DNA of 64,000 nt from Paludibacteraceae bacterium (lineage in GTDB: Bacteria > Bacteroidota > Bacteroidia > Bacteroidales > Paludibacteraceae). A program made the position numbers and the translations under genes. Shown piece after piece: positions 1 to 64,000 of the stretch. Each line of letters begins with the position of its first letter. Positions within the stretch are counted from its first letter, which is position 1. The DNA lies in assembly GCA_905233375.1 (NCBI GenBank), contig CAJOEJ010000001.1, forward strand, positions 55,585 to 119,584, in the 5' to 3' direction. The notes under the pieces are model-generated. The model did no database searches, was not told where the DNA came from, and saw nothing but the letters and a program-made list of their open reading frames with translations.

Positions 1-1
1 A

Positions 2-409
2 GGCGTACATCTGGCTCCGACGTGGTATCTGCTGCTCTTCCCCGTACTGATACTCATGATCCAGTGTCTGGCATTGGGGCTGGGACTGATCGTCTCGTCG
101 TTGACGACCAAGTACCGCGACCTGACCAATTTCTTCGGGGTGTTCGTCTCGCTGTGGATGTACGCGACTCCGATCGTCTATCCTTTGAGCGAGGTCAAGA
201 ATCCCACTTTGCATCAAATCATGCTCATCAACCCGATGACGTCGATAATAGAGAGCTTCAAGTACGGAGCGTACGGCAAGGCGCTCCCTGCGGAGCAGGT
301 GTTCGACTGGACGGGGCTGGGCATCTCTGCGGTGGTGATCGCTGTGCTGCTGGTCATCGGCATCGCCATGTTCAACCGCAAGCAGAAGTACTTCATTGAT
401 ACGATTTGA
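2..409 (+). CDS. ABC-2 type export permease, C-terminal part (5' end outside window)
   Basis: The reading frame is open from the window edge to a TGA at 409, so only the last ~135 residues are present. They contain three hydrophobic stretches with the ABC-2 permease signature of polysaccharide exporters (Wzm/TagG/KpsM type): LGLIVSSLTTKYRDL, then WMYATPIVYPLS, then a final membrane helix and a short basic tail ending FNRKQKYFIDTI. The family forms the membrane channel that, with a Wzt-type ATPase, moves O-antigen or other lipid-linked glycans across the inner membrane. The ATPase would be expected just outside the window. The substrate cannot be told from this fragment. The ORF-track start at 56 is an internal Met. 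Confidence 0.85.
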   Translation, partial: GVHLAPTWYLLLFPVLILMIQCLALGLGLIVSSLTTKYRDLTNFFGVFVSLWMYATPIVYPLSEVKNPTLHQIMLINPMTSIIESFKYGAYGKALPAEQVFDWTGLGISAVVIAVLLVIGIAMFNRKQKYFIDTI

Positions 410-449
410 TGTGCAAAAATGCCCCGTTTTGTAAACTATACTTTGCAAA

Positions 450-514
450 AACAAGAAATATAAGTACTTTTGCCTGCAAAAGTTTGCGTAATCTATAAAA
501 ATGTTGTAACTTTG
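450..514 (+). promoter_or_regulatory. Tandem Bacteroidetes-type promoters of the lipoprotein pair
   Basis: TTTG at 483-486 is followed after 20 bp by TAACTTTG at 507-514, an exact match to the Bacteroidetes sigma-ABfr form. A second candidate, TTTGCAAAAAC then TACTTTTG, lies about 45 bp upstream. Transcription would start near 520 and read the lipoprotein at 576. Confidence 0.7.
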
Positions 515-575
515 CGCGAAATTATAGCATATTGTTAGCAATCAATATAATTATTAACTAAAAAATTAAACAGAA

Positions 576-1418
576 ATGAAAAAGTTTTTTGCATTCGCAG
601 CTGTAGCGCTGATAGCGTTCAGTTTTGCATCTTGTAATCCGAACGACCCCCAAGGCGGCGGTTCCAATTTCTTTAAAATTAATGTTACCAACATTGATTT
701 CACCACTGCTGATCTGGAGATTATTCCGGCAGATACGTCGGTGTATTACTTCCCCGGTATGGTGATCGGAGAGGAAGGCATCAAGAGTATGGACTCGCTG
801 ATCAACGTGCAGATGAAGAAATTGAAGGGATATGACGCAAGCGATTTGATTGATGCTAAAATCCTTGTTAAAGGTACCTTCAAGGTTACGATTGAAGATA
901 TGGAGTCGAATACGGATCATGCCGTTTTTGCCTTTGATGTAGTAATCAACGGTGAGAATTTTGAAAAGGGTAAAGAGTTTACCTACAAGACCTTCAAGAC
1001 GAAAGCACCTGAGAATGAAGATTTAGGCGTACTCGAAGGCGGCGGCTTTGAGGACTACCGTGACGAGGACGGTTCTTACCTCGCTGATGCTGTGAAAGAA
1101 GGTGAATATGATGTTACGCTCAATATCGTTGATGCCGATTTCATCGGTAACTTCACGGAAGCTGATTTGATTTTGGAATATTCGTATATCTGGACGAAGA
1201 ATATGCACGCGCAGTATGGTCAAGATATCGTACAAGCCCAGTTGGAGAGCAAGCTGGCAGGCGAGGACGCTGCTACCATCAGCGGATGGGTTATTGCTGC
1301 GAACGGCGCCAAGTACACCTTCACGTTCACGCACCCGACCGTAGAGGCTAAGAATGCTCCGAAGAGAGCTCCCAAGCATAACGAGAGCAAACCGGCTATC
1401 AAGAGCCTGGCTAAGTAA
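576..1418 (+). CDS. Lipoprotein with one FN3-like module (family shared with next gene)
   Basis: A 280-residue exported lipoprotein. The signal peptide MKKFFAFAAVALIAFSFASC ends in a lipobox, with Cys20 as the lipidated residue. Residues ~30-150 form one copy of a module that occurs twice in the following gene: an FKINVTNIDFTTADLEI strand pattern, an acidic helical middle and a closing FTYKTFKTKA strand, resembling FN3-like domains of Bacteroidales lipoproteins. The C-terminal ~110 residues, with DYRDEDGSY and SGWVIAANGAKYTF, match the C-terminal domain of the next gene. The lipoprotein signal regions of the two genes are also nearly identical in DNA, so they arose by duplication. The location (periplasmic face or surface) and function are unknown. 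Confidence 0.8.
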   Translation: MKKFFAFAAVALIAFSFASCNPNDPQGGGSNFFKINVTNIDFTTADLEIIPADTSVYYFPGMVIGEEGIKSMDSLINVQMKKLKGYDASDLIDAKILVKGTFKVTIEDMESNTDHAVFAFDVVINGENFEKGKEFTYKTFKTKAPENEDLGVLEGGGFEDYRDEDGSYLADAVKEGEYDVTLNIVDADFIGNFTEADLILEYSYIWTKNMHAQYGQDIVQAQLESKLAGEDAATISGWVIAANGAKYTFTFTHPTVEAKNAPKRAPKHNESKPAIKSLAK

Positions 1419-1467
1419 TATGCGTGATGCGCAAGTAATACATTAAATTAAAGAGATAAAGAAAAGT

Positions 1468-2778
1468 ATGAAAAAGTTTTTTGCAATCGTAGCTGTTGCT
1501 CTCGTGGCATTCGGCTTTGCATCCTGCAACGGAAACAATCCTTCCGCTAATGCATTCAAAATCACCGTTAGCGATATCACCGCTACCGGTGCTACAATCG
1601 AGGTAGTTCCTGCTGACACTGCAGCTACCTATTATTGGGATATTCTGGAGGCTTCCGAGGCTGCCAAGATGGACGATGAGGCGGTAGGTACATATCTGAA
1701 AGAGCTGTTGGAAGAGGCAGTTGAGTATTATACCTATTATGGTTATGATGTTGTTTTCGAGGACTTCCTTGTAAAAGGCAAGGACAGTTATGACTACACC
1801 AAACTTACCGCCGAAACGGAGTACACCGTTGTAGCTATTGCGCTGGACAAGGACGGTAAATCAAGCGGTGCAGCTTCCCGTCAGAACTTCAAAACTCTGG
1901 CGGAAGAAGTAGTGCCCGTACCCGATAACATGACCTTCCAGATCGCAGTGGACGATATCACCTACTCGGGGGCAAGTGTTTCCGTAACTCCGTCTATTGA
2001 CGATGCAACCTATTACTGGAATGTCTTTGAGACGGCTGATATCGACGGTATGAGCGATGCAGACCTGGGTGCAGCTCTCAAGAGTAATATCGAGTACATT
2101 ATTCAGATGTACGCCTATTACGGTCAGGAGTTCACTATCGCGGATTTCCTGTCCGAGGGTGCGGATGCTTATGACTTCGCAGAATTGGATTCCGAGACAG
2201 AGTATACTGTTGTGGCTGTTGCGATGAATGCACAGGGTACCACCAATGGCGCGGTAGCCAAGAAGAACTTCAAGACAGCTGAAGTTGTTGCGCAGTCCGA
2301 GGTAACGCTGGACTTCCACGATGCTCTTATCAAGGACTACCGTGACTATGACGGTTCATTCATGATCATTGCCGCTCCGGCTGACTCTTCGGTTGTTGTT
2401 CTCCTGACTCCGTATAGTGATGAGTTCGTTGGTGACTTCACGCAGGCTGATCTCGATCCGGACTACTCGGGTATCGTGATTAAGGCTGACCAGAAGAGTT
2501 ATACTGTCGCTAAAGCTGCGTTCGACGGAACTCTGAGATCGAGAGAGGAAGACTACTTCTACAGCGGCTGGTTCATTGCATCCAACCTGGTTAAGTACAG
2601 CTTCGAGTTCTCTGTTCCTGCTGACGAAAGCGCATTCGAACAAGGCGGCGAAGAAGGCGGTGCCAATGTTCCTGCCAAGAAGGTCGCTGGGAAAGTTCTG
2701 GATAAGAAAAATGCGTTCCTCAAGAAAGGCAATATCGAGAAGAACGTTCGTCGCTCCGAGAAGCTTTTCAACCGTTAA
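1468..2778 (+). CDS. Lipoprotein with two FN3-like modules
   Basis: A 436-residue lipoprotein starting MKKFFAIVAVALVAFGFASC, with lipidated Cys20. It holds two tandem ~120-residue modules (residues ~28-145 and ~158-270). Each runs from an FKITVSDI/FQIAVDDI strand through ATYYW, an acidic helix and a YAYYGQEF/YTYYGYDV segment to an ETEYTVVA strand and a closing NFKT. A C-terminal domain (DYRDYDGSF, SGWFIASNLVKYSF) is shared with the upstream paralogue, and the end is basic. It lies 49 bp after that gene and both probably share its promoter. A third relative lies at 27274-27741. It is a surface or periplasmic lipoprotein of unknown function; a binding role is only a guess from the FN3-like fold. 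Confidence 0.8.
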   Translation: MKKFFAIVAVALVAFGFASCNGNNPSANAFKITVSDITATGATIEVVPADTAATYYWDILEASEAAKMDDEAVGTYLKELLEEAVEYYTYYGYDVVFEDFLVKGKDSYDYTKLTAETEYTVVAIALDKDGKSSGAASRQNFKTLAEEVVPVPDNMTFQIAVDDITYSGASVSVTPSIDDATYYWNVFETADIDGMSDADLGAALKSNIEYIIQMYAYYGQEFTIADFLSEGADAYDFAELDSETEYTVVAVAMNAQGTTNGAVAKKNFKTAEVVAQSEVTLDFHDALIKDYRDYDGSFMIIAAPADSSVVVLLTPYSDEFVGDFTQADLDPDYSGIVIKADQKSYTVAKAAFDGTLRSREEDYFYSGWFIASNLVKYSFEFSVPADESAFEQGGEEGGANVPAKKVAGKVLDKKNAFLKKGNIEKNVRRSEKLFNR

Positions 2779-2798
2779 TAGGTAGGAACTGATTCCTG

Positions 2799-2832
2799 AA
2801 AAAAACTGTCACTTCGATGGCAGTTTTTTTTT
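2799..2832 (+). terminator. Intrinsic terminator of lipoprotein pair
   Basis: AAAAAACTGTC and GGCAGTTTTTTTT pair around an 8-nt loop and end in a run of T, 20 bp after the stop codon. Confidence 0.85.
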
Positions 2833-2920
2833 GTGTTGTTTCGTGTAGATGTGCCCCTCTGACCGTAGCCGATCGTTATCCTTTGCTCATGCTTTCCTTG
2901 GCTTGTCGTAGTAGTAATAT

Positions 2921-2969
2921 CCCCGTTATCACCCTGTAATCACTCCGTAATCACCCCGTAATCACCCCC
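2921..2969. repeat. 11-bp-period tandem array A
   Basis: Four units in exact 11-bp register: CCCCGTTATCA, CCCTGTAATCA, CTCCGTAATCA, CCCCGTAATCA, then CCCCC. It lies in the ~1-kb gap between the lipoprotein terminator and nrdD. Three further arrays with the same period occur at 36.2, 36.95 and 61.26 kb. Confidence 0.85.
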
Positions 2970-3205
2970 TTTTTGCTCGTTATTGTGTCGTGATGGAATC
3001 GGGGAAAACAGGGTAAGTCTTTGTATTTCTTCGTGAAACAAAGGCGTTCGGGGTTGTTGCGAGGTGGGAAAGGAGAAGTTATTAACAATTTTTCGTTTTG
3101 GAAAACTTTTTGTGTTAATAAAAATCGCAAAGTATTGAAAATAAGAAGAAATAGTAAAAGTTTTGGAAAACTTTGTGAATTTTTCAAAAAATATTTGCCA
3201 AAAAA

Positions 3206-3237
3206 TTTGCACAATTCAGAAATTTGTTGTAATTTTG
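3206..3237 (+). promoter_or_regulatory. Promoter of the nrdDG leader
   Basis: TTTG (3206-3209), a 20-bp spacer and TAATTTTG (3230-3237) fit the Bacteroidetes consensus exactly. No other good promoter is visible before nrdD, so this would give nrdD a leader of about 650 nt. Alternatively it drives a separate non-coding transcript covering the structured element at 3350. Confidence 0.65.
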
Positions 3238-3321
3238 CACCCGAATTCGCGCTTGATGAATAGGGGATAGAAAAAAACATAAAATAACGTAAGAAAAAAT
3301 AATTTTGGATTAGTTGTGTTG

Positions 3322-3369
3322 CGATAAATTTAGAAAAAAACAAACAAAACCCTTTTGAATGATTATGAG
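3322..3369 (+). repeat. 48-bp repeat shared with start region of BspA-like gene
   Basis: CGATAAATTTAGAAAAAAAC through AATGATTATGAG matches the reverse complement of 35900-35947 at 46 of 48 positions. At 35.9 kb the final ATGATTATGAG is the gene start. Here the reading frame closes after 12 codons. The repeat overlaps one arm of the structured element that follows. Confidence 0.85.
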
Positions 3370-3473
3370 CTTCGCTCCTTGTGTCAATTGCTGCTAAAAA
3401 GTACCTAAAAGTAAACTTTTGCACTTTTTACCAACAATTACCACAACTCTTCGAGTTAAATCATTAAAAAGAC
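3350..3473. ncRNA. Structured element, copy 1 (candidate ncRNA or MITE-like repeat)
   Basis: This segment is homologous to 63705-63826 in inverted orientation. Its ends pair: CTTTTGAATGATT with AATCATTAAAAAG (one mismatch). Inside are a small hairpin GAGC-TTC-GCTC and a long imperfect arm in which CTAAAAAGT pairs with ACTTTTTA around AAAGTAAACTTT. Differences from copy 2 include base changes on both sides of stems that keep pairing, which points to selection on structure. On the minus strand the structure is followed by AAAAGGGTTTTGTTTGTTTTTTT, a U-rich tail; on the plus strand it lies in the presumed nrdDG leader. The family is not recognised. Confidence 0.45.
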
Positions 3474-3518
3474 ATAAACATAAAAAACAATTTAGGGGGT
3501 AAGCGCGGTGAGGAAGAG

Positions 3519-3538
3519 AGCGCACATGAATGTGCGCG
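3519..3538. other. Hairpin in the nrdD upstream region
   Basis: GCGCACA and TGTGCGC pair around TGAA. It lies in the 3474-3896 stretch, which holds no convincing gene. The 77-aa ORF at 3508-3741 runs through repeats. Other palindromes here are GGCGGATGACATCCGCC and GCCGGATAAAATCCGGC. Confidence 0.5.
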
Positions 3539-3568
3539 CAAAGACGCTATATGATACAAAGCCGGATA

Positions 3569-3600
3569 ATGTACAATGGGACAAGGTACAATGTACAAAG
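3569..3600. repeat. TACAATGTACAAAG-family repeat
   Basis: AATGTACAATGGGACAAGG and TACAATGTACAAAGGGG form one member of a short repeat family found in many gaps of this window. Confidence 0.75.
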
Positions 3601-3657
3601 GGGGAAGATGCTAATGGCGGCGGGCATGCCGACAAAATGCATGATGATGCGATAGGG

Positions 3658-3718
3658 GCGGCGGATGACATCCGCCTGCAATACGAAGAAGAGGATTATA
3701 TGCCGGATAAAATCCGGC
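3658..3718. repeat. Palindromic repeat upstream of nrdDG (matching copy downstream)
   Basis: GCGGCGGATGACATCCGCCT followed by GCAATACGAAGAAGAG recurs almost exactly at 6565-6602, on the other side of nrdDG. It holds the hairpin GGCGGAT-GAC-ATCCGCC. A second hairpin, GCCGGAT-AAA-ATCCGGC, follows at 3702-3718. Confidence 0.8.
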
Positions 3719-3740
3719 GGAAACGGAGGAAGAGATTTTA

Positions 3741-3838
3741 AGTACCAAGTGACCAAGTACCAAGTACCAAGTGACCAAGTACCAAGTACAAAGGGACAAA
3801 GTTCAATGTACAAAGTGACAATGTACAATGTACAAAGG
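3741..3838. repeat. AAGTACC/AAGTGACC and TACAATGTACAAAG repeat cluster
   Basis: Alternating AAGTACC and AAGTGACC units pass into GTACAAAGGGACAAAG, TGACAATGTACAATG and TACAAAGGAAG. This is the largest member of the repeat family in the window and ends about 60 bp before the nrdD start. The same alternating unit recurs inside a coding region at 37433-37480. Confidence 0.85.
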
Positions 3839-3896
3839 AAGGGCGAAGCGTGGTTGATGATTGAAGAATGAAGGTTTAAGATTTTATTACTATATT

Positions 3897-5996
3897 ATGG
3901 AAACATACATTATTAAGAGAGACGGTAAGAAGGAACTTTTTGCCATTGACAAGATTAAAAACGCTATCAGCAAGGCATTCTTAGCTGTGGGAGCGTTTGC
4001 GACCGAGGAGACACTCGGATGTGTTTTATCCCATTTGCGCGTTCATAACGGAGCTACGGTGGAGGAGATTCAGAACCAGGTAGAGGTAGCGCTGATGGCG
4101 GAGGGTTATTATCAGGTAGCGAAAGCGTTTATCCTGTATCGTCAGGGGCACACGGAGGACCGTGAGACGCAGCAACGTCTGGACTTTATGATGAACTATG
4201 TTCAGGCATCCAATGCGGCAGAGGGTTCGAAGTTCGATGCAAATGCGAACGTGGAGCACAAGAACATCGCTACTCTGATCGGCGAGCTGCCCAAACAGGG
4301 CTTTATCCGTCTGAACCGCCGTCTGTTGACCGAGCGTATCAAGACGATGTACGGCAAAGAGCTGAGCGACCGCTACATGAGTCTGCTCAACCAGCACTTC
4401 ATCTACAAGAACGACGAGACGAACCTCGCCAACTACTGCGCGTCCATCACGATGTACCCTTGGCTGATCGGCGGGACGAAGAGTATCGGCGGCAACGCTA
4501 CTCCTCCTCACAACCTCAAATCGTTCTGCGGCGGATTCATCAACATGGTGTTCATGGTGAGCTCGATGCTCTCAGGCGCGTGCGCTACGCCCGAGTTCCT
4601 TATGTATATGAACTACTTCATCGAGCAGGAGTACGGCGAGGACTACTATCTGCGTGCGGACGAGGTGGTGGATCTGAGCAAGAAACGCCGTACGATCGAC
4701 AAAGTGATCACGGACTGCTTCCAGCAGGTGGTTTACAGTCTGAACCAGCCGTCGGGTGCGCGTAACTTCCAGTCGGTATTCTGGAATATCAGTTACTACG
4801 ACCGTTACTATTTCCAGAGCCTGTTCGACAACTTCCGTTTCCCGAACGGCGAGGCGCCGCATTGGGAGAGCCTGAGCTGGTTGCAGAAACGGTTCATGAA
4901 CTGGTTCAACGAGGAGCGTACGCGCTGCGTGCTGACCTTCCCGGTAGAGACGATGGCTCTGTTGGCGGAGAACGGCGACATCAAGGACAAGGAGTACGGC
5001 GATTTCACGGCAGAGATGTACGCGAAGGGTCACTCGTTCTTCACGTACGTGAGCGACAACGCAGACAGTCTGTCGAGCTGCTGTCGTTTGCGTAACGCTA
5101 TCACGGACAACAGTTTCAGCTACACGCTCGGCGCCGGCGGTATCTCGACGGGTTCGAAATCGGTATTGACGATCAACCTGAACCGCGCTATCCAGTACGC
5201 CGTACGCAACAACATCCCGTATCAGGCATACATCGAGGACGTAGTGGATCTTATGCACAAGGTGCAGTTGGCATACAACGAGAACCTGAAGAACCTGCAG
5301 GAAAAAGGCATGCTGCCTCTGTTCGATGCCGGTTACATCAATATAGGTCGTCAGTACCTGACGATCGGTGTGAACGGTCTGGTGGAAGCGGCTGAGTTCC
5401 TCGGCTATGAGATCAAAGACACGCCGGAGTATGCGCACTTCGTACAGGAACTGCTCGGTATCATCGAGAAGAAGAACAAAGAGTACCGCACGCGCGATGT
5501 CATGTTCAACTGCGAGATGATTCCGGCGGAGAACGTGGGTGTCAAGCATGCCAAATGGGACCGCGAGGACGGCTATGTCGTGCCGCGTGACTGCTACAAT
5601 AGCTATTTCTACATCGTGGAGGACAAGAGCCTGAACGTGCTGGACCGCTTCCGTTTGCACGGCGCGAAGTACATCGAGCACCTGACGGGCGGTAGTGCGC
5701 TTCACTGCAACCTGGAGGAGCACCTGAGTCAGGCGCAATACCGTCAGTTGCTGCGCGTGGCGGCGGTAGAAGGATGCAACTACTTCACGTTCAATATCCC
5801 GAACACGGTTTGTAACGACTGCGGTCATATCGACAAGCGCTACCTGAAGGAGTGCCCGCATTGCCACTCGAAGAACGTGGACTACCTGACGCGCGTGATC
5901 GGTTACATGAAGCGTGTATCGAACTTCTCGGAGGCACGCCAGAAAGAGGCGGGACAGCGGTACTATGCCGAGAAGGGGAAAGCGCCGGAGTGTTGA
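3897..5996 (+). CDS. nrdD: Anaerobic ribonucleoside-triphosphate reductase (class III)
   Basis: Reduces ribonucleoside triphosphates to deoxy forms under anaerobic conditions, using a glycyl radical made by NrdG. An N-terminal ATP-cone (TYIIKRDGKKELFAIDKIKNAI) is followed by the catalytic barrel with GGTKSIGGNATPPHN and SLSSCCRLRN. A C-terminal zinc site has CNDCGH and CPHC. The glycyl-radical site is the Gly of RVIGYMKRVSNF near the end. At 699 residues the length is typical. The ATG at 3897 (METYIIKRDG) is preferred over the track start at 3861, whose extra 12 residues fall outside the family. It is followed 45 bp later by nrdG. A long leader with structured and repeated DNA precedes it. 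Confidence 0.95.
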   Translation: METYIIKRDGKKELFAIDKIKNAISKAFLAVGAFATEETLGCVLSHLRVHNGATVEEIQNQVEVALMAEGYYQVAKAFILYRQGHTEDRETQQRLDFMMNYVQASNAAEGSKFDANANVEHKNIATLIGELPKQGFIRLNRRLLTERIKTMYGKELSDRYMSLLNQHFIYKNDETNLANYCASITMYPWLIGGTKSIGGNATPPHNLKSFCGGFINMVFMVSSMLSGACATPEFLMYMNYFIEQEYGEDYYLRADEVVDLSKKRRTIDKVITDCFQQVVYSLNQPSGARNFQSVFWNISYYDRYYFQSLFDNFRFPNGEAPHWESLSWLQKRFMNWFNEERTRCVLTFPVETMALLAENGDIKDKEYGDFTAEMYAKGHSFFTYVSDNADSLSSCCRLRNAITDNSFSYTLGAGGISTGSKSVLTINLNRAIQYAVRNNIPYQAYIEDVVDLMHKVQLAYNENLKNLQEKGMLPLFDAGYINIGRQYLTIGVNGLVEAAEFLGYEIKDTPEYAHFVQELLGIIEKKNKEYRTRDVMFNCEMIPAENVGVKHAKWDREDGYVVPRDCYNSYFYIVEDKSLNVLDRFRLHGAKYIEHLTGGSALHCNLEEHLSQAQYRQLLRVAAVEGCNYFTFNIPNTVCNDCGHIDKRYLKECPHCHSKNVDYLTRVIGYMKRVSNFSEARQKEAGQRYYAEKGKAPEC

Positions 5997-5999
5997 AAA

Positions 6000-6030
6000 G
6001 TACAAAGGGACAAAGGACAATGTACAAAGG
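6000..6030. repeat. TACAATGTACAAAG-family repeat between nrdD and nrdG
   Basis: GTACAAAGGGACAAAG and GACAATGTACAAAGG fill most of the 45-bp gap between the two genes, so the repeat tolerates transcription within an operon. Confidence 0.8.
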
Positions 6031-6041
6031 ATGATAGAGAA

Positions 6042-6503
6042 TTGAAAGTAGCATCATTTGATATTGTATTTCAGGAGATTCCGGGCGAGGTAACACTCGC
6101 CCTGAATCTGTCCGGATGTCCGTGTCATTGTCCGGGGTGTCACAGTCCGCATCTGGCGGAGGATATAGGCGAGGAAGTGGACGAGGCGTTGCTGGACGGG
6201 CTGTATGCGCGTTACGGCAAGATGATCACGTGCGTTTGTTTCATGGGCGGTGATGCGGAGCCGGAGACAGTAGCCCGTTGGGCGAGGTACGTGAAAGAAT
6301 TACGAAAGGAGAATTCGGAATTACGGACGGCGTGGTATAGCGGACGAACGAGTATGCCGCGGGATGAGGAGGCGTTTGACTATGTCAAGATCGGTCCGTA
6401 TATCGAAGCGTTGGGCGGACTCAAGAGTAAGAATACCAACCAGCGGATGTACAAGCGAGTAGGGAAGGAATGGGAGGATATTACGGGGGAGTTCCGGAAA
6501 TAG
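6042..6503 (+). CDS. nrdG: Anaerobic ribonucleotide reductase activating protein (radical SAM)
   Basis: A radical-SAM enzyme that binds a 4Fe-4S cluster and SAM and installs the glycyl radical on NrdD. The cluster motif CX3CX2C is visible as CPCHCPGC near residue 28, followed by the SAM-binding GGD (CVCFMGGDAEPE). The 153-residue length fits the family. No ATG is in frame: the ATG at 6031 meets a stop after four codons, so TTG at 6042 (MKVASFDIVFQEIPGE) is the likely start. The gap to nrdD is occupied by a dispersed repeat, which may have displaced the original start region. Co-transcribed with nrdD. Confidence 0.92.
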   Translation: MKVASFDIVFQEIPGEVTLALNLSGCPCHCPGCHSPHLAEDIGEEVDEALLDGLYARYGKMITCVCFMGGDAEPETVARWARYVKELRKENSELRTAWYSGRTSMPRDEEAFDYVKIGPYIEALGGLKSKNTNQRMYKRVGKEWEDITGEFRK

Positions 6504-6515
6504 GGGAGCCAGGAT

Positions 6516-6549
6516 AATGTACAAAGGGACAAAGTACAATGTACAAAGG
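6516..6549. repeat. TACAATGTACAAAG-family repeat after nrdG
   Basis: AATGTACAAAGGGACAAAG and TACAATGTACAAAG, the closest match to the copy between nrdD and nrdG. Confidence 0.8.
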
Positions 6550-6564
6550 ATTGAAGGTGTTAAT

Positions 6565-6602
6565 GGCGGCGGATGACATCCGCCTGAAATACGAAGAAGA
6601 GA
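6565..6602. repeat. Palindromic repeat downstream of nrdDG
   Basis: Second copy of the GGCGGCGGATGACATCCGCC repeat with the same AATACGAAGAAGAG flank as at 3658, so the nrdDG operon is bracketed by the pair in direct orientation. Confidence 0.85.
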
Positions 6603-6605
6603 GAA

Positions 6606-6642
6606 ACAACAAGCCTCGCGGGGAACGCGAGGTTTGTTGTTT
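6606..6642. terminator. Bidirectional terminator between nrdG and the 1896-aa gene
   Basis: ACAACAAGCCTCGCG pairs with CGCGAGGTTTGTTGT around GGGAA. The two flanking genes converge here, and A- and T-rich flanks could serve both strands. Confidence 0.8.
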
Positions 6643-6654
6643 AATAGATCAGTA

Positions 6655-9600
6655 CTAATAAATCAGGACTTTGTGGGTGGTGGTATGCTCGTTGCCGTAG
6701 CGGGTGCGGATGAAGTAGATACCACTGTTGGCGGGCAGGGTGATCTGGGTCTTGCCTTCGTTCAGATGTCCGGATTCGAGGAGGAAGCCGGTAGCCGAGA
6801 AGACGTCGTACTGCCCTTTGTCCGGAGCTTCGACGGTTATCACCGGAGCATGCTTCGGCGCCTGGGTCGGGTAGATGATCACCGGCGTGTCGTGGGTCTT
6901 GGTCTCGAACTCCTGAATGATGATCGGGCAACTCGGAATTGCCACGTTCTCCCCTCTGCGTACCGCCATCATGTACACTTCGTCTCCGGGCTCCAATACG
7001 GAGCTTTGCAGGTAGAGCGTTCCGCCCGCAGGTTGCAGCACATGGTTGACGTACCATTCGGTCTTGATGAAATCATATCCGCCGTTATACTCGGCATTGA
7101 GCGGCATGACGATATCGTTCCAGTTCTGCTCGATGACCCACGCGGGGTAGCGAATGAGCATGGAGATGCTGTCGGAACGCTCGATGCCGCAGATGTCGTT
7201 ATCAATCTCAATGCGCAGGCTGTAGTAGTTAGGCTGTACGTACGCAGTATGATTCCGGTACAGCACATTCTTGAACTTGGGCAGGTCGATATGCGCCTTG
7301 AAGGTCGGGTCGAAAGGTACATCATCGACGTCAACAAAGCCGGCTTTCTTCGCGAGGTTGTCAAAGCGGACGCTGTACTTCGCCGGTTTGCTTCCCATGA
7401 ACGACAAGGTGACATCAAACCCTTCCGCGTCCGCGCATAGATCTTCCTCTATCTTCGCGTAGGTGATACGTGCCGGATCGCTCACATCGAGCAGCAGAGT
7501 GTGGATATAGGACTGCTTGACATCGAGCAGGCGTACGGTATCGCGGTAACAGCCTGTCTGTGTGTAGGTTTTGCCGCGCCATGTGTATGTCATTCCGCTA
7601 CATATTCTATCCTCGAGGGTATCGCGCACGGTCTCCACTACCGTCAGTTTCAATGTGAAGGTGCTATCACAGAGGAAGCCTTTGGTCGGTTCCCTATGGT
7701 GATAGACACCGGTGGAGTCGTAGGTGGAGCTGAACCACTTGACGGGCTGGTCATAGTCCGCAAGCGTGATAATGGTGTCGTGGTGATAGACAGGATGCAC
7801 GGTGAGATCCAGGTGCATGATACTGTCACACTGGTTCCTGGTCTTGAAATACAAGTCGTACTTGCCGGTGGTCGTGAATTTCTTTCCTCCGAACTCGACG
7901 GTATCGCCCTGACATATCTCCCTTACTTCGGTAGGCATGTCGTACGCGGGGGCGTCATAGATGTGTACGCAGTACAGGCTATCGAGCTTTTGCGAAGAGG
8001 ACGGACGGACGAAGGTGTATAGTCCGGCTTCTGTAATGACTCTGTCGTCTATCTTGATCTGCGCACCCGGACAGAGCGGAATAGCGTCCCACGCCGAGAC
8101 ATGGTCGGTGACCACCAGATTGATCAGCACGACGCTGTCACAATGGAAGCGGTTGGTCAGGGTGTCGTAATACATGCCGCTCTGCATATATTCCTTATTA
8201 TGGATAATATACGGCGGTGCTATATAGGATCCGATCAGGGTATCCATCCGAGTGAGACTCGTCCGGTTCACGTGGAGGGTGAGAGATACCAAGGAATCTA
8301 TGTTGGGCGACAGATACTGATACGTTCCTTCGCGGGTGTATTTGTTGCCATAGAACATGCAGAAATCCCCATCGCAGATGGTCGTGTCTTTTTCAAGAAC
8401 CACTTTAGGGTGTACTACATTGACACTGAACTCGTATATACTGTCGCACCCGTACCGGTCGAAATACTCCACTCTGTGCTTGCCTGTCTGGGTGATCTCA
8501 ATACCGTGTATAATCTCCCTTGTTCCGGCAGGTATGTTGTAGTTCTCCTTGATGATCGTGTCATTATGCGCCCCGACGCGCAGCTCGTAGATACTGTCGT
8601 AAGCGAATCCCACCGTTTGGAGGTAGTCGTAATAGATGCCGGCTTTGGTGATCCATTGTCCATGCCATTCCAGGGTGTCGGGCAGACAGAGATGGACGGA
8701 GTCGGTCAGATAATACGTCTTTCCGATGGTGAGGGTGAGGTGGTAGCGGATCGAGTCGCACTTACCGTCCGCATATCGTACCGTGTCTGTCCGTTCCACC
8801 TTGCCCGTACTGATATTCTTTGTCGGGATGGTATAGGTCCGTCCCTCGGGCGTGGTCCATACAAACGGATTCTTATCGCTCGTTGTCTGGGGCACTTCGA
8901 TGGTTTTCACTTTGCGGAAACGCATATCGATGGAATGGATCGTCTTGGCGCATCCCAGTTCCGAATAGGCGGTGTCATGGATGAGCGTATCGCGCATATA
9001 CCGCTTGCCGCTGTAGTCGTAGAAATCGCCTTCGCAGAGGATAGGATGAATGGTATCCCGCAGGGCACGCAGCACTCTGAAGTTGATCACGTTGATGGTA
9101 TCCACAATCTTCGACTTGACGGTATCCATCAGGACGGTGTCATTGTAGATGGGTTTCACATTCCGCCATAAGTAGGGCAGGTTGTCCTCACATTCCTGCA
9201 CGGAATGATTGCGGATGATTTCCTTCTCGTGTACGGTCAATTGCAACTCGAGGATACTGTCGCACCCGTTCACCGCCTTCAAGGTGTCGTAATAGGTTCC
9301 GGAGATCCGGTATGTCTTGTCCGGGTGTGTGGGTACGGACCATGTATAGGAACCGTTGACATGCATCTCCTGTACGGTCTTTATCTGCGCCAACTCCCTT
9401 ATCTGCAGGACAATGATACTGTCGCAACCGAACTGGTTCGAGAGGCGCTGAGTATATCTGCCGCCTTGGGTGTATGTTATGCCGTGGTAGATGTACGGGT
9501 TTCCGTAACACATGTCGTGACGGAGATACGTGGTGTCTGTCTTCAGCACTTTCAAGTGCAAGGTCACGAGCGAGTCATAGTGCATGACGGTCTTCAACGA

Positions 9601-12345
9601 ATCGATATAGACCGTGTCGGTTGTAAACAGTTTGTTGTGCCATTCATAAGGCAGTTCGGAAGCGCAGACCGTAGCGTTGGTCACATCGGCATTGTAGGTC
9701 GGCCATACCTTGAGGTCGAGGATAAGCACGCTGTCGCAGCCACGGGATGACTTGACGGTGTCGCGATAGAGTCCCGTCCAACTGTAATCACGGGTGCTTT
9801 TGAGCGAACCGTCCGCATTATAACACGTCCATTGGTACGGAATCTCTTTGTCGGAACGGTTGACCGTAAGGAGTGTGGGCGAGGCAACGGGAATGATATT
9901 GAGGATCCATTCGGTGATCGAGTCGCACCCGTGCGCTTTGGTGTAATCCAAGTGGCGGTATATACCGGCATCCTTGATCCACTCTCCGAAGAAATCAAGC
10001 GAATCCCCCTGACAGAGCTCATGGCTCTCGCGAATCCGATAATGGGGGAAGGTATCCACTACCAGCTTATAGACACTGTCCACGTTGGTCACTCTTGTGC
10101 GCAGACTATCCCAATACACTCCGGCTTTGTCTATCACGTACGGCTTGCCTTGCCACAAGTGTCCTTCCCATACATAGGGACGGTTGTTATCCACCTCCCC
10201 GTGGTTGCTTTGCGGGCAGATGGTGACGTGCTCCTCGTATAAGTAGGTCGTGTCCGTGACTAACTTCAACCGGTAGATCACGCTGTCGCAGCCATAGACA
10301 GCGGAGCGGAGGGTGTCATAGAAGAACTCGTAGCCCAACTCTTTATGTACGGGCACCGTGATATACTTGTTCCATTCGCGTATCTCCCATACATACTGCG
10401 TTGCCGTATCCGGCACATGTACCTCCGGTAAGGCTCTGCGGTCGGGCTTGTGTACATTCACCCAATACTCCACGATGCTGTCACAGCCCTGCCGTCCGGC
10501 TCCGATCGCGGGGAAGGTGTCCAGATAATAGCCCTCTGCGCTGATCACCTTGTTGCTACCGTCACTCCAGGGTATCTGACAGGAACTGCCTTCGCAAACA
10601 TGGATGGTTTCGCGGTGGATATTCTGCTTGACGACATGCAGATTCAGCCAGTGTGTCGAGTCCTTGTTGTAGAAGACGGAATCCCGGTATCCATTCGCGT
10701 CCTTGTTCAAGGGGAGCGGAATATGTTCGTCTCCGTTGTGCCAGATGAAGTTCTCTCCGTTCAACAGCCGTTGTTCGCAAACGGTGTCGGTGAAGTCTCT
10801 CTCAAAGGGATACCACCACCTCAACTGCCAATGATAGACGGTGTCGCAGAGCCCGACGATATGGTTCTCCGGTATATAATCGTACCACCCTTCGTTCGCG
10901 CCGAGTATCTGACCATGCCAATCGACGGTCGTACCGTATTGAATGCGCTTGTAGAAGACGGTATCCTGCGGATTGTATTTGACGGTGATGACGAGCACGG
11001 AGTCGCACCCGTATTGGTTGGAAAGCGTGTCGTAATGGACGCCTTCTTCCTTGATGTGGGGGAAGTCCTCCACACCTGCGCCCTTGCTACATAACTCGCG
11101 ATAGAGGTATGTCGGCTCGGAGGCGTAGCGTATATGCAGATTGAGGGTAAACGCCGTATCCGGTTCCGTTTCGTAGCGGGCGAGGATGGTATCAAAGACG
11201 GTGGTGTCTTTGCCTAACTGGAACTTGTCATGCCAATAGAAGTACGGTTCCTCTTTCGACCAACAGAAATCGACATCTTCTGTCTTCTCGAACATAGGCC
11301 AGTATGTAATGATAAGCCGGTGCGTACTGTCGCAACCGTATTGGTTCGTGCCGCTGACGAAGATGTTTTGCCGGTTCGCGTCCAGCCATGTATAGGTACT
11401 GTCGTTTATCCATGTATAGGTTTTTCCGGGCCATAAGCGGACACTATCCACATAAATATTGTTCGGCAGGTTGGTGACTACCACCTTGGTGATGGTGTCG
11501 CAACCGGTGACGGAAGGAATGGTGTCGTAATAGATGCCTTCTTTATAATAGGTCTTTCCGCGGTAGGTCTGGCTGCTCCCGGGACAGAGGTTGATCGTAT
11601 AGGTCTTCTCGGGGTTGTCGTTGATGGTCAGATACAGACGGTAGATAATGGAATCGCCGCTGTTGTTTTTGTAGCGGATGGTGTCGTCTTTGTAATACAC
11701 ACCCAAGTCCCTGAACTCGTTGCTGCGCCATACATAGGGCGTGTCCGCCTCGCAGATGGTCGCCGTTGTCACGCGCACATTATCCTCCACGACAAAGACC
11801 ATCCGCTCATAGACGGAGTCGCATCCCTGCCGGTTGGTATAGCGGTCCACCATCAGACCGGGTCCCGTCACTTCCATTCCGCGCCAATAGATCGGCTTGG
11901 CATCACTGGTATGGATGACCATTGTGTCTCGTCTGCGGAACTCCTGACCGAAACGGATGTCGTGCGTGATGATACTGTCGCAGCCTTTCACCGTCTTGTA
12001 ACTCTCGGTGAAGACGGTATCCTTGGTGTAATTCTTTCCGTTGTAATAGATGGAACTCCGGTCGCAGGCAGGAATGAGATTCGTGATGTAATATGCCTTG
12101 TTGACGGTCAGGTTGAGCACATGGTACGCGCTGTCTTTGCCGCTCTGGTCTTTCTCGGTATAGCGGTAGATACCCGTGTGCGTACATTTCTGGTTATACC
12201 AGTCATAGGTCTCGCCATCCGCCAGACAGGTGGAGAAGGTAATGGAATCCTTCACTAATTCGGGCGTGGTGGCACCGTACATCATGCGTGATGCCGCCAG
12301 CACCGCGATACAAGTCAATACTCTCAGTACGTGTATTCTTTTCAT
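6655..12345 (-). CDS. Giant secreted repeat protein with T9SS type A sorting tail
   Basis: 1896 residues with a signal peptide (MKRIHVLRVLTCIAVLAASRMMYG). The body is about 25 degenerate modules of ~65-75 residues. Most begin near a C-x-G/D-D motif (ICEGD, LCPGS), have an aromatic Y-x-W/Y-x-G-K-x-Y core and a G-x-Y-x-DT strand, and close with GCDSI or GCDSV and a short beta strand. The paired Cys in each module suggests one disulfide per module. The C-terminus (NSGIYFIRTRYGNEHTT...HKVLIY) matches the T9SS type A sorting domain, so the protein is probably exported by the type IX system and attached or released at the surface. A stalk or adhesin role is inferred from the repeats. It starts 18 bp after the upstream beta-barrel gene, and both share one promoter. 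Confidence 0.85.
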   Translation of the reverse strand: MKRIHVLRVLTCIAVLAASRMMYGATTPELVKDSITFSTCLADGETYDWYNQKCTHTGIYRYTEKDQSGKDSAYHVLNLTVNKAYYITNLIPACDRSSIYYNGKNYTKDTVFTESYKTVKGCDSIITHDIRFGQEFRRRDTMVIHTSDAKPIYWRGMEVTGPGLMVDRYTNRQGCDSVYERMVFVVEDNVRVTTATICEADTPYVWRSNEFRDLGVYYKDDTIRYKNNSGDSIIYRLYLTINDNPEKTYTINLCPGSSQTYRGKTYYKEGIYYDTIPSVTGCDTITKVVVTNLPNNIYVDSVRLWPGKTYTWINDSTYTWLDANRQNIFVSGTNQYGCDSTHRLIITYWPMFEKTEDVDFCWSKEEPYFYWHDKFQLGKDTTVFDTILARYETEPDTAFTLNLHIRYASEPTYLYRELCSKGAGVEDFPHIKEEGVHYDTLSNQYGCDSVLVITVKYNPQDTVFYKRIQYGTTVDWHGQILGANEGWYDYIPENHIVGLCDTVYHWQLRWWYPFERDFTDTVCEQRLLNGENFIWHNGDEHIPLPLNKDANGYRDSVFYNKDSTHWLNLHVVKQNIHRETIHVCEGSSCQIPWSDGSNKVISAEGYYLDTFPAIGAGRQGCDSIVEYWVNVHKPDRRALPEVHVPDTATQYVWEIREWNKYITVPVHKELGYEFFYDTLRSAVYGCDSVIYRLKLVTDTTYLYEEHVTICPQSNHGEVDNNRPYVWEGHLWQGKPYVIDKAGVYWDSLRTRVTNVDSVYKLVVDTFPHYRIRESHELCQGDSLDFFGEWIKDAGIYRHLDYTKAHGCDSITEWILNIIPVASPTLLTVNRSDKEIPYQWTCYNADGSLKSTRDYSWTGLYRDTVKSSRGCDSVLILDLKVWPTYNADVTNATVCASELPYEWHNKLFTTDTVYIDSLKTVMHYDSLVTLHLKVLKTDTTYLRHDMCYGNPYIYHGITYTQGGRYTQRLSNQFGCDSIIVLQIRELAQIKTVQEMHVNGSYTWSVPTHPDKTYRISGTYYDTLKAVNGCDSILELQLTVHEKEIIRNHSVQECEDNLPYLWRNVKPIYNDTVLMDTVKSKIVDTINVINFRVLRALRDTIHPILCEGDFYDYSGKRYMRDTLIHDTAYSELGCAKTIHSIDMRFRKVKTIEVPQTTSDKNPFVWTTPEGRTYTIPTKNISTGKVERTDTVRYADGKCDSIRYHLTLTIGKTYYLTDSVHLCLPDTLEWHGQWITKAGIYYDYLQTVGFAYDSIYELRVGAHNDTIIKENYNIPAGTREIIHGIEITQTGKHRVEYFDRYGCDSIYEFSVNVVHPKVVLEKDTTICDGDFCMFYGNKYTREGTYQYLSPNIDSLVSLTLHVNRTSLTRMDTLIGSYIAPPYIIHNKEYMQSGMYYDTLTNRFHCDSVVLINLVVTDHVSAWDAIPLCPGAQIKIDDRVITEAGLYTFVRPSSSQKLDSLYCVHIYDAPAYDMPTEVREICQGDTVEFGGKKFTTTGKYDLYFKTRNQCDSIMHLDLTVHPVYHHDTIITLADYDQPVKWFSSTYDSTGVYHHREPTKGFLCDSTFTLKLTVVETVRDTLEDRICSGMTYTWRGKTYTQTGCYRDTVRLLDVKQSYIHTLLLDVSDPARITYAKIEEDLCADAEGFDVTLSFMGSKPAKYSVRFDNLAKKAGFVDVDDVPFDPTFKAHIDLPKFKNVLYRNHTAYVQPNYYSLRIEIDNDICGIERSDSISMLIRYPAWVIEQNWNDIVMPLNAEYNGGYDFIKTEWYVNHVLQPAGGTLYLQSSVLEPGDEVYMMAVRRGENVAIPSCPIIIQEFETKTHDTPVIIYPTQAPKHAPVITVEAPDKGQYDVFSATGFLLESGHLNEGKTQITLPANSGIYFIRTRYGNEHTTTHKVLIY

Positions 12346-12363
12346 AACTTGTCTCCTTTCCCC

Positions 12364-13323
12364 TTAATTATAGCACATACATCCGTGGTGGAAGCCGGCT
12401 CGTGCGGTTCTGCTGCCTCCGATCATATAGGTCAGTTTGACTCCCGCGAAGAACGGAACCGTCCGGTCTGGCCGGGCAAATGTATTGAGGTAGGGATTCA
12501 CCCGGACGTTCATCGCCGGAGTGGTCCGTCCTTCCCCTATCGCTTCGATATGGGGCTGGGGCGTATCCCATTTGCTTATCTGGTTGTTCAGCCCGTACTC
12601 GAAATAAAAACCGAGTTTGAGTACGTGGCAGGTACGGTCGCTGGTCGGCATGGACGACAACAAGTCATATCCGATCTCTCCGATGAGCGAAGCCGTTACA
12701 TTGAGGCGGTTCTCCCGCTTGTCTGCAAAACCATATTGCGTGTATCCGTGCTGCGGCTGGTCGGATACCAGTTCGGGATAGCCGTCATACTTGCCGCTCA
12801 GATCAAAGCTGCCATTTGTGCGGGTGACAGGATGGATGGCGTAACTGAGTTTCAAACCGGCTCCCAGATACAAACCGCTATAGTAATATCCCACCATAAC
12901 GGGAACGTCCACGTAATTCCATTGGATTTCATCGGTCTCGTTGACGCGGTACACGAGCTGTACATTCTTCCCCTGGGTGTCCTGCCCCGGCAGTTCGAAC
13001 GTGTATTCGTCCACAGCGAGACTGGAACGGTGAAAACTCATCTGTACGCCCAAATTGACCCACAAGCCGCTGTTCCGGAATTCATATCCCAGACCGACCG
13101 ACCCGCCCAAATTGCCATGAGGCGTCACCGTTGTCATGCCTGTTTGCAGCATCGAATAGCCGACACTGCCGCTGACATAGCCGAAATGAAAATCGTCTCC
13201 GTCCTCGAACACCGTGTGACGGGCACGCCATGTCTGGGCGGACAACGGACTCATCATAACCAGAACCAGACAGCAGCATATAAAACGCCCGGCTGATTTC
13301 AAAGAAGATGGTTTGCTTTGCAT
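12364..13323 (-). CDS. Outer-membrane beta-barrel protein
   Basis: 319 residues with a signal peptide ending LVMMSPLSAQ. The mature part alternates amphipathic strands typical of a small outer-membrane beta-barrel: FGYVSGSVGYSML, GLWVNLGVQMSF, VPVMVGYYYSGLYLGAGLKLSY, VLKLGFYFEYGL, FFAGVKLTYMIGG. The C-terminus continues past the last strand with an odd GFHHGCMCYN. It is the first gene of an operon with the 1896-residue repeat protein. The pairing suggests it anchors or helps present that protein, but this rests on adjacency only. The exact family (PorT-like or generic outer-membrane beta-barrel) is unresolved. Confidence 0.75.
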   Translation of the reverse strand: MQSKPSSLKSAGRFICCCLVLVMMSPLSAQTWRARHTVFEDGDDFHFGYVSGSVGYSMLQTGMTTVTPHGNLGGSVGLGYEFRNSGLWVNLGVQMSFHRSSLAVDEYTFELPGQDTQGKNVQLVYRVNETDEIQWNYVDVPVMVGYYYSGLYLGAGLKLSYAIHPVTRTNGSFDLSGKYDGYPELVSDQPQHGYTQYGFADKRENRLNVTASLIGEIGYDLLSSMPTSDRTCHVLKLGFYFEYGLNNQISKWDTPQPHIEAIGEGRTTPAMNVRVNPYLNTFARPDRTVPFFAGVKLTYMIGGSRTARAGFHHGCMCYN

Positions 13324-13404
13324 ATATATTTTTCTCTCTTATTCCTAACTTATGCACACACGTTGCGCGTGTGCTGCGTACACATGTACGCACATAAAAT
13401 CAGG

Positions 13405-13436
13405 CAAAGGTACAACTTTTTTTTGAATTGACCAAA
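13405..13436 (-). promoter_or_regulatory. Promoter of the barrel/repeat-protein operon
   Basis: On the minus strand TTTG, 20 bp, TACCTTTG; an exact consensus match ~80 bp before the barrel gene start. Confidence 0.85.
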
Positions 13437-13475
13437 TTTTTTATAATATTTCACGTGTTTTTGCCCATTCGCACA

Positions 13476-13501
13476 CAAAAAAAGCGAGTTTTTCACTCGC
13501 T
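13476..13501 (-). terminator. Intrinsic terminator of der
   Basis: On the minus strand GCGAG-TGAAAAA-CTCGC is followed by TTTTTTTG, 25 bp beyond the der stop codon. Confidence 0.85.
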
Positions 13502-13526
13502 CTCTTGTTTTTGACGAAACCGTCCG

Positions 13527-14843
13527 TCACTTCGCCCGTATAAACAGCTGAACCGGTGTACCGGTGAAATCCCACCATTCGCGCAGCTTGTTCTCGAGGA
13601 ACCGGCGGTACGGTTCTTTGACATACTGGGGCAGGTTGGCGAAGAACACAAAGGTCGGGATCTGGGTGTTCGGCAACTGGGTGCAGTACTTGATTTTGAT
13701 GTACTTGCCTTTCCATGCGGGGGGGGGATAGTTCTCGATGAGGGGCAGGAACTTGTCGTTCAGCTGGGCTGTGGGCACCTTCTTGTTCTTGTTCTCATAG
13801 ACATGCAACGCGGTCTCCACCACCTTGAAAATGCGCTGTTTGGTGATAGCGCTGGTGAAGATGATCGGGAAGTCGGTAAACGGTGCAATGCGCTCCCGGA
13901 TCGCCGCTTCGTACGCCTTGATATCCGCATTGGTCTTGCTCTCTATCAGGTCCCATTTGTTGATACAAACGACGAGACCTTTCTTGTTTTTCTGGATGAG
14001 CGAATAGATATTCAGATCCTGCGCCTCGATGCCGCGTGTGGCATCAATCATGAGGATGCACACGTCGCTGTTCTCTATCGCGCGGATGGAACGTACTACA
14101 GAGTAGTATTCCAGGTCTTCCGTCACTTTCGCTTTCTTCCGGATACCGGCGGTATCGACGAGGTAGAAATCCTTTCCGAACTTGTTATACCGCGTATAAA
14201 TGGAGTCGCGTGTCGTCCCGGGGATATCGGTTACGATGGTCCGTTCTTCTCCGATGAAGGCGTTCAGGATACTGGACTTGCCGGCGTTGGGACGACCGAC
14301 GATCGCGAAGCGGGGCAGGTCCTCCAGTTCCTCGTCGCTGTCATCCTCTTTGCGGAACCGGCTCACTACCTCGTCGAGCAGGTCACCGGTGCCCAGACCG
14401 TTCTCCGCGGAGATGATGAACGGCTCGCCCAGACCGAGTTTGTAGAACTCCGCCGCGCCGTACTGGTGTTCAAAGGCATCGACCTTGTTGACCGCCAGGA
14501 TCGTCGGTTTGTTAGCTTGTCGGAGGAGGTGTGCTACCTCGGTGTCGAACTCGGTGACGCCCTGATCCACGTCCACTACCAGAAGGACTACATCCGCTTC
14601 GCGGATAGCGAGGTTCACCTGGCGGTTGATCTCGCTCTCGAAGGTGTCGTCGCTGTTGACCACCCATCCGCCGGTGTCGATCACGCTGAACTCGCGTCCA
14701 CACCATTCGGCTTTACCGTACTGGCGGTCGCGCGTCGTGCCCGCCGTGTTATTCACTATCGCCCGACGCGTGCCCGTCAAGCGGTTAAACAGGGTCGATT
14801 TCCCGACATTGGGACGACCCACTATCGCTACAATATTTGCCAT
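13527..14843 (-). CDS. der: Ribosome biogenesis GTPase Der (EngA)
   Basis: A double-domain GTPase that acts in 50S subunit assembly. The first G domain has [16 protein letters not shown] (P-loop), DTGGW and NKVD; the second has [25 protein letters not shown] and NKWDL. A KH-like C-terminal domain ends in [13 protein letters not shown]. At 438 residues the length is normal. A run of nine C (coding strand) encodes the Pro stretch in [10 protein letters not shown]; the frame is intact across it. It follows slyD by 37 bp, with a TACAATGTAC repeat in the gap, and a terminator follows. Confidence 0.96.
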
Positions 14844-14849
14844 AGATAT

Positions 14850-14880
14850 TTACAATTTACAAAGTACAATGTACAATTTA
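14850..14880. repeat. TACAATGTACAAAG-family repeat between slyD and der
   Basis: TTACAATTTACAAAGTACAATGTACAATTTA fills almost the whole 37-bp gap between the slyD stop and the der start. Confidence 0.75.
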
Positions 14881-15474
14881 TTATTCGCAACTGTTACATC
14901 CGTTGCAACTGTTGCAGTCACCGCAGGATGATTCGCTGTCGGAGCCTTTCTTGTGGCATCCCCCTCCGCAACAACCGCGCGGGTTGCGGATGGCTCTCAG
15001 TTCGCCTTCGGTCACGTCGCGGATATCGAGGATGACGCCTTTGAAATGCAGGGTCTCGCCCGCATAGGGGTGGTTGAGGTCAATGGTCACATGGTCGTCC
15101 GTGATCTCGCACACCTGCGCCTTGACGATCTGTCCGTCGGTCGTGTTCATGGGTACGACAGCACCTACGAACACCCGCTCCGCGTCGAACTCTCCGTCGC
15201 CGTTAAAGAACATCGTTTTGGGCAGGTCCATCAGCCCTTCTTCCAGATACGGACCGTACGCCTGCTCCGGCTGGAGAACAAAGTCAAACGTGTCGCCGGG
15301 CTCTTTGCCTTCCATCTGCTCTTCGAGTGCCGGAAGCATCATCCCTTCGCCCTGACACCATACAATGGGCGCTTCCTCCGTGCCTTTTTCCATTAATTCT
15401 TCCGTGCCGTCCTCGTTGCGGATGTACAACTCATAGGTCGCACGGACTACTTTCAAATTTTCTACTTTCACCAT
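14881..15474 (-). CDS. slyD: SlyD-type FKBP peptidyl-prolyl isomerase with Cys-rich tail
   Basis: 197 residues. The N-terminal FKBP half (MVKVENLKVVRATYELYIRN) is split by an insert-in-flap chaperone domain, with PEQAYGPYLEEGLMDLP and a following strand DDHVTIDLNHPYAGETLHFKG typical of SlyD. The last ~30 residues hold a cluster of Cys and His (GCCGGGCHKK, SCGDCNSCNGCNSCE), a likely metal-binding tail comparable in position to the nickel-binding tail of E. coli SlyD but richer in Cys than in His. Cytoplasmic; proline isomerisation, chaperone function and metal handling are known for the family. It sits between lptD and der with short gaps. Confidence 0.88.
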   Translation of the reverse strand: MVKVENLKVVRATYELYIRNEDGTEELMEKGTEEAPIVWCQGEGMMLPALEEQMEGKEPGDTFDFVLQPEQAYGPYLEEGLMDLPKTMFFNGDGEFDAERVFVGAVVPMNTTDGQIVKAQVCEITDDHVTIDLNHPYAGETLHFKGVILDIRDVTEGELRAIRNPRGCCGGGCHKKGSDSESSCGDCNSCNGCNSCE

Positions 15475-15521
15475 AATATTTACAATTTAACAATTTACCA
15501 TTTTATGATTTATGGACGGTT

Positions 15522-18329
15522 TTACCACCAGTTCACCTTCGCGTTCGTGCTCGAGTTGCTGCTCTTGTCGTATTTGAGGTCGCTGAGCATGGAGGCGTTG
15601 ACGCCGATGTGGAAGGTGTAGCTCTTGAACATACCGATCGGGTTGATGCTTGCCGTCATGTTCCAGCAGTGCAGGTCGCGGCTGATATTGATGGTACATG
15701 CCGTTACTTTCTTGTAGTCGAAGTTGTATGTCAGCGATGCGCTGGCTTTCCATCCCTTTCCCAAGCCTATATTGCCGTTCATGGTCAGCGAGTGGGTGAA
15801 CTTCATCTTGTAGTACATCTTCTCGTAGTCGAACTCACTGCCGTTGGTGTAGGCGAGCGAGTAGTTGACGGACAGGCTCCATGGTATCTCTGTTTTCAGG
15901 TAGCCATCCTCGACCTCCGCCTCCCCTTTGTTGTTCGGCTTGGCATTCTTGTCCGTACCGTCTTCGTTCTTCTCAACGGCGGTAATGACCTCCTCTTCGC
16001 TCGTTTCGCCTGTTTCTGTCTTGGCTCGCGTCTTCTCCTGCCGCGCTTCTATCTTCTCCTTCCATTTCTTGATGGTCTGGTTGTTGAAGGTGTAACTGAA
16101 ACTCCACCGCAGTCCGTTCCAGTGGGGGAAACGTCCGTTGTGCCAGTACTGTTTGTTTGTCCTGACCGGCGTCCCGTTCGCGTTGAGCTCGTACATGTAC
16201 GGATCGAGGGTGGTGTTCAGGTTCAGACTGTAGTTGTTCAGTTTCGGGAATTTGAGACGCAGGTTGACGCTGAAATTACTCCAGTTCATCGAGTCGGCTG
16301 CGAAGTTATACCCGCCCGATACGCTGAAATTATCAATCAGGCTGATGACCTTGTAGGGTTGCTTGCCGGTGGTGTCGTTCTTGTTGACCACCTTCATTTC
16401 CAGGTTGTTGGACACGCCGAAACTCAGCGTCGCCGCCATGCCGCGGCTCGCGTTGCCGTAGATGCCGCTCGTGAAGCGCGAATAGACCTGATGCATGTAC
16501 ACGGGGTTCCCCGCTTCGTCCGTTTTCTGTATCTTGCGCCCCGTCACGCTGTCCCGCTCGTTCGTATAGACGGGCTGATCGTAACTGCCGTAATAACCCC
16601 AACCGGAGGCGGCAAAGTCCGGGTGGTAGGTCATACTGAGCGTCGGCGTGATGACGTGGCGGAACTTCTCCACTTTGCTGTTCGGGAACAGTTTTTTCAG
16701 CGGCGTGTAGAAGCCGTACAACTTGGTAATCATGCTCACGCCCACATCAAAATCAAACACGTTGTAGAAACCCGTTGTGGTGTCCCGCGCCAGGGCTTGC
16801 GCCTCGTCGTCCCAGCGCTGGTCGATGCGCTGGAAATACATCCGGTCACGCAGGTTAATGGTCGGCGTGATATTGAGGTATTTGAACAGCGTGAACGAGG
16901 CGTTGATGGGTATCGTGTGACGGATTCCCGTTTGCCAGTCGCGGAAGAAATCCGAGGTGAGGAAATCCTTCTCTTTGATGCTGCTGACAGCGATTCGTCC
17001 GTTCAGCGTGTAGCTCATTTTGATTTTCTCGTACCATTTCTCCTTGCCTCCCACTTTGCCTTTCCGTTTGAGCGTTGCCTGGCGCCATAACTTGAACGGA
17101 TAGATACTGCTCATCGACACCGCCAGCTCCGGCGCAGTGAGCGAGATTGTCGAGTCGCTGGTCCGTTGTGTCAGGCTCGCACTCATACTCAGGCTCCACG
17201 GGCTGTCGGGAAAACGCTGGGTGTAGTTGATGGTACTGCTCTTCGTGTTCTCCGAATAGAGGTCGGAGTTGTAGTAGCTGTTGATATTGCTGCGGTTGTA
17301 ACCGCTGGTAGCAAAGTTGACGCTTGCCGAGAAGGTAGAGTAGGGGTTGAACTTCGAGTCCTGGCTGTGTGTCCACTGGACGCTGAAATTCTTGCGCGCC
17401 GAATAGTCCGGCAGTCCTTTCTCTCCCGTCACGTCGTTGCGGTAACTGATACTCAGGTTTCCCGAGAACCGGTACCGCCAGACATACTTGCTCTGCGCCC
17501 GGATAGCCCATGTGCCGCGACTGTAGATATCGCCGGTCACCTGCAGATCCAGATAGTCGCAGATGGCGAAGTAATATCCCAGCCCCTGCAGATAGAGTCC
17601 GCGTGTGTAGTCGTCGCCGAACTGGGGCATGATCAGACCGCTCGAGTAGGTGTTCGTGAAGGGGAAGAAACCGAACGGAATAGCTACCGGCAACGGAACA
17701 TCGCCTACCACCAGGTATGCCGGACCGCTTGCGATATACTCGCCGGGCTTCACCTTCGCTTTGGTCAGCTTGAGGTAGAAATGCGGATGGTCGTGGTTGT
17801 CGCAGGTCGTGTATTGTCCGCCCGCCATCATCATCTCGTCCCCTTCCATTTTCTTTGTCCGGTCGGCGATGATGTAGCCTTCGCCCTGCTGGGTCACGAC
17901 GCGGCGGATGTAACCCTTCTGGGTCTTGATGTTATAGGTGATCTCGCTGGTCTCGTAACTGTCGTTTCCGTCTTTGAAAACGGGTCGTCCCTTCCACTCC
18001 TCGTATAAATCGTCCCACACGCCGCGGGCATAGATGAGGCTGGAGTCCATGTTCATACGGATAAAATCCGACTGCAACTCCATGGATTCGTATTTGAGAT
18101 CGCCTGCGCCGTGCAGATAAGCGGTACCGTCCCCCATCATGATCATGGAGTCCGTCGCCTGATAGTGAACCGGACCCTTGAGACTGCTCTCCTTGTGCCG
18201 CACAACGGGCGTTGTACTTTGTACATCCACGCTGTCCGGTAGAGGAATGCTGTCCTCACACCACGCCCCTGCCGGCAGAAGAGCCAGCATCAGGAACCAC
18301 ATAATATGTTTGCGTACGCGTATGGGCAC
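15522..18329 (-). CDS. lptD: LPS-assembly outer membrane protein LptD (Bacteroidetes type)
   Basis: 935 residues with a signal peptide (MPIRVRKHIMWFLMLALLPAGAWC). The N-terminal OstA-like periplasmic domain (residues ~45-210) has GDGTAYLHGAGDLKYESMEL and TYNIKTQKGYIRRV. A large beta-barrel follows with many amphipathic strands (YFAICDYLDLQVTGDIYSRG, WSLSVNYSLAYTNG) and ends VNASMLSDLKYDKSSNSSTNAKVNWW, with a terminal aromatic residue. In the family it receives lipopolysaccharide from the periplasmic Lpt bridge and inserts it in the outer leaflet. An acidic, charged insertion between late strands (about residues 760-800) is rich in Lys and Glu. First gene of an lptD-slyD-der cluster. Confidence 0.88.
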   Translation of the reverse strand: MPIRVRKHIMWFLMLALLPAGAWCEDSIPLPDSVDVQSTTPVVRHKESSLKGPVHYQATDSMIMMGDGTAYLHGAGDLKYESMELQSDFIRMNMDSSLIYARGVWDDLYEEWKGRPVFKDGNDSYETSEITYNIKTQKGYIRRVVTQQGEGYIIADRTKKMEGDEMMMAGGQYTTCDNHDHPHFYLKLTKAKVKPGEYIASGPAYLVVGDVPLPVAIPFGFFPFTNTYSSGLIMPQFGDDYTRGLYLQGLGYYFAICDYLDLQVTGDIYSRGTWAIRAQSKYVWRYRFSGNLSISYRNDVTGEKGLPDYSARKNFSVQWTHSQDSKFNPYSTFSASVNFATSGYNRSNINSYYNSDLYSENTKSSTINYTQRFPDSPWSLSMSASLTQRTSDSTISLTAPELAVSMSSIYPFKLWRQATLKRKGKVGGKEKWYEKIKMSYTLNGRIAVSSIKEKDFLTSDFFRDWQTGIRHTIPINASFTLFKYLNITPTINLRDRMYFQRIDQRWDDEAQALARDTTTGFYNVFDFDVGVSMITKLYGFYTPLKKLFPNSKVEKFRHVITPTLSMTYHPDFAASGWGYYGSYDQPVYTNERDSVTGRKIQKTDEAGNPVYMHQVYSRFTSGIYGNASRGMAATLSFGVSNNLEMKVVNKNDTTGKQPYKVISLIDNFSVSGGYNFAADSMNWSNFSVNLRLKFPKLNNYSLNLNTTLDPYMYELNANGTPVRTNKQYWHNGRFPHWNGLRWSFSYTFNNQTIKKWKEKIEARQEKTRAKTETGETSEEEVITAVEKNEDGTDKNAKPNNKGEAEVEDGYLKTEIPWSLSVNYSLAYTNGSEFDYEKMYYKMKFTHSLTMNGNIGLGKGWKASASLTYNFDYKKVTACTINISRDLHCWNMTASINPIGMFKSYTFHIGVNASMLSDLKYDKSSNSSTNAKVNWW

Positions 18330-18348
18330 AATAAGCCAAATTAGTCTG

Positions 18349-18380
18349 CAAAGGTACGAATAAATTTTGAAATATCCAAA
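18349..18380 (-). promoter_or_regulatory. Promoter of lptD
   Basis: Minus-strand TTTG, 20 bp, TACCTTTG; exact consensus, 19 bp before the ATG of lptD. Confidence 0.85.
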
Positions 18381-18389
18381 AAAAAAAAC

Positions 18390-18415
18390 AAAAATCGCCC
18401 GAATGAGCGATTTTT
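18390..18415 (-). terminator. Terminator of the AAA-ATPase gene
   Basis: AAAAATCGC and GCGATTTTT pair around an 8-nt loop. On the minus strand a run of T follows. Confidence 0.8.
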
Positions 18416-18433
18416 GGAGGGTTAAGACGTGTA

Positions 18434-19867
18434 TTATTCCCTATTGGGGAGGAAAAGATCGTCTAATTGGACTTGCTGCATTACTTCGTTTGCATACTCA
18501 TTGCTCTTCAGACCATATGGAGTTACAAAAGTAAGTTGAAGTCCTTTGTTTATTTGAGCCTCTGTCTGAAAAGCAAACAGACGGTTTTGCAATTTATCAT
18601 ATTCCGCTTTCTTAATCAAATAAGGAGCAGAGGAAAATTTCATCTCACAGACATTAACTATATCGTCCGATCTGTCCAATATCAAATCTATCTGGGCTGC
18701 CGGCTTGAGTTCTTTACTTCTCCATTGGTAGTAATCAACGCTTATGCCGCTTATCCCGAGTCGTTGCTTGATTTGGTTGATATGTTGCATCGCTACACGT
18801 TCGAATGCCAACCCCTCCCACGATAAAAGTTGCGCAGCCCGGTTGTTCTTGCTGAAATAGTGTTCTTCTTCTCCGATCAACGTGTTAAAATGCAAGTGAA
18901 ACAGTGTAAACATATCCGTAAGGGCATATAATTCAGCGTTTTGTTTTATTTTTGTGCTGTACACGCGATATGAACGGATAAAATCACAATTAGAGAGGTT
19001 TGTCAACAATTTTGTTAGTCTTCCACCACTGCTCATGTCTAACTTTTGGGCTATTTCATCCCGTGTTAAGCCCTGTTTGTTTTTCGAAAGGACATCAACT
19101 ATTTTATAATATGGCTCAGGGGACTTGAATAGCGAAGCCAGTAAACGGTCATATTCTCGTCGCAAAAGACCGGAAGGTTTGCTGTATAAACGGTCAAGTG
19201 ATTGCATCAAACTCTCATTCGATTGTAACAAACTTAAATAATATGGTATTCCGCCAAAGAACATATACGCTTGCGTTATCATCAGCCGTGTCCATTTGAG
19301 CCCATTCGAAAGGAGGTATTGTTCGGTCTCTGCGAGGTTGAAAGGGTGCAAATGGATTTCAAATGTGAGACGGTCATGCAAACCTCCATGACTGTCTATA
19401 ATATTCTTAATGATCCATGAAGTAGCACTACCGCATACAATAAGTTTTATATTAGGATGCTGAACAGCCCATGTGTTCCAAAAATGGTCAAGAGCAGGAA
19501 TAAACTCGGAACGTTGTATGTCGAAACATGGTATTTCGTCTAAAAAGATGATGGTTAATTTGCCGGCATCCACGCGAGGTTGTAGTCCTTCTTGCAGGCG
19601 GGCGAACAGCTTCATCCAACTATCTGTTTCTGTCCCGTTCACGCCAAGTTTATCCAAAGCGGCACAGAAAGATTCTTTCTGTCGGGCTGTCTTGCCATTC
19701 AGAACGCCGGAAGCATGGAACGCTAATTGGTCACGGAAATATTCCGTAACGAGATACGTTTTACCAACACGCCGTCTGCCGTAAACCGCAATAAACTCCG
19801 CTTTTGCACTCTTGCTTAACAGTTCCAGTTGTTGTTGCTCTACTGTTCTGCCAATAATATTTCCCAT
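18434..19867 (-). CDS. AAA-type ATPase with C-terminal DUF234/PD-(D/E)XK-like domain (intact copy)
   Basis: 477 residues from the ATG of MGNIIGRTVEQQQL; the 30 upstream residues in the ORF track overlap the promoter and are dropped. The N-terminal ATPase has a Walker A GRRRVGKT, a Walker B LTIIFLDEIPCFD and a sensor LIVCGSATSW. A winged-helix segment (LSKNKQGLTRDEIAQKLDMSSGGRLTKLL) follows. The C-terminal domain has IDLILDRSDD...NVCEMKFS, a PD-(D/E)XK nuclease-like pattern. Such archaeal-type ATPases are abundant in Bacteroidales; their role is not settled. It has its own consensus promoter and terminator. A lipoprotein gene precedes it, as also happens at the broken paralogue (25700-26717). 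Confidence 0.85.
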   Translation of the reverse strand: MGNIIGRTVEQQQLELLSKSAKAEFIAVYGRRRVGKTYLVTEYFRDQLAFHASGVLNGKTARQKESFCAALDKLGVNGTETDSWMKLFARLQEGLQPRVDAGKLTIIFLDEIPCFDIQRSEFIPALDHFWNTWAVQHPNIKLIVCGSATSWIIKNIIDSHGGLHDRLTFEIHLHPFNLAETEQYLLSNGLKWTRLMITQAYMFFGGIPYYLSLLQSNESLMQSLDRLYSKPSGLLRREYDRLLASLFKSPEPYYKIVDVLSKNKQGLTRDEIAQKLDMSSGGRLTKLLTNLSNCDFIRSYRVYSTKIKQNAELYALTDMFTLFHLHFNTLIGEEEHYFSKNNRAAQLLSWEGLAFERVAMQHINQIKQRLGISGISVDYYQWRSKELKPAAQIDLILDRSDDIVNVCEMKFSSAPYLIKKAEYDKLQNRLFAFQTEAQINKGLQLTFVTPYGLKSNEYANEVMQQVQLDDLFLPNRE

Positions 19868-19892
19868 AGTAGTGTATGTTTGAAATCCGCTG

Positions 19893-19924
19893 CAAAGGTA
19901 CAAAAAATAATTGATATATACAAA
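19893..19924 (-). promoter_or_regulatory. Promoter of the intact AAA-ATPase
   Basis: Minus-strand TTTG, 20 bp, TACCTTTG, about 26 bp before the chosen ATG. It lies directly downstream of the 54-bp repeats. Confidence 0.85.
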
Positions 19925-19932
19925 CAATTTTA

Positions 19933-20085
19933 GCCAAAATATGTGAATTTTGTGCATTTTTGGCTAAAACTGAATATTGAGTTTGAGCCAAAGTTGATGT
20001 TTTTAGTGCGTTTTTGGCTAAAACTGGATAGTGAGTTTGAGCCAAAGTTGGTATTTTTAATACGTTTTTGGCTAAAACTGATGAG
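19933..20085. repeat. 54-bp tandem repeat with internal inverted arms (nearly three units)
   Basis: GCCAAA begins at 19933, 19987 and 20041, an exact 54-bp period. Each unit has AGCCAAA at one end and TTTTTGGCTAAAACT ~30 bp later, so each can fold into a hairpin. Units differ at several positions (AATATT/GATAGT, GATG/GGTA). The last unit overlaps the stop codon of the lipoprotein at 20072, and the array ends next to the promoter of the AAA-ATPase. No such array accompanies the second lipoprotein/ATPase pair. Confidence 0.9.
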
Positions 20086-20551
20086 AACACGTCTCCCATG
20101 TCTCGCGGCAGAGTTGTTGGATCCGGTCGAGTCCGTTCCCTTTCGGGTACACCATATAGCCGGAAGAGGAGACCTCCGTTTCGGAGTTGGCAAATGTGAG
20201 GTGAATGCGCCACATGGAGCCGCCGCTCACATGGCGGTGCCGCCACGAAGAGTAGTTCGCTTTGTAGGCAAGCATGCGCTCCTCGATGACGATTTGCCGG
20301 AGTTGTTCAGCGAAGGTATCGGGCACTTGGACGCAAGGAGCATGCACGATGTCGCATCCGGTGCCGTTGGTGAGCCAATAGTGTCCGTCGGAGTCACGGC
20401 GGAGTGCGTAATGGAGGGTGGGATAGAGGGTGGCGTTATCAACGCGGTACTCCATGGAGGCGACAGGGGTATCCGGTACAAGGCGTGCATGCGTGCAGCC
20501 CGTGAAAAGATTCAGCAACATAGTCAGAATGATTAACAATCGGGTTTTCAT
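20072..20551 (-). CDS. Small lipoprotein, paralogue of 26820-27269
   Basis: About 159 residues from MKTRLLIILTMLLNLFTGC; the Cys of FTGC is the lipidation site. The ATG at 20551 is preferred because it gives a clean lipoprotein signal. The mature part shares the run VPDTPVASMEYRVD, LRRDSDGHYWLTN, VPDTFAEQLRQIV, ERMLAYKANY and SSSGYMVYPKGNGLDRIQQLC with the lipoprotein at 26820-27269. The fold and function are not recognised. It lies 27 bp after another lipoprotein gene and upstream of an AAA-ATPase, the same order as at the paralogue. Confidence 0.78.
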   Translation of the reverse strand: MKTRLLIILTMLLNLFTGCTHARLVPDTPVASMEYRVDNATLYPTLHYALRRDSDGHYWLTNGTGCDIVHAPCVQVPDTFAEQLRQIVIEERMLAYKANYSSWRHRHVSGGSMWRIHLTFANSETEVSSSGYMVYPKGNGLDRIQQLCRETWETCSHQF

Positions 20552-20578
20552 TTTTATCAAATCAGCTAATAACACATT

Positions 20579-21439
20579 TTATTGTCTTTTCCAATTCCCG
20601 TCGAAGCGTTTGAATGGTTCGCCCTGCAGGGTGATAAATTCGGATATGGACCCGTTGTCGGGATCCACCTGCCAGACGTATTCCGCCTGGTTGGGGTGGA
20701 TAGCGGTCCCGGATCCGCTTTCATGGAGCGTGATGCCGTTGAAATGCACGGAGTCGTCGATGAGAGTGGCTTGGTAACAGACGTCGCCGTTGGTCCAGTA
20801 ACTGCCGGCAGGTATGTTCACGGGCAGGGGCTCGAGGGCGGTTCCGTTCCATTGGTAAGAACCGTATCCGTCGGTGAGAAAGGCATGGGTGGGTTCATCC
20901 CAATACGAGATGATCTCACGCCATACTTCGAGGGCTTCGTATTCAAAGCCGGTCTGTTCGACGAGTTGCCCTTTTGCATCGCGAATAAGGGGCACGCGCC
21001 GGAGGGAGTGTCCGGTACGCTCGTAGGTGACAAGTCCGGTATAGGCTACCGCCGACCATTCGCGGAAATAACTCTCGAAGAGGTAGAGATGCCGGGTAGG
21101 ATGCGGCAGGGTATAGATGCCGGTTATGAGGGACATATCGTCGTCCGACCAGTCCGGCAGACCTTCAAACACCCTCACTACGTTGTCTTCATCGCGGACG
21201 GTATAGACGGCAGACCAGTTGATCATCTGTCCGCCTGTCCGGTTGTCCCAGCCATAGATACAAATGGCGCTGTCGGACGAACAGACGGTATGTACGGGGA
21301 TGAGGCTGTCGCAAGGGATGAGAGCCAGGACAGAATCTATATAGACGGGTGACTGGTTTTGGGTGACGGGTGATTTGCTGCACGCGCATAACGCAAACAC
21401 CACGACCCAAAGCAAGACTCTGCCGGAGATGTTTCTCAT
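20579..21439 (-). CDS. Lipoprotein of unknown function
   Basis: 286 residues with a lipoprotein signal (MRNISGRVLLWVVVFALCAC, Cys20). The mature part has no recognised family. It is rich in aromatic residues and beta-strand-like segments (RHLYLFESYFREWSAVAYTGL, AEYVWQVDPDNGSISEFITL), with clusters of Asp and Trp. First gene of a short unit with the lipoprotein at 20072, reading from a consensus promoter ~230 bp upstream. Confidence 0.75.
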   Translation of the reverse strand: MRNISGRVLLWVVVFALCACSKSPVTQNQSPVYIDSVLALIPCDSLIPVHTVCSSDSAICIYGWDNRTGGQMINWSAVYTVRDEDNVVRVFEGLPDWSDDDMSLITGIYTLPHPTRHLYLFESYFREWSAVAYTGLVTYERTGHSLRRVPLIRDAKGQLVEQTGFEYEALEVWREIISYWDEPTHAFLTDGYGSYQWNGTALEPLPVNIPAGSYWTNGDVCYQATLIDDSVHFNGITLHESGSGTAIHPNQAEYVWQVDPDNGSISEFITLQGEPFKRFDGNWKRQ

Positions 21440-21667
21440 ATGTTATAAAATATTATATTTTAGTCCAAAATGTCCCAAAATGATTCCCAAAGACATGAAA
21501 CAAACGGAACCGTTTGATTGGATTACTGATGGGTGGGGAATGTGTGGCTTAATATAGGAAACCTATCATCCAAAGAGGCTGTTTTGAGCATTATCAAATC
21601 AATTGTGCTTTATGTATTAAACATATTTGTAGAATATATGCTTTATGCATTGAGCACAAATCCGCTG

Positions 21668-21699
21668 CAAAGATACCACTTTTTTTTGATATATGCAAA
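21668..21699 (-). promoter_or_regulatory. Promoter of the 21.4-kb lipoprotein
   Basis: Minus-strand TTTG, 20 bp, TATCTTTG with the extended TTTGCATATAT form. The predicted leader of ~220 nt (21440-21660) holds no gene and no clear structure. Confidence 0.8.
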
Positions 21700-21754
21700 T
21701 ATTTTTGCATTTTTTTCAGTAATCCAATATGTCAAGGACCGATTTCATTAGTAA

Positions 21755-21780
21755 CCATGCGGGGGATCAGCCCCGCATGG
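21755..21780 (-). terminator. GC-rich hairpin after the 126-aa lipoprotein
   Basis: CCATGCGGGG and CCCCGCATGG pair perfectly around GATCAG, 20 bp after the stop at 21800. No T run follows at once. It is one of three similar hairpins placed just after stop codons in this region. Confidence 0.65.
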
Positions 21781-21799
21781 CTGAAGTTTCTGTTGAATA

Positions 21800-22180
21800 T
21801 CAGTTCTGCTCCAGGTGGGTGTTCATCATTCCGTTGCGGTTAACGGTCACGGCTTTGTATCCGTTCACGTTGCCGTTACGGTCGAATGTCTCGAAGATGA
21901 AGAGCAGTTTGTCCTCCAGAAGGAACTCGGCTTTCGCAATCACGAAACGGGCGGATCCGTATTCGCCTTCGGTCTCCTGGACGTCTTTGGCTTTCGACGG
22001 GTCTGCCAGGATCGCTTCGGAGCTCCTTCCGGAATACATATACACTTTCTCCCCGACTACGGGCTGACCTTGTGCGTTACGGACCTCCACCACTACTTCG
22101 GAGTCATGTCCCATCAGCGCGCAGCCCGTCATCATGGCGGCGCATACCAGTACGGCAAAGAATAAAATAAGCTTTTTCAT
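21800..22180 (-). CDS. Small lipoprotein with Ig/transthyretin-like domain (paralogue of next upstream)
   Basis: 126 residues. The signal peptide ends MMTGC. The mature part is one ~100-residue domain: VVVEVRNAQGQPVVGEKVYMYS opens it, a typical start of a carboxypeptidase-regulatory/transthyretin-like fold with its G-x-P-V core. AVTVNRNGMM closes it. It is a paralogue of the gene at 22193-22585, 12 bp upstream. Both are likely co-transcribed and face the periplasm or surface. Function unknown. Confidence 0.75.
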   Translation of the reverse strand: MKKLILFFAVLVCAAMMTGCALMGHDSEVVVEVRNAQGQPVVGEKVYMYSGRSSEAILADPSKAKDVQETEGEYGSARFVIAKAEFLLEDKLLFIFETFDRNGNVNGYKAVTVNRNGMMNTHLEQN

Positions 22181-22192
22181 ACGATGATAGTT

Positions 22193-22585
22193 TTAATAGG
22201 AACTGTTATGGATGGTATTGGAGCTGTGTCCGTGCCGCTTGACGGTAACGGATGCACGTCCGTTCTCCTGGTCGCCTTTGTACGTCACGAAAACGAATGA
22301 GGCTTCGTCCTGATAGAGCATCTCGATCTCCTTGATACTGAACTCGACGCTGCCTTTGCTGTTGGTAGCGAGATTCTGATACGCATCGCTCTTGGCGGAG
22401 CTTCTGCTGTACGAGGCAGCAGAGAACATATACACGATCTCGTCTGCTACGGGGTTGCCTCCCGGGTCTTCCACATAAATGGTGATCGTTGCGGCTTTGC
22501 TGAACGAATACATCAGACATCCGGAGAAAAGCGATGCCACGCCGATAAGGATGGCAAGCATGCCTAATTTCTTGAACTGTTTCAT
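22193..22585 (-). CDS. Small lipoprotein with Ig/transthyretin-like domain
   Basis: 130 residues with a lipobox LFSGC (mature N-terminus CLMYSF). The domain opens ITIYVEDPGGNPVADEIVYMFS and closes ASVTVKRHGHSS, the same layout as the 126-aa gene downstream. The pair are tandem duplicates that have diverged. It follows the tailed secreted protein at 22652 with a GC-rich hairpin in the gap, so transcription of the pair may be reduced relative to that gene. Confidence 0.75.
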   Translation of the reverse strand: MKQFKKLGMLAILIGVASLFSGCLMYSFSKAATITIYVEDPGGNPVADEIVYMFSAASYSRSSAKSDAYQNLATNSKGSVEFSIKEIEMLYQDEASFVFVTYKGDQENGRASVTVKRHGHSSNTIHNSSY

Positions 22586-22616
22586 ACGTGTGAGTTATTG
22601 TGGTTAATATTGGTAA

Positions 22617-22642
22617 CCTTGCGGGAAACCAATCCCGCAAGG
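22617..22642 (-). terminator. GC-rich hairpin after the 375-aa gene
   Basis: CCTTGCGGG and CCCGCAAGG pair perfectly around AAACCAAT, 10 bp after the stop at 22652. No T run; it may be a partial terminator or an mRNA 3'-end stabiliser. Confidence 0.6.
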
Positions 22643-22651
22643 TCAGACTTC

Positions 22652-23779
22652 TTACTTGATCTCAATGCCCTGTGCATTGTACCATTTGCCGTTGTACTCG
22701 ATCATGAGTTCGCCGTTCTCGATTTTCTTGCGTGCGGGAGCACTTGATGATCCTCCATGCGGGTTCGACTCCGAGCTCTTAGGCATGTTGGCGAAGTATT
22801 CGGGGCAGGTGAATTCCGAGTGTCCGTTCTTGTCGCTGACAAGGACATAGTAGCGCTCGGTCGTGCTCGGGGTGCCGTTCGTGCGGTACCACTGCTTGGT
22901 CGCTCCGTCTATTTTCTTGCCTTCTTTATACCACTGGTAGGAGACGATCTCGCCTCTACCGCCGTTGGGACCGTTATCCACAAACATGAAGTCATCCCAT
23001 TTGCGATATACGAATCCGCTCAGACAGCTGCCGGTGGCTGAGGTCACGGTGATGTTAAAGCGGTCACACCAGCAGATGACGCCTTTGTCGTCGATCATAT
23101 AAACCGAATAGGTATAGGAGCCTTCCGCCAGCGAAACCACGTCGTTGACTTTCGAAGCATCGTAATTGATGACTTTTGCGCCGGATACAACCTCATTGTT
23201 CGTCGGATCCACTGCGTATTGGTATCCCAGACCGCAGTAGGTCTTGCCGTTTGACGGATCAGTGGAACCCGCGGTGGTGAAGAGCTGGTAGTCACCCTTA
23301 CCGCTGATCATATCCGCCGGAACGGAAACGGGGTGAGTCTCTGTATGGTACTTAACCGTCACGTAATAGATATCATAGCGGTCAACCAAAGCTCCGTCGA
23401 AACTGGGGATAGGCAGTTGGTCGGTCGGCAGTTCGCCTGCGGCTGCCTGTACACGGCGCTTCGGGGCATTAATGACCTGGATGGGGGATTCGGCAACGAT
23501 AAAGATATATTCGCCGATTCCCAAGGTCACATCAAGGGTCTTGGATACATAGTTTCCGTTAGCGTATGCGAGAAACTTGGGAGTGCCGTCCACCAGTTCG
23601 TAGAACGCGAGGTAGTATGGACTGCTGTATTTGGACTCCAGGGTGTAGTTTGCGGTACAGGTGTACAGGTCGGCGTCGAGCTCCACGTTCCAGACGTACT
23701 GCTGACCGTAGGACCAACCTTGAGCCGCCATGGAGAGGGACATCAGACATCCCGCTAAGAATAATATATACTTTTTCAT
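22652..23779 (-). CDS. Secreted protein with C-terminal NGELMIEYNGKWYN tail motif
   Basis: 375 residues with a signal peptide (MKKYILFLAGCLMSLSMAAQ). The middle has beta-rich segments with no family I can name; the region around IVSYQWYKEGKKIDGATKQWY resembles an Ig-like strand pair. The C-terminus (KIENGELMIEYNGKWYNAQG) is one of seven similar tails in this window, so it is likely handled by the same export or surface pathway. It follows the OmpA-family gene by 52 bp. Confidence 0.75.
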   Translation of the reverse strand: MKKYILFLAGCLMSLSMAAQGWSYGQQYVWNVELDADLYTCTANYTLESKYSSPYYLAFYELVDGTPKFLAYANGNYVSKTLDVTLGIGEYIFIVAESPIQVINAPKRRVQAAAGELPTDQLPIPSFDGALVDRYDIYYVTVKYHTETHPVSVPADMISGKGDYQLFTTAGSTDPSNGKTYCGLGYQYAVDPTNNEVVSGAKVINYDASKVNDVVSLAEGSYTYSVYMIDDKGVICWCDRFNITVTSATGSCLSGFVYRKWDDFMFVDNGPNGGRGEIVSYQWYKEGKKIDGATKQWYRTNGTPSTTERYYVLVSDKNGHSEFTCPEYFANMPKSSESNPHGGSSSAPARKKIENGELMIEYNGKWYNAQGIEIK

Positions 23780-23831
23780 AATGGTTTTCTTTTTTAAATT
23801 TGACTCTTAACTTTTAACGCTTGTCTTTTCC

Positions 23832-25394
23832 TTACTCGCTGATACGGTCTTTCTCGAATACCGGGATGATCTCCACGCGGCGGTCGAGCGAAATATCATG
23901 GTAGGGGTTCTCGCTGTCGTCATACTGCTGCGTATAACCGAAACCTTTGCTGACGATCTGGTCGGAAGGAACGCCTTTTTTCTTGAGCAGGCGTACGATC
24001 GAAGCCGCACGGCGCTCGCTCAGGTTCTGGTTGTACTCCTGCGAACCTTCTTTGGATGCGTGACCATACACGAGTACCATCTGCTCCGGGTGCTCCAACA
24101 GCACGGCGGCGATCTTGTCCACTACATCCGCCGGTTTGAGTTTCGGCTTGTCGCTGTCGAAATCGAACCAGATAACGGATTTCTTCATGATCTCGTTGAT
24201 CTTCTTGGCGGCAACAGGCACGTTCTCCACCTCCTCGCGGCGTGCGAGCGTGTAGGTCGTGTCGTTCATCACCAGCGTCTCGTATTTCTTCGGCTTGCGG
24301 TTCGGCGTGTTCCAGCTGATACCTACTTTCACACCTACGTCCCACGGGCGTACTGCGCTCACGTAGTCGGTGGCGATCACACCGTCGTAGCTCTCCATGA
24401 ACGAGTGCTGGCGGTAGCCGCTCTCGTTGTCGTTGCGCCATCCGATCTCTTTCGTCTTGTCCTGGCGGAGGTTGTTGAACGTGTAGTTGGCATAGATGCC
24501 CACCATCAGATCCAGATGCTCCATCAGAGGAATCATGAAACCGAAGTCAAACATACCGTCCACAGAGATGTTGGCGAGGCTCAGGTTCTTCTTGTCCGTC
24601 ATCCAGCCTTTGCTCGTTCCGATCGTCTCCGTGTAGTAGTCGCGGTCGGTACCCATCTCTTCGTCGATCGTCAGACCCCATTTCTTGTACTCACCCGAGT
24701 GCGAGATAGAACCGCTCACGAGGTTGTACTTCTGTCCGAGCAGGTAGTTCACTTTTGCACCTAAATCCGCGTAGATACGCAACTGGTTGTTGCGGTGGCT
24801 GACGCTTTTCATGCGGGCGATCGGGTATTGCAGCTGGATGCCGATCGGCAAACCGAGCAGGAAGGAGGTCTGACGCTCTTTCCAGTCGTTCATCGTGACC
24901 GTGTGGCTGTACTCCTCACCGCCGTCCGAGTCACCGTTGCTCGTCCATGTCTTCGTTCCGTTCAGTACCGAGTAGCTCGTCAACTGCTCTGCCTGAAGAC
25001 CGACCATGAAACCCCAGTTCTCGTGGAAGTAATACACGTAGTTGAACTGAGCCAGCCAGTTGAAACCGCCGTTGTTGCGGGCGTTCTGAAGACCCTGCTT
25101 CAGGTCATACAGGCTGTAACCCATAGAGCCGTAACCCGCACCTACCAGCGCCTGGAGGTAATGACCCTTGCGCGTCCAGGTCGTGTCTTCCTCCTGGGCG
25201 ATCTCCTGACGGATTTTCTTCGACGTGTACGTGTAAGTCGTGTCCATGTACACGTGGATGATCTCCGTCTGTTTCTCGATGTTTTCAGACGGTGTAGCGG
25301 CGGGAACCGACTTGGTCGTCGTGGTCACTTTGTCTGCCGCGATACCCGTCATCATGCAGCATAACGCTGCAACAATGAATAGTGTTCGTTTCAT
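23832..25394 (-). CDS. OmpA-family outer membrane protein
   Basis: 520 residues from MKRTLFIVAALCCMMTGIAA; the track's 14 extra N-terminal residues are non-signal and are dropped. Residues ~60-390 have alternating strands of an outer-membrane beta-barrel (WLAQFNYVYYFHENWGFMVGL, FDFGFMIPLMEHLDLMVGIYANYTF). The last ~120 residues are an OmpA-type peptidoglycan-binding domain: VIWFDFDSDKPKLKP, VYGHASKEGSQEYNQNLSERRA and LDRRVEIIPVF. Its usual role is to tie the outer membrane to peptidoglycan. It has its own promoter. Confidence 0.88.
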   Translation of the reverse strand: MKRTLFIVAALCCMMTGIAADKVTTTTKSVPAATPSENIEKQTEIIHVYMDTTYTYTSKKIRQEIAQEEDTTWTRKGHYLQALVGAGYGSMGYSLYDLKQGLQNARNNGGFNWLAQFNYVYYFHENWGFMVGLQAEQLTSYSVLNGTKTWTSNGDSDGGEEYSHTVTMNDWKERQTSFLLGLPIGIQLQYPIARMKSVSHRNNQLRIYADLGAKVNYLLGQKYNLVSGSISHSGEYKKWGLTIDEEMGTDRDYYTETIGTSKGWMTDKKNLSLANISVDGMFDFGFMIPLMEHLDLMVGIYANYTFNNLRQDKTKEIGWRNDNESGYRQHSFMESYDGVIATDYVSAVRPWDVGVKVGISWNTPNRKPKKYETLVMNDTTYTLARREEVENVPVAAKKINEIMKKSVIWFDFDSDKPKLKPADVVDKIAAVLLEHPEQMVLVYGHASKEGSQEYNQNLSERRAASIVRLLKKKGVPSDQIVSKGFGYTQQYDDSENPYHDISLDRRVEIIPVFEKDRISE

Positions 25395-25446
25395 AAGCAT
25401 ATTGTTTGTTTTGTTGGATTTTCGTATAGAAAACACATTTCGGGCG

Positions 25447-25478
25447 CAAAGATACGAAAAATAATTTATATATGCAAG
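25447..25478 (-). promoter_or_regulatory. Promoter of the OmpA-family gene
   Basis: Minus-strand CTTGCATATAT then TATCTTTG with 20 bp between boxes; ~50 bp before the ATG. The gap 25479-25699 otherwise holds only the small hairpin GCTTTATCAAAAGC. Confidence 0.75.
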
Positions 25479-25699
25479 AAAATAGTGAATTTATTGTCAC
25501 CGAAATGCATTTTTCTGCTCCCATCCGCCCCCTTGCCCGAAAAACACAACATATAATGTTTATTTTTCCTTGGCTGAAGGTTGTTTGAGATCGTTTGATG
25601 CTTTATCAAAAGCGCCGAACCTTTCGAACGTCTTGCCTGTATGTCTTATTTTCTGCCATAAGTGGCGTTTTTTTGTGCGGTATGGCGAAAAATAATCAG

Positions 25700-26717
25700 T
25701 TATAAAAAAAGCTCTTTTAGAGTTATATTGTTGTATATAAGCTGATTATAGTATGCATTCTTCTTTGCTGAATTGTTTGTAATGAGCACAGAAATGATGC
25801 TTCTTCCTCGAAGTAGTGAAGATAGTTCTTGAATCCGGTTCTGGAGTTTCTCCGCTTCCGGTTTGGATAGGGCATATGCGCCTCCGGTATATTTCATCTC
25901 GCAGAGATTAACGATATGGTCTGCTCTGTCGATGACCATATCCATCTGTGCAGTAGAGGTTTGTAGGGCATAGGTCTTCGTTGCAATGCCGGAGATACCC
26001 AAGGCTTGTTGAATTTGCCGGATATGCGCAAAACAGAGCCGTTCAAAGCTCAGACCGAGCCAATTGGTATAGGTGCTGGATGTTTGCATATGCAGCCACA
26101 TGTTCTGATCGTAGGTCTCTTTCGTCCCTCCGAAATGCAGGTGGAAGAGCGTAAAGAAATCTATCAATTGGTAGATATGGGTTTTCCCGCTGATAGGCAG
26201 GTATTTGCGAATGAATCCGCATTGCTCCAACTCTTCCAGGCGACGAGTGAAACCACCGCCTCCTTTTTGTTTCAGGGCGGTCATTAATTCTGTACGGGTA
26301 TAGCCGCTTTTCTTTTTGCTTAGTTGGGTAATAATTTTGACATATTCGTTTGCTTGCTTAAAGAGCGACGAATATAAATTGTCGAACTCATCTGCCAAGA
26401 GGGCAGATTCTTCAAAGAACAAACGATCTATGTTCTGCGCGAGACTAAGCGATTTGTCCAATAAATGCAGGTAGTAAGGAATTCCGCCCAAAATCATATA
26501 GCAGTTTGCGACCATCTCGTCTGTCCAACGACAGCTGCCTGCGATTCCCTTTGGCAAAGCCTGTGCAGTAAAAGGAAAATTTATCATCAAAGAAGCTGCG
26601 GACAAGATATGTCTTGCCGACACGACGTCTGCCATATAGCACAACTAACTCTGCTTGAGATGACTCTTTCAATCGGGTCAATTCTTTCACTTCTCGCTCT
26701 CTACCAATAAGTTGCAT
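25700..26717 (-). pseudogene. Broken AAA-ATPase (internal deletion and frameshift)
   Basis: The first frame (26717 to ~26560) encodes MQLIGREREVKELTRL with a Walker A GRRRVGKTYLV. It then leaves frame, and the second frame carries RWTDEMVANCYMILGGIPYYL through DMVIDRADHIVNLCEMKY to the end. Compared with the intact paralogue at 18434, ~130 residues between the Walker A region and the GGIPYYL helix are missing, including Walker B and the sensor. The joint lies around TGFAKG/CRWTDEM. The winged-helix and PD-(D/E)XK-like C-terminal domain remain intact. The promoter is also intact, so a truncated product could be made only from an internal start. A sequencing error cannot explain the missing domain. 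Confidence 0.85.
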
Positions 26718-26744
26718 AACACCGGACTATTTTATTTTTGGCCG

Positions 26745-26775
26745 CAAAGGTACAAAAAATAATTTATATGGCAAA
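26745..26775 (-). promoter_or_regulatory. Promoter of the broken AAA-ATPase
   Basis: Minus-strand TTTG, 19 bp, TACCTTTG, 28 bp before the ATG; retained although the gene is broken. Confidence 0.75.
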
Positions 26776-26819
26776 AAATAATTGAAGTTTTTTTCGTTTT
26801 TTCTGCTTTTCTGCTATGT

Positions 26820-27269
26820 TTATTCCCACACGCTTTGGCAGAGCTGCTCGATGCGGGCAAGACCTTCGCCTTTGGGGTGCTTCATGTAGCCGGAGGAGGA
26901 GACGCCGGCATCGCTGTGTTCAAACGCGATGGAGAAACGCCATGCCATCCCGCCGCAGATGATGTTACGGCGGGAGTGATAGCTCTCTTTGTAGGCAAGC
27001 ATATGTTCCTCACGGACGATCTGCTTCACCTGCTCCGCAAAGCTCTCCGGCACTTCGACCGTTTGTCCCTCTTCCGGAGCGCAATGGGAGGCGTTGGTGA
27101 GCCGGTAACGTCCGTCCGCATCGCGGCGGAGGATGAAATGGACGTCGGGATACCGGCTCGAATAATCAACCCGGTACTCCATGGACGCGACCGGGCTATC
27201 CGGAACCTGACGCGAGGGCAGGCAGCCGGTGAACAGGCACGTGAGTGCCCAAAGAATCGTTTTACGCAT
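26820..27269 (-). CDS. Small lipoprotein, paralogue of 20072-20551
   Basis: 149 residues with a lipoprotein signal (MRKTILWALTCLFTGC). It shares VPDSPVASMEYRVD, LRRDADGRYRLTN, VPESFAEQVKQIV, EEHMLAYKESYHSRR and SSSGYMKHPKGEGLARIEQLC with the lipoprotein at 20072. No known family is recognised. It lies 4 bp after the FN3-like lipoprotein and upstream of the broken AAA-ATPase. The same lipoprotein-then-ATPase order at both loci points to duplication of a two-gene block. Confidence 0.8.
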   Translation of the reverse strand: MRKTILWALTCLFTGCLPSRQVPDSPVASMEYRVDYSSRYPDVHFILRRDADGRYRLTNASHCAPEEGQTVEVPESFAEQVKQIVREEHMLAYKESYHSRRNIICGGMAWRFSIAFEHSDAGVSSSGYMKHPKGEGLARIEQLCQSVWE

Positions 27270-27273
27270 TCCC

Positions 27274-27741
27274 TTAAGGCAGCGTGGTGAACTGCTGGAC
27301 TGCCACTCTGCTGATCACATTGAGGTCATGATCCACTGCGCAGACATAGATAAGGTAGTCCGATCCGGGATAGTACCCTCCGCTGATGTTATGCGTACGT
27401 TTGCCGTGGCATATATAATCCCATTGCTCGAGATACTCGTAGTCATGTCCGGCGATGGTCTTCTGGTAGTTCAGATCCCGCGTCGCCATGTCGTAGTACG
27501 ACTTGTAGCCGTTGGTCTTGTACAGCTCTGCCGGACGGTCGGCGTTCCAGTACCACGCGATGTCGTCCCGGGAGGGGGTGATGGTGAACTCCACCTCGCA
27601 GCATACATCGTTGGGAATGTTACGCACCTGGATGTCAAACGTGACATCTATCTGCGGTTCCGGCTCCTGATCCTTGTTGTTGCAGGATCCGAACGTGAGG
27701 GCTACCAGAGAGGCAGCGACAAAAGCAAACAGTTTTTTCAT
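27274..27741 (-). CDS. Lipoprotein with single FN3-like module (relative of genes at 0.6-2.8 kb)
   Basis: 155 residues. The signal MKKLFAFVAASLVALTFGSC has lipidated Cys20. The single module (VTFDIQVRNIPNDVCCEVEFTITPS, AWYWN, YLIYVCAVD, VQQFTTLP) has the strand order and length of the modules in the two plus-strand lipoproteins at 576-2778. Co-transcribed with the 149-aa lipoprotein. Function unknown. Confidence 0.75.
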   Translation of the reverse strand: MKKLFAFVAASLVALTFGSCNNKDQEPEPQIDVTFDIQVRNIPNDVCCEVEFTITPSRDDIAWYWNADRPAELYKTNGYKSYYDMATRDLNYQKTIAGHDYEYLEQWDYICHGKRTHNISGGYYPGSDYLIYVCAVDHDLNVISRVAVQQFTTLP

Positions 27742-27766
27742 ACGTCGTGTTTTTTATAATTGGAAA

Positions 27767-27792
27767 CCCGGCGGGGAACCAACCCCGCCGGG
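27767..27792 (-). terminator. GC-rich hairpin after the 2171-aa gene
   Basis: CCCGGCGGGG and CCCCGCCGGG pair perfectly around AACCAA, 12 bp after the stop at 27805. Same design as the hairpins at 21755 and 22617. Confidence 0.65.
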
Positions 27793-27804
27793 CTGAATAA
27801 GCGA

Positions 27805-30800
27805 TTAATGAACGCGTTGACCGGTGATGGTGTAGATCTGCTCGCCGTTGATGAGCAAGAGCTGACCGTTGATCATTACCTTATAGGTCTTACCGTTATA
27901 TATCTCGCCGTTGCTATAGACGAGCTCGATATCTTCCTTACGCTCCTCGTCCGTCGGTTCGTAGATGAAGATGGCATCGGTGATACCGTCGCCGTAGTTC
28001 TCTTTACCTACGATGATGGATGCGCAAGAGCTCTCCATACCGAGTTCGGCATCCGTCTCCGCGAAGCCGACCGAGTTCGGTGCGCCTTCGCCGGCACGTG
28101 CCTCTACGCGGGTTACTTGGTTGGTCAGACGGATTGCACCGCAGCTTCCGCTGGTACCTGCACCGATACCCGGAGCTCCCGGACCGCCGATAGCCAGTAC
28201 CGAACCGCCGTTGATGGTGATGGTTCCGCAGTTACCGAGCGTTCCGCCGCCGATACCCGGGTGACCGGCACCACCGGTTGCCGTGATGTTGGCACCGTTG
28301 ATGAGGATGTTACCGCAGTTCTTAGGCTTACCCGTTACTGCATCCACGTAACCACCGATACCGGCTGCCATCTTCGGATTGCTGTCATCAGCGGCTACAT
28401 AGCGTCCGTTGACTTTCTTGAGCGTGTTCAGACGAACTACATTACCCTTGCTGCTTGCATCCAGCGCTGCATCCGTCGAGCCTACGAGGGCGTAGAGAAT
28501 GAGCGTGGAACCTTCCGGTACATAGATACCCGGATAGCTCGGGTTGAAGGACTGTACGGTGCTGTGACCGGTCAGGATGATACCTGCATCGCCCTCGCAA
28601 TATACACCCGGCTCGTTGTAGTCGTATTCCGCCTGACCGCCGATGCTTACATTATTGAACCATACGACAGCATTCGGAGCGATACGTACGCGGTACGGTA
28701 CTTCGCCTTCGATGGACTCTTGGTTACGGAGCGTGCGAACCGACAGACCGGCTGAACGCGGGTAGATAAACGGACTCTCCTCGATACCGTTTTCATAAAC
28801 TTCAGGAGCTGCACTTTCACCGTCATTGTAGAGCGAAATCGTGCCGCATTCAGCACCTTCGGATGCTCCGATGCTGTAACTGCAACCTTCGCCTGCCGTA
28901 GCCGTGAACGAAGTGAGAGTGTTATACAGTTTGACGCTTCCGAACTTGGAGTTACCAAACTGACCACTTCCGCATGCACCTACTGCCGGAGCATTCTTTC
29001 CGCCACGGAGAGTAAACGTACCGTTCTTGAATACGGCTTCGCCCATTGCGTTAAGACCGCCATTCAAAATGCCGCAACTACCGATAGCCGGACAATTATC
29101 TCCGCCTTGTATATCATAAATACCGCCGTCGAAGACAATCTTTCCTGCCGTAGCCGAACTTGCCGGACCGATACCCGTCGTTTGGGCACTGGTGATAATC
29201 AATCTGTGTCCACCCAATGCATTGCTCGTACTAGCTTTAAAAGTAGTAGTACCCGAGTAGGGAGTGAGGATAGCCGGCCAGTTCGTACCGATCTGCTTGA
29301 TTTCGTTTTTGCTATCAAACGTGAATTCATTGTTTCCGTTACATTGGATATAGCAATCCTCCGACTCAGGCATGAATTTGAATTGCATCAAAGTTACCTT
29401 GGCATCTTTTGCCAATTTAAGTCTCCATCTGGTGAAGGTACCCATTAGCAACGTACCATCTTCTACTTCGGCATCTATAATATCATTGCCGTCAGAATAG
29501 GTGAAGGTGTTGTTCTTGCAGAAACCATGGATATAGTTGAAAGAAGGACCACTTTGTACACTACCGAATTTTACACCTGCTTCTGCATCAACGTCACCAC
29601 CGAGACAATAGGTGGCACCGGATCCTTTGGTCGCCTTAAGTTCGGTTGCACCATAAATTCGGATGGAACCGGAATGACCACCGGGACCTGCACCGATAGC
29701 CGGAGCACCGGAACCACCGGTAGCGTGGATCGTACCGCCCCAGATGTCAATGGCGCCATATACTTTCTTGCCTGCGGCTGCACCGATAGCCGGACAGTTC
29801 GTTCCACCGGTAGCATAGATCTTTACATCATCACAAAATGCGAAATCTCCGCTATCATACTCCTTGGTACCGCCCATTGCCGGCGCTTTACCGTTGCTAC
29901 TGACGTTCAGCGTTCCGTTACCTCTGAATATAACAGAGCTATTGGCATCCACATAAATACCCGGATAATCCTCATGGAAGCCGCGAATCGTATTCGTACC
30001 TTCCAGGATGACCTTGTTTGTACCACTGGTAAACGTCAGACCGGCGAACTTGGCATCGGAACTATTTGTTCCGTTGATGGTTACGTTCCTTAATGTTACA
30101 CCGTCTATACTGCGGTTTTGTATGATGATTTTTACTTTAACACCGGCAGGAAGCGTACCTGTTATCACCGTACCCTCTGTTTGCACGTACACTTCAGGTC
30201 TGTCGTTTGTCAGGGTCGACAAGTCAAGATAATACGGGTCATAGGTTTGTTGTGCCGGGTAGTAATACGGACTTTCGGTTATTGCACCGGTTCTATAACC
30301 GATGGTGACAGTTCCGCACGTACCATTCTTTGCCGCACCGATGGTATTCGGAGCGGAAGCACCTTTCTTGGCTGTGAGGGTAACGCCCTCCTCTATCGTT
30401 ATCTTACCGCATCCGTTGCCGTACTGGCTACCGATAGCCGGGCAGTAGCTGCCGCCTTCCAGATCATACGTACCGTTGGCAAGAACAATATTACCGCAGT
30501 TGGTATCGAGTTTACCGCCGATAGCCGGAGCACCGCCCTTGCTTTTTGCCGTAAGTTTACCCACACCGCTGAACTGTAACGTGCTGTTTTCCGGAACAAA
30601 GAATGCAGGATACTGCGAATCATTACCGGTTACCTTGTTGGTACCTACTAACTTGATATTGGCATCGCCCTCGCAAGTAATAGCTGCATAGCCATACTTT
30701 GTGTCGTTGACACCATTGATCGTTACATTGTCAAAAGTAACGGTAGCACCTTTGACAATAGATACAAACATCGCTTTGGGAAGCGTACCGGTAATACGGT

Positions 30801-33800
30801 CTCCGTGAACGAGAATCAGTTTGTTCCAATTGCCCAGAGAGTCGAGTTTGATCGTCTTCGGATCACGATAACGCGCTGCTACCGCCTCGGACGGGTAGTA
30901 GAATACCTCTTCGGTAATGCCCTCATATACCTCGTCTTCTATCTGGATAGGACCGCACTTGGTCGTTTTGTCAGGACGGAGTATGGATTTACCGATGCTG
31001 TAAATAGCACCTTCACCTGCCTCGGCGCGGAGGAACTCTACATCGTCTGTAATCACTACACCGCTGATCTGGCTGCCCCAACCGGCTCCGATCGCGGGGG
31101 CATTCTTACCTCCGTAAGCATACGTAATACCGCCGAGAATATAAATCTTCTTGTTGGTAGAGGGGAATCCGTCTGCGCCGGTTCCGATACCCGGGGCTTC
31201 TGAGTTACCACGAGCGATAACGGTACCGCCGGTGATGATAATATTTCCACACCAACCGTTGGTGGTGCCACCGATACCAGCGCCATAGTACGATGTCTCA
31301 GGCTCTAAGTTATATGCCTCAATACGACCGCCTTGGATCTCGATATTTCCGCAAGGTTTGGAAACGCCGGCGCCGATAGAAGCCGGAGCTCCTTGGGCGT
31401 GAGCATAAAGCGTACCGGGACCTTGGATAAAGAGAGTCTTGTTCTCCGGAACAAAGATCGCCGGATTGCGACGGTCCATACCGGTTACGGTATTCGTTCC
31501 CTCCAGTTTGATAATCGCCTTGCCTTTACAGGTAATACCAGGCCAGTAGGTGTCTGTCGCCTGAGCATAACGCTTGATCTCCGCATTACGGAGAGTAACC
31601 GTTGCACCATCCTCGATAAAGATTTGATGCAAACCATTCAGTTTACCGGTCAGAATAGAACCGTTGTAAGCTGTAAAATCAGATGTAACCGTAGCTAAGT
31701 CGATCACGTTGTTCGGATAATAATACGGGCTGAGATCAATTCCGTTAGAGAAGAACTGGTCATCCATCGCGATACCGCCGTGCTGGGAAGCCGCGCCGCG
31801 TCCTTTTCCGATACTGTGATCGGACTCGGGACCTTTCACTGCCTTCAGGCTGCGGATAGTGGAGTACAAGTAAATCATACCGCATGTACCACGACAAGCC
31901 GCACCGATAGCCGGAGATCTGTCGCTACCTTCCGCATTGACACTACCGCCCTTAATGATGATCTTGTCGGCTCTACTGCTGTCATAGCCCGAACCGATAC
32001 CGGTTGCGTCCTTGCCGCCTTTTGCGTTCACGGTTCCATCCGTCCAAATAACGATCTCACCGCAGTTGGACAGATAACCGCCGCCAATACCGGCACCCTG
32101 GTGACCGCCATACGCATTAACCGATGCTTCGCCAAGAATCATGATATGACCGGCATCCACATCTTCACCGCCACCTATACCGGCTGCATTTCTGCCTCCA
32201 TATACGTTCAGAATACCATCGCCCTTGATTTCCAGTACTTTATTGGCGGGGATATAGATTCCCGGGCATCCGTCACCTTTGCTTCGGATTGTGGTCTCTC
32301 CCTTCAGACGAAGCACTGCATTACCTTTGAGCATCAGACCGGAGCGGTTCATGTTCACACCTGCCGCCGGAGCACGATTGGCTGCCGGAGCACTGGCGCT
32401 TCCGCCGTCATTATCGATTCCTACGCCGTCCAGGATAACTTCTGCGCCGTCCTCAATCTCGATGATTACACCACTGGGCAGATTACCTGTCAGGGTATAG
32501 CCGTCAGGAACAGTGAGGTTATTTTGCTGGCTGGCGAGGTCAATCACCTTGTCCTCCGGATAATAATAAGCGTGGAGGTTGATACCGTCTGTATACGCCT
32601 GACCGTTGATGTACAAAGTACCTTCCGTACTCCAGAGACATTTATTCGCTACATCGCCCTTGATAGCCGTCACTTTGTTGACGGTATTCATAATCCAGAT
32701 ATTGCCGCTCTCGGCATTCCTGTAACTTTTTTCAGAACCGATAGCGGGAGCGTGTCCCTTACCGCGGGCATAGATGGTTCCGCCGCTCAGACGGATGTCG
32801 CCGCAAACGGTCGGATAATCCAGACCTGTCCATCCGGCTGCACCGATACCCGGAGCTTCACTACCGCCGTATGCCGATACCTTACCGCCAATAATCTGAA
32901 TCATACCGCAATGGGAGTGTCTTGCCGCACCGATACCCGGACCGCAGACACCACCGTAAGCCTCAATCGTACCGCCGTAAATAGTGATATTACCGCCGTC
33001 TCTGTTCAAACAGGAAATGATATCCTCCGTATTGTTTAATTCAATACCGGCGAAGGATTCTTTGTATGCGATAGAAGCACCTGTACCGATACCTGCGGAA
33101 TAACCACCACCGTGGGCACTCAGTTTTCCGGTACCACGGATAGACAAGGTCTTGTTCTCCGGAACGAAGATAGCAGGATAATAAGCACCACCGCGATGCC
33201 ATACCTCGTTGGTTCCGGTCAAGGTGATATCTGCATTACCTTTGCAATACAGACCGCAGCTGGAACCTTTGCCCAAAAGCTCAGGAATCTTCGCGTCACG
33301 CAGCGTAACATGTGCGCCGTCCGCAATTTTGATACTAATGCGGTCTTCACCCAGCGTACCCGTCAGGATATCGCCTTCCTCCATCGTGAAGTCACTGGTC
33401 ATCTTGCTCAGATCGATCGTATGGATGTCAGGATAGTTGAAATAACTGCGCTCTACACCGTTGGCATAAGTCGTACCGCCGATGGTGATAGTGCCGCACC
33501 AGTTAGCCTTGCAACCGTAGCCGATACCGATAGAGTTGACAGACTCTTTACCTTTGACTGCCGTCACATTGGTGTTTTTAGAGATGTTGATTACACCGCA
33601 TTCACCCATACAACCGCAACCGATACCTGCTGCGCGGAAACCACCTTCTGCATAGACAGTTGTAGTGGCACCTCCGGCAGGTTTAGTGATGTTGACATAA
33701 GCGGCCTTGCTGCTGTCGAAACCGGAACCGATACCGGCTGCACGGTCACCACCGTAAGCTTTTACCTTACCGCCGTAGATGTCAATCGTACCGCAGTTAG

Positions 33801-34320
33801 CGAGGAAAGCGCCACCGATACCTGCGCCATTGGAACCTCCGTGAGCTTCAATCTTACCGCCGAGAATCTGAATGCTACCGGCATCCACATCGTTGTACGC
33901 ACCGATACCGGCAGCCTTCGGACCACCCATTACATACAACGAATCGGCATCCGTACCATTGATCTTCAGCGTTTTGCCTTGAGGCACATAGATTGCCGAA
34001 TAATTCTTGGAGTTCAGGATCATGTTGTATTTACCCACAATGGTAATTTCAGCATTACCCAAACATTTGAGCGAAGGAGATGAAGGAGTAGGATCTCCAG
34101 AACCATTGTTGTTGTAGGTGATGTGGGCATTGCGCAAAGTCACCTTTGCATTGTCCGCAATCGAAACAACAATGGATTTTCCGGGTAGAATAGAACCGAA
34201 AATCACATCGCCATCAGCGGCTGTGAAACTAGCGTTCTGATCTTCCAACTTCCACTCTCTCGCTTGTGCATTTACCAGCACGGCAAGTGCTGTCAATGCC
34301 AAAAAGAAAAATCGTTTCAT
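27805..34320 (-). CDS. Giant secreted protein of eight ~265-residue Gly-rich modules with C-terminal tail motif
   Basis: 2171 residues with a signal peptide (MKRFFFLALTALAVLVNAQA). Eight tandem modules of about 250-280 residues follow. Each opens with a DG-x-x-LTG-x-L strand and an I-x-DGA-x-VTLRNA-x-I strand. It continues through NPAIFVPENKTL and repeated GG-x-x-APGIGAG / CG-x-IxIxGG-x-V-x-A-x-GG loops, and most close with YYYP-x-x-x-IDL. Modules 7 and 8 are the most diverged. The short beta-repeat pattern suggests a right-handed parallel beta-helix. The end (VMINGQLLLINGEQIYTITG) is the tail motif found on six other proteins here. Probably a surface structural or adhesive protein; that role is inference. 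Confidence 0.85.
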   Translation of the reverse strand: MKRFFFLALTALAVLVNAQAREWKLEDQNASFTAADGDVIFGSILPGKSIVVSIADNAKVTLRNAHITYNNNGSGDPTPSSPSLKCLGNAEITIVGKYNMILNSKNYSAIYVPQGKTLKINGTDADSLYVMGGPKAAGIGAYNDVDAGSIQILGGKIEAHGGSNGAGIGGAFLANCGTIDIYGGKVKAYGGDRAAGIGSGFDSSKAAYVNITKPAGGATTTVYAEGGFRAAGIGCGCMGECGVINISKNTNVTAVKGKESVNSIGIGYGCKANWCGTITIGGTTYANGVERSYFNYPDIHTIDLSKMTSDFTMEEGDILTGTLGEDRISIKIADGAHVTLRDAKIPELLGKGSSCGLYCKGNADITLTGTNEVWHRGGAYYPAIFVPENKTLSIRGTGKLSAHGGGYSAGIGTGASIAYKESFAGIELNNTEDIISCLNRDGGNITIYGGTIEAYGGVCGPGIGAARHSHCGMIQIIGGKVSAYGGSEAPGIGAAGWTGLDYPTVCGDIRLSGGTIYARGKGHAPAIGSEKSYRNAESGNIWIMNTVNKVTAIKGDVANKCLWSTEGTLYINGQAYTDGINLHAYYYPEDKVIDLASQQNNLTVPDGYTLTGNLPSGVIIEIEDGAEVILDGVGIDNDGGSASAPAANRAPAAGVNMNRSGLMLKGNAVLRLKGETTIRSKGDGCPGIYIPANKVLEIKGDGILNVYGGRNAAGIGGGEDVDAGHIMILGEASVNAYGGHQGAGIGGGYLSNCGEIVIWTDGTVNAKGGKDATGIGSGYDSSRADKIIIKGGSVNAEGSDRSPAIGAACRGTCGMIYLYSTIRSLKAVKGPESDHSIGKGRGAASQHGGIAMDDQFFSNGIDLSPYYYPNNVIDLATVTSDFTAYNGSILTGKLNGLHQIFIEDGATVTLRNAEIKRYAQATDTYWPGITCKGKAIIKLEGTNTVTGMDRRNPAIFVPENKTLFIQGPGTLYAHAQGAPASIGAGVSKPCGNIEIQGGRIEAYNLEPETSYYGAGIGGTTNGWCGNIIITGGTVIARGNSEAPGIGTGADGFPSTNKKIYILGGITYAYGGKNAPAIGAGWGSQISGVVITDDVEFLRAEAGEGAIYSIGKSILRPDKTTKCGPIQIEDEVYEGITEEVFYYPSEAVAARYRDPKTIKLDSLGNWNKLILVHGDRITGTLPKAMFVSIVKGATVTFDNVTINGVNDTKYGYAAITCEGDANIKLVGTNKVTGNDSQYPAFFVPENSTLQFSGVGKLTAKSKGGAPAIGGKLDTNCGNIVLANGTYDLEGGSYCPAIGSQYGNGCGKITIEEGVTLTAKKGASAPNTIGAAKNGTCGTVTIGYRTGAITESPYYYPAQQTYDPYYLDLSTLTNDRPEVYVQTEGTVITGTLPAGVKVKIIIQNRSIDGVTLRNVTINGTNSSDAKFAGLTFTSGTNKVILEGTNTIRGFHEDYPGIYVDANSSVIFRGNGTLNVSSNGKAPAMGGTKEYDSGDFAFCDDVKIYATGGTNCPAIGAAAGKKVYGAIDIWGGTIHATGGSGAPAIGAGPGGHSGSIRIYGATELKATKGSGATYCLGGDVDAEAGVKFGSVQSGPSFNYIHGFCKNNTFTYSDGNDIIDAEVEDGTLLMGTFTRWRLKLAKDAKVTLMQFKFMPESEDCYIQCNGNNEFTFDSKNEIKQIGTNWPAILTPYSGTTTFKASTSNALGGHRLIITSAQTTGIGPASSATAGKIVFDGGIYDIQGGDNCPAIGSCGILNGGLNAMGEAVFKNGTFTLRGGKNAPAVGACGSGQFGNSKFGSVKLYNTLTSFTATAGEGCSYSIGASEGAECGTISLYNDGESAAPEVYENGIEESPFIYPRSAGLSVRTLRNQESIEGEVPYRVRIAPNAVVWFNNVSIGGQAEYDYNEPGVYCEGDAGIILTGHSTVQSFNPSYPGIYVPEGSTLILYALVGSTDAALDASSKGNVVRLNTLKKVNGRYVAADDSNPKMAAGIGGYVDAVTGKPKNCGNILINGANITATGGAGHPGIGGGTLGNCGTITINGGSVLAIGGPGAPGIGAGTSGSCGAIRLTNQVTRVEARAGEGAPNSVGFAETDAELGMESSCASIIVGKENYGDGITDAIFIYEPTDEERKEDIELVYSNGEIYNGKTYKVMINGQLLLINGEQIYTITGQRVH

Positions 34321-34398
34321 TTGGTTAATAAATTAGTTAATAATGTTAATTAATTAATATATAGTACGCGTATGCGTATATATGCGTATATAAAGGTG
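34321..34398. other. AT-rich gap with short TATGCGTATA repeats
   Basis: TACGCGTATGCGTATATATGCGTATATA repeats a 10-12 bp unit three times just after the BspA-like gene stop. No promoter of the usual form is seen, so the 2171-aa gene is probably read from the BspA-like gene's promoter. Confidence 0.5.
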
Positions 34399-35910
34399 TT
34401 ATTGCACTTCCGAGCCGGACACATTATATGTCTTGCCGCCTTGGAGGATGAACAGCTGACCGTCCTTGATCAGCTTCCGGCTCTGCTCCCTTGGCTCCTG
34501 GCTTACATGCTCCGTGCCTTCCCATTCGCCCATGGTGAAATAGCCCGGATAGGCGCTTCCTCCGTCGGGACGGGCATACAGACCGTTGGTATGCTCCTCG
34601 CTGTATGCCGTACCGCTGCCTCCCACCAGACTCGTACAGCCGCGGAACATCTGGCTCGATCCCGAACCTGCTATTTTGTCACTGAGCAGGGACCAGTCTT
34701 TGAAGCAATAGATAGCGGTGAGCGACGAGCAGTAGTCGAACATCATCGAGCAGTCATTGACGTTGTGTACGTCAAACGCATTCAGATCCACCACCTTCAG
34801 CGCCTCGCATTGCTTGAATAGATTGACCATCTCCGTCACGTTAGAGGTGTTGAAATGGCTCAGATCCACCGCCGTCAGAGAGAGGCACCCGCCGAACATA
34901 CTGTTCATATTGGTCACCTCGTCCGTCTTCAGGTGCTCCATGCCTTCGATACGGGTCAGGTTGTTCAACGTATAATAACCGCCACTGAACATATACGCCG
35001 TCGTCGTGAGATGCGCATTCTCCATCGACTCGTCTATCACCGCTTTGGTGATGTCGTTGTGGTAGGTCTCGAAGCGCTTGTGATTGTCTTTGACAGAGGG
35101 ATAGAGCTCGATCTCGCCCGAACGGGTCGCCATCTGGTCGTCGAAATAATACGTGAGCGTGCCGTCCGCATAGACGGTATAAACTCTCATCTGCGAGAAA
35201 TATCCCGGAGCCTCTGCGCCTCCGTCCGGACGCGCGTAGGTCTTGTCCTTCATATTCGGGTTGTATGCCGTACCCGCATTGCCCTTGAGCGCACTGCAAC
35301 CGTCGAACATATCGGTATGCGAAACGAGCGTCTCGCTCGCGCTCCAGTCTTCGTCGCACAGAATGGTCTGCAATGCCGTACAGCCCTTGAACATGCCGTA
35401 CATGTTGCTTACCTTCGTCACATCAAAACTGCGCAGATCCAGCTTGGTCAGCGAACGGCAGTTGGTGAACAGATAGCGCATGTCGCGCACGTTGGACGTA
35501 CGGAAACTGCTCAGGTCGATCTCTGTCAGAGACGAACAGCCGTAGAACATACAGCCCATATCTTCTGCGCCGTCGGTGTTCAGGTTCTCCAAGCCGACGA
35601 TCTCCGTCACATTTTTAAGTGTTACCGTGCTGTTTCCACGAAACAGGCTGAAGAATACCTTACTCGGATCATTGCGCATCGTGAAATCGATCACCACGCG
35701 CGTGATGCGGTCGTTGTAGCCCTCGAAGCGGGGATTACTTGCGCTGTACAGCTCCACTGTCCCGGACCGGTACTCGCGGATATCGTCGTAATAATAGGTG
35801 AGCGTTCCGGTGTTCTCGTCAAACACGGTGTACCGCTCCTCTTTCGCCTGCATGCTCACTGCCGCCAGCACCGCTAACGCAATAAATAGTACACTTTTCC
35901 TCATAATCAT
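34399..35910 (-). CDS. BspA-like surface protein with two DUF285-type repeat arrays and C-terminal tail motif
   Basis: About 503 residues from MIMRKSVLFIALAVLAAVSMQA (MRKS at 35904 is an equally good start). Two arrays of ~25-residue units occupy residues ~90-200 and ~310-430, with the signature MFYGCSSLTEIDLSSFRTSNV and MFGGCLSLTAVDLSHFNTSNV of the DUF285/BspA type of leucine-rich repeat. Each array is preceded by a domain starting YTVF/YTVY and D-GTLTYYFDD. The end (KLIKDGQLFILQGGKTYNVS) is the recurrent tail. These proteins are secreted and often bind host or matrix proteins; the ligand here is unknown. The 5' end is fused to a 48-bp repeat. Confidence 0.85.
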   Translation of the reverse strand: MIMRKSVLFIALAVLAAVSMQAKEERYTVFDENTGTLTYYYDDIREYRSGTVELYSASNPRFEGYNDRITRVVIDFTMRNDPSKVFFSLFRGNSTVTLKNVTEIVGLENLNTDGAEDMGCMFYGCSSLTEIDLSSFRTSNVRDMRYLFTNCRSLTKLDLRSFDVTKVSNMYGMFKGCTALQTILCDEDWSASETLVSHTDMFDGCSALKGNAGTAYNPNMKDKTYARPDGGAEAPGYFSQMRVYTVYADGTLTYYFDDQMATRSGEIELYPSVKDNHKRFETYHNDITKAVIDESMENAHLTTTAYMFSGGYYTLNNLTRIEGMEHLKTDEVTNMNSMFGGCLSLTAVDLSHFNTSNVTEMVNLFKQCEALKVVDLNAFDVHNVNDCSMMFDYCSSLTAIYCFKDWSLLSDKIAGSGSSQMFRGCTSLVGGSGTAYSEEHTNGLYARPDGGSAYPGYFTMGEWEGTEHVSQEPREQSRKLIKDGQLFILQGGKTYNVSGSEVQ

Positions 35911-35947
35911 TCCAAAGGGTTTTGTTTGTTTTTTTCTAAACTTATCG
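35900..35947 (-). repeat. 48-bp repeat covering the BspA-like start codons
   Basis: Matches 3322-3369 at 46 of 48 bases and includes one arm of the structured element plus the ATGATTATGAG start. The partner arm of the element is not found next to the gene. Confidence 0.85.
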
Positions 35948-35980
35948 GCATCAGTACAAATCAATTACACACGCAAACAA

Positions 35981-36009
35981 GCGGCACTTGACATCAAGTC
36001 AAGCACCGC
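35981..36009 (-). other. Leader hairpin of the BspA-like gene
   Basis: GCGG-CA-CTTGAC-ATCAA-GTCAAG-CA-CCGC folds into a two-part stem in the predicted 5' leader, ~70 nt before the start codon. Confidence 0.6.
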
Positions 36010-36061
36010 CTGAGCGTTGCGAATCCTTTAAATCTACTACCCAACCGCCATTCGCAGTAAT

Positions 36062-36071
36062 GGGGGGGGGG
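36062..36071 (-). repeat. Homopolymer tract (C10 on the coding strand) in the BspA-like leader
   Basis: A run of ten G on the plus strand lies between the promoter and the gene, a tract of the kind that varies in length by slippage. Confidence 0.8.
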
Positions 36072-36131
36072 TAAAATTAAACATTTTATTCCGCATAATG
36101 TTCTATATGTACACTAATGCATTTTCGGCGA

Positions 36132-36163
36132 CAAAATTACAAAAAAATTTTCATATTTGCAAA
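36132..36163 (-). promoter_or_regulatory. Promoter of the BspA-like gene
   Basis: Minus-strand TTTG, 20 bp, TAATTTTG. The start would be near 36125, giving a leader of ~215 nt that holds the C10 tract, a hairpin and the 48-bp repeat. Confidence 0.8.
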
Positions 36164-36188
36164 TAAATCCGCAAAAAAAATCATTTTT

Positions 36189-36254
36189 TCATTCTGAACC
36201 CGTCTTAACCTGGTCTAAACTTGGTCTTAACCTGGTCTAAACCCTGTAAAACAC
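36189..36254. repeat. 11-bp-period tandem array B
   Basis: Six units in register, including CCGTCTTAACC, TGGTCTAAACT, TGGTCTTAACC and TGGTCTAAACC. On the minus strand it ends GACGGGTTCAGAATG, closely matching the end of array D (AACGGGTTCAGAATG). Confidence 0.85.
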
Positions 36255-36274
36255 CCTCCCTTGCCGATTTACCC

Positions 36275-36742
36275 TTATAGCATCATTGCCATATACAATG
36301 GGAGGTAAATGATGTCGTTGTGTTGTTTATATTGAAATTTGTTCAGGACAAGGCTTCGCTCCACATACTCCGATTGCTCATCCAACACATTGTCCAATGC
36401 CGCATGTTTTTCATAGTCATTGCCTGATTTGACCTCAATAACAGTCACTTTTTTCTCTTCACGGATAAGGAAATCCAGTTCATTGCGGCTCTTGCGGTCA
36501 TAGTAATGAAGTGTGTGTCCGTGTTTGCTCAGTTCCGTAGCCACGAAATTCTCCGTAAGGGCTCCCTCATTGATGTCTATATCCCCGTTAAGCACCTGCC
36601 ATTGGATGTTATCGCCCCACATGGCACACAACAAACCTGTATCCAGCAGATAGACTTTGAATAGATTGCGGTTCTCGTACTGCTCAAAAGGCAGATTAAG
36701 TGCGTGCGTGTTATAGCAGAAGAGTGGCTTATAATCTTTCGT
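36275..36742 (-). pseudogene. C-terminal remnant of an AAA-ATPase/DUF4143-type protein
   Basis: Only the C-terminal ~155 codons remain. The frame is open upstream to a TAA at 36743 with no usable early start: KPLFCYNTHALNLPFEQYEN, then FKVYLLDTGLLCAMWGDN, then GALTENFVATEL and NELDFLIREEKKVTVIEVKSG. This matches the DUF4143 domain with its D...E-x-K nuclease-like motif. The ATPase domain is absent. A consensus promoter remains at 36816, so the gene was once complete and lost its front. It is a different subfamily from the two DUF234-type ATPases. Confidence 0.8.
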
Positions 36743-36815
36743 TTAAGCATATATTCGGTGTGTTATTTCAATATATATAGATATATTTTAGTGCGTTATT
36801 TCAGTAAAATCGCTG

Positions 36816-36847
36816 CAAAGGTAGTATGTTTTTTCGATATACGCAAA
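36816..36847 (-). promoter_or_regulatory. Orphan promoter upstream of the DUF4143 remnant
   Basis: Minus-strand TTTG, 20 bp, TACCTTTG; an exact match left in front of a gene fragment. Confidence 0.75.
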
Positions 36848-36948
36848 TATTTTGGTAAATATTTTGGGATTTTTACCCATTTTCGGCACTTGTGATCACC
36901 TTTGCTCCGTGTGACAGCGCGGAGAAAAGTTTCGTCCCACAGAAATTC

Positions 36949-37047
36949 CGCGACTTGATCGAGACAATGTCGAGAAATGATAGAGAAAATCACGAGACAA
37001 TTCCGAGCAGACTCAAGCCAGATTCAGCCATACCTGAGCCATACCCA
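36949..37047. repeat. 11-bp-period tandem array C
   Basis: Nine units in register: CGCGACTTGAT, CGAGACAATGT, CGAGAAATGAT, AGAGAAAATCA, CGAGACAATTC, CGAGCAGACTC, AAGCCAGATTC, AGCCATACCTG, AGCCATACCCA. The first units match array D (CGCGACTTTATCGAGACATAG). The 83-aa ORF over it (36892-37143) is not supported. Confidence 0.85.
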
Positions 37048-37130
37048 ATTGCGCATTTTTTTATTACTAAACTGCACAAAAATGCATATTTTTACGCAAT
37101 CAAACTGCATAAATATGCAAAACTATCAGA

Positions 37131-37236
37131 CCTCAATGAGTGATTTCACGTCATAAAAAAGAGACGGGGCACGAGCGTGCTCCGCCTCTCGGAATATTGG
37201 CTGTCAGATGTTTACCTGACCTCTACGCCGGTAGCT
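37131..37236 (-). repeat. Duplicated 3' end of the secreted-protein gene, outer copy
   Basis: CCTCAATGAGTGATTTCACG through CTCTACGCCGGTAGC is a ~106-bp near-identical copy of 37274-37379. The inner copy holds the last codons and terminator of the gene at 37355; this outer copy repeats the codons for the ATGVEVR end plus the terminator. Confidence 0.9.
37154..37190 (-). terminator. Second (duplicated) intrinsic terminator
   Basis: On the minus strand GAGGCGGAGCACG and CGTGCCCCGTCTC pair with one mismatch, then TTTTTTA. Confidence 0.75.
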
Positions 37237-37273
37237 TTTTCCCTCAATAAGTGATGATTTTGAAAGAAAATTC

Positions 37274-37379
37274 CCTCAATGAGTGATTTCACGTCATAAA
37301 AAAGAGACGGGGCACGAGCGTGCTCCGCCTCTTGGGATATTGGCTGTCAGATATTTACCTGACCTCTACACCGGTAGCG
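37274..37379 (-). repeat. Duplicated 3' end of the secreted-protein gene, inner copy
   Basis: Copy offset by 143 bp from the outer one. A third partial start (CCTCAATAAGTGAT) lies between them, suggesting unequal exchange. Confidence 0.9.
37297..37332 (-). terminator. Intrinsic terminator of the carbohydrate operon
   Basis: AGAGGCGGAGCACG pairs with CGTGCCCCGTCTC on the minus strand, followed by TTTTTTATGACG, ~25 bp after the stop at 37355. Confidence 0.8.
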
Positions 37380-38956
37380 TTGTAAGTCTTGTCGCCAACG
37401 AGGATGAACAGTTGTCCGTCACGGATGACCTTGGTCCCTTGTACTTTGTCACTTGGTACTTGGTCACTTGGTACTTGGTCAATGCCTTCGCCGCGGGTGC
37501 GGACATACTTGTAGATAGGCGGTTCGCCGTCCGAATCGCTGGTGGTGTAGAACGTGTTGTCATCCAGCCAGCAGATGGCTTCGCCCTGCCATTCGTACTC
37601 GTAGCAGTCGATGACCTGGGGCTGGCGCTTCACTGTCTCGGCGATGCTCTCGTTGCCCTCACGCTCCCAATAGAGCACCCATGAATAGGCGGCTTCGATA
37701 TTGTTGTGGTTCTTGATGAGCACATACTTGCCGTCTGCGGAGATGTCCGCGCCCGTTACCAGATGGAAACCGCGGCATTGCTGGTTCTTGGCATTCATGC
37801 CGATATCCGATTTCAGACCGAGGTCGCATACATAGGTGAGCGTCTGCGTCGCATCGCCGTAGTCCGTACGGAAAGGCAGGCTGAAGACCTGGCACACGTT
37901 GTAGTAAACCTTCGTGATGATATACAGTTTCTGCTCCACGTTGTCGTACATCAGCGCCTCGTTGTTATGGCTCAGCCCGTCCGGATAGACATAATGGATC
38001 TGCATCGGATCCACATTGATCTCGCCTCCCGTGATAGCCGGTTCCTCGAAATAGACAATGCTGTAGAAGTCATCCTCCTCGTTGTTGTCGCCGAACGCAC
38101 CGATGAAGAGGTAGTTCTTGTTGTTATACACACCGCCGCACAGGTCTTCCCAGTCCCAGTAACGGATGTTTAACGTCCTCAGATTCGGGAAGTTGACTTT
38201 CATTGCCTGATTCTGTCCCTGTTCGGTCGTGGCGATGATATAATCGCCGAAATTGTCACTCTCCATCCAGATGTAACCCGGTGTGGTACGCGAGCAGGCG
38301 ATACCGGACACTTCGTCCAGATTAAGGCTCTCGCTGACCGAACCGATCTGCGTGCGCGTGAACTCGGTGTTATGCGGCAGAATGACACCGTTGTACATCA
38401 GCGAATCGGGGTTGTCCGTTACCGGAGGCTCCTCGCCGTCGTCCAGCAGCGTGAGCTGGATATTGCGCAGGTCAAACGAACCGGAGGTCGATGAACCCGG
38501 ATTGACGATAAAGCCCAGACGGTTGAACGCCTGCGTGCCGATACTGTAACCCGGCTCGTCCCAGTCCAGGTTGCCGTCCGGCGTCGTGAGCTCGCTCTGC
38601 CAGGCGGTATTCTGTATATTGGGCCAGTAGTCGTTCTGTATCCAGCGGTTGCCTTCCACATCACGCAGATAGACGAACAGCACGATGCCGTCGTCAAAGC
38701 CCGGAGCACCGTCCCCTTTGTACTCATACGCGATAGTAGGGATCTTGGTCAGATTCTCCAGCGGGAACTCCACGCCAGCCCATTGCCAGCCTCCCGAGGT
38801 GTATTCGATATGCAGCACACCGTCCGCAACGGTCGGAGTAGCGGAACAACCTGTGTAGGCGATAGACGTGGCGGCATTCAGGTTGATGTTGATGACCTTC
38901 GCCTGAAGGGACACCGCCGCACATACAGCAATAACCAATAAGAATAATTTTTTCAT
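37355..38956 (-). CDS. Secreted protein: CBM-like domain, propeller-like domain, repeat-derived linker, C-terminal tail motif
   Basis: 533 residues with a signal peptide (MKKLFLLVIAVCAAVSLQA). Residues ~20-170 form a beta-sandwich-like domain (WAGVEFPLENLTKIPTIAYE, GSFDLRNIQLTLLDDG) comparable to carbohydrate-binding modules. Residues ~190-490 have repeated strand pairs with EVSGIACSRTTPGYIWMESD and LYIITKVYYNVCQVFSLPF, suggesting a beta-propeller; the family is not certain. Just before the tail KVIRDGQLFILVGDKTYNAT lies DQVPSDQVPSDKVQGTKV, encoded by the AAGTACC/AAGTGACC dispersed DNA repeat. Last gene of the SusCD operon; the end of the gene and its terminator are duplicated downstream. Confidence 0.8.
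   Translation of the reverse strand: MKKLFLLVIAVCAAVSLQAKVININLNAATSIAYTGCSATPTVADGVLHIEYTSGGWQWAGVEFPLENLTKIPTIAYEYKGDGAPGFDDGIVLFVYLRDVEGNRWIQNDYWPNIQNTAWQSELTTPDGNLDWDEPGYSIGTQAFNRLGFIVNPGSSTSGSFDLRNIQLTLLDDGEEPPVTDNPDSLMYNGVILPHNTEFTRTQIGSVSESLNLDEVSGIACSRTTPGYIWMESDNFGDYIIATTEQGQNQAMKVNFPNLRTLNIRYWDWEDLCGGVYNNKNYLFIGAFGDNNEEDDFYSIVYFEEPAITGGEINVDPMQIHYVYPDGLSHNNEALMYDNVEQKLYIITKVYYNVCQVFSLPFRTDYGDATQTLTYVCDLGLKSDIGMNAKNQQCRGFHLVTGADISADGKYVLIKNHNNIEAAYSWVLYWEREGNESIAETVKRQPQVIDCYEYEWQGEAICWLDDNTFYTTSDSDGEPPIYKYVRTRGEGIDQVPSDQVPSDKVQGTKVIRDGQLFILVGDKTYNATGVEVR
37433..37480 (-). repeat. Dispersed repeat inside the coding region
   Basis: GACCAAGTACCAAGTGACC repeated units and GTACAAAGGGACC on the minus strand match the cluster at 3741-3838. 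It keeps the reading frame and encodes a linker. Confidence 0.9.
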
Positions 38957-38982
38957 AATGTATTGTATTTAAGGTGAAACAA

Positions 38983-39855
38983 TCATTTTGACAAGGCGTA
39001 CATGGCAAAGGCGGCGCAGCAGATACCCGCTATCTGGAGCGGGTTCGGGATGACGCTCAGGATGATGAGCGACAGCAACACCGTCACCATAGGCGACAGA
39101 CCCTCCATCGGCGATACGATGACCGCTTTGCCGTACCGGTAGGCATACACAAGCGTCAACGCACCGATCGAGTTCAGGATCTGGATACCGAAACAGCCGA
39201 AACTGGTTCCGGCGGAGGTCTGGGCGGCAAAGAACTCCGGGGCGTCGGGACTCATGAACCACGCTACCGGGATGAGTACCAGCCCGCTCAGCGCCATCCA
39301 CACGAAGATCGACTCCGCGTCCATCGAGTTATTGGCGAACTTCATGAAGAAGCCCTGGATACCCCATGCTAATAGCACGAGTACCGCCAATACGATCCAC
39401 AGCCAGCCGCTGACCGGACTGCCTTCCTGACCCGTCTCGAGTGACAATAGCAGGATCGCGACGAGCGCAACGGCGATACCCGCTACCTGCCAGCGAGTCG
39501 CTTTCTCCTTGAGGAAGACCGCGGCGAGCGTGATCACGATGACCGGAGACATCGAGATGAAAGGATAGATGATGTAACTCGGACCCAGGGTCAGCGCCTT
39601 GAACAGAACCAGCTGACCACCGGCGCCTAACAGTCCCACCGTGCAGCCGAGCAGCGCCGATTTGCCGTCGTGGAGGAACTTGCCCTTGTTGATGACCAGC
39701 GCCACAACGGCACAGGGGATCATGGACAGCGCCCAGAGGATATAGACTACGGTGTCCGGGATACCGTTTTGTATCTGGTACCCGGAGAATGCACCCCATA
39801 CACCCCACGTCAGGACGGTGATGAGGATGAATAAAAGCCAAAGACGATCTTTCAT
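38983..39855 (-). CDS. EamA/DMT-type membrane transporter
   Basis: 290 residues from MKDRLWLLFILITVLTWGVW; MLHCMKD at 39867 is an alternative start. There are ten predicted membrane helices in two EamA halves, with the repeat signature around YIIYPFISMSPVIVITLAAVFLKEKATRWQ in the first and YAYRYGKAVIVSPMEGLSPMVTVLLSLII in the second. These inner-membrane permeases move small metabolites; some relatives carry sugars. Its place inside a glycan-use operon makes a monosaccharide or its derivative a plausible substrate, but that is inference. Confidence 0.85.
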   Translation of the reverse strand: MKDRLWLLFILITVLTWGVWGAFSGYQIQNGIPDTVVYILWALSMIPCAVVALVINKGKFLHDGKSALLGCTVGLLGAGGQLVLFKALTLGPSYIIYPFISMSPVIVITLAAVFLKEKATRWQVAGIAVALVAILLLSLETGQEGSPVSGWLWIVLAVLVLLAWGIQGFFMKFANNSMDAESIFVWMALSGLVLIPVAWFMSPDAPEFFAAQTSAGTSFGCFGIQILNSIGALTLVYAYRYGKAVIVSPMEGLSPMVTVLLSLIILSVIPNPLQIAGICCAAFAMYALSK

Positions 39856-39877
39856 ACAATGAAGCATTTAGCAGTTG

Positions 39878-41284
39878 TTATTCCACCGTGATGACGGTGA
39901 GGTAATTGTATCCGTTGACGGGATCCCACATGTTCTCGTTGGCGAGGCGGATGGAGAAACGCGGGTCGTTATGCAGCGACTCGTACGGGTCGGGCAGGTT
40001 GAGGTACAGCTTGTACTTGCCTTTCATATTGGCATCCAGCGTACAGCCGAGATCGATAACACGTTTCTCCCCTGCCATCCAGAAACGCGGGTCTTCGGAC
40101 TGCGGATAGACGTATTTCTGGTCGGGATTATCGACGCTGACAAATACCAGTTCCACGTCCCGTTTGTTGGCGGGCGCCGCAAAACCTGCGTTATGCAACG
40201 TGATCTGTGCATCAAATTTCTGACCTGCCTTGGGCTCCTGGGTCAGGTAGGCATTGTCCAATACAAAGCGGTATCCCAGGCGGTTTTCAATCTCGTCAAA
40301 ATAACCGTCATTCACCCACTGCCGGAGAACCTCCGCACGATAGGAATTGCATAAGTACGACCAGTGGTATTTTTCCATCTCTTTTACCGCATTGGCTCCT
40401 CCGGAGTATTCGCATAGTTCGCAGGTCTCGCCTCCCATAAGGGTGTATTTGGTGTCCTCTGCCCAGAACTCGCGTTCCTCGTCATTATGGTAGGTTCCGA
40501 CATCGCTCTCCGAGGAAATGAAGCAGTCGTTATGTCCCGCCCAGCGCGCTTTGATGGTCGGCTGGTACGCCTCGCCCGCCGTGAGCGGAGCTACCTCCAT
40601 TCCGTGGGAACGCAGGTAGCGCATCTTGAACTGCGGTTGGCGGAAACAGATCTGTCGGTCTGACGGTACCGCTTCCATCAAACGCTCCGCTACCGGCCAG
40701 CGCGTGGCATACGCCTCATCTTTGGAAGGATTCATCGGATAGTTGGTGGTATAATACCACTCGCCCCATACCCCGATGAAGCCCGCCTGGACGCAATAAA
40801 TAACGTCTGCGTGCTTCTTCAGGTACGGGTCAAGTTGCTCGATATGCCGGATAGCCCATTCCGGGGTGGCATCCCAGGGCTTCTCGTAAACACTCTTCGT
40901 GTATTTGTATGAAAAACGCAATATCGCCTTGGCGCCTCCCGCACGCAGCGTATTCATATTACGCTCAAATCGGTCCAGAAACTCCTGCGGTAGATCACTC
41001 TCTATATAACTCGGCGAACCGCTTGCCGTGTCGGTCATATAATACGAGTGAAGATAGAGCGTGATATTGGAAAAATCTCTGTTGGTTTCGACCGTTATCA
41101 GCGCAATGGTATCCTCCAGGTCTGCCGGGGTGTAATATTTCTGCACGTAGAGTCCGCGCTCCGGATTCGTCAGTTTCTCACTGGTCTCGGTGAAAAAGAT
41201 GGTTCCTTCCGGTAGCGGAGTCTCATGGGTACATGCCGCAAAGAGCAGCACGAACACGGAAAATATCAAATAATGGTTTTTCAT
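39878..41284 (-). CDS. DUF4874/DUF4832 family lipoprotein (glycoside-hydrolase-like)
   Basis: 468 residues with a lipoprotein signal (MKNHYLIFSVFVLLFAAC). The N-terminal half (NPERGLYVQKYYTP, ITLYLHSYYM, KAILRFSYKYTKS, HADVIYCVQAGFIGVWGEWYYT) reads as a TIM-barrel-like DUF4874 domain with a conserved GEWYYT that could hold a catalytic acid. The second half (WSYLCNSYRAEVLRQW, RLGYRFVLDNAYLTQ) fits DUF4832 with a beta-sandwich end. Such proteins occur in polysaccharide loci and are suspected hydrolases; no activity can be assigned. In the operon with SusC/SusD and GH36. Confidence 0.75.
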   Translation of the reverse strand: MKNHYLIFSVFVLLFAACTHETPLPEGTIFFTETSEKLTNPERGLYVQKYYTPADLEDTIALITVETNRDFSNITLYLHSYYMTDTASGSPSYIESDLPQEFLDRFERNMNTLRAGGAKAILRFSYKYTKSVYEKPWDATPEWAIRHIEQLDPYLKKHADVIYCVQAGFIGVWGEWYYTTNYPMNPSKDEAYATRWPVAERLMEAVPSDRQICFRQPQFKMRYLRSHGMEVAPLTAGEAYQPTIKARWAGHNDCFISSESDVGTYHNDEEREFWAEDTKYTLMGGETCELCEYSGGANAVKEMEKYHWSYLCNSYRAEVLRQWVNDGYFDEIENRLGYRFVLDNAYLTQEPKAGQKFDAQITLHNAGFAAPANKRDVELVFVSVDNPDQKYVYPQSEDPRFWMAGEKRVIDLGCTLDANMKGKYKLYLNLPDPYESLHNDPRFSIRLANENMWDPVNGYNYLTVITVE

Positions 41285-41301
41285 ACAAAAAGAGAATTTG
41301 A

Positions 41302-42060
41302 TTACTCGTCAAACGTTACTTTCAGTTTGGACTGACGACCGATCTGCTGACCATTGTCAGTAGCTTCTCCCTGTGGCAGCAGACCTACTCCGGTATAGTT
41401 GTCATCGTAGAGATCAAAACCGATCTCGAAGGCGTCTGACCATTTTTTCCAGGGAATCAAGTCACGGATCAGATAGCCTTCGATAACGCCGTCTGATACG
41501 AATTGGGACAAACTGATTTTTTCGTTGATATTGGCGATCTCCGTCCATTTCCAGTCATCTCCGCCAACCGGACCGCTCCAGTATTCTACGTGAGGAGGCA
41601 AATAACTGGTTTGATTTCCGTCATTATCCCACACGCTGCCTTCGAACAGAAGATCCTCGTTGCCTTTGTTCTGGGGACCGAACAGATCCCAATGCCCGCC
41701 GGTATTCGGATCATTGTCTGCATTCAGGTAGATATGATAACCTGCTGTTTCGTTGGGAGCGGTGATCGCTGTCGGATCAAAAGTCAGTGCATAGAAGATA
41801 CAGATGGAATCGGCATACACCTGAACTTTTTTCAGGGCAGGGAAATACGGATGCTCTGCCTTTAATTCGGCGACTGCTACTTTCGCCGGATCCAGGTTGT
41901 CCCAGTCTGCCAGGGATTTGTCCGTTACATCAATAGGAGGATTGTAACCGTCAAGGTCACCGCCGCCTCCACCGCCCTGGTCAGGGGCGTTTTGGGGATT
42001 ACATGCAGCCATTGCAATGGTTGCGAAACACATCAGTGCTAATTTCCAATTTGCTTTCAT
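41302..42060 (-). CDS. Surface lipoprotein after SusD (SusE-position, carbohydrate-binding-like)
   Basis: 252 residues. The signal ends IAMAAC and is followed by a Gly-rich spacer (DQGGGGGGDLDG), common in surface-exposed Bacteroidetes lipoproteins. The body has beta-strand segments (KKVQVYADSICIFYALTF, AGYHIYLNADNDPNTGGHWD, AFEIGFDLYDDNYTGVGLLP) resembling CBM9-type sugar-binding domains. The position directly after susD is that of SusE-like glycan-binding proteins. No catalytic motif is seen. Confidence 0.7.
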   Translation of the reverse strand: MKANWKLALMCFATIAMAACNPQNAPDQGGGGGGDLDGYNPPIDVTDKSLADWDNLDPAKVAVAELKAEHPYFPALKKVQVYADSICIFYALTFDPTAITAPNETAGYHIYLNADNDPNTGGHWDLFGPQNKGNEDLLFEGSVWDNDGNQTSYLPPHVEYWSGPVGGDDWKWTEIANINEKISLSQFVSDGVIEGYLIRDLIPWKKWSDAFEIGFDLYDDNYTGVGLLPQGEATDNGQQIGRQSKLKVTFDE

Positions 42061-42102
42061 AATGTTAGTGTTTTTTAATGGGTTAATAAATATAGTTGAT
42101 TG

Positions 42103-43821
42103 TTAATATCCTGCATTCTGCTCAATACCGCTGACAGACAGTTCGGAATTGGGTATCGGGTATTGGATATGATTTTCTGTATAAGGAACCACTTTCCATT
42201 GCTGTACACCCGGATACCGGCGGTCCATGTCTTGCTTGTTGCGATAGACATCTATCATCCGGTGTCCCTCGAACGCGAGTTCCAGACGACGCTCATCCAG
42301 TACTACTTCAAGCGCATTCTTGTAACCGTGCATGTTCGCCGTAGAGAACATACCGGCATCCGGAATCTGGGCACGGGTACGGATGGCATTGACGAATTCC
42401 AGTGCGTGTGTATCGTCGCCCTCATGAGCATAAGCCTCGGCGGCGTTGAGGATCACTTCCGCCCAGCGAAGAACTACCGGAGAAGACAGCGTAGGGCTTC
42501 CGTTCTGATAGCCGAACTTGGTCATGTAGAACTTGGGATAGGTGTTGCGCGTTTCCAGATTATAGGGCATAATGCGCACGGGGACATCCTCTCCGTTGTA
42601 ATTGGCTACGTAATACTCGGAATACTCGGCTTGTGCCGCAGGACGTTTCTGTACGGTCCACGCCCCGTCGTCATAGAATGAATACGTGTCCGTGGAGGCG
42701 TCATACGTAACCATGGCTGACATCACGTCGCGTTTTTCGATGGAGCCGGCTGTACCAACGGGGATATATACGCAGAGAGTATCGCTTGCTTTTCCGTTTT
42801 TATATTGCGGAAGGATAAATGCCTTGTATCGTACATCATCCGGATAGCGCTCATAGAGGTTCAGCAGTGTGAAGGACGGGTATATCTCTCCCCAGCCTCC
42901 ACCGTCTTTGTTGTACATAGAACCGATAGACGATTGACCTCTGTCTTCCGTCACTTCGTGCGCGATGCAGAAAAGAGTCTCTTGGGAGGTCTTCGCGTTA
43001 ATGAAATAGGAGGCAAGATCCGGATCCAATTTGGCGAGCGCTGCCTGTTTGTCATTTCCGCCTAACATCTCTTCTACCAGTTTATAACAATCCTCATAGC
43101 GCTCCATATAGAGATAGACACGGCTGAGCAAACCCCGTGCTGCTTCCTTGGAAGGATAACCGGCATTGCCGCGCGATTTGTCCATTAATTCCGATGCTTT
43201 GATGAGATCCTTTACAATTTGGTCATACACCTCACCCACGGAGTTACGTTTGGTATCGGAAGAAATCGTTGTCGTACGTAATGGAATACCCAGGTTGTCA
43301 CGCTCGCCCGGATGATAGGGCTTGGCATACAAGGTCACCAGATTGAGATGCATCAAGGCGCGCATGAAATAGGCTTCGCCTAAATTCTGCTTGTTCTCCT
43401 CTTTGGTCTCGTCCAGCGTCTCAATGAGCGTATTGGTCATATAGATGATCTTGTAACCTAACATCCACAACGTACCTACATTCTGCAGGTTGTCGGTCAT
43501 GGTGTACGTCGTAGCCTGGAACAGGGGGTCGGTACTACGACCGGACAGGCAGATGTTGTCTGCCGGAAACTCAGCCATCTGGAACCAGTGACGGCAATAG
43601 GTGTTACCACTCGGATAACCGAGATACTCTACCTCATCTTTGAGCAACGCGTAGCATCCGTCCATGATCATACCGCTCGCTTCCTTCATAATCACATCCG
43701 TACTCTGCTCATCCGACGGGTAGTAATCCATGTCGCAACTGGCGAAACCGAGCAACAAAATAAAGTACAAAGGAAGCATGTACAATGTACAACGGGCTAA
43801 TTCATTTATTTTCGTTTTCAT
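42103..43821 (-). CDS. susD: SusD-family glycan-binding lipoprotein
   Basis: 572 residues. The body has the SusD TPR-like helices (GEAYFMRALMHLNLVTLYAKPY, SKEAARGLLSRVYLYMERYEDCYKLVEEML) and the C-terminal RWAEVILNAAEAYAHEGD and EVVLDERRLELAFEGHRMIDVYR motifs. It sits on the cell surface and caps the SusC channel. The signal peptide is unusual: CTLYMLPLYFILLLGFASC is read from a DNA copy of the TACAATGTACAAAG repeat, which supplies part of the hydrophobic core. It lies 33 bp after susC. Confidence 0.92.
   Translation of the reverse strand: MKTKINELARCTLYMLPLYFILLLGFASCDMDYYPSDEQSTDVIMKEASGMIMDGCYALLKDEVEYLGYPSGNTYCRHWFQMAEFPADNICLSGRSTDPLFQATTYTMTDNLQNVGTLWMLGYKIIYMTNTLIETLDETKEENKQNLGEAYFMRALMHLNLVTLYAKPYHPGERDNLGIPLRTTTISSDTKRNSVGEVYDQIVKDLIKASELMDKSRGNAGYPSKEAARGLLSRVYLYMERYEDCYKLVEEMLGGNDKQAALAKLDPDLASYFINAKTSQETLFCIAHEVTEDRGQSSIGSMYNKDGGGWGEIYPSFTLLNLYERYPDDVRYKAFILPQYKNGKASDTLCVYIPVGTAGSIEKRDVMSAMVTYDASTDTYSFYDDGAWTVQKRPAAQAEYSEYYVANYNGEDVPVRIMPYNLETRNTYPKFYMTKFGYQNGSPTLSSPVVLRWAEVILNAAEAYAHEGDDTHALEFVNAIRTRAQIPDAGMFSTANMHGYKNALEVVLDERRLELAFEGHRMIDVYRNKQDMDRRYPGVQQWKVVPYTENHIQYPIPNSELSVSGIEQNAGY
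43762..43792 (-). repeat. Dispersed repeat inside the susD signal peptide
   Basis: AAAGTACAAAGGAAGCATGTACAATGTACAA belongs to the TACAATGTACAAAG family; read on the coding strand it gives LYMLPLYF. Confidence 0.85.
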
Positions 43822-43854
43822 AATTCTTTCATCTTTAAACGTTTGACATTCAAC

Positions 43855-46800
43855 TTAGAAAGAGATCTCTATACCACCTTGGAAGGTACGGCCCACCGGA
43901 TAATTCGAACCATACAGACCAGCAAGCGTGTTCTCGCCGGACACAAGGTTTACTTCCGGATCCATACCCGAGAACTTGGTAGCCGTCCAAAGGTTGTCCG
44001 CCGTGAAATAAATGCGGCACTTGGTCATATGCGCCTTTTTGATCAGGGAGGCGGGGAAATCGTATCCCACCATGAGATTCCTCAGACGGAAGAAACTGCC
44101 GTCCTCGAGGTAGCGGGAAGATACAGCGTTCGAATTATTGTCATTGGCGGCAACGGCTTTCGGATGGGTAGCCACATCTCCGGGTTTAGTCCAGCGGGTC
44201 CAGCCTTGCGCTGCTAACGACAACTGGTTGATATCGGTGTAAGCGCCATCGGCATCCGTCATCTCACGAGTCTGGTTGTAAATCAAATTGCCGTAGGTGA
44301 AATTGGTATTGATATGCAGGAAGATACCGTTCCAGCTGACTTGGGTGCTCAGACCTCCGGAGAATAACGGACTTGCGCTTCCTACTGCGCGGGCGTGCGT
44401 CGCGTTGTAATCATTGGTCACTTTTTTGGAACCGTCTGCATTATACTCATATTCTCCGTTTTCGTCCACTACGTACCATGTCGGATTTCCGGTGGCAGGA
44501 TCCACGCCTGCCCATTCCTTCATGTACCACGAGTAGATATCCTGTCCCTCTTTGACCTGCTGGCTTACGTTGATAGCGGTCTGCAGGAACGGCTTGTGAT
44601 CCGGCGTATGGGTCACACGGTTCTTGTTGTAACCGATGTTGAAACCTACATCCCAACGCCATTTGTTGCGGTCGAAGATATTGGCGTCAATGCGGTATTC
44701 GATACCTCTGTTCCGTACCGAACCTGCATTTTTCATTACTTTGAAGAATCCGGTTGATGGAGCTACCGGTACGTCTAACAGCAGGTCGGTGTTGTCCGTC
44801 TGGTAGAGGTCGATGGACATATCGATCCGTTTGATGAACGTCAGGTCGATACCCACCGCCGCCATATAAGCGGTTTCCCAGCGCAGGTCGGGACTGGCGA
44901 GACGGCTGGAGGAGGCGCCTACGTTGTTCTGGTACAGATTCGTCAGTGTATAGGTGGATAGATACTGATAAGGCGGGATATTGTTGTTACCCGTCACGCC
45001 GTACGAGGCGCGCAGTTTCATGAAACTAACCACCTTCTGATCACGCATGAAATCCTCGTTGCTGATGAGCCAGCTGGCAGCTACGGACGGGAAATGTCCG
45101 ACGCGGTGACTGGGCGCGAAGATCGAACTGGCCTCGGCGCGGTAGGTCGCGGTGAGGAAATAGCGTTTTGCGTAGTCATAACTTGCCTGAACGAATACCG
45201 ACCACGAAGCACCCGGAATTTCATATCCGGCTACGGAATACGGAGCAGATGCATTCAGGGCGTCGATACCGTTCGGCATACCCGTTCCGGCTGCGGTCGT
45301 ATATTCGCTGCGCCATACTCCGTACTCAAATCCCGCCATGGCGTTGAAACTGTGCGCTCCCCATTGGCTTCCCCCCTTCAGGATATTGGTCGTGCCGAAC
45401 GTCTTTGACAAGGAGTTTGTTTGTCCCAGATAGCCTTTCTTGTACGTGTCATGATACGTGCGGCGGTCGGTGTATTCGGATGATTTCGAATAGCCGGTAC
45501 TGAATGTGTTGGTGGTGGAGAAATGCAGCCAGTCGGTGAAATGCACGTTCAGTTGCAGCACGCCCGAGAAATCAAAATTATTGGATTTGGCGTAGTTGTA
45601 TTGCGCTGAATGGAGCGAGTTCCACTGCGTATGGCTGTACCACGGTCGTCCGTTGTCCGGACGCTTTTCATTGTTGATGTAGATGTAGTCTTTTGTGAGC
45701 TTGCCTGCGGCATCATATGTATATGGGCAGTCCCACGGCATCTTGTAGAACGCGTCATCGAGCATCATCCATGAGGGGGCGTAGTCAACGGACGATTTGG
45801 TGAAATCAACTTTCACGTTCATGTCCAGCCATTTGGCGATGTCGGCTTTGATGGAAGCGTGTCCGCTCACTTTCTGCATGCCTGTACCCATCAGCGTTCC
45901 TTGCTCTCCGAAGTAGTCCAGCGAGGTATAATAACTGAGGTGCTCTGAACCGCCTTTGACGGCAACGTTGTAGTTATGGATGAGTCCGAGTTTGAAGAAC
46001 TCGTTCTGCCAGTTCCAGTCCTGGTACTGAAGATAACTCTCCCAGTCTTTCTTGTAAAGCATATCGAATGTACCCGCGCGGAAAAGACTCCGTTGGAATT
46101 GATACATCTCCGTACCGTTCATCACCTTGAAGTTGCCGAACAGAGCCTGTTTGCCGCCGACGGTAGCTTTGAGATCAACGCTCACTTTGTCGCCCCGTTT
46201 GCCGGATTTGGTGGTGACGACGATGACGCCGCCCGCTGCGGCTGCTCCGTAGATACCGGTTGAACCGGCATCCTTCAATACGGAGATGGTCTCCACGTCG
46301 TTGGGGTTGAACGTACCGCCCATCACGCCGTCCACTACATAGACGGGAGCGGACGAAGCGGTGATGGATCCCGTACCGCGGATACGTATCTGCGCTGCGT
46401 CACCCGGCTGACCGCCCGCATTGGTGACTTGTACACCGGCTATCTTGCCCTGGAGCATGTTTCCCACATCGGATGTGGTGACATCGGTCAGAGCGTCGGC
46501 GGTGATGGTGACCACGGCGGAACTCAGTTCGGCTTTCTTGACGGCGGAGTAACCGAGTGACACCACTTCCTGCAGCTGTTGCGCTTCGGACTCCATGATG
46601 ACCTGCATGTTTTCCACCGCCCGCAGTTCGATGGTCTTGTAGCCGATATAGGACAGCTGCAGGGTCGCCTTGTCGGGAACCGTAATAGCAAAATGTCCGT
46701 CAAAATCGGTGACCGTTCCGAGCGATGTGCCTTTGACGAGAATACTGACACCGATGAGCGGTTCCGATCCGTCGGCATCGATGACGGTTCCCTTGACGCT

Positions 46801-46881
46801 GATGTCCGCCCACAGGGCACCGCTGCACATCAGGCAGGCAAGGAGAAGAATGGATTGAATAATGGATGGATATCTTTTCAT
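43855..46881 (-). CDS. susC: SusC-family TonB-dependent receptor
   Basis: 1008 residues with a signal peptide (MKRYPSIIQSILLLACLMCSGALWA). A carboxypeptidase-regulatory-like domain (residues ~28-115) has VKGTVIDADGSEPLIGVSIL. The plug follows, with LQGKIAGVQVTNAGGQPGD, RIRGTGSITASSAPVYVVDG and VLKDAGSTGIYGAAAAGGVI. A 22-strand-type barrel ends GRTFQGGIEISF with the usual C-terminal Phe. It imports oligosaccharides through the outer membrane with SusD, powered by TonB. No extra STN domain is present, so signalling through an ECF/anti-sigma pair is not expected. Confidence 0.95.
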   Translation of the reverse strand: MKRYPSIIQSILLLACLMCSGALWADISVKGTVIDADGSEPLIGVSILVKGTSLGTVTDFDGHFAITVPDKATLQLSYIGYKTIELRAVENMQVIMESEAQQLQEVVSLGYSAVKKAELSSAVVTITADALTDVTTSDVGNMLQGKIAGVQVTNAGGQPGDAAQIRIRGTGSITASSAPVYVVDGVMGGTFNPNDVETISVLKDAGSTGIYGAAAAGGVIVVTTKSGKRGDKVSVDLKATVGGKQALFGNFKVMNGTEMYQFQRSLFRAGTFDMLYKKDWESYLQYQDWNWQNEFFKLGLIHNYNVAVKGGSEHLSYYTSLDYFGEQGTLMGTGMQKVSGHASIKADIAKWLDMNVKVDFTKSSVDYAPSWMMLDDAFYKMPWDCPYTYDAAGKLTKDYIYINNEKRPDNGRPWYSHTQWNSLHSAQYNYAKSNNFDFSGVLQLNVHFTDWLHFSTTNTFSTGYSKSSEYTDRRTYHDTYKKGYLGQTNSLSKTFGTTNILKGGSQWGAHSFNAMAGFEYGVWRSEYTTAAGTGMPNGIDALNASAPYSVAGYEIPGASWSVFVQASYDYAKRYFLTATYRAEASSIFAPSHRVGHFPSVAASWLISNEDFMRDQKVVSFMKLRASYGVTGNNNIPPYQYLSTYTLTNLYQNNVGASSSRLASPDLRWETAYMAAVGIDLTFIKRIDMSIDLYQTDNTDLLLDVPVAPSTGFFKVMKNAGSVRNRGIEYRIDANIFDRNKWRWDVGFNIGYNKNRVTHTPDHKPFLQTAINVSQQVKEGQDIYSWYMKEWAGVDPATGNPTWYVVDENGEYEYNADGSKKVTNDYNATHARAVGSASPLFSGGLSTQVSWNGIFLHINTNFTYGNLIYNQTREMTDADGAYTDINQLSLAAQGWTRWTKPGDVATHPKAVAANDNNSNAVSSRYLEDGSFFRLRNLMVGYDFPASLIKKAHMTKCRIYFTADNLWTATKFSGMDPEVNLVSGENTLAGLYGSNYPVGRTFQGGIEISF

Positions 46882-46908
46882 GGTTCAAAAAGTTTTTCCG
46901 TGTAGTTG

Positions 46909-48777
46909 TCAGTCTGTTGGTTTGAGTTGGAGCAGGTAGTTCTTTTCGAACTTCGCCTCGATGAATGGGTGCGCTCCGTCCACGTCGTACTGCTTCGGTT
47001 CGTCCGCCGTGTATTCGACCGCCGTATAGTGCTTGTCCGCCTCCAGTCCGCGCAGCTCGATCGTGCCATCGAACGTATCGGCATAGAAAGCATAGTAGAG
47101 CGCGTCATGCTGACGGATAACGTGTGCCTCGGGGTAGTCGAACCCCCATGTATAGAGGTTCAGGTATTCTCCCCGCGCGAGGTCGTGCTCCTTGTATATC
47201 GCCATCCATTTGCGGATGAGCGCTTCTTTTTCCGGGGTGAGAACGAAAGGTCCGTCCGTCACGTCGGGGTTGTCGGCAGGGTAGGTGAACTTGGTTCCGA
47301 TGACGGAGCCCGTACCTATCTGCGAAGCAAAATCCGTACCGCCGTCCGTGAGCTCCACGTGGTCGCCGTAATAGGCGAGGTCAGGCGTCATGGCGGCGTA
47401 CGCTTTGCGTTTCATGCGTACCTGACGGGACGACATAGGGTCGGAAGCAACCGCCTGGTTGATATGCGGCAATAGGAAATAGTTGACGGCGCAGCCGCAA
47501 GGGCACACCTGAACGACGGCGTGCGGTTTGTAGGCACGCGCCTGCTGATATACTTTTTCAAAATATACCGGCATCTTCTCCGGCGCTTCCCACGGGTCGT
47601 CCAGTTCGGCTGTCTCGCCGTAGTCCGGCATGCAGCAGTTGAGATGCTGGCCGTCAATCTTGAGTCCGTCGAAGTTCCAGGTGTCGAGGAACATTTTCAG
47701 CAGGTCGCTGGTGTAGGCATCGGTCGCCTGGCTGACGGGCGACAGATACCAGCTGTCCCACCAGGTGATGAACTCCGGAGCCCACTCGGCGGTGCGCAGC
47801 AGCATCTCGGGATGCTCTTTGAGAATCTGCGTACCCGGATCGGCAGCCAGAGGTGCCCACCATAGTTTGGCTTTGAGCCCGTGGCTGTGGACGGCGTTGG
47901 TGATACGGCGCATGTCTTTGTCTCCTCCGGGGAAACGGCTGTTCGTCTTCCAGTCGCCTTCAGCGATTTGGTATCCGTCATCCACATCAACCCATTTGAA
48001 TCCGAGTTCGGTCACCTTGTCCAGCGTCCCCACCACCTCGTCGATGGTGAACGTCCGCTCGTATCCCCATGCACACCAGACGGGTTCGAACGACTCGTCC
48101 TCAGACGGTTGCATGTGTATGTTTTCGTGCGTCTGCATGTATTGGGAGAAGACACGCAAGGCATTGAAATAATCACCTTTGTGCGTGAGCCGGAACGCCT
48201 TGAAGCACTGCATCGTATCGCCCGCAGCCAGGGTCACCGGTTCCGGCAGCGTGTAGCGAAGCGCCATGGAGACCTGCTTGCCGTACCGTTTCCATTCGAC
48301 AGGCATGGAAATCATCTTCAGTACCGGCTCGAACAAACCGATGGCGATACCGCCGTTGCGTTGCCATATATCGACCATGGGGATACCGCCTCCGTAGTCG
48401 GTGTTGTTCATGCCGAGGTAGTTCTCCTTGCTGAATCCTTCGGTCACCGGCAGCACCCAGTCCAGCCGCTCGGCGGAGCTGCTCGGCTGGAGCGACCATA
48501 CGACGGTGTCTTCGGGCGTTACGACCGTGCGGCACAACTCATAAGCCTTGACGGTGACGGGCTTGCCTTCGTTCACGAAATAGGTCTCTATCACCTCCAG
48601 TCCTTCGACTCCTTCGACGGGTGTCACGGTGCGGTGCTTGACGACGCGCATGCCGTTTTCGCTAAAGGGGAATGACTGCATATCTGCTTCCTCGCATACA
48701 AGCCGCTCCGTGTCTGTCCGGGGCGCACATGCCGCAAAAGCTGCCGCTACAAGGATAATATAGAATAATTTTCTCAT
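46909..48777 (-). CDS. GH36-type alpha-galactosidase, lipoprotein
   Basis: 622 residues with a lipoprotein signal (MRKLFYIILVAAAFAAC). The N-terminal beta domain is followed by a TIM barrel: PVWCAWGYERTFTIDEVV, FKWVDVDDGYQIAEGDW, RITNAVHSHGLKAKLWWAPL, and FDGLKIDGQHLNCC, where the Asp of KID fits the nucleophile position. NQAVASDPMSSRQVRMK would hold the acid/base Asp. A short C-terminal beta domain ends the protein. It cleaves alpha-linked galactose, or possibly alpha-GalNAc, from glycans at the surface or periplasm. The KIDG variant of the usual KxD motif leaves the exact specificity open. First enzyme before susC, 27 bp apart. Confidence 0.82.
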   Translation of the reverse strand: MRKLFYIILVAAAFAACAPRTDTERLVCEEADMQSFPFSENGMRVVKHRTVTPVEGVEGLEVIETYFVNEGKPVTVKAYELCRTVVTPEDTVVWSLQPSSSAERLDWVLPVTEGFSKENYLGMNNTDYGGGIPMVDIWQRNGGIAIGLFEPVLKMISMPVEWKRYGKQVSMALRYTLPEPVTLAAGDTMQCFKAFRLTHKGDYFNALRVFSQYMQTHENIHMQPSEDESFEPVWCAWGYERTFTIDEVVGTLDKVTELGFKWVDVDDGYQIAEGDWKTNSRFPGGDKDMRRITNAVHSHGLKAKLWWAPLAADPGTQILKEHPEMLLRTAEWAPEFITWWDSWYLSPVSQATDAYTSDLLKMFLDTWNFDGLKIDGQHLNCCMPDYGETAELDDPWEAPEKMPVYFEKVYQQARAYKPHAVVQVCPCGCAVNYFLLPHINQAVASDPMSSRQVRMKRKAYAAMTPDLAYYGDHVELTDGGTDFASQIGTGSVIGTKFTYPADNPDVTDGPFVLTPEKEALIRKWMAIYKEHDLARGEYLNLYTWGFDYPEAHVIRQHDALYYAFYADTFDGTIELRGLEADKHYTAVEYTADEPKQYDVDGAHPFIEAKFEKNYLLQLKPTD

Positions 48778-48819
48778 AACTTTTTCGTTTTACCGAAATA
48801 CCGGGTACCGGGATACCGA

Positions 48820-49923
48820 TTATTTATATTGGGTTAAAATCCGTTCCGCATTGTCGTGATACAGTTTCTTGAGCACCTCGTCCGGCAGGTTGAATCCGGA
48901 CAGCGCCCAGTGGTATTCCGATTCGGGCATGTAGAAATGCTCGTCGTTCGTTTCGAGTACGCGGAAGATGGTCTGGTACATCGGAGCGTCCATGCCGTTG
49001 TCCGTTCCGAACAACACGCGGTCCTGGTACTTGATGAGGAACTCGCGGGTCGCTCTCGGTGTGTGCGCCGATTCGGCTACGCGGGCGGAGATATCGAAAT
49101 AGAGGTTCGGATATTTGTCCAGCAGCGCTCCCAGCCGCGGCAGGTCGTGCGTCATGTTGAGATAGTGGCAGGCGATGAACAGCGTGTTCGGGTTCTCGCG
49201 TACGGCGTTCTCAAAGGTCTCCATGAGCTTGTCGTATCCGTAGCAGTTGGTGGTATCGACATGCCAGGTGACGGCATTGACCAAACCGTCATTCGTCTCA
49301 TCCATAGGCAGATACATCCAATAGGGCTCGGCAATATGAATACTGATTGGCATTTTCAGTTCGGCGCATTTCTCAATAAGCGGTTTCACACGCGGGTCGT
49401 CGATATGGATATCTTTTCCGTCCGCCGGACGGGCGTAGGTGTCTCCTTCGCCTTTGTCGCCTAACTCACCGACACCGACTGCTCCTAATTCCTTGCAGCG
49501 CTCCAGTGCCGCAAGCGCATTGGCAGGCCATTCGTCCCCGTCGATACCCGTATAATCGAAGCAACACCAGAAGCGGAAATGATCCTTGTACGGCGCATAT
49601 GCCTCCACGAACTCCTCGAACGGACGACCGATCCACGAGCAGTGCATGATGGCGGTGTTGAGCACGCCGACCTCATCCATCGTCTTGCACCAGGCGGCTA
49701 TCTCCTCCTCATTGGCGGCATAGTCATGCGCGTGCATGTCGATGATGTCAAACTTGGCACGGGGAACAAAAGTCTTAGGGATATTATTCACCACCTGCGG
49801 GGCGAAATCTTTCAGCAGAATGGTGTTGACCGGATTCTCCGGTGTCTGATCGCTGGTTGCTGAGGGCTTGCATGCTGTCATCAGCAGTGCTACAGCAAGG
49901 AAAAAATAAATAACATGTTTCAT
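48820..49923 (-). CDS. Amidohydrolase-family (TIM-barrel) lipoprotein
   Basis: 367 residues from MKHVIYFFLAVALLMTAC; the start at 49923 gives a clean lipobox. The barrel starts FDIIDMHAHDYA (metal-binding HxH), continues with GAVGVGELGDKGEG, MPISIHIAEPYWMY and LFIACHYLN, and closes with VLFGTDNGMDAP, where the Asp fits the last metal ligand. This is the amidohydrolase-2 pattern. The substrate is unknown. First gene of the operon under a consensus promoter and divergent from the DeoR regulator, so its product may act on a sugar-derived lactone, amide or acid; that is inference. Confidence 0.8.
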   Translation of the reverse strand: MKHVIYFFLAVALLMTACKPSATSDQTPENPVNTILLKDFAPQVVNNIPKTFVPRAKFDIIDMHAHDYAANEEEIAAWCKTMDEVGVLNTAIMHCSWIGRPFEEFVEAYAPYKDHFRFWCCFDYTGIDGDEWPANALAALERCKELGAVGVGELGDKGEGDTYARPADGKDIHIDDPRVKPLIEKCAELKMPISIHIAEPYWMYLPMDETNDGLVNAVTWHVDTTNCYGYDKLMETFENAVRENPNTLFIACHYLNMTHDLPRLGALLDKYPNLYFDISARVAESAHTPRATREFLIKYQDRVLFGTDNGMDAPMYQTIFRVLETNDEHFYMPESEYHWALSGFNLPDEVLKKLYHDNAERILTQYK

Positions 49924-49950
49924 GGCGTCTGTTTGTTTCAATTTTGCGTG

Positions 49951-49982
49951 CAAAATTACAACTTTTTCGGGAATTATGCAAT
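49951..49982 (-). promoter_or_regulatory. Promoter of the GH36-SusCD operon
   Basis: Minus-strand ATTG, 20 bp, TAATTTTG, about 28 bp before the ATG. A TTTYGAAA dyad lies immediately upstream of the -33 box. Confidence 0.75.
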
Positions 49983-50017
49983 ATGTTTTGAAATGTTTTA
50001 TGACATACTTTCGAAAG
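49983..50017. promoter_or_regulatory. Predicted DeoR operator, operon side
   Basis: TATGTTTTGAAATGT and the palindrome CTTTCGAAAG. The 12-mer TATGTTTTGAAA is identical to one at the same position upstream of the agaS promoter at 61.1 kb. Confidence 0.6.
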
Positions 50018-50073
50018 AAATTTCGTTAAAAGACATAGTATCAGTGCTTTGATGTGTATAAAAGCCCTTTCGC

Positions 50074-50102
50074 AATGTTTCGAAAAATGAGTTCGAAACA
50101 TT
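50074..50102. promoter_or_regulatory. Predicted DeoR operator, regulator side
   Basis: AATGTTTCGAA and TTCGAAACATT form a perfect 11-bp inverted repeat with a 7-bp gap, directly upstream of the regulator's own -33 box. Confidence 0.7.
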
Positions 50103-50107
50103 TTTTA

Positions 50108-50139
50108 TTTGCGTATTTCAAAAAATATTTGTAACTTTG
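50108..50139 (+). promoter_or_regulatory. Promoter of the DeoR-family regulator
   Basis: TTTG (50108-50111), 20 bp, TAACTTTG (50132-50139); exact consensus, 24 bp before the ATG. Confidence 0.85.
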
Positions 50140-50163
50140 CAGCCGAAATGACAAAACGGCATT

Positions 50164-50940
50164 ATGAATCCTTCATCCGCAAAAGAGCGCAGAGCTTTTA
50201 TCCTGCGTCAACTGGAACAGCTTGGTGAGGTCAGTGTAACCGACCTGAGTAACACAACCGGCATCTCGGAGGTGACCATCCGCAAGGATCTGACCATCCT
50301 GCAGGCGCGTCATTTATTGTTACGTACGCGCGGAGGTGCGATGCGCAAGCCCGTCGAGAACCTCAACGAGGACACCACGATCGCCAAAAAACGCATGTTC
50401 AATGTGCGGGAGAAAGAGCGAATCGGGGAGGCGGCAGCCAAGATGATTAATGACGGGGACGTCATCATGCTGGACTCGGGCACGACGACGCTGGAGGTTG
50501 CCCGCCATTTAGGCAGGTTCCACAACCTGCGTATCCTCACCAATTCGATGCATATTGCTACCGAACTGCTCAATTACAAGCAGTTTGACGTGGTTTTGTT
50601 AGGCGGCAACGTGCGTGTCAACAGCCAGTCCACAGTCGGACCCCTTGCCTTGTCCGTCCTGCATAATTTCAGCCGCTACAAACTGTTTCTCGGCGTTGAT
50701 TCTTTCTCGCTGGAAAACGGTATATCGACCCCCAACCTCGAGGAAGCGCTGCTTAACCAGCTCATGATCCAGCAGGCGGAGAAGGTGATAGCCGTTTTTG
50801 ACTCCTCCAAATTCAACAAACGCAGTTATGTGCATGTAGCGGATGTGCAGGAAATCGACTGTATCATTACCGATCGGGCGATACCGGTCGGTATGAGTGC
50901 CAAACTCCGCGCCTTGGGCATTGAGGTGAAAACCGTGTGA
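50164..50940 (+). CDS. DeoR-family transcriptional regulator
   Basis: 258 residues. The N-terminal winged helix (RRAFILRQLEQLGEVSVTDL, then TGISEVTIRKDLTIL) is followed by the phosphosugar-sensing domain with DGDVIMLDSGTTTLEVARHL, NSMHIATELL and LGVDSFSLENGISTPNLEEA. DeoR proteins usually repress sugar genes until a phosphorylated sugar binds. Its divergence from the SusCD operon, and matching dyads at its own promoter and at both operons, make it the likely regulator of the region. A DeoR protein next to a SusCD locus is unusual: SusR, hybrid two-component or ECF regulators are the norm. No such regulator is in the window. Confidence 0.92.
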   Translation: MNPSSAKERRAFILRQLEQLGEVSVTDLSNTTGISEVTIRKDLTILQARHLLLRTRGGAMRKPVENLNEDTTIAKKRMFNVREKERIGEAAAKMINDGDVIMLDSGTTTLEVARHLGRFHNLRILTNSMHIATELLNYKQFDVVLLGGNVRVNSQSTVGPLALSVLHNFSRYKLFLGVDSFSLENGISTPNLEEALLNQLMIQQAEKVIAVFDSSKFNKRSYVHVADVQEIDCIITDRAIPVGMSAKLRALGIEVKTV

Positions 50941-50962
50941 CGGCTGACTGTGTTTCACAAAC

Positions 50963-50998
50963 GAAACGACCCACATCGCTGTGAGCCGTTTCTTTTGT
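50963..50998 (+). terminator. Terminator of the DeoR gene
   Basis: GAAACG...CACA-TCGC-TGTG...CGTTTC followed by TTTTG, 22 bp after the stop. Confidence 0.8.
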
Positions 50999-51012
50999 TC
51001 TGAAAGTAAGGT

Positions 51013-51027
51013 TCTCGGGACATGGTC
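51013..51027. terminator. Short hairpin between convergent genes
   Basis: CGGGAC-ATG-GTCCCG, ~30 bp beyond the end of the CBM gene on the minus strand. No T run. Confidence 0.4.
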
Positions 51028-51055
51028 CCGTGATGGTTCTGTTATAAACTTCACT

Positions 51056-52690
51056 TTAGAGGGCGGTACCCAGTACATTGTACTTCACGCCGTCGCGGAT
51101 GATGATGAGTTGTCCGTTCTCAATCATCTTCTCTATCTGCGTAGCCGCTTCGATATTGGTGATAGCGGTAACTACATCATTCAGCGAAGCGAACCATTGA
51201 TTCTTGTAGAAATACGGTCTGCCTTCCTTCGCGTCTGTAAGAGAGAGATTTGCAGTCTGGTTTCCGTCACCCCCGTTACCATTATTGAAGATGATACTGG
51301 TGCGGTTGTCTTGTACCACATAGGAGTAGATCTGGTAGCCCCAAATCGTTTGCTCGGTCAAGGTCATCTGCTCACCCGGCCATCCTGCAACTTCAGGACT
51401 CCATGCATAAGCGTGTACATTTGTCCAGTTGGGAGTGTTAACGAAGTAAACGGTGATATCCACCAAGTCAGGGAAGGTGATATCCAGTTTCTTCTCAGCT
51501 ATCGTCCATGTGAAGGTGTAGTCACCTGCCTTGTCGATCTGGAGCCAGAACGCTTCTTCCGAAGTAGCCTCGTGGTCGATATTGCTTGCGCTGGTCCATC
51601 CGCGGTGGAAACCGTACCATCCGCTATCATCCGGTGCAATGCAGTATGCCTTGTCGCCAACAAGCACCTTGAAGCCGTAGCCGCTGTTATCGTTCATATC
51701 CAGATGGATGGTAATGCTTGCCGTCAGTTGGTCTTCTGCCGGTACGAGTTCGTCACCTGCCCAACTGTTCATGTCACCGATAATAGCCATGTACGGCAGT
51801 TCTACAGCGGGAGCAGCAATAGTAATGCTGTTCAGCACTGCTTCTGACCATTGAATAGCATTCGTGAGGTGCACGATATAATTACCGGCAGCGGGTACAG
51901 TGATAGTGCCGAGTTCTTTAATACCAGTGTCACCTTTTTGACCACCTTCATTCACAGCACCGTAGCTTGTCTCTTCATCCTCTCCGATCAGTTCTACACC
52001 ATAGTTGTGACCGTTGGAAGCGGTAATATCAATCGTGACATTGTAAGTGCCTGCTTCAGCAAAACTTACGTTCCAATTAGCATACTCATTGGGAGCCGTG
52101 CTCGGTTTAAAAGCGATAGCGCCGTCTGTTAGCGAGGCGTTTGCAGACAATTCTGCATAAGCAGGAAGCAGTGTTCCCGGTAATGCAACCGAAACACCTG
52201 AATAGTTTGCTTCGAAGATCACATCTTTGAGTTTCATAGCCGACCAAGCGGTAGCAGCGTGTGCACGTACTTTGTAATTACCTGCTTCCAAATCACGCAT
52301 GTCTATAGACCCGATAGGGTAGTGTCCGCACTGACCGGATGAACCTTTGTAACGCAGTGATTTAACTGTATCACCGGCTTGGTTGAGGACGTAGAGTTGT
52401 ACGCGCCAGCTGTTCGTGTTATACACATCCACAGCGAGATTGTACTGAATCGATTCAATCGTTACATCCCACTCTGCATAGAGAAGCGTGTCGTTAGCAC
52501 TGTCATGAGCGCCCATGTCGAAGTACGTTCCGGCGTAGTCTCCTTCAGTTAATACGAAGTCAGGCATGCCCTCGGAACGGAAACCTACGTTTGTAACATC
52601 CAGCGTTGCTGGGAGAACAACGGGGTCTGCACTAACTGCAACTGCTACCAGCGCTGCAGCGAAGATTGAGAGAATTTTTCTCATAATCAT
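51056..52690 (-). CDS. Secreted carbohydrate-binding protein with CBM6-like and CBM26-like modules and tail motif
   Basis: 544 residues with a signal peptide (MIMRKILSIFAAALVAVAVSA). Two related beta-sandwich domains of CBM6 type occupy residues ~25-165 (LEAGNYKVRAHAATAWSAMKL) and ~168-290 (FAEAGTYNVTIDITASNG). Then comes an MAIIGDMNSWAGDEL segment like SusE/CBM-type starch-binding domains. A CBM26-like module follows (ITVYFVNTPNWTNVHAYAWS, WPGEQMT). The end is KMIENGQLIIIRDGVKYNVL. No catalytic domain is seen. It probably holds glucan or other polysaccharide at the surface; the CBM26 part suggests alpha-glucan. Last gene of the agaS operon, convergent with deoR. Confidence 0.8.
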   Translation of the reverse strand: MIMRKILSIFAAALVAVAVSADPVVLPATLDVTNVGFRSEGMPDFVLTEGDYAGTYFDMGAHDSANDTLLYAEWDVTIESIQYNLAVDVYNTNSWRVQLYVLNQAGDTVKSLRYKGSSGQCGHYPIGSIDMRDLEAGNYKVRAHAATAWSAMKLKDVIFEANYSGVSVALPGTLLPAYAELSANASLTDGAIAFKPSTAPNEYANWNVSFAEAGTYNVTIDITASNGHNYGVELIGEDEETSYGAVNEGGQKGDTGIKELGTITVPAAGNYIVHLTNAIQWSEAVLNSITIAAPAVELPYMAIIGDMNSWAGDELVPAEDQLTASITIHLDMNDNSGYGFKVLVGDKAYCIAPDDSGWYGFHRGWTSASNIDHEATSEEAFWLQIDKAGDYTFTWTIAEKKLDITFPDLVDITVYFVNTPNWTNVHAYAWSPEVAGWPGEQMTLTEQTIWGYQIYSYVVQDNRTSIIFNNGNGGDGNQTANLSLTDAKEGRPYFYKNQWFASLNDVVTAITNIEAATQIEKMIENGQLIIIRDGVKYNVLGTAL

Positions 52691-52744
52691 TAAATTTTAA
52701 AAAGGTTAATAAAAGGATTAATTAGTTAGTAACTATGCGGTACG

Positions 52745-55700
52745 TTATTGGGCAATTTTCTGCCCAATAACGTTATAAGTCATTCCGTTTTTCTTGATAA
52801 AAAGTTGTCCGTCGCGGATGAATTTCTCGCTTTGCGAGGGGTTGCTCATAAAGGTGTTGTCGGTGCTCTCGTACCAGCTGCGGCGGTTGTTCTTGACGCG
52901 GATGGTATTGTACACCTCTTTGTTGCCGTTCTCGTCCGTTTTGTAGGTAACGACTTCGATATAGTCGCTCGTCACGTTGAAGCGGCTGTAAGAGGGCGTA
53001 CCGGGTTGACCGAACTTGGAGGTGAACAGGTCGAAGTAGTTAGGCACGTTGTGGTGCTTCCAGTCGAACCAGTCTTCCTGATTGGCGGAGTACTGGCTCT
53101 CGAGGGTAGCACGGCTCTTGGGCTCGTAGCGTTTGCGTCCGCAGGTAGCGCCGATGAAGTACAGGGTACCGTCGTTGGTGGTGAAAGTACCTCCTTCGAG
53201 ACCGGTCTTGTTGTCGCTGTTACCCCACTGGGTGTTGTCTTCGGGGCGTACGCGCACGGTGTCGGTGACGGATCCGGGAACGACGGTCCATGTATCCGGA
53301 TCGACCGGACCGATGACTTCGTAGCAGTGGTCGTGTCCCTGGATAGCGAGGTCGATACCGCACTCTTTGAGGATCGGCAGCATCATGTTACGCAGCAGCG
53401 GTGCGTCGCTGTCCAAGTGGTGGTCGGCGCCGGAGAAGAGGTTCTTGTGGGTCAGCGTGACGCGGTACTTGGTGTTGGGGTGCTGCTCTATCTGGTCAAG
53501 GAACCAGTTGCGTACGTCGGTGGAGAGGTAGGTCGAAGCCATGCCCTCTTCGCTACTGCCATGTGCGCGCCACCAGTCTTCCACCGAATAAACGAGGAAG
53601 AGGACGTCGCCATAGACGAAGCTGTAGGTCACGCCGTGGAACTGCGGTTTGGTGGTCGCTATCTCATAGAAATTATGGTCGGTATTGAAGTGGTAGTCAT
53701 AATTGAGGTTGTTGCTCACGTCATGGTTACCGCCGGTGGGAACAAAAGCCATCTTGTTCAATGCCGGACGCATGGCTCCTTCGAACCAGCGTTCCCACTG
53801 CCACTCGGAGTTCTCATCGTCACCGGTCTCGACGAAGTCGCCCGGGAAGACGCAGAACTTGGCATCGGGTTCGTTTTGGGCAACCGCCCTGGCGCACTGG
53901 TTCGCCTGCTCGATATACTCGGCATTATGGATGTGGCTGTCAGTCATGTAGAGGAACGAGAAGCCGCGTTGCTGCTCGTCCTTGGTGACGAACTGTCCGA
54001 TCTCGCTCCAGTGTCCCGGATAGCCGGCACGCCAGCTGTAAGTGGTACCGGGTTGGAGGTTCTGCGCCAGCGCCTTGTGGCTCACGTAGGTGAACTTGGT
54101 GTTGCGCGGCAGTCCCGCTGCGGTACAGATGTCATATTTGGGGCTTTCCGATGCCTGAATCGGCGTGTAGTGGAGCGGAATAGTGGTGGTCGGAGTGGCT
54201 TGGAAAGAGAAGACGCAGTCGCAGGTTTCAAAGTCCTCTGCAGTGGCATTCGCCGAGGGGATGAGTTGTACCACACCGTTGTTGATGCCCTCGTTGGTGA
54301 ACCAGCAGAATCCCATCTGCGTTGCCGGGTCGCCGTTGAAGGTGGCGATCAGGTTGTACGGTTCTTCCTTGCCTACCAGTTGGGCAATTTTCTCCTGCAT
54401 AGCGGCTACTTTCGCCGGGATGACGCTCAGATCCACGTCTTCGCCCAGGCTGTCGATGCGCGCTTCCTCTTTGGCTACGAGGAACTCGATGAACGAAGGA
54501 ATCGTATATTCACCCATCTTATAGAGCGAGTCGGCTTCCACTACCTCGTGCGGGTATTTAACCGGCGGAACGGGCAGGATGATGACCAGTGCGGACGCCG
54601 AGAAGTGTCCTTCCATCGTCTCTACGTGTGCGGTCGTGCGACCTACCGCGAGTGCGGTGATCTTGCCGTTCTGGATAGAGGCGACAGTGGGGTCGTCGAT
54701 GGTCCATGTCACGCGTTTGTTGTCGGCGTTAGCCGGCTCAACCTGCGCTACGAGGGTGCCTGTTCTGCCTACGATGATCTCAATGGAGTCCTGCAGGATC
54801 GAGACGCCGGTTACATCGATATGTACGGCATCCGGGTCATACTCATAGGCACCGAGATCGACGCCGGTTCCTTTGGGACGCGTGACACCTTTGATATCCG
54901 TTGCGGGCGCCTGCGTAGCGTCTCCTGCGTTCAGCAGCGGAGCGGAAGCGCTGGTGATGGCGAAATCAGCATCTTTGACAGCCGTCATCTCGGCATCCGT
55001 CCTGGGGAGTCCGACAAAAGCGGTGGGGTTGCGGAAGTTCGGACCGTCGGTGGCGTTGTTGTCTGCTGCGAGTCCGGTCGTCATACCCGTACCTATATCA
55101 GCGATATTGTTCGACGAACCGGTACCGGACGCAAGATAGTTATGGTTGGTAGCCGAACCGTTGGGTACCACATTGCCCCAGAAGACATTGTTCACGGCTT
55201 TACCCTCGATACGGCAGCCGCCGTAGCGACCTTCCACACCTTGGTTATTGCAAACGGTGTTGTTAATGAATGTACCCTTGCCGTAGAGGCATCCGTTGTA
55301 GTCCACCTGGTTGTTGTACAGCACGCAGTTACGTACGACGGTTCCGGCTCTGGAGTAGATGGTCACGCCGCCTTTGCAGCCGCGGAAGATACAGTTCTCA
55401 ATGAGCGTGTTGATATTTACGTTATCTTCGCATGATACCGCTGCGGCTTGCTGGCTGGCGGTGTTGTTGCAGTTCTCAAAGAGGCAGTTGCTGATGATCG
55501 TTTGTGCATTCGTGGACGGATCCACAAAGATACCTCCGGCTTTGGAGCCGCTGGTGCAGTTGCGGAAGACGCAGTTGTTCACGGTCATGTTACCGCGGAT
55601 GAACATTGCGGCACCTCCCCATTCGCTGTGGTTGGCGTTCTGGAAGACCATACCGTCAATCACATCGCGCTGAGTCGGGTCATCGTCGTACTTGACGAGC

Positions 55701-56011
55701 AGCCAGGCGGTGGCGCCTGTTCCGTCAATGACCGATTCGTACAACTCGGGGTCGCGGACACCTGTCTCGGCATTGTATCCGCCAAGCAGCGTTACACCGC
55801 TACCGATGGACAGCCGCTCGACATAGACACCTTCTGCAACAAACACGGTGTCGCCTGCTTCGCGTCCGCCGAGCGCGGATGCCACCGACGTGAGTGCATT
55901 CGCCCAGGATTTGCCGTCTCCGTTCGATCCGGTCGGAGACACATACCGGTTACTTGCTGACGCACACAGCATAGCTGTGCAAGCGGTCAAAAGAAGTAGG
56001 ATTTTCTTCAT
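52745..56011 (-). CDS. Secreted beta-helix/Ig/metallophosphatase fusion with tail motif
   Basis: 1088 residues with a signal peptide (MKKILLLLTACTAMLCASA). Residues ~20-400 are a right-handed beta-helix of pectate-lyase type (NRYVSPTGSNGDGKSWANAL, repeated NCVFRNC, NCLFENC, NCIFRGC, closing VDLGAYEYDP). Residues ~405-490 form a Big2-like Ig domain (ITALAVGRTTAHVETMEG). An FN3-like segment (LQPGTTYSWRAG) leads into a calcineurin-type phosphoesterase with YMTDSHIH, VFPGDFVETGDDE, PTGGNHDVSNN, TLTHKNLF and IQGHDHCYEV, all metal-binding motifs present. The end is KFIRDGQLFIKKNGMTYNVI. The enzyme could cleave phosphate esters outside the cell; how the helix domain contributes is unknown. Confidence 0.87.
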   Translation of the reverse strand: MKKILLLLTACTAMLCASASNRYVSPTGSNGDGKSWANALTSVASALGGREAGDTVFVAEGVYVERLSIGSGVTLLGGYNAETGVRDPELYESVIDGTGATAWLLVKYDDDPTQRDVIDGMVFQNANHSEWGGAAMFIRGNMTVNNCVFRNCTSGSKAGGIFVDPSTNAQTIISNCLFENCNNTASQQAAAVSCEDNVNINTLIENCIFRGCKGGVTIYSRAGTVVRNCVLYNNQVDYNGCLYGKGTFINNTVCNNQGVEGRYGGCRIEGKAVNNVFWGNVVPNGSATNHNYLASGTGSSNNIADIGTGMTTGLAADNNATDGPNFRNPTAFVGLPRTDAEMTAVKDADFAITSASAPLLNAGDATQAPATDIKGVTRPKGTGVDLGAYEYDPDAVHIDVTGVSILQDSIEIIVGRTGTLVAQVEPANADNKRVTWTIDDPTVASIQNGKITALAVGRTTAHVETMEGHFSASALVIILPVPPVKYPHEVVEADSLYKMGEYTIPSFIEFLVAKEEARIDSLGEDVDLSVIPAKVAAMQEKIAQLVGKEEPYNLIATFNGDPATQMGFCWFTNEGINNGVVQLIPSANATAEDFETCDCVFSFQATPTTTIPLHYTPIQASESPKYDICTAAGLPRNTKFTYVSHKALAQNLQPGTTYSWRAGYPGHWSEIGQFVTKDEQQRGFSFLYMTDSHIHNAEYIEQANQCARAVAQNEPDAKFCVFPGDFVETGDDENSEWQWERWFEGAMRPALNKMAFVPTGGNHDVSNNLNYDYHFNTDHNFYEIATTKPQFHGVTYSFVYGDVLFLVYSVEDWWRAHGSSEEGMASTYLSTDVRNWFLDQIEQHPNTKYRVTLTHKNLFSGADHHLDSDAPLLRNMMLPILKECGIDLAIQGHDHCYEVIGPVDPDTWTVVPGSVTDTVRVRPEDNTQWGNSDNKTGLEGGTFTTNDGTLYFIGATCGRKRYEPKSRATLESQYSANQEDWFDWKHHNVPNYFDLFTSKFGQPGTPSYSRFNVTSDYIEVVTYKTDENGNKEVYNTIRVKNNRRSWYESTDNTFMSNPSQSEKFIRDGQLFIKKNGMTYNVIGQKIAQ

Positions 56012-56048
56012 AATATTACATTGTTTTGGTTAGTTTGGTTCGTGTTGT

Positions 56049-56993
56049 TCAGCTCCATCCGAATCGTTCGCGTCCGATGCGCTCTACTTCCTCGCGGCAG
56101 GTGAAAGCGGTCGTGCCTCCGGCTGCGGTGGTGTTGACCGCACCGGTCATGTTGCCGTACTCCTGACACTTGTCCAGAGGATCTCCTGCGGCGAGCCGGC
56201 TGATGAATCCGCTATTGAAACTGTCGCCAGCGCCGATGCAATCGACTACATGGTCGTTGAGCAGCGCTTTCTGCATCCGGTCGGGTTGACCCTTGCGCAT
56301 CAGTAAGCTACCCTTACTGCCGCATTTGATCACCGCCGCATTGGCATATGGACGGATCTTCTCGATAGCTTCGTCAAGCGTCTCGCTGCGGGTGAGGAAC
56401 TTGAGTTCCGTCTCGTTGGGCATGAATACGGTCAGCATCGGCAGCACCGCCTTATAGTCCAGGTCCCATGCCTCCACCGGATCCCATTGGGTATCCAGCG
56501 AAGTGGTCACCCCGTAGGCTTGGCACAACTCGAGAATCTTCATCAGGTCGCGCTTCACGCCGCTCTGCATGAAGATGGACGATATATGAATATGTTTCGC
56601 CTCTTTGAAAACCTCCGGGTTGATATCTGCCAGTGACATGAAGTCCATCGCTCCCTGATACGTCAGGTTAGCGCGGTCTTCGTCGTAACTCATGCAGATG
56701 GTAGCTCCGGTAGCATATTGGTTCTGCCGGATGAGGTAGCGTGTATCAACCCCTTTGGCTTTCAGACTGCTCTCTACCAGGTCGCCGAAACTGTCGTTTC
56801 CGATCATGCCGCAGAATGCCACTTTGGCTCCCAATGCCGCTGCATTGGCGGCAAAGATAGCCGTTGAGCTGCCCAGAGTAAGGGTCATCTGCTTGGCAAA
56901 CTTCTCTTTGCCGATCTCCGGTTCGCCTTCAATCTGATTGAGTATCAGATCCACATTCAGTTCGCCTAATGCGATAATATCAAACTGTTTCAT
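56049..56993 (-). CDS. PfkB-family carbohydrate kinase
   Basis: 314 residues. ALGELNVDLILNQIEGEPEIG at the N-terminus and the GAGDSFNSGF signature near residue 255 identify a ribokinase/PfkB-type kinase; the Asp of GAGD is the catalytic base. The substrate specificity is not fixed by motif. Beside an AgaS-type isomerase and a GatZ/KbaZ-family gene, tagatose-6-phosphate, fructose-6-phosphate or a free hexose are the main candidates. Cytoplasmic. Confidence 0.88.
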   Translation of the reverse strand: MKQFDIIALGELNVDLILNQIEGEPEIGKEKFAKQMTLTLGSSTAIFAANAAALGAKVAFCGMIGNDSFGDLVESSLKAKGVDTRYLIRQNQYATGATICMSYDEDRANLTYQGAMDFMSLADINPEVFKEAKHIHISSIFMQSGVKRDLMKILELCQAYGVTTSLDTQWDPVEAWDLDYKAVLPMLTVFMPNETELKFLTRSETLDEAIEKIRPYANAAVIKCGSKGSLLMRKGQPDRMQKALLNDHVVDCIGAGDSFNSGFISRLAAGDPLDKCQEYGNMTGAVNTTAAGGTTAFTCREEVERIGRERFGWS

Positions 56994-57053
56994 AATACTG
57001 GTTCTTTTAGTTTTCGATATGTCGATATATCGTTATTCCGATAGTTCGAAAAA

Positions 57054-58433
57054 TTACATTTTGTCGTTGAACAACTCGTTCATTTTGCTGTACCAGTTCG
57101 CCGGATAGCTGTGTCCCATCTCCGGCTCGATGATATATTCTTTCTGATCCGCCGGAGTGCCCAGGTTGTTAAACGGCACCAGGTTCAGCCGCGCCGGACA
57201 CACATCGTCCGCCAGACCGCTCGATGCCAGTACGGCACACGAGATCCGCGGCGTGAGGTGCTTGATGTCGAAATAGGGCAGGTATTGGATGCTTTGTTCC
57301 TGGGGCACACCATCTACCCAGTAGTGGTCGCTGATCTCCCAATATGCCAGACTCTCGATATCTTTCGCATCCGCAAAATCCCCCATGAACGCCACGTTCG
57401 CGGCAATAGCGGTGAACGGGTAGTCACTCAGAGCTGCGGCTGCATAGGTCAATGCGCCGCCCTGGCTCGAACCCTCGGCAAACAGCTTCGTCATGTCGCT
57501 TGACTCGCGCGTAGCCATGAAGCGCACCGCCTGCACGACGTCCATATACGCGCCCCTGTAATAATAGGTGTCTTTTTCGCCCAAGTGGTAGCGGAACCAG
57601 TCGCCGTAGATGTTTACCGTCTCCTCCGCCACGCCCAAATTCGTTCCGGCGGGACGGTTGTTCAGGTATTGTCCGCGGTGCGAGAGGTAGAACTCGGCAT
57701 TCGTGCCGGCGTAGGGGCAGTCAACAGGTCCCGTATAACCCTGGGTGTCGTAGCCGTAGAAATGCAAGATCACCGGATGCTTCTGACCATCCTGCGGCTC
57801 GCAGTAGTACCCGCGGATCTTCACCGGTTCTCCCTCGAGTCCGTCAGGCACCGAATACATCTCCACCAGATAGACCTTGACGTTCGCGTTGCTCCGTTCG
57901 GGGATCTCCGTCAACTGCGCATGCATGTCGATCGCTGCCAACTGGTCTTTGGCGGCTTGCCAGAAATCATCAAAATCTGCCGGTTTGTCATTGGGCGAAG
58001 TGATCAGAAACGGGTCGATGGCAAAATTGAAGGCACGGACTTTCGCTGTATCCACGTAGCACTCTGCATGGTAGATACCTGGCTCCATATCCGCTTCCGC
58101 GGTCATCACCGCATCCTTCTGACTCTTGGCGCTTATGATCACGCTGTCGGTCAGGGTGACTACCTCCGCTTTCTTGTCGGTCGTGATGACCACTTTCGTG
58201 CCCAACTTGACTGCACCCGCATTGCCGTTCGCGATCCGGATGGTGATTTGCGGTTTGCCGCTCCACACCCAGTTGTCCGTCACCGGAACCGACATTTCTA
58301 TCAGCGACATATCTGCCGGAACAATCTGCTCCTCCTGCGCCTGCGGCTCTTCCTGCGAACCCCTGTTATCGCATCCGCAAGCAGCCAGCAAAACAACCAA
58401 CATTAACAAAAATATGGAATCCCGTCTCTTCAT
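57054..58433 (-). CDS. Acetyl xylan esterase (AXE1/CE7)-type lipoprotein
   Basis: 459 residues from MKRRDSIFLLMLVVLLAAC with a lipobox at LAAC. An N-terminal beta domain (~45-145) precedes an alpha/beta-hydrolase of the AXE1/cephalosporin-C deacetylase family: VKIRGYYCEPQDGQKHPVIL, HRGQYLNNR, AEGSSQGGALTYAAA with the Ser nucleophile, SGLADDVCPA with the Asp, and EPEMGHSYP with the His. It removes acetyl groups from sugars or oligosaccharides. The lipoprotein location is unusual for a family that is often cytoplasmic and suggests deacetylation at the surface or in the periplasm. Confidence 0.83.
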   Translation of the reverse strand: MKRRDSIFLLMLVVLLAACGCDNRGSQEEPQAQEEQIVPADMSLIEMSVPVTDNWVWSGKPQITIRIANGNAGAVKLGTKVVITTDKKAEVVTLTDSVIISAKSQKDAVMTAEADMEPGIYHAECYVDTAKVRAFNFAIDPFLITSPNDKPADFDDFWQAAKDQLAAIDMHAQLTEIPERSNANVKVYLVEMYSVPDGLEGEPVKIRGYYCEPQDGQKHPVILHFYGYDTQGYTGPVDCPYAGTNAEFYLSHRGQYLNNRPAGTNLGVAEETVNIYGDWFRYHLGEKDTYYYRGAYMDVVQAVRFMATRESSDMTKLFAEGSSQGGALTYAAAALSDYPFTAIAANVAFMGDFADAKDIESLAYWEISDHYWVDGVPQEQSIQYLPYFDIKHLTPRISCAVLASSGLADDVCPARLNLVPFNNLGTPADQKEYIIEPEMGHSYPANWYSKMNELFNDKM

Positions 58434-58481
58434 AACTATCAACTAGACGACTTCTTTAAACTTTAAACTATCAACTATCAA

Positions 58482-59711
58482 CTACTTTAAATAATCATTC
58501 AAGTTCACGATATTGAACGCATTGTAGTACTTGTCCATATTGTGCTCGATGCGCATGAGGACGACCTCCTCGGCGTGGATGCCAAGACGCTCCAAGTTGT
58601 CGTACAGCGTCTGACGAGCCACGAGTACCTCCGGTTTCTGCCATATATAGCGGCAGCCGGTCTTGACGAGCCACAGCTGACGATCCGGCGTGCAGTCTTT
58701 GAGGTCCTTGCCGACCTCTTCGCCGTGCAGCCATTTCTTCCAGCGGTTGGACTCATACACGCATTGCCAGAGCACCTGCGTCATATTACTCAACTGCGCG
58801 ATCTTGCCCTCGGCGTACAGTTTCTTCTCTTCCTCTTCAAGTTCCGCCAGTGCGTCGTACTCGTTCATCGTGAACTCCGGTCCTACGTTAGCCGCACCCA
58901 TACCTGCCTTCGGGTAGTCCTCCGGATTCTCCACATCGTCGCTGTAGTGACCCTTGATATAACTGCCGTACGGACGCACTTTTGCCGTCAGGTTGCGTGC
59001 CACTTCCGGATCAAAGAATGTGGTGTGCAGGTCGGTTCCCACCTTGCCTACGATGAAGCAGGGCCATACATCGTCTAATCCGACTTCGTGCAAACCGGCT
59101 TTGAGCCCCTCGAGGAAGGTATCAAACGTCTTCTCGTTCGCCAGACCGCCGTGTACCTCTTCCGTACCAACCTCATAACTGATAGGAGCGATATGGTGCG
59201 CCTTGCGGAAGTCCTCGGCATGCTTGATGAGTTCGACCGTACGTTTGACGACCACGTGGATATCAATAATCTCGCCCTTCGGAAGGAAAATATCTACGGT
59301 CGGATCGACGTGAATGAGGTCGTATCCTGCCAAGATCGCCGCCTCGTAACTCTGCTTCACGCCGTTCATGGCGCGCTCGGTATCCCAGCGCTCGATACTC
59401 TGTTTGTCCTTGAGCCACGGACCGCCGTGATCGATAGCCACTACGTACGGACCCGTGTAATGAACCGCTGCCGCTTCTCGTGCCAGAATCTTGGTGAACG
59501 CTTCCTGGGTCATGCCGGTATAACCGCCGTCACAATCGACTTGGTTCAGCGTGGTAGCGAAATAGATCGGTGCGTTGTTCCGTTTCGCTGCGCGGAACGA
59601 TGCTTTGATGACTGCCAACGAGTTCGGACACGCTGCAAACAGCGTCATCGGAACTCCGGTTGCTTTTTTTCTCTCCTCCATCACCTGGAGAATATGTTCT
59701 GTCTTTTTCAT
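58482..59711 (-). CDS. GatZ/KbaZ-family protein (tagatose-bisphosphate aldolase subunit or hexose-phosphate epimerase)
   Basis: 409 residues from MKKTEHILQVMEERKKATG; the ATG at 59711 is preferred over the track start. Motifs of the GatZ/KbaZ family are clear: SLAVIKASFRAAKRNNAPIYF, NQVDCDGGYTGMTQEAF, AIDHGGPWLKDKQ, YDLIHVDPTVD, SYEVGTEEVHGG and YGSYIKGHYSDDVENPEDYP. In enteric bacteria the protein assists the catalytic aldolase GatY/KbaY. No GatY/KbaY gene is in the window. Some homologues have been described as fructose-6-phosphate 4-epimerases, which would let this protein act alone. The choice cannot be made from sequence. Confidence 0.85.
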   Translation of the reverse strand: MKKTEHILQVMEERKKATGVPMTLFAACPNSLAVIKASFRAAKRNNAPIYFATTLNQVDCDGGYTGMTQEAFTKILAREAAAVHYTGPYVVAIDHGGPWLKDKQSIERWDTERAMNGVKQSYEAAILAGYDLIHVDPTVDIFLPKGEIIDIHVVVKRTVELIKHAEDFRKAHHIAPISYEVGTEEVHGGLANEKTFDTFLEGLKAGLHEVGLDDVWPCFIVGKVGTDLHTTFFDPEVARNLTAKVRPYGSYIKGHYSDDVENPEDYPKAGMGAANVGPEFTMNEYDALAELEEEEKKLYAEGKIAQLSNMTQVLWQCVYESNRWKKWLHGEEVGKDLKDCTPDRQLWLVKTGCRYIWQKPEVLVARQTLYDNLERLGIHAEEVVLMRIEHNMDKYYNAFNIVNLNDYLK

Positions 59712-59768
59712 ATTGCTATTTTTTATTATTATGATTTTCATTTTTTATGAAGCCTCTTCAGGGATTTA

Positions 59769-59843
59769 GTATGTACTCACGAGCGGACATTAGGGAGTAC
59801 CGCGTAGCGGGGAGGGCGCTCCCATGAAGCGAGGAGTACATAC
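59769..59843. other. Nested hairpin element between agaS-type gene and gatZ-type gene
   Basis: GTATGTACTC and GAGTACATAC are perfect 10-bp arms 55 bp apart. Inside, GGGAG (59793) pairs with CTCCC (59819), and inside that CCGC-GTA-GCGG forms a tight hairpin. The three stems are nested in one 75-nt unit within the operon. Confidence 0.6.
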
Positions 59844-59876
59844 GCTATCCGCATGGCTCAGGCAGTTCGCATCCGC

Positions 59877-61025
59877 TTACTCATAAATGGTAACACCTTC
59901 CACCACGCGGTGAATATTTCCGCTTACGCTCGGGGCATCCGGATTCAACCCGTGTGCCAGCGAAGCGTAGTAGCCTAACAGCTGTCCTAGGAGCACATAT
60001 GCTACGATGCCGTAGAAGTCATTCTTCTTCGGACCGTATGGCATCCGAACGACCAGATCCGCTTTTACATCCGGCAACTCCGGTGCCTCACCTGCTATCA
60101 CGATGATCTGCGCCACCGGTTTGTTGTTGGCATCCACCTGCTTGACGAGGTCGCGCTCATAACGCTGCACCTCTTCCTGCTCGGTCATCAGATAAACCAC
60201 GATCGACTTGCTGTTCACCACCGCCTTCGGTCCGTGACGGAAGCCCAGGAACGAGTCAAACTTACATACCACCGCTCCGTCGGTCAGCTCTTGCAGTTTC
60301 AGGTGGCACTCCTCGGCGATACCTTTCAGCGCACCCGATCCGAGGAACACGCCGCGCTCAAACGGACGGCTGGCGATCTCTTTTAATTGCTCCTCGTACT
60401 CCGCCATCACCGCCTCTGCGTTCTGCGCCACCGAATCAATCATCTCCACGTCATTCTCCAGCGTGTCGATATGACCCAGCATCAGGCAGGTCAGCAGCAT
60501 CGTCGAGAAACTGCTGGTCATCGCCAGACTCTTGTCATCCGTCTCTTCCGGCAACAACAGCAGCAGGATATTGTCCTTGCCCTCTGCCTGCAAAGCGAGC
60601 TTGCCGTTCTTGTTGCAGGTGATATAGACGTGCGCCACGTTCTTGCAGAGTTTGTTTGCCAGGTTCACTGCTGCCACGCTCTCCGGGCTGTTTCCCGAAC
60701 GGGCAAAACTAACCAACAGCAGCGGACGCTCGGCATCTAACAGATACTTGGCATGCGTCACAAGGTCGGTCGTGGCTACCGAACGGACATTGCGCCACAT
60801 ACCGCGCATCACCGGACACAACGCGTCGCCGATAAACGCCGACGTACCTGCACCAGTCAGCACGATATCCGTGTCCGGCGTCAGATAGTTGTGCATAAAC
60901 GCACTCACTTCTTCCTGCTTCTCCAACAGCGCTTTCAGCTCTTTCCGCCACATGGCAGGCTGCTGATGAATTTCATTGAATGTAAAACTTGTGTTCATAG
61001 TATTTTGTGTTTTTTCTGTTGTCAT
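59877..61025 (-). CDS. SIS-domain sugar isomerase/deaminase (AgaS family)
   Basis: 382 residues. Two SIS domains are visible: VLTGAGTSAFIGDAL and VSFARSGNSPESVAAVNLAN in the first; GVFLGSGALKGIAEECHLKL, CKFDSFLGFRHGPKAVV and VYLMTEQEEVQ in the second. The match is to AgaS-type proteins, which deaminate and isomerise galactosamine-6-phosphate to tagatose-6-phosphate. It is the first gene of the second operon. Cytoplasmic. The MTTEKTQN start at 61025 is used; MNTSFTFNEIHQQ a few codons later is also possible. Confidence 0.86.
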   Translation of the reverse strand: MTTEKTQNTMNTSFTFNEIHQQPAMWRKELKALLEKQEEVSAFMHNYLTPDTDIVLTGAGTSAFIGDALCPVMRGMWRNVRSVATTDLVTHAKYLLDAERPLLLVSFARSGNSPESVAAVNLANKLCKNVAHVYITCNKNGKLALQAEGKDNILLLLLPEETDDKSLAMTSSFSTMLLTCLMLGHIDTLENDVEMIDSVAQNAEAVMAEYEEQLKEIASRPFERGVFLGSGALKGIAEECHLKLQELTDGAVVCKFDSFLGFRHGPKAVVNSKSIVVYLMTEQEEVQRYERDLVKQVDANNKPVAQIIVIAGEAPELPDVKADLVVRMPYGPKKNDFYGIVAYVLLGQLLGYYASLAHGLNPDAPSVSGNIHRVVEGVTIYE

Positions 61026-61052
61026 GATAGACCCGCTTTATCAAAAGCGCCA

Positions 61053-61084
61053 CAAAATTACTACATTTTTTTTATATACACACG
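61053..61084 (-). promoter_or_regulatory. Tentative promoter of the agaS operon
   Basis: Minus-strand TAATTTTG at 61053-61060. The -33 region at the right distance (CGTG) is poor, as might be the case for an activated promoter. Confidence 0.5.
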
Positions 61085-61094
61085 CACGCAAATT

Positions 61095-61178
61095 ATGTTT
61101 TGAAACATATTTTCGAAACCGCATTTCACAATATGCTGTTTTTTAGCCTGTTGTACGTTTCGTTTCTTGTTTCGAAAC
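61095..61178. promoter_or_regulatory. Predicted DeoR operators at the agaS operon
   Basis: ATGTTTTGAAACAT (61095-61108), TTTCGAAA (61111-61118) and the palindrome GTTTCGAAAC (61169-61178). The first includes the TATGTTTTGAAA also seen in front of the GH36-SusCD operon. Confidence 0.6.
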
Positions 61179-61218
61179 CTTTCGAATTTGTCACCTGCAC
61201 ATTTGAGCACATTGCCCC

Positions 61219-61241
61219 CTTGTACATTTGTACATTGTAAA
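61219..61241. repeat. TACAATGTACAAAG-family repeat
   Basis: CTTGTACATTTGTACATTGTAAA; a short, diverged member in the gap between divergent genes. Confidence 0.6.
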
Positions 61242-61258
61242 TCGTCCCTTCATTCATT

Positions 61259-61338
61259 CCGCGACTTTATCGAGACATAGTCGAGATAGGATTAAGACAG
61301 AGTCAAGACAGAGTTAAGACAAGGTTTTAACGGGTTCA
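61259..61338. repeat. 11-bp-period tandem array D
   Basis: Seven units in register: CCGCGACTTTA, TCGAGACATAG, TCGAGATAGGA, TTAAGACAGAG, TCAAGACAGAG, TTAAGACAAGG, TTTTAACGGGT, then TCAGAATG. Its front matches array C and its end matches array B. Confidence 0.9.
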
Positions 61339-61390
61339 GAATGTTTTTTGCATTAAAACTGCATTTTTTTGCCCCAAAAATGCACGATTG

Positions 61391-61422
61391 TTTGCATATA
61401 TGCAATTTTTGTTGTACCTTTG
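61391..61422 (+). promoter_or_regulatory. Promoter of the 61.4-kb secreted protein
   Basis: TTTG, 20 bp, TACCTTTG; the -33 box lies in the palindrome TTGCATATATGCAA. Confidence 0.85.
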
Positions 61423-61453
61423 CAGCGCAATTTTGTTTAAAAACTTACAAGTT

Positions 61454-63613
61454 ATGAAAAAATTTACCTTCTTTTCAAGTTTTGCGTTGATGGTATTGAT
61501 GCTCATGCCGTCTGTACGCATGTATGGTGAACAATCCCGTCTGACGATGTCTTTCGTGGACGCGACCGGCAGACCCGTACGAATGATTGAGGCGACGATC
61601 GGTCAAGAGGTCACCGAACCGACCTTACTTATTCGTCCCGCAGATGCGGATGTGCGCATCACGTATTCGTCTTCGGATCCGACTGTAGCTACCGTCGATA
61701 TGATGAGCGGCGAAGTGACTCCCCTCTCCGTCGGTACCACCGCTATTCAGGCTACCTCGGGGGAAACAGCCGAATATTATGGTTCCTATACCACCTACAA
61801 TCTGAGTGTGGTTGCCCCGCAAGACACCACGCCAGAAGAACCCACATGTCCTGAAGCGCATTTCTACATGAACGGTGCGCAAGTGACGACGCTCACATTG
61901 AAAGTTGGAGAGAGCGTGAGTGTGCCGATGCTGATGAGTGCGGCTGGCAGTATGCTCTCCGGTAATGTGAACATCGACAACCGCACGGTAGCAATGGTAT
62001 CTGCGGATAACATGATCCACGGTTTGGCAGCGGGTACAGCGACGCTCTTCGTGATGACCACCAGCACCGTGAACGGACAAATACTCACCTGCAACTACTC
62101 GCTGGATCTGGTCGTGGAAGAGGCTGCACCGCAGAAACAGAGTCCGGAATTGAGCTGGAGCGATACGGTCTTGTACGCCGAGTTGGGTGTACCGTGTGCG
62201 GCACCTGCCCTGTATAACCCGCACAACGTACCGATGAATAAAATCGAATCGCAGAACCCCAACGTGGCGGAAGTGTCGGAAGACGGAACTCAGTTAACAA
62301 TCAAAGGGGTAGGCGACGCACTCATCTTCGCCGAAAGTTTCGAAACATCGGAATATTTTGCGCAAAGCGTCAGTTACATCATTCATGTGAGCACGATCGG
62401 TCTGAGAGTCAAAGGCATCAACGTGACGAGCCTCAATGCGGCGGACGTGTTGGGCGACGGTTCGTACAACGTGACCTTCGACGTAACAAGCCGCACGCTG
62501 CATCTCAACAGCTGGCAGATCGATGGCGCAAACCTGAGTCTGGATGCGATGATCAAAGACGAAGGCGCAGAGCAACCGCTGACCATTATGCTGCATGGCG
62601 TCAATGCCATCACGAACGTGCAGACGTGCATCTTGGCTGCCGGCGTTCCAGTGATTGTGATGGGGCAGTCGATGCGCGATATACTGACTCTGAGTGCCGC
62701 CCAGGTAGCTGTCAATACACCGTATTTCAAGATTCATCAGTGCAGCGTAAGCGCACAAGCTCCGATTGCAGCTATCAAATTAGGCAACGAACTGGGTGTG
62801 TCCAGGAACTCGCATCTTTTGGCTACGTCCACAGGCTTGGCTATCCAGTGCAAGACTCTGGTGCTGGCGGAAGGAGAGGAAGGTGTGGCTATCCTGACAC
62901 CCGGTGTCCGTTTTGAGGCGCAGAAAGGGTTCATGACCGCCAATAACCAATATGCCAAAGACGTGGAGATCGGCAAAGTGCCGGTAGTGGCTCCGGCGGA
63001 CGAGGTGACAACGATCGACTTCACCGCGACCGATCCCGAAGGCAATGAGACCATCGTGTTCAGCGCATCGGCGGACGATACGTACAACGAAGAGACCGGA
63101 CAATTGGAACTCGCTACCTCGCTCACCGACGAAGCGGTGGCGCAGGCTCTGGAAGACCTCGTTCCCGGTTCGAGTGCATGGATCGACATGCTTCCGGGTT
63201 CGCTGGTATTCGACATCCCTGCAGGTGCAGGTAAGGTGCAAGTGCATTGTATGACGCTGGTAGGCTACACGCTGCAGGTGAAGCTGGAAGGTCAGGCTGT
63301 CGTCAGCATCTCGCAAACGGCACTGGGATGGGCAGAGGTGACGTATAACGTACCGGCACCCATCCACGTGGTCATCTATCTGCATGCACAGTCTGCAGCA
63401 TCCGCTCCTGCACGCATCGCAACACGCATGGAGGATGCCGTTTCGGCAGGTGCGTACATCCAAGCCGTGAAGATCGTTCCGGCGGATGCGCCTACGGCTA
63501 TTGAGCATGCTTTGATTGAATCGGATGGCACCTCCAAAGTGCTCATGAACGGTCAAATCTATATCCTGCGCGGAGAGAAGATGTACACCCTGGATGGTAC
63601 TCAAATCAAATAA
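61454..63613 (+). CDS. Secreted protein with Big2-type Ig domains and C-terminal tail motif
   Basis: 719 residues from MKKFTFFSSFALMVLMLMPSVRMYG; the track's earlier start lies in the promoter. Residues ~30-125 are a Big2-like domain (VRITYSSSDPTVATVDMMSG, GTTAIQATSG). Further Ig-like domains follow (SVSVPMLMSAAGSMLSGNVN, MIHGLAAGTATLFV; then LSWSDTVLYAELGVPCAAP). A later region (YNVTFDVTSRTLHLNSWQID, AEQPLTIMLHGVNAI) resembles parallel-beta repeats like those in the 2171-aa protein. The tail KVLMNGQIYILRGEKMYTLD is the recurrent motif. Probably surface-exposed; function unknown. Confidence 0.8.
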   Translation: MKKFTFFSSFALMVLMLMPSVRMYGEQSRLTMSFVDATGRPVRMIEATIGQEVTEPTLLIRPADADVRITYSSSDPTVATVDMMSGEVTPLSVGTTAIQATSGETAEYYGSYTTYNLSVVAPQDTTPEEPTCPEAHFYMNGAQVTTLTLKVGESVSVPMLMSAAGSMLSGNVNIDNRTVAMVSADNMIHGLAAGTATLFVMTTSTVNGQILTCNYSLDLVVEEAAPQKQSPELSWSDTVLYAELGVPCAAPALYNPHNVPMNKIESQNPNVAEVSEDGTQLTIKGVGDALIFAESFETSEYFAQSVSYIIHVSTIGLRVKGINVTSLNAADVLGDGSYNVTFDVTSRTLHLNSWQIDGANLSLDAMIKDEGAEQPLTIMLHGVNAITNVQTCILAAGVPVIVMGQSMRDILTLSAAQVAVNTPYFKIHQCSVSAQAPIAAIKLGNELGVSRNSHLLATSTGLAIQCKTLVLAEGEEGVAILTPGVRFEAQKGFMTANNQYAKDVEIGKVPVVAPADEVTTIDFTATDPEGNETIVFSASADDTYNEETGQLELATSLTDEAVAQALEDLVPGSSAWIDMLPGSLVFDIPAGAGKVQVHCMTLVGYTLQVKLEGQAVVSISQTALGWAEVTYNVPAPIHVVIYLHAQSAASAPARIATRMEDAVSAGAYIQAVKIVPADAPTAIEHALIESDGTSKVLMNGQIYILRGEKMYTLDGTQIK

Positions 63614-63638
63614 GATTCTTCTCCGTCCCATACAACAA

Positions 63639-63676
63639 GAGAGTGTGTCAATTTGTTTTGGCACACTCTCATTTTT
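63639..63676 (+). terminator. Terminator of the 61.4-kb gene
   Basis: GAGAGTGTGTC and GGCACACTCTC pair around AATTTGTTTT, then ATTTTT; 26 bp after the stop. Confidence 0.85.
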
Positions 63677-63704
63677 GAAACGAAAATGTTTTTTGTGTTT
63701 ATGT

Positions 63705-63826
63705 CTTTGAGTGATTTGTACTCGCAGAGTTGGACAAATTGGTAGTAAAAAGTGTCTGTAAGCGTGCTTATAAGCAATTTTTAGTGGCAATTTGTGCAAG
63801 AAGCATTGCTTCTAAATCACTCAAAG
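63705..63826. ncRNA. Structured element, copy 2 (candidate ncRNA or MITE-like repeat)
   Basis: CTTTGAGTGATTT and AAATCACTCAAAG form a perfect 13-bp closing stem. Inside, GGACAAATTG-type arm ACAAATTG pairs with CAATTTGT, and AGAAGC-ATT-GCTTCT forms a hairpin. On the plus strand the structure is followed by GGGTTTTGTTTTTGTTT. The match to 3350-3473 (reverse complement) extends through the AAAGACATAAACA flank. No gene follows on either strand within the window. Confidence 0.5.
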
Positions 63827-63852
63827 GGTTTTGTTTTTGTTTAATGTTTAGT

Positions 63853-63912
63853 GGACACTAGTGTTATCGCATCTATACTATTTTGTTATATTTTTTCGAA
63901 ACACTAGTGTCC
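63853..63912. repeat. Paired ACACTAGTGT palindromes
   Basis: GGACACTAGTGTT (63853-63865) and AACACTAGTGTCC (63900-63912) are perfect 13-bp inverted arms, and each contains the self-complementary 10-mer ACACTAGTGT. The 34 bp between them are AT-rich. The remaining 63913-64000 shows no gene or clear signal. Confidence 0.8.
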
Positions 63913-64000
63913 CATTAAAATTTGGAACGGTTAAAAATTTATAAATAATTGCCCATTTTGGTCGTTTTGATCTTTGACATTTTGTAAATTAGTCTTATCG

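Follow-up and report, generated by a model that had tools for sequence, protein, structure and literature searches.

The window analysed here is a 64,000-nucleotide stretch of the forward strand of contig CAJOEJ010000001.1 (positions 55,585 to 119,584) from a Paludibacteraceae bacterium, whose fragmented draft genome comprises 2.23 Mb in 47 contigs, is 84% complete, and had its genes called with a simple codon model. Four arrays of short direct repeats, A to D, lie within it. Array A (2886–2990, core 2921–2969) is read on the minus strand with the unit GGGGTGATTAC. Array B (36189–36257, minus strand, unit GGTTAAGACCA) sits upstream of the promoter of a minus-strand gene for a DUF285/BspA-type leucine-rich protein (34399–35964; Pfam PF03382), with a −7 box, TAATTTTG, at 36132–36139 on the same strand. 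The promoter-side end of array B, GGGTTCAGAATG (36190–36201, minus strand), is a motif that also terminates array D and is found in variant form in two further genomic copies. A fragment of a DUF4143-type protein lies between arrays B and C at 36275–36740, with a stop-broken reading frame upstream of it. Array C (36945–37047, plus strand) opens with the head TTCCGCGACTTGATCGAGACA (36946–36966, plus strand), and its unit CGAGACAATGT drifts to GAGCCATACCT; the second half, after approximately 37000, is far more diverged than the first and still keeps the register. Array D (61257–61342, plus strand) runs from units CGAGACATAGT to TTAAGACAGAG, with the array C head at 61257–61277 and the array B end at 61332–61342. 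Downstream of it are a −7 box, TACCTTTG, at 61415–61422 and an open reading frame called at 61388–63613 for a Big_2 protein (Pfam PF02368), both on the plus strand; translation of this protein probably starts past the promoter, at about 61456–61490. The original prediction had placed all four arrays outside genes, and the gene predictions agree.

The same prediction had assigned these arrays an exact 11-bp period, which is borne out by Tandem Repeats Finder, by a lag scan and by local Markov simulation. Tandem Repeats Finder reports period 11 at 2921–2968, 36202–36243, 36959–37001 and 61294–61321 and period 22 at 36956–36997 and 61273–61321. Across the window the lag scan gives four lag-11 regions, at arrays A to D, and zero regions at lags 10 and 13, while simulation yields 0.18 chance regions per window with a maximum of two in 200. 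The four arrays are confirmed as real and beyond chance. Beyond the window, figures for the genome rest on a sample of approximately 453 kb, about a fifth of the 2.23 Mb. There the excess at lag 11 over simulated sequence, the check by which the periodicity claim was to stand or fall, proved large, with 20 regions compared with 0.45 simulated, two at lag 10 and three at lag 12. In 41 arrays from five species, identity at lags 11, 22, 33, 44 and 55 is 0.64, 0.57, 0.51, 0.42 and 0.35, and the lags adjoining these multiples remain at a background of 0.23–0.29, so the register persists through heavy substitution without insertions or deletions. A large excess is seen only at periods 7 and 11 and their multiples.

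Of 35 classified 11-bp arrays 33 are intergenic, ten in divergent and one in convergent regions. They are placed between transcription units, often directly after a stop codon and ahead of the next promoter. Divergent regions commonly hold 11-bp arrays, in contrast to another array class, built of 7-bp units, which is represented in the window at 3740–3838, 14848–14880, 15478–15505 and 37430–37481 and in some cases shows an 8-7-7 superperiod of 22 bp. The 453-kb sample contains 71 lag-7 regions, which occupy operon spacers and also, unlike the 11-bp class, predicted coding regions. In-frame 7-bp arrays are found inside genes at L079:6943–6982, L084:2229–2281 and L084:3756–3802; they apparently fall in rsmH, at a position occupied by another repeat in a related species, and in N-terminal stretches that resemble signal peptides. 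A conserved element of about 150 bp (AAGAAAGGGC...GACGCTTTC) lies between inverted 7-bp arrays, with several copies within 55 kb (L078:7395–7618, L079:9960–10160, L079:11633–11849 and L079:15969–16171), and is missing from the corresponding spacers of species G158. The window also contains 2.5 copies of a 54-bp tandem unit at 19948–20081.

The arrays fall into sequence families. Array A is a member of a CCCCGTAATCA/GGGGTGATTAC family, which has six sites in the genome and is separate from B, C and D. Arrays C and D have the head TTCCGCGACTTnATCGAGACA in common, at eight sites and in this species only among 61 genomes of the family, and arrays B and D have the end GGGTTCAGAAT in common. The proposed common ancestry of B, C and D therefore holds, as D carries the head of C (86% over 37 bp) and, in the opposite orientation, the end of B (77% over 56 bp). 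Array D is located where the approximately 82% similarity to the nearest relatives ends, and these relatives are too diverged for an insertion to be read. In a relative (L107, genome G097), the spacer at the place of array D, after position 2790, holds a pyrimidine-rich 11-bp array (CTTCTTCCCGA), and beyond it an array like window A with an AT palindrome. A search with the head of array C in named genomes returned only two unrelated proteobacterial matches, about the level of chance.

A third family, type I (CCCAAGGATnn), is a composite in which a linker of about 33 bp joins four regular 11-bp units to the AT-rich palindrome TATATATAC-nnn-GTATATATA. When the host sequence was used as query, matches were gathered from 80 of 178 congeners, many of them almost full length. 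At every turn of the type I array the CC and GAT positions of the unit are conserved and the rest varies, and the units of one array switch jointly between species, being CCCAAGGAT in some and CCATAGGAT in others. Palindromes of the TATA type lie within 70 bp of an 11-bp array in all eight cases in the 453-kb sample. Three CGAGACA-like units at 11-bp spacing find a match in 73 of 101 congeners, with reversed controls mostly at zero, and stretches from four other species contain many unrelated 11-bp units. Two contig starts of the host (G000:C5:1–200 and G000:C14:1–180) carry a near-identical gene end followed by differing versions of a CGAGACA array, which probably marks a repeated gene at which the assembly broke. 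Array ends in L015, L016, L060 and L074 share the motif CGAGACAATCCTAGACTTT, which is apparently within coding sequence in L016 and L074 and runs on into the palindrome GACTTTAGTC in L015 and L060.

Many arrays keep a constant distance to a promoter. The type I gap from array end to palindrome is mostly 33–34 bp, and in 14 promoter copies, drawn from nine species besides the host, the palindrome centre and the −7 box are 55.5–57.5 bp apart, most commonly 57.5 bp; several of these are orthologous sites, such as that of QueF in three species, and so not all are independent. Two host copies have their palindrome centre 64.5 and 66.5 bp from the −7 box. The array end is 51 bp from the −7 box for array B, 51 bp for a relative (L012) and 72 bp for array D, the difference of 21 bp corresponding to two helical turns; for arrays A and C no promoter is present where such spacing would place it. 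The genes behind dispersed type I copies vary between species and share no common theme, encoding QueF, QueH, SSB, RuvA, a response regulator, CdsA and RlmL.

A type I element also occupies the leader of a gene whose product has about 276 residues, in the host and in ten other species, with the palindrome centre 27.5–29.5 bp from the ATG. Leader and dispersed type I copies, again gathered with the host sequence as query, are more alike within a genome (0.78) than between genomes (0.65; permutation p 0.0002). The protein combines a novel N-terminal domain of about 140 residues with a GNAT domain, and a search with the N-terminal domain recovered paralogues in the host. These define a family of proteins of approximately 105–150 residues, one subfamily of which has the C-terminal GNAT acetyltransferase. 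Profile searches find 11 members in the host genome and place the family in 60 of 61 congeners, with up to 35 genes per genome; it reaches eight of 33 genera of the taxonomic family and five of 151 genera of the order. Sampled genomes of five other genera (G001, G006, G018, G019 and G033) contained no family member, and about 100 kb from each gave no lag-11 region at a strict threshold.

Within the domain M1 and G15 are invariant and K16, G30, F56 and Y96 nearly so. Its median pI is 10.0 and its net charge +10, compared with a pI of 5.8 for small control genes. Structure models predict a beta hairpin and three helices (pLDDT 84–88, pTM 0.64–0.68), and fold searches of these models against the PDB and viral models gave nothing better than E 0.1 and matched no known DNA-binding fold. 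Searches of Pfam, NCBIfam, PHROGs, PDB sequences and PDB folds returned no usable match and no recognised DNA-binding domain, and a Pfam search with five members left the N-terminal domain unmatched and detected no transposase, HUH, Y1 or Rep domain. A PDB sequence match to 4h22 was set aside as a coiled-coil resemblance. A phage origin was likewise rejected, one member's domain having no phage match and PHROGs giving no significant family, and the plasmid matches of the C2 protein (C2:39399) lay within its GNAT part (residues 132–276), among the matches listed.

Linkage between family and arrays was assessed with members chosen by protein homology and not by their arrays, an array being scored when the 320 bp ahead of the gene contained a lag-11 region of 22 of 33 or better. 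An array was present for 49 of 81 members and for 27 of 547 control genes, some of which may themselves be members; all other lags from 5 to 21 scored 0–6 in the same upstream regions of members. The 32 members with no detectable array include all those sampled from genome G014 of genus g15. In the host eight of the 11 members have such a leader region at the listing threshold, L314 being weak, and relatives in another family of the order (G317: L331 and L337) also carry 11-bp leader arrays. A TAnnTTTG box precedes the array in 37 of the 49 array-bearing members (a control motif does so in three), usually by 12–90 bp, so that the array usually lies between the TAnnTTTG promoter and the ATG.

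The units follow the protein subfamilies. The GNAT subfamily is accompanied by CC(C/A)(A/T)AGGATnn, the RTRNGRTHAY subfamily by TATACGnnnGA, the IHGK...YQK subfamily by CCGACGGTCAC or GACGAGAGTAA, and the RQKxYRD subfamily by units mostly with GTGATTA. Protein identity correlates with array similarity (Mantel r 0.67, p about 0.0005, with pairs that are not phylogenetically independent, related species entering into many of the comparisons); r is 0.48 for pairs below 40% identity and 0.18 for a control using the 55 bp before the ATG. Two of these pairings lead back to the window. The leader array of the C11 family gene, which lies on the minus strand at about 3.9–4.4 kb of host contig C11 (G000:C11), matches 2886–2990 at 87% over 105 bp; array A is thus a copy of that leader array and, as judged by sequence similarity, belongs with this gene. 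The C20 gene is on the minus strand at C20:22.6–23.0 kb. Its leader (GACGAGAGTAA) matches an array on C14 (L009) at 87.5% over 48 bp, and the head of the C14 array matches array C at 93% over 30 bp; array C thus appears tied to the C20 gene indirectly, through the array on C14, and the assignment of B and D depends on that of C.

We consider it probable, at roughly 60%, that the arrays are recognition sites, or operators, for this undescribed family of small basic proteins, which would regulate their own genes through them. One face of the helix would present an identical contact at every 11-bp unit, so that several protomers or modules could align along an array. A protein bound between promoter and start codon would block or modulate transcription of its own gene. 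Arrays copied to other places, frequently accompanied by the AT-rich palindrome, stand ahead of further promoters at distances constrained by the helical turn, and would bring the genes there under the same protein. The arrays, their linkage to the genes, and the units, geometry and charge described above are properties read directly from the sequences; binding of protein to DNA, the direction of any regulation and the route by which arrays reach new promoters are inferred. Repeated binding of a protein to one face had been one of two explanations in the original prediction, and the array-carrying basic family genes, the subfamily-specific units and the fixed promoter spacing lend it indirect support; that first reading was correct in part, having missed the gene family, the palindrome module and the genus-wide extent.

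The mixed and shifting set of downstream genes would be odd for a regulon and leaves a repeat-mobilising role open. The main rival is a repeat system of the REP/RAYT type, whether selfish or domesticated, in which the protein, or an enzyme that it assists, copies its own leader with array and palindrome and favours sites upstream of promoters, so that the arrays would be mobile elements and not operators. Dispersed copies that resemble one gene's leader array, their presence at different genes in different species, an AT-rich palindrome at one end of type I, heads limited to one species and up to 35 family genes in a genome would all follow from such a system. The N-terminal domain, however, has no Pfam match and comes with no transposase, HUH or Y1 domain; insertion alone would not be expected to give fixed distances of 51 or 57.5 bp to the promoter across unlike spacers; no target-site duplications were seen by eye; and the leader arrays of three families (L297, L078 and L087) have no copy found in the sample. 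On balance we regard mobility in place of regulation as unlikely, though it deserves more weight than any of the other alternatives.

Two further proposals are each improbable, and about equally so. In the first, autoregulation takes place at the RNA level, the protein binding the transcribed leader array and hairpin, with the dispersed copies as by-products or 3′ UTR sites. In 37 of 49 genes the leader array does follow the promoter, and the palindrome is close to the ATG, at 27.5–29.5 bp, but dispersed copies upstream of promoters and in divergent regions would be outside the sense transcript, the sign of the GC skew in transcript orientation is inconsistent, and an exact 11-bp register maintained despite substitutions fits a DNA helix better than a single strand. 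Two other RNA-level candidates were rejected: the window has no Rfam match, and Rho termination at rut sites, with one YC per 11 nt, is at odds with the lack of a C>G bias in transcript orientation and with GC skew of both signs in tandem gene contexts. The second proposal takes the family for nucleoid proteins specific to this lineage and the arrays for architectural sites, serving in nucleation or as boundaries between transcription units and not as operators of single genes. Their position between transcription units, often past a stop codon and before the next promoter, the mixed downstream genes and the very basic proteins would suit this role, while constant promoter spacing and subfamily-specific units indicate an action specific to promoters.

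Neutral minisatellites generated by replication slippage would account for the drop in similarity from neighbouring to distant units (0.64 to 0.35), which is partly an edge effect, and for the richness of the same genomes in 7-bp arrays. Slippage is nevertheless very hard to reconcile with a large excess confined to periods 7 and 11 and their multiples, with an indel-free register and conserved unit number and geometry, and is contradicted by the strong linkage to one gene family and the correlation between protein and unit. Intrinsic curvature, the other explanation originally put forward since 11 bp is close to one helical turn, has practically no standing, as the units contain no phased A-tracts, each array has only 0–2 A/T runs of four or more, and curvature predicts neither subfamily-specific units nor gene linkage.

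The arrays are therefore most likely, as far as their sequences can indicate, operators bound by a regulator family that is new and belongs to Bacteroidales of the gut and rumen. A broader proposal, to which we give somewhat less than even odds, is that they represent an unrecognised class of protein–DNA recognition in this order, in which an unclassified basic domain reads one motif per turn over 4–10 turns and has diversified within each genome into many paralogous protein–array pairs of separate specificity, rewiring promoters as arrays appear. Anonymous intergenic repeats of a large uncultured genus (178 species genomes) thereby become a testable system, and the 49 natural protein–array pairs could allow recognition rules to be learned from sequence. 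If the proteins do bind the arrays, annotation has wholly missed a regulator family that can reach dozens of genes in a single genome, and nature would have supplied an example of a protein and its repeated site changing in concert; if instead their role is to spread the arrays, the result would be a new repeat-mobilising system.

The idea of repeated operators is itself old; what is new is that the searched libraries contain no match to the protein family, to its fold or to the repeats described here, and no description of 11-bp arrays tied to a protein family was found in the open-licence literature. Plasmid iterons are directly repeated sites of 18–22 bp that lie on one helical face near AT-rich DNA, with an autoregulated Rep initiator gene. 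The present arrays resemble them in their direct repeats on one face, their adjoining AT-rich DNA and the autoregulation proposed for their own gene, and differ in that the 11-bp arrays are distributed over the chromosome at promoters and that Pfam detects no Rep domain. REP/REPIN sequences with their RAYT genes also combine a protein gene and its cognate repeat alongside with related repeats dispersed between genes (PMC3116915, PMC2817692), an arrangement mirrored here by the repeat at the protein gene and its dispersed copies. Their unit, however, is an imperfect palindrome, whereas here 11-bp direct repeats keep a fixed promoter spacing with a palindrome in some types only, and Pfam found no Y1/HUH transposase in five members.

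Among Bacteroidales, the BrickBuilt MITE of Porphyromonas gingivalis is likewise an intergenic array within a larger repeated element (PMC4596501). Its unit is 23 nt, compared with 11 bp here, its ends are inverted repeats, and its abstract describes no linked protein family; terminal inverted repeats were not seen in the aligned type I copies. Heptamer direct repeats of Beggiatoaceae, cyanobacteria and Bacteroidetes are also short and concentrated between genes (PMC4679880), and have a 7-bp unit of one sequence in place of the period of 11, the many unit sequences and the cognate protein subfamilies found here; within this genome the 7-bp arrays are a class separate from the 11-bp arrays. The last comparison is with transcription factors that autoregulate through multi-site operators, which have in common with the present system sites between the promoter and the start of a regulator-like gene, related sites at other promoters and spacing by helical turns. 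What sets the present system apart is a protein domain and fold unmatched in the libraries searched, and an organisation into head-to-tail 11-bp arrays of 4–10 units with many paralogous protein–array pairs in each genome.
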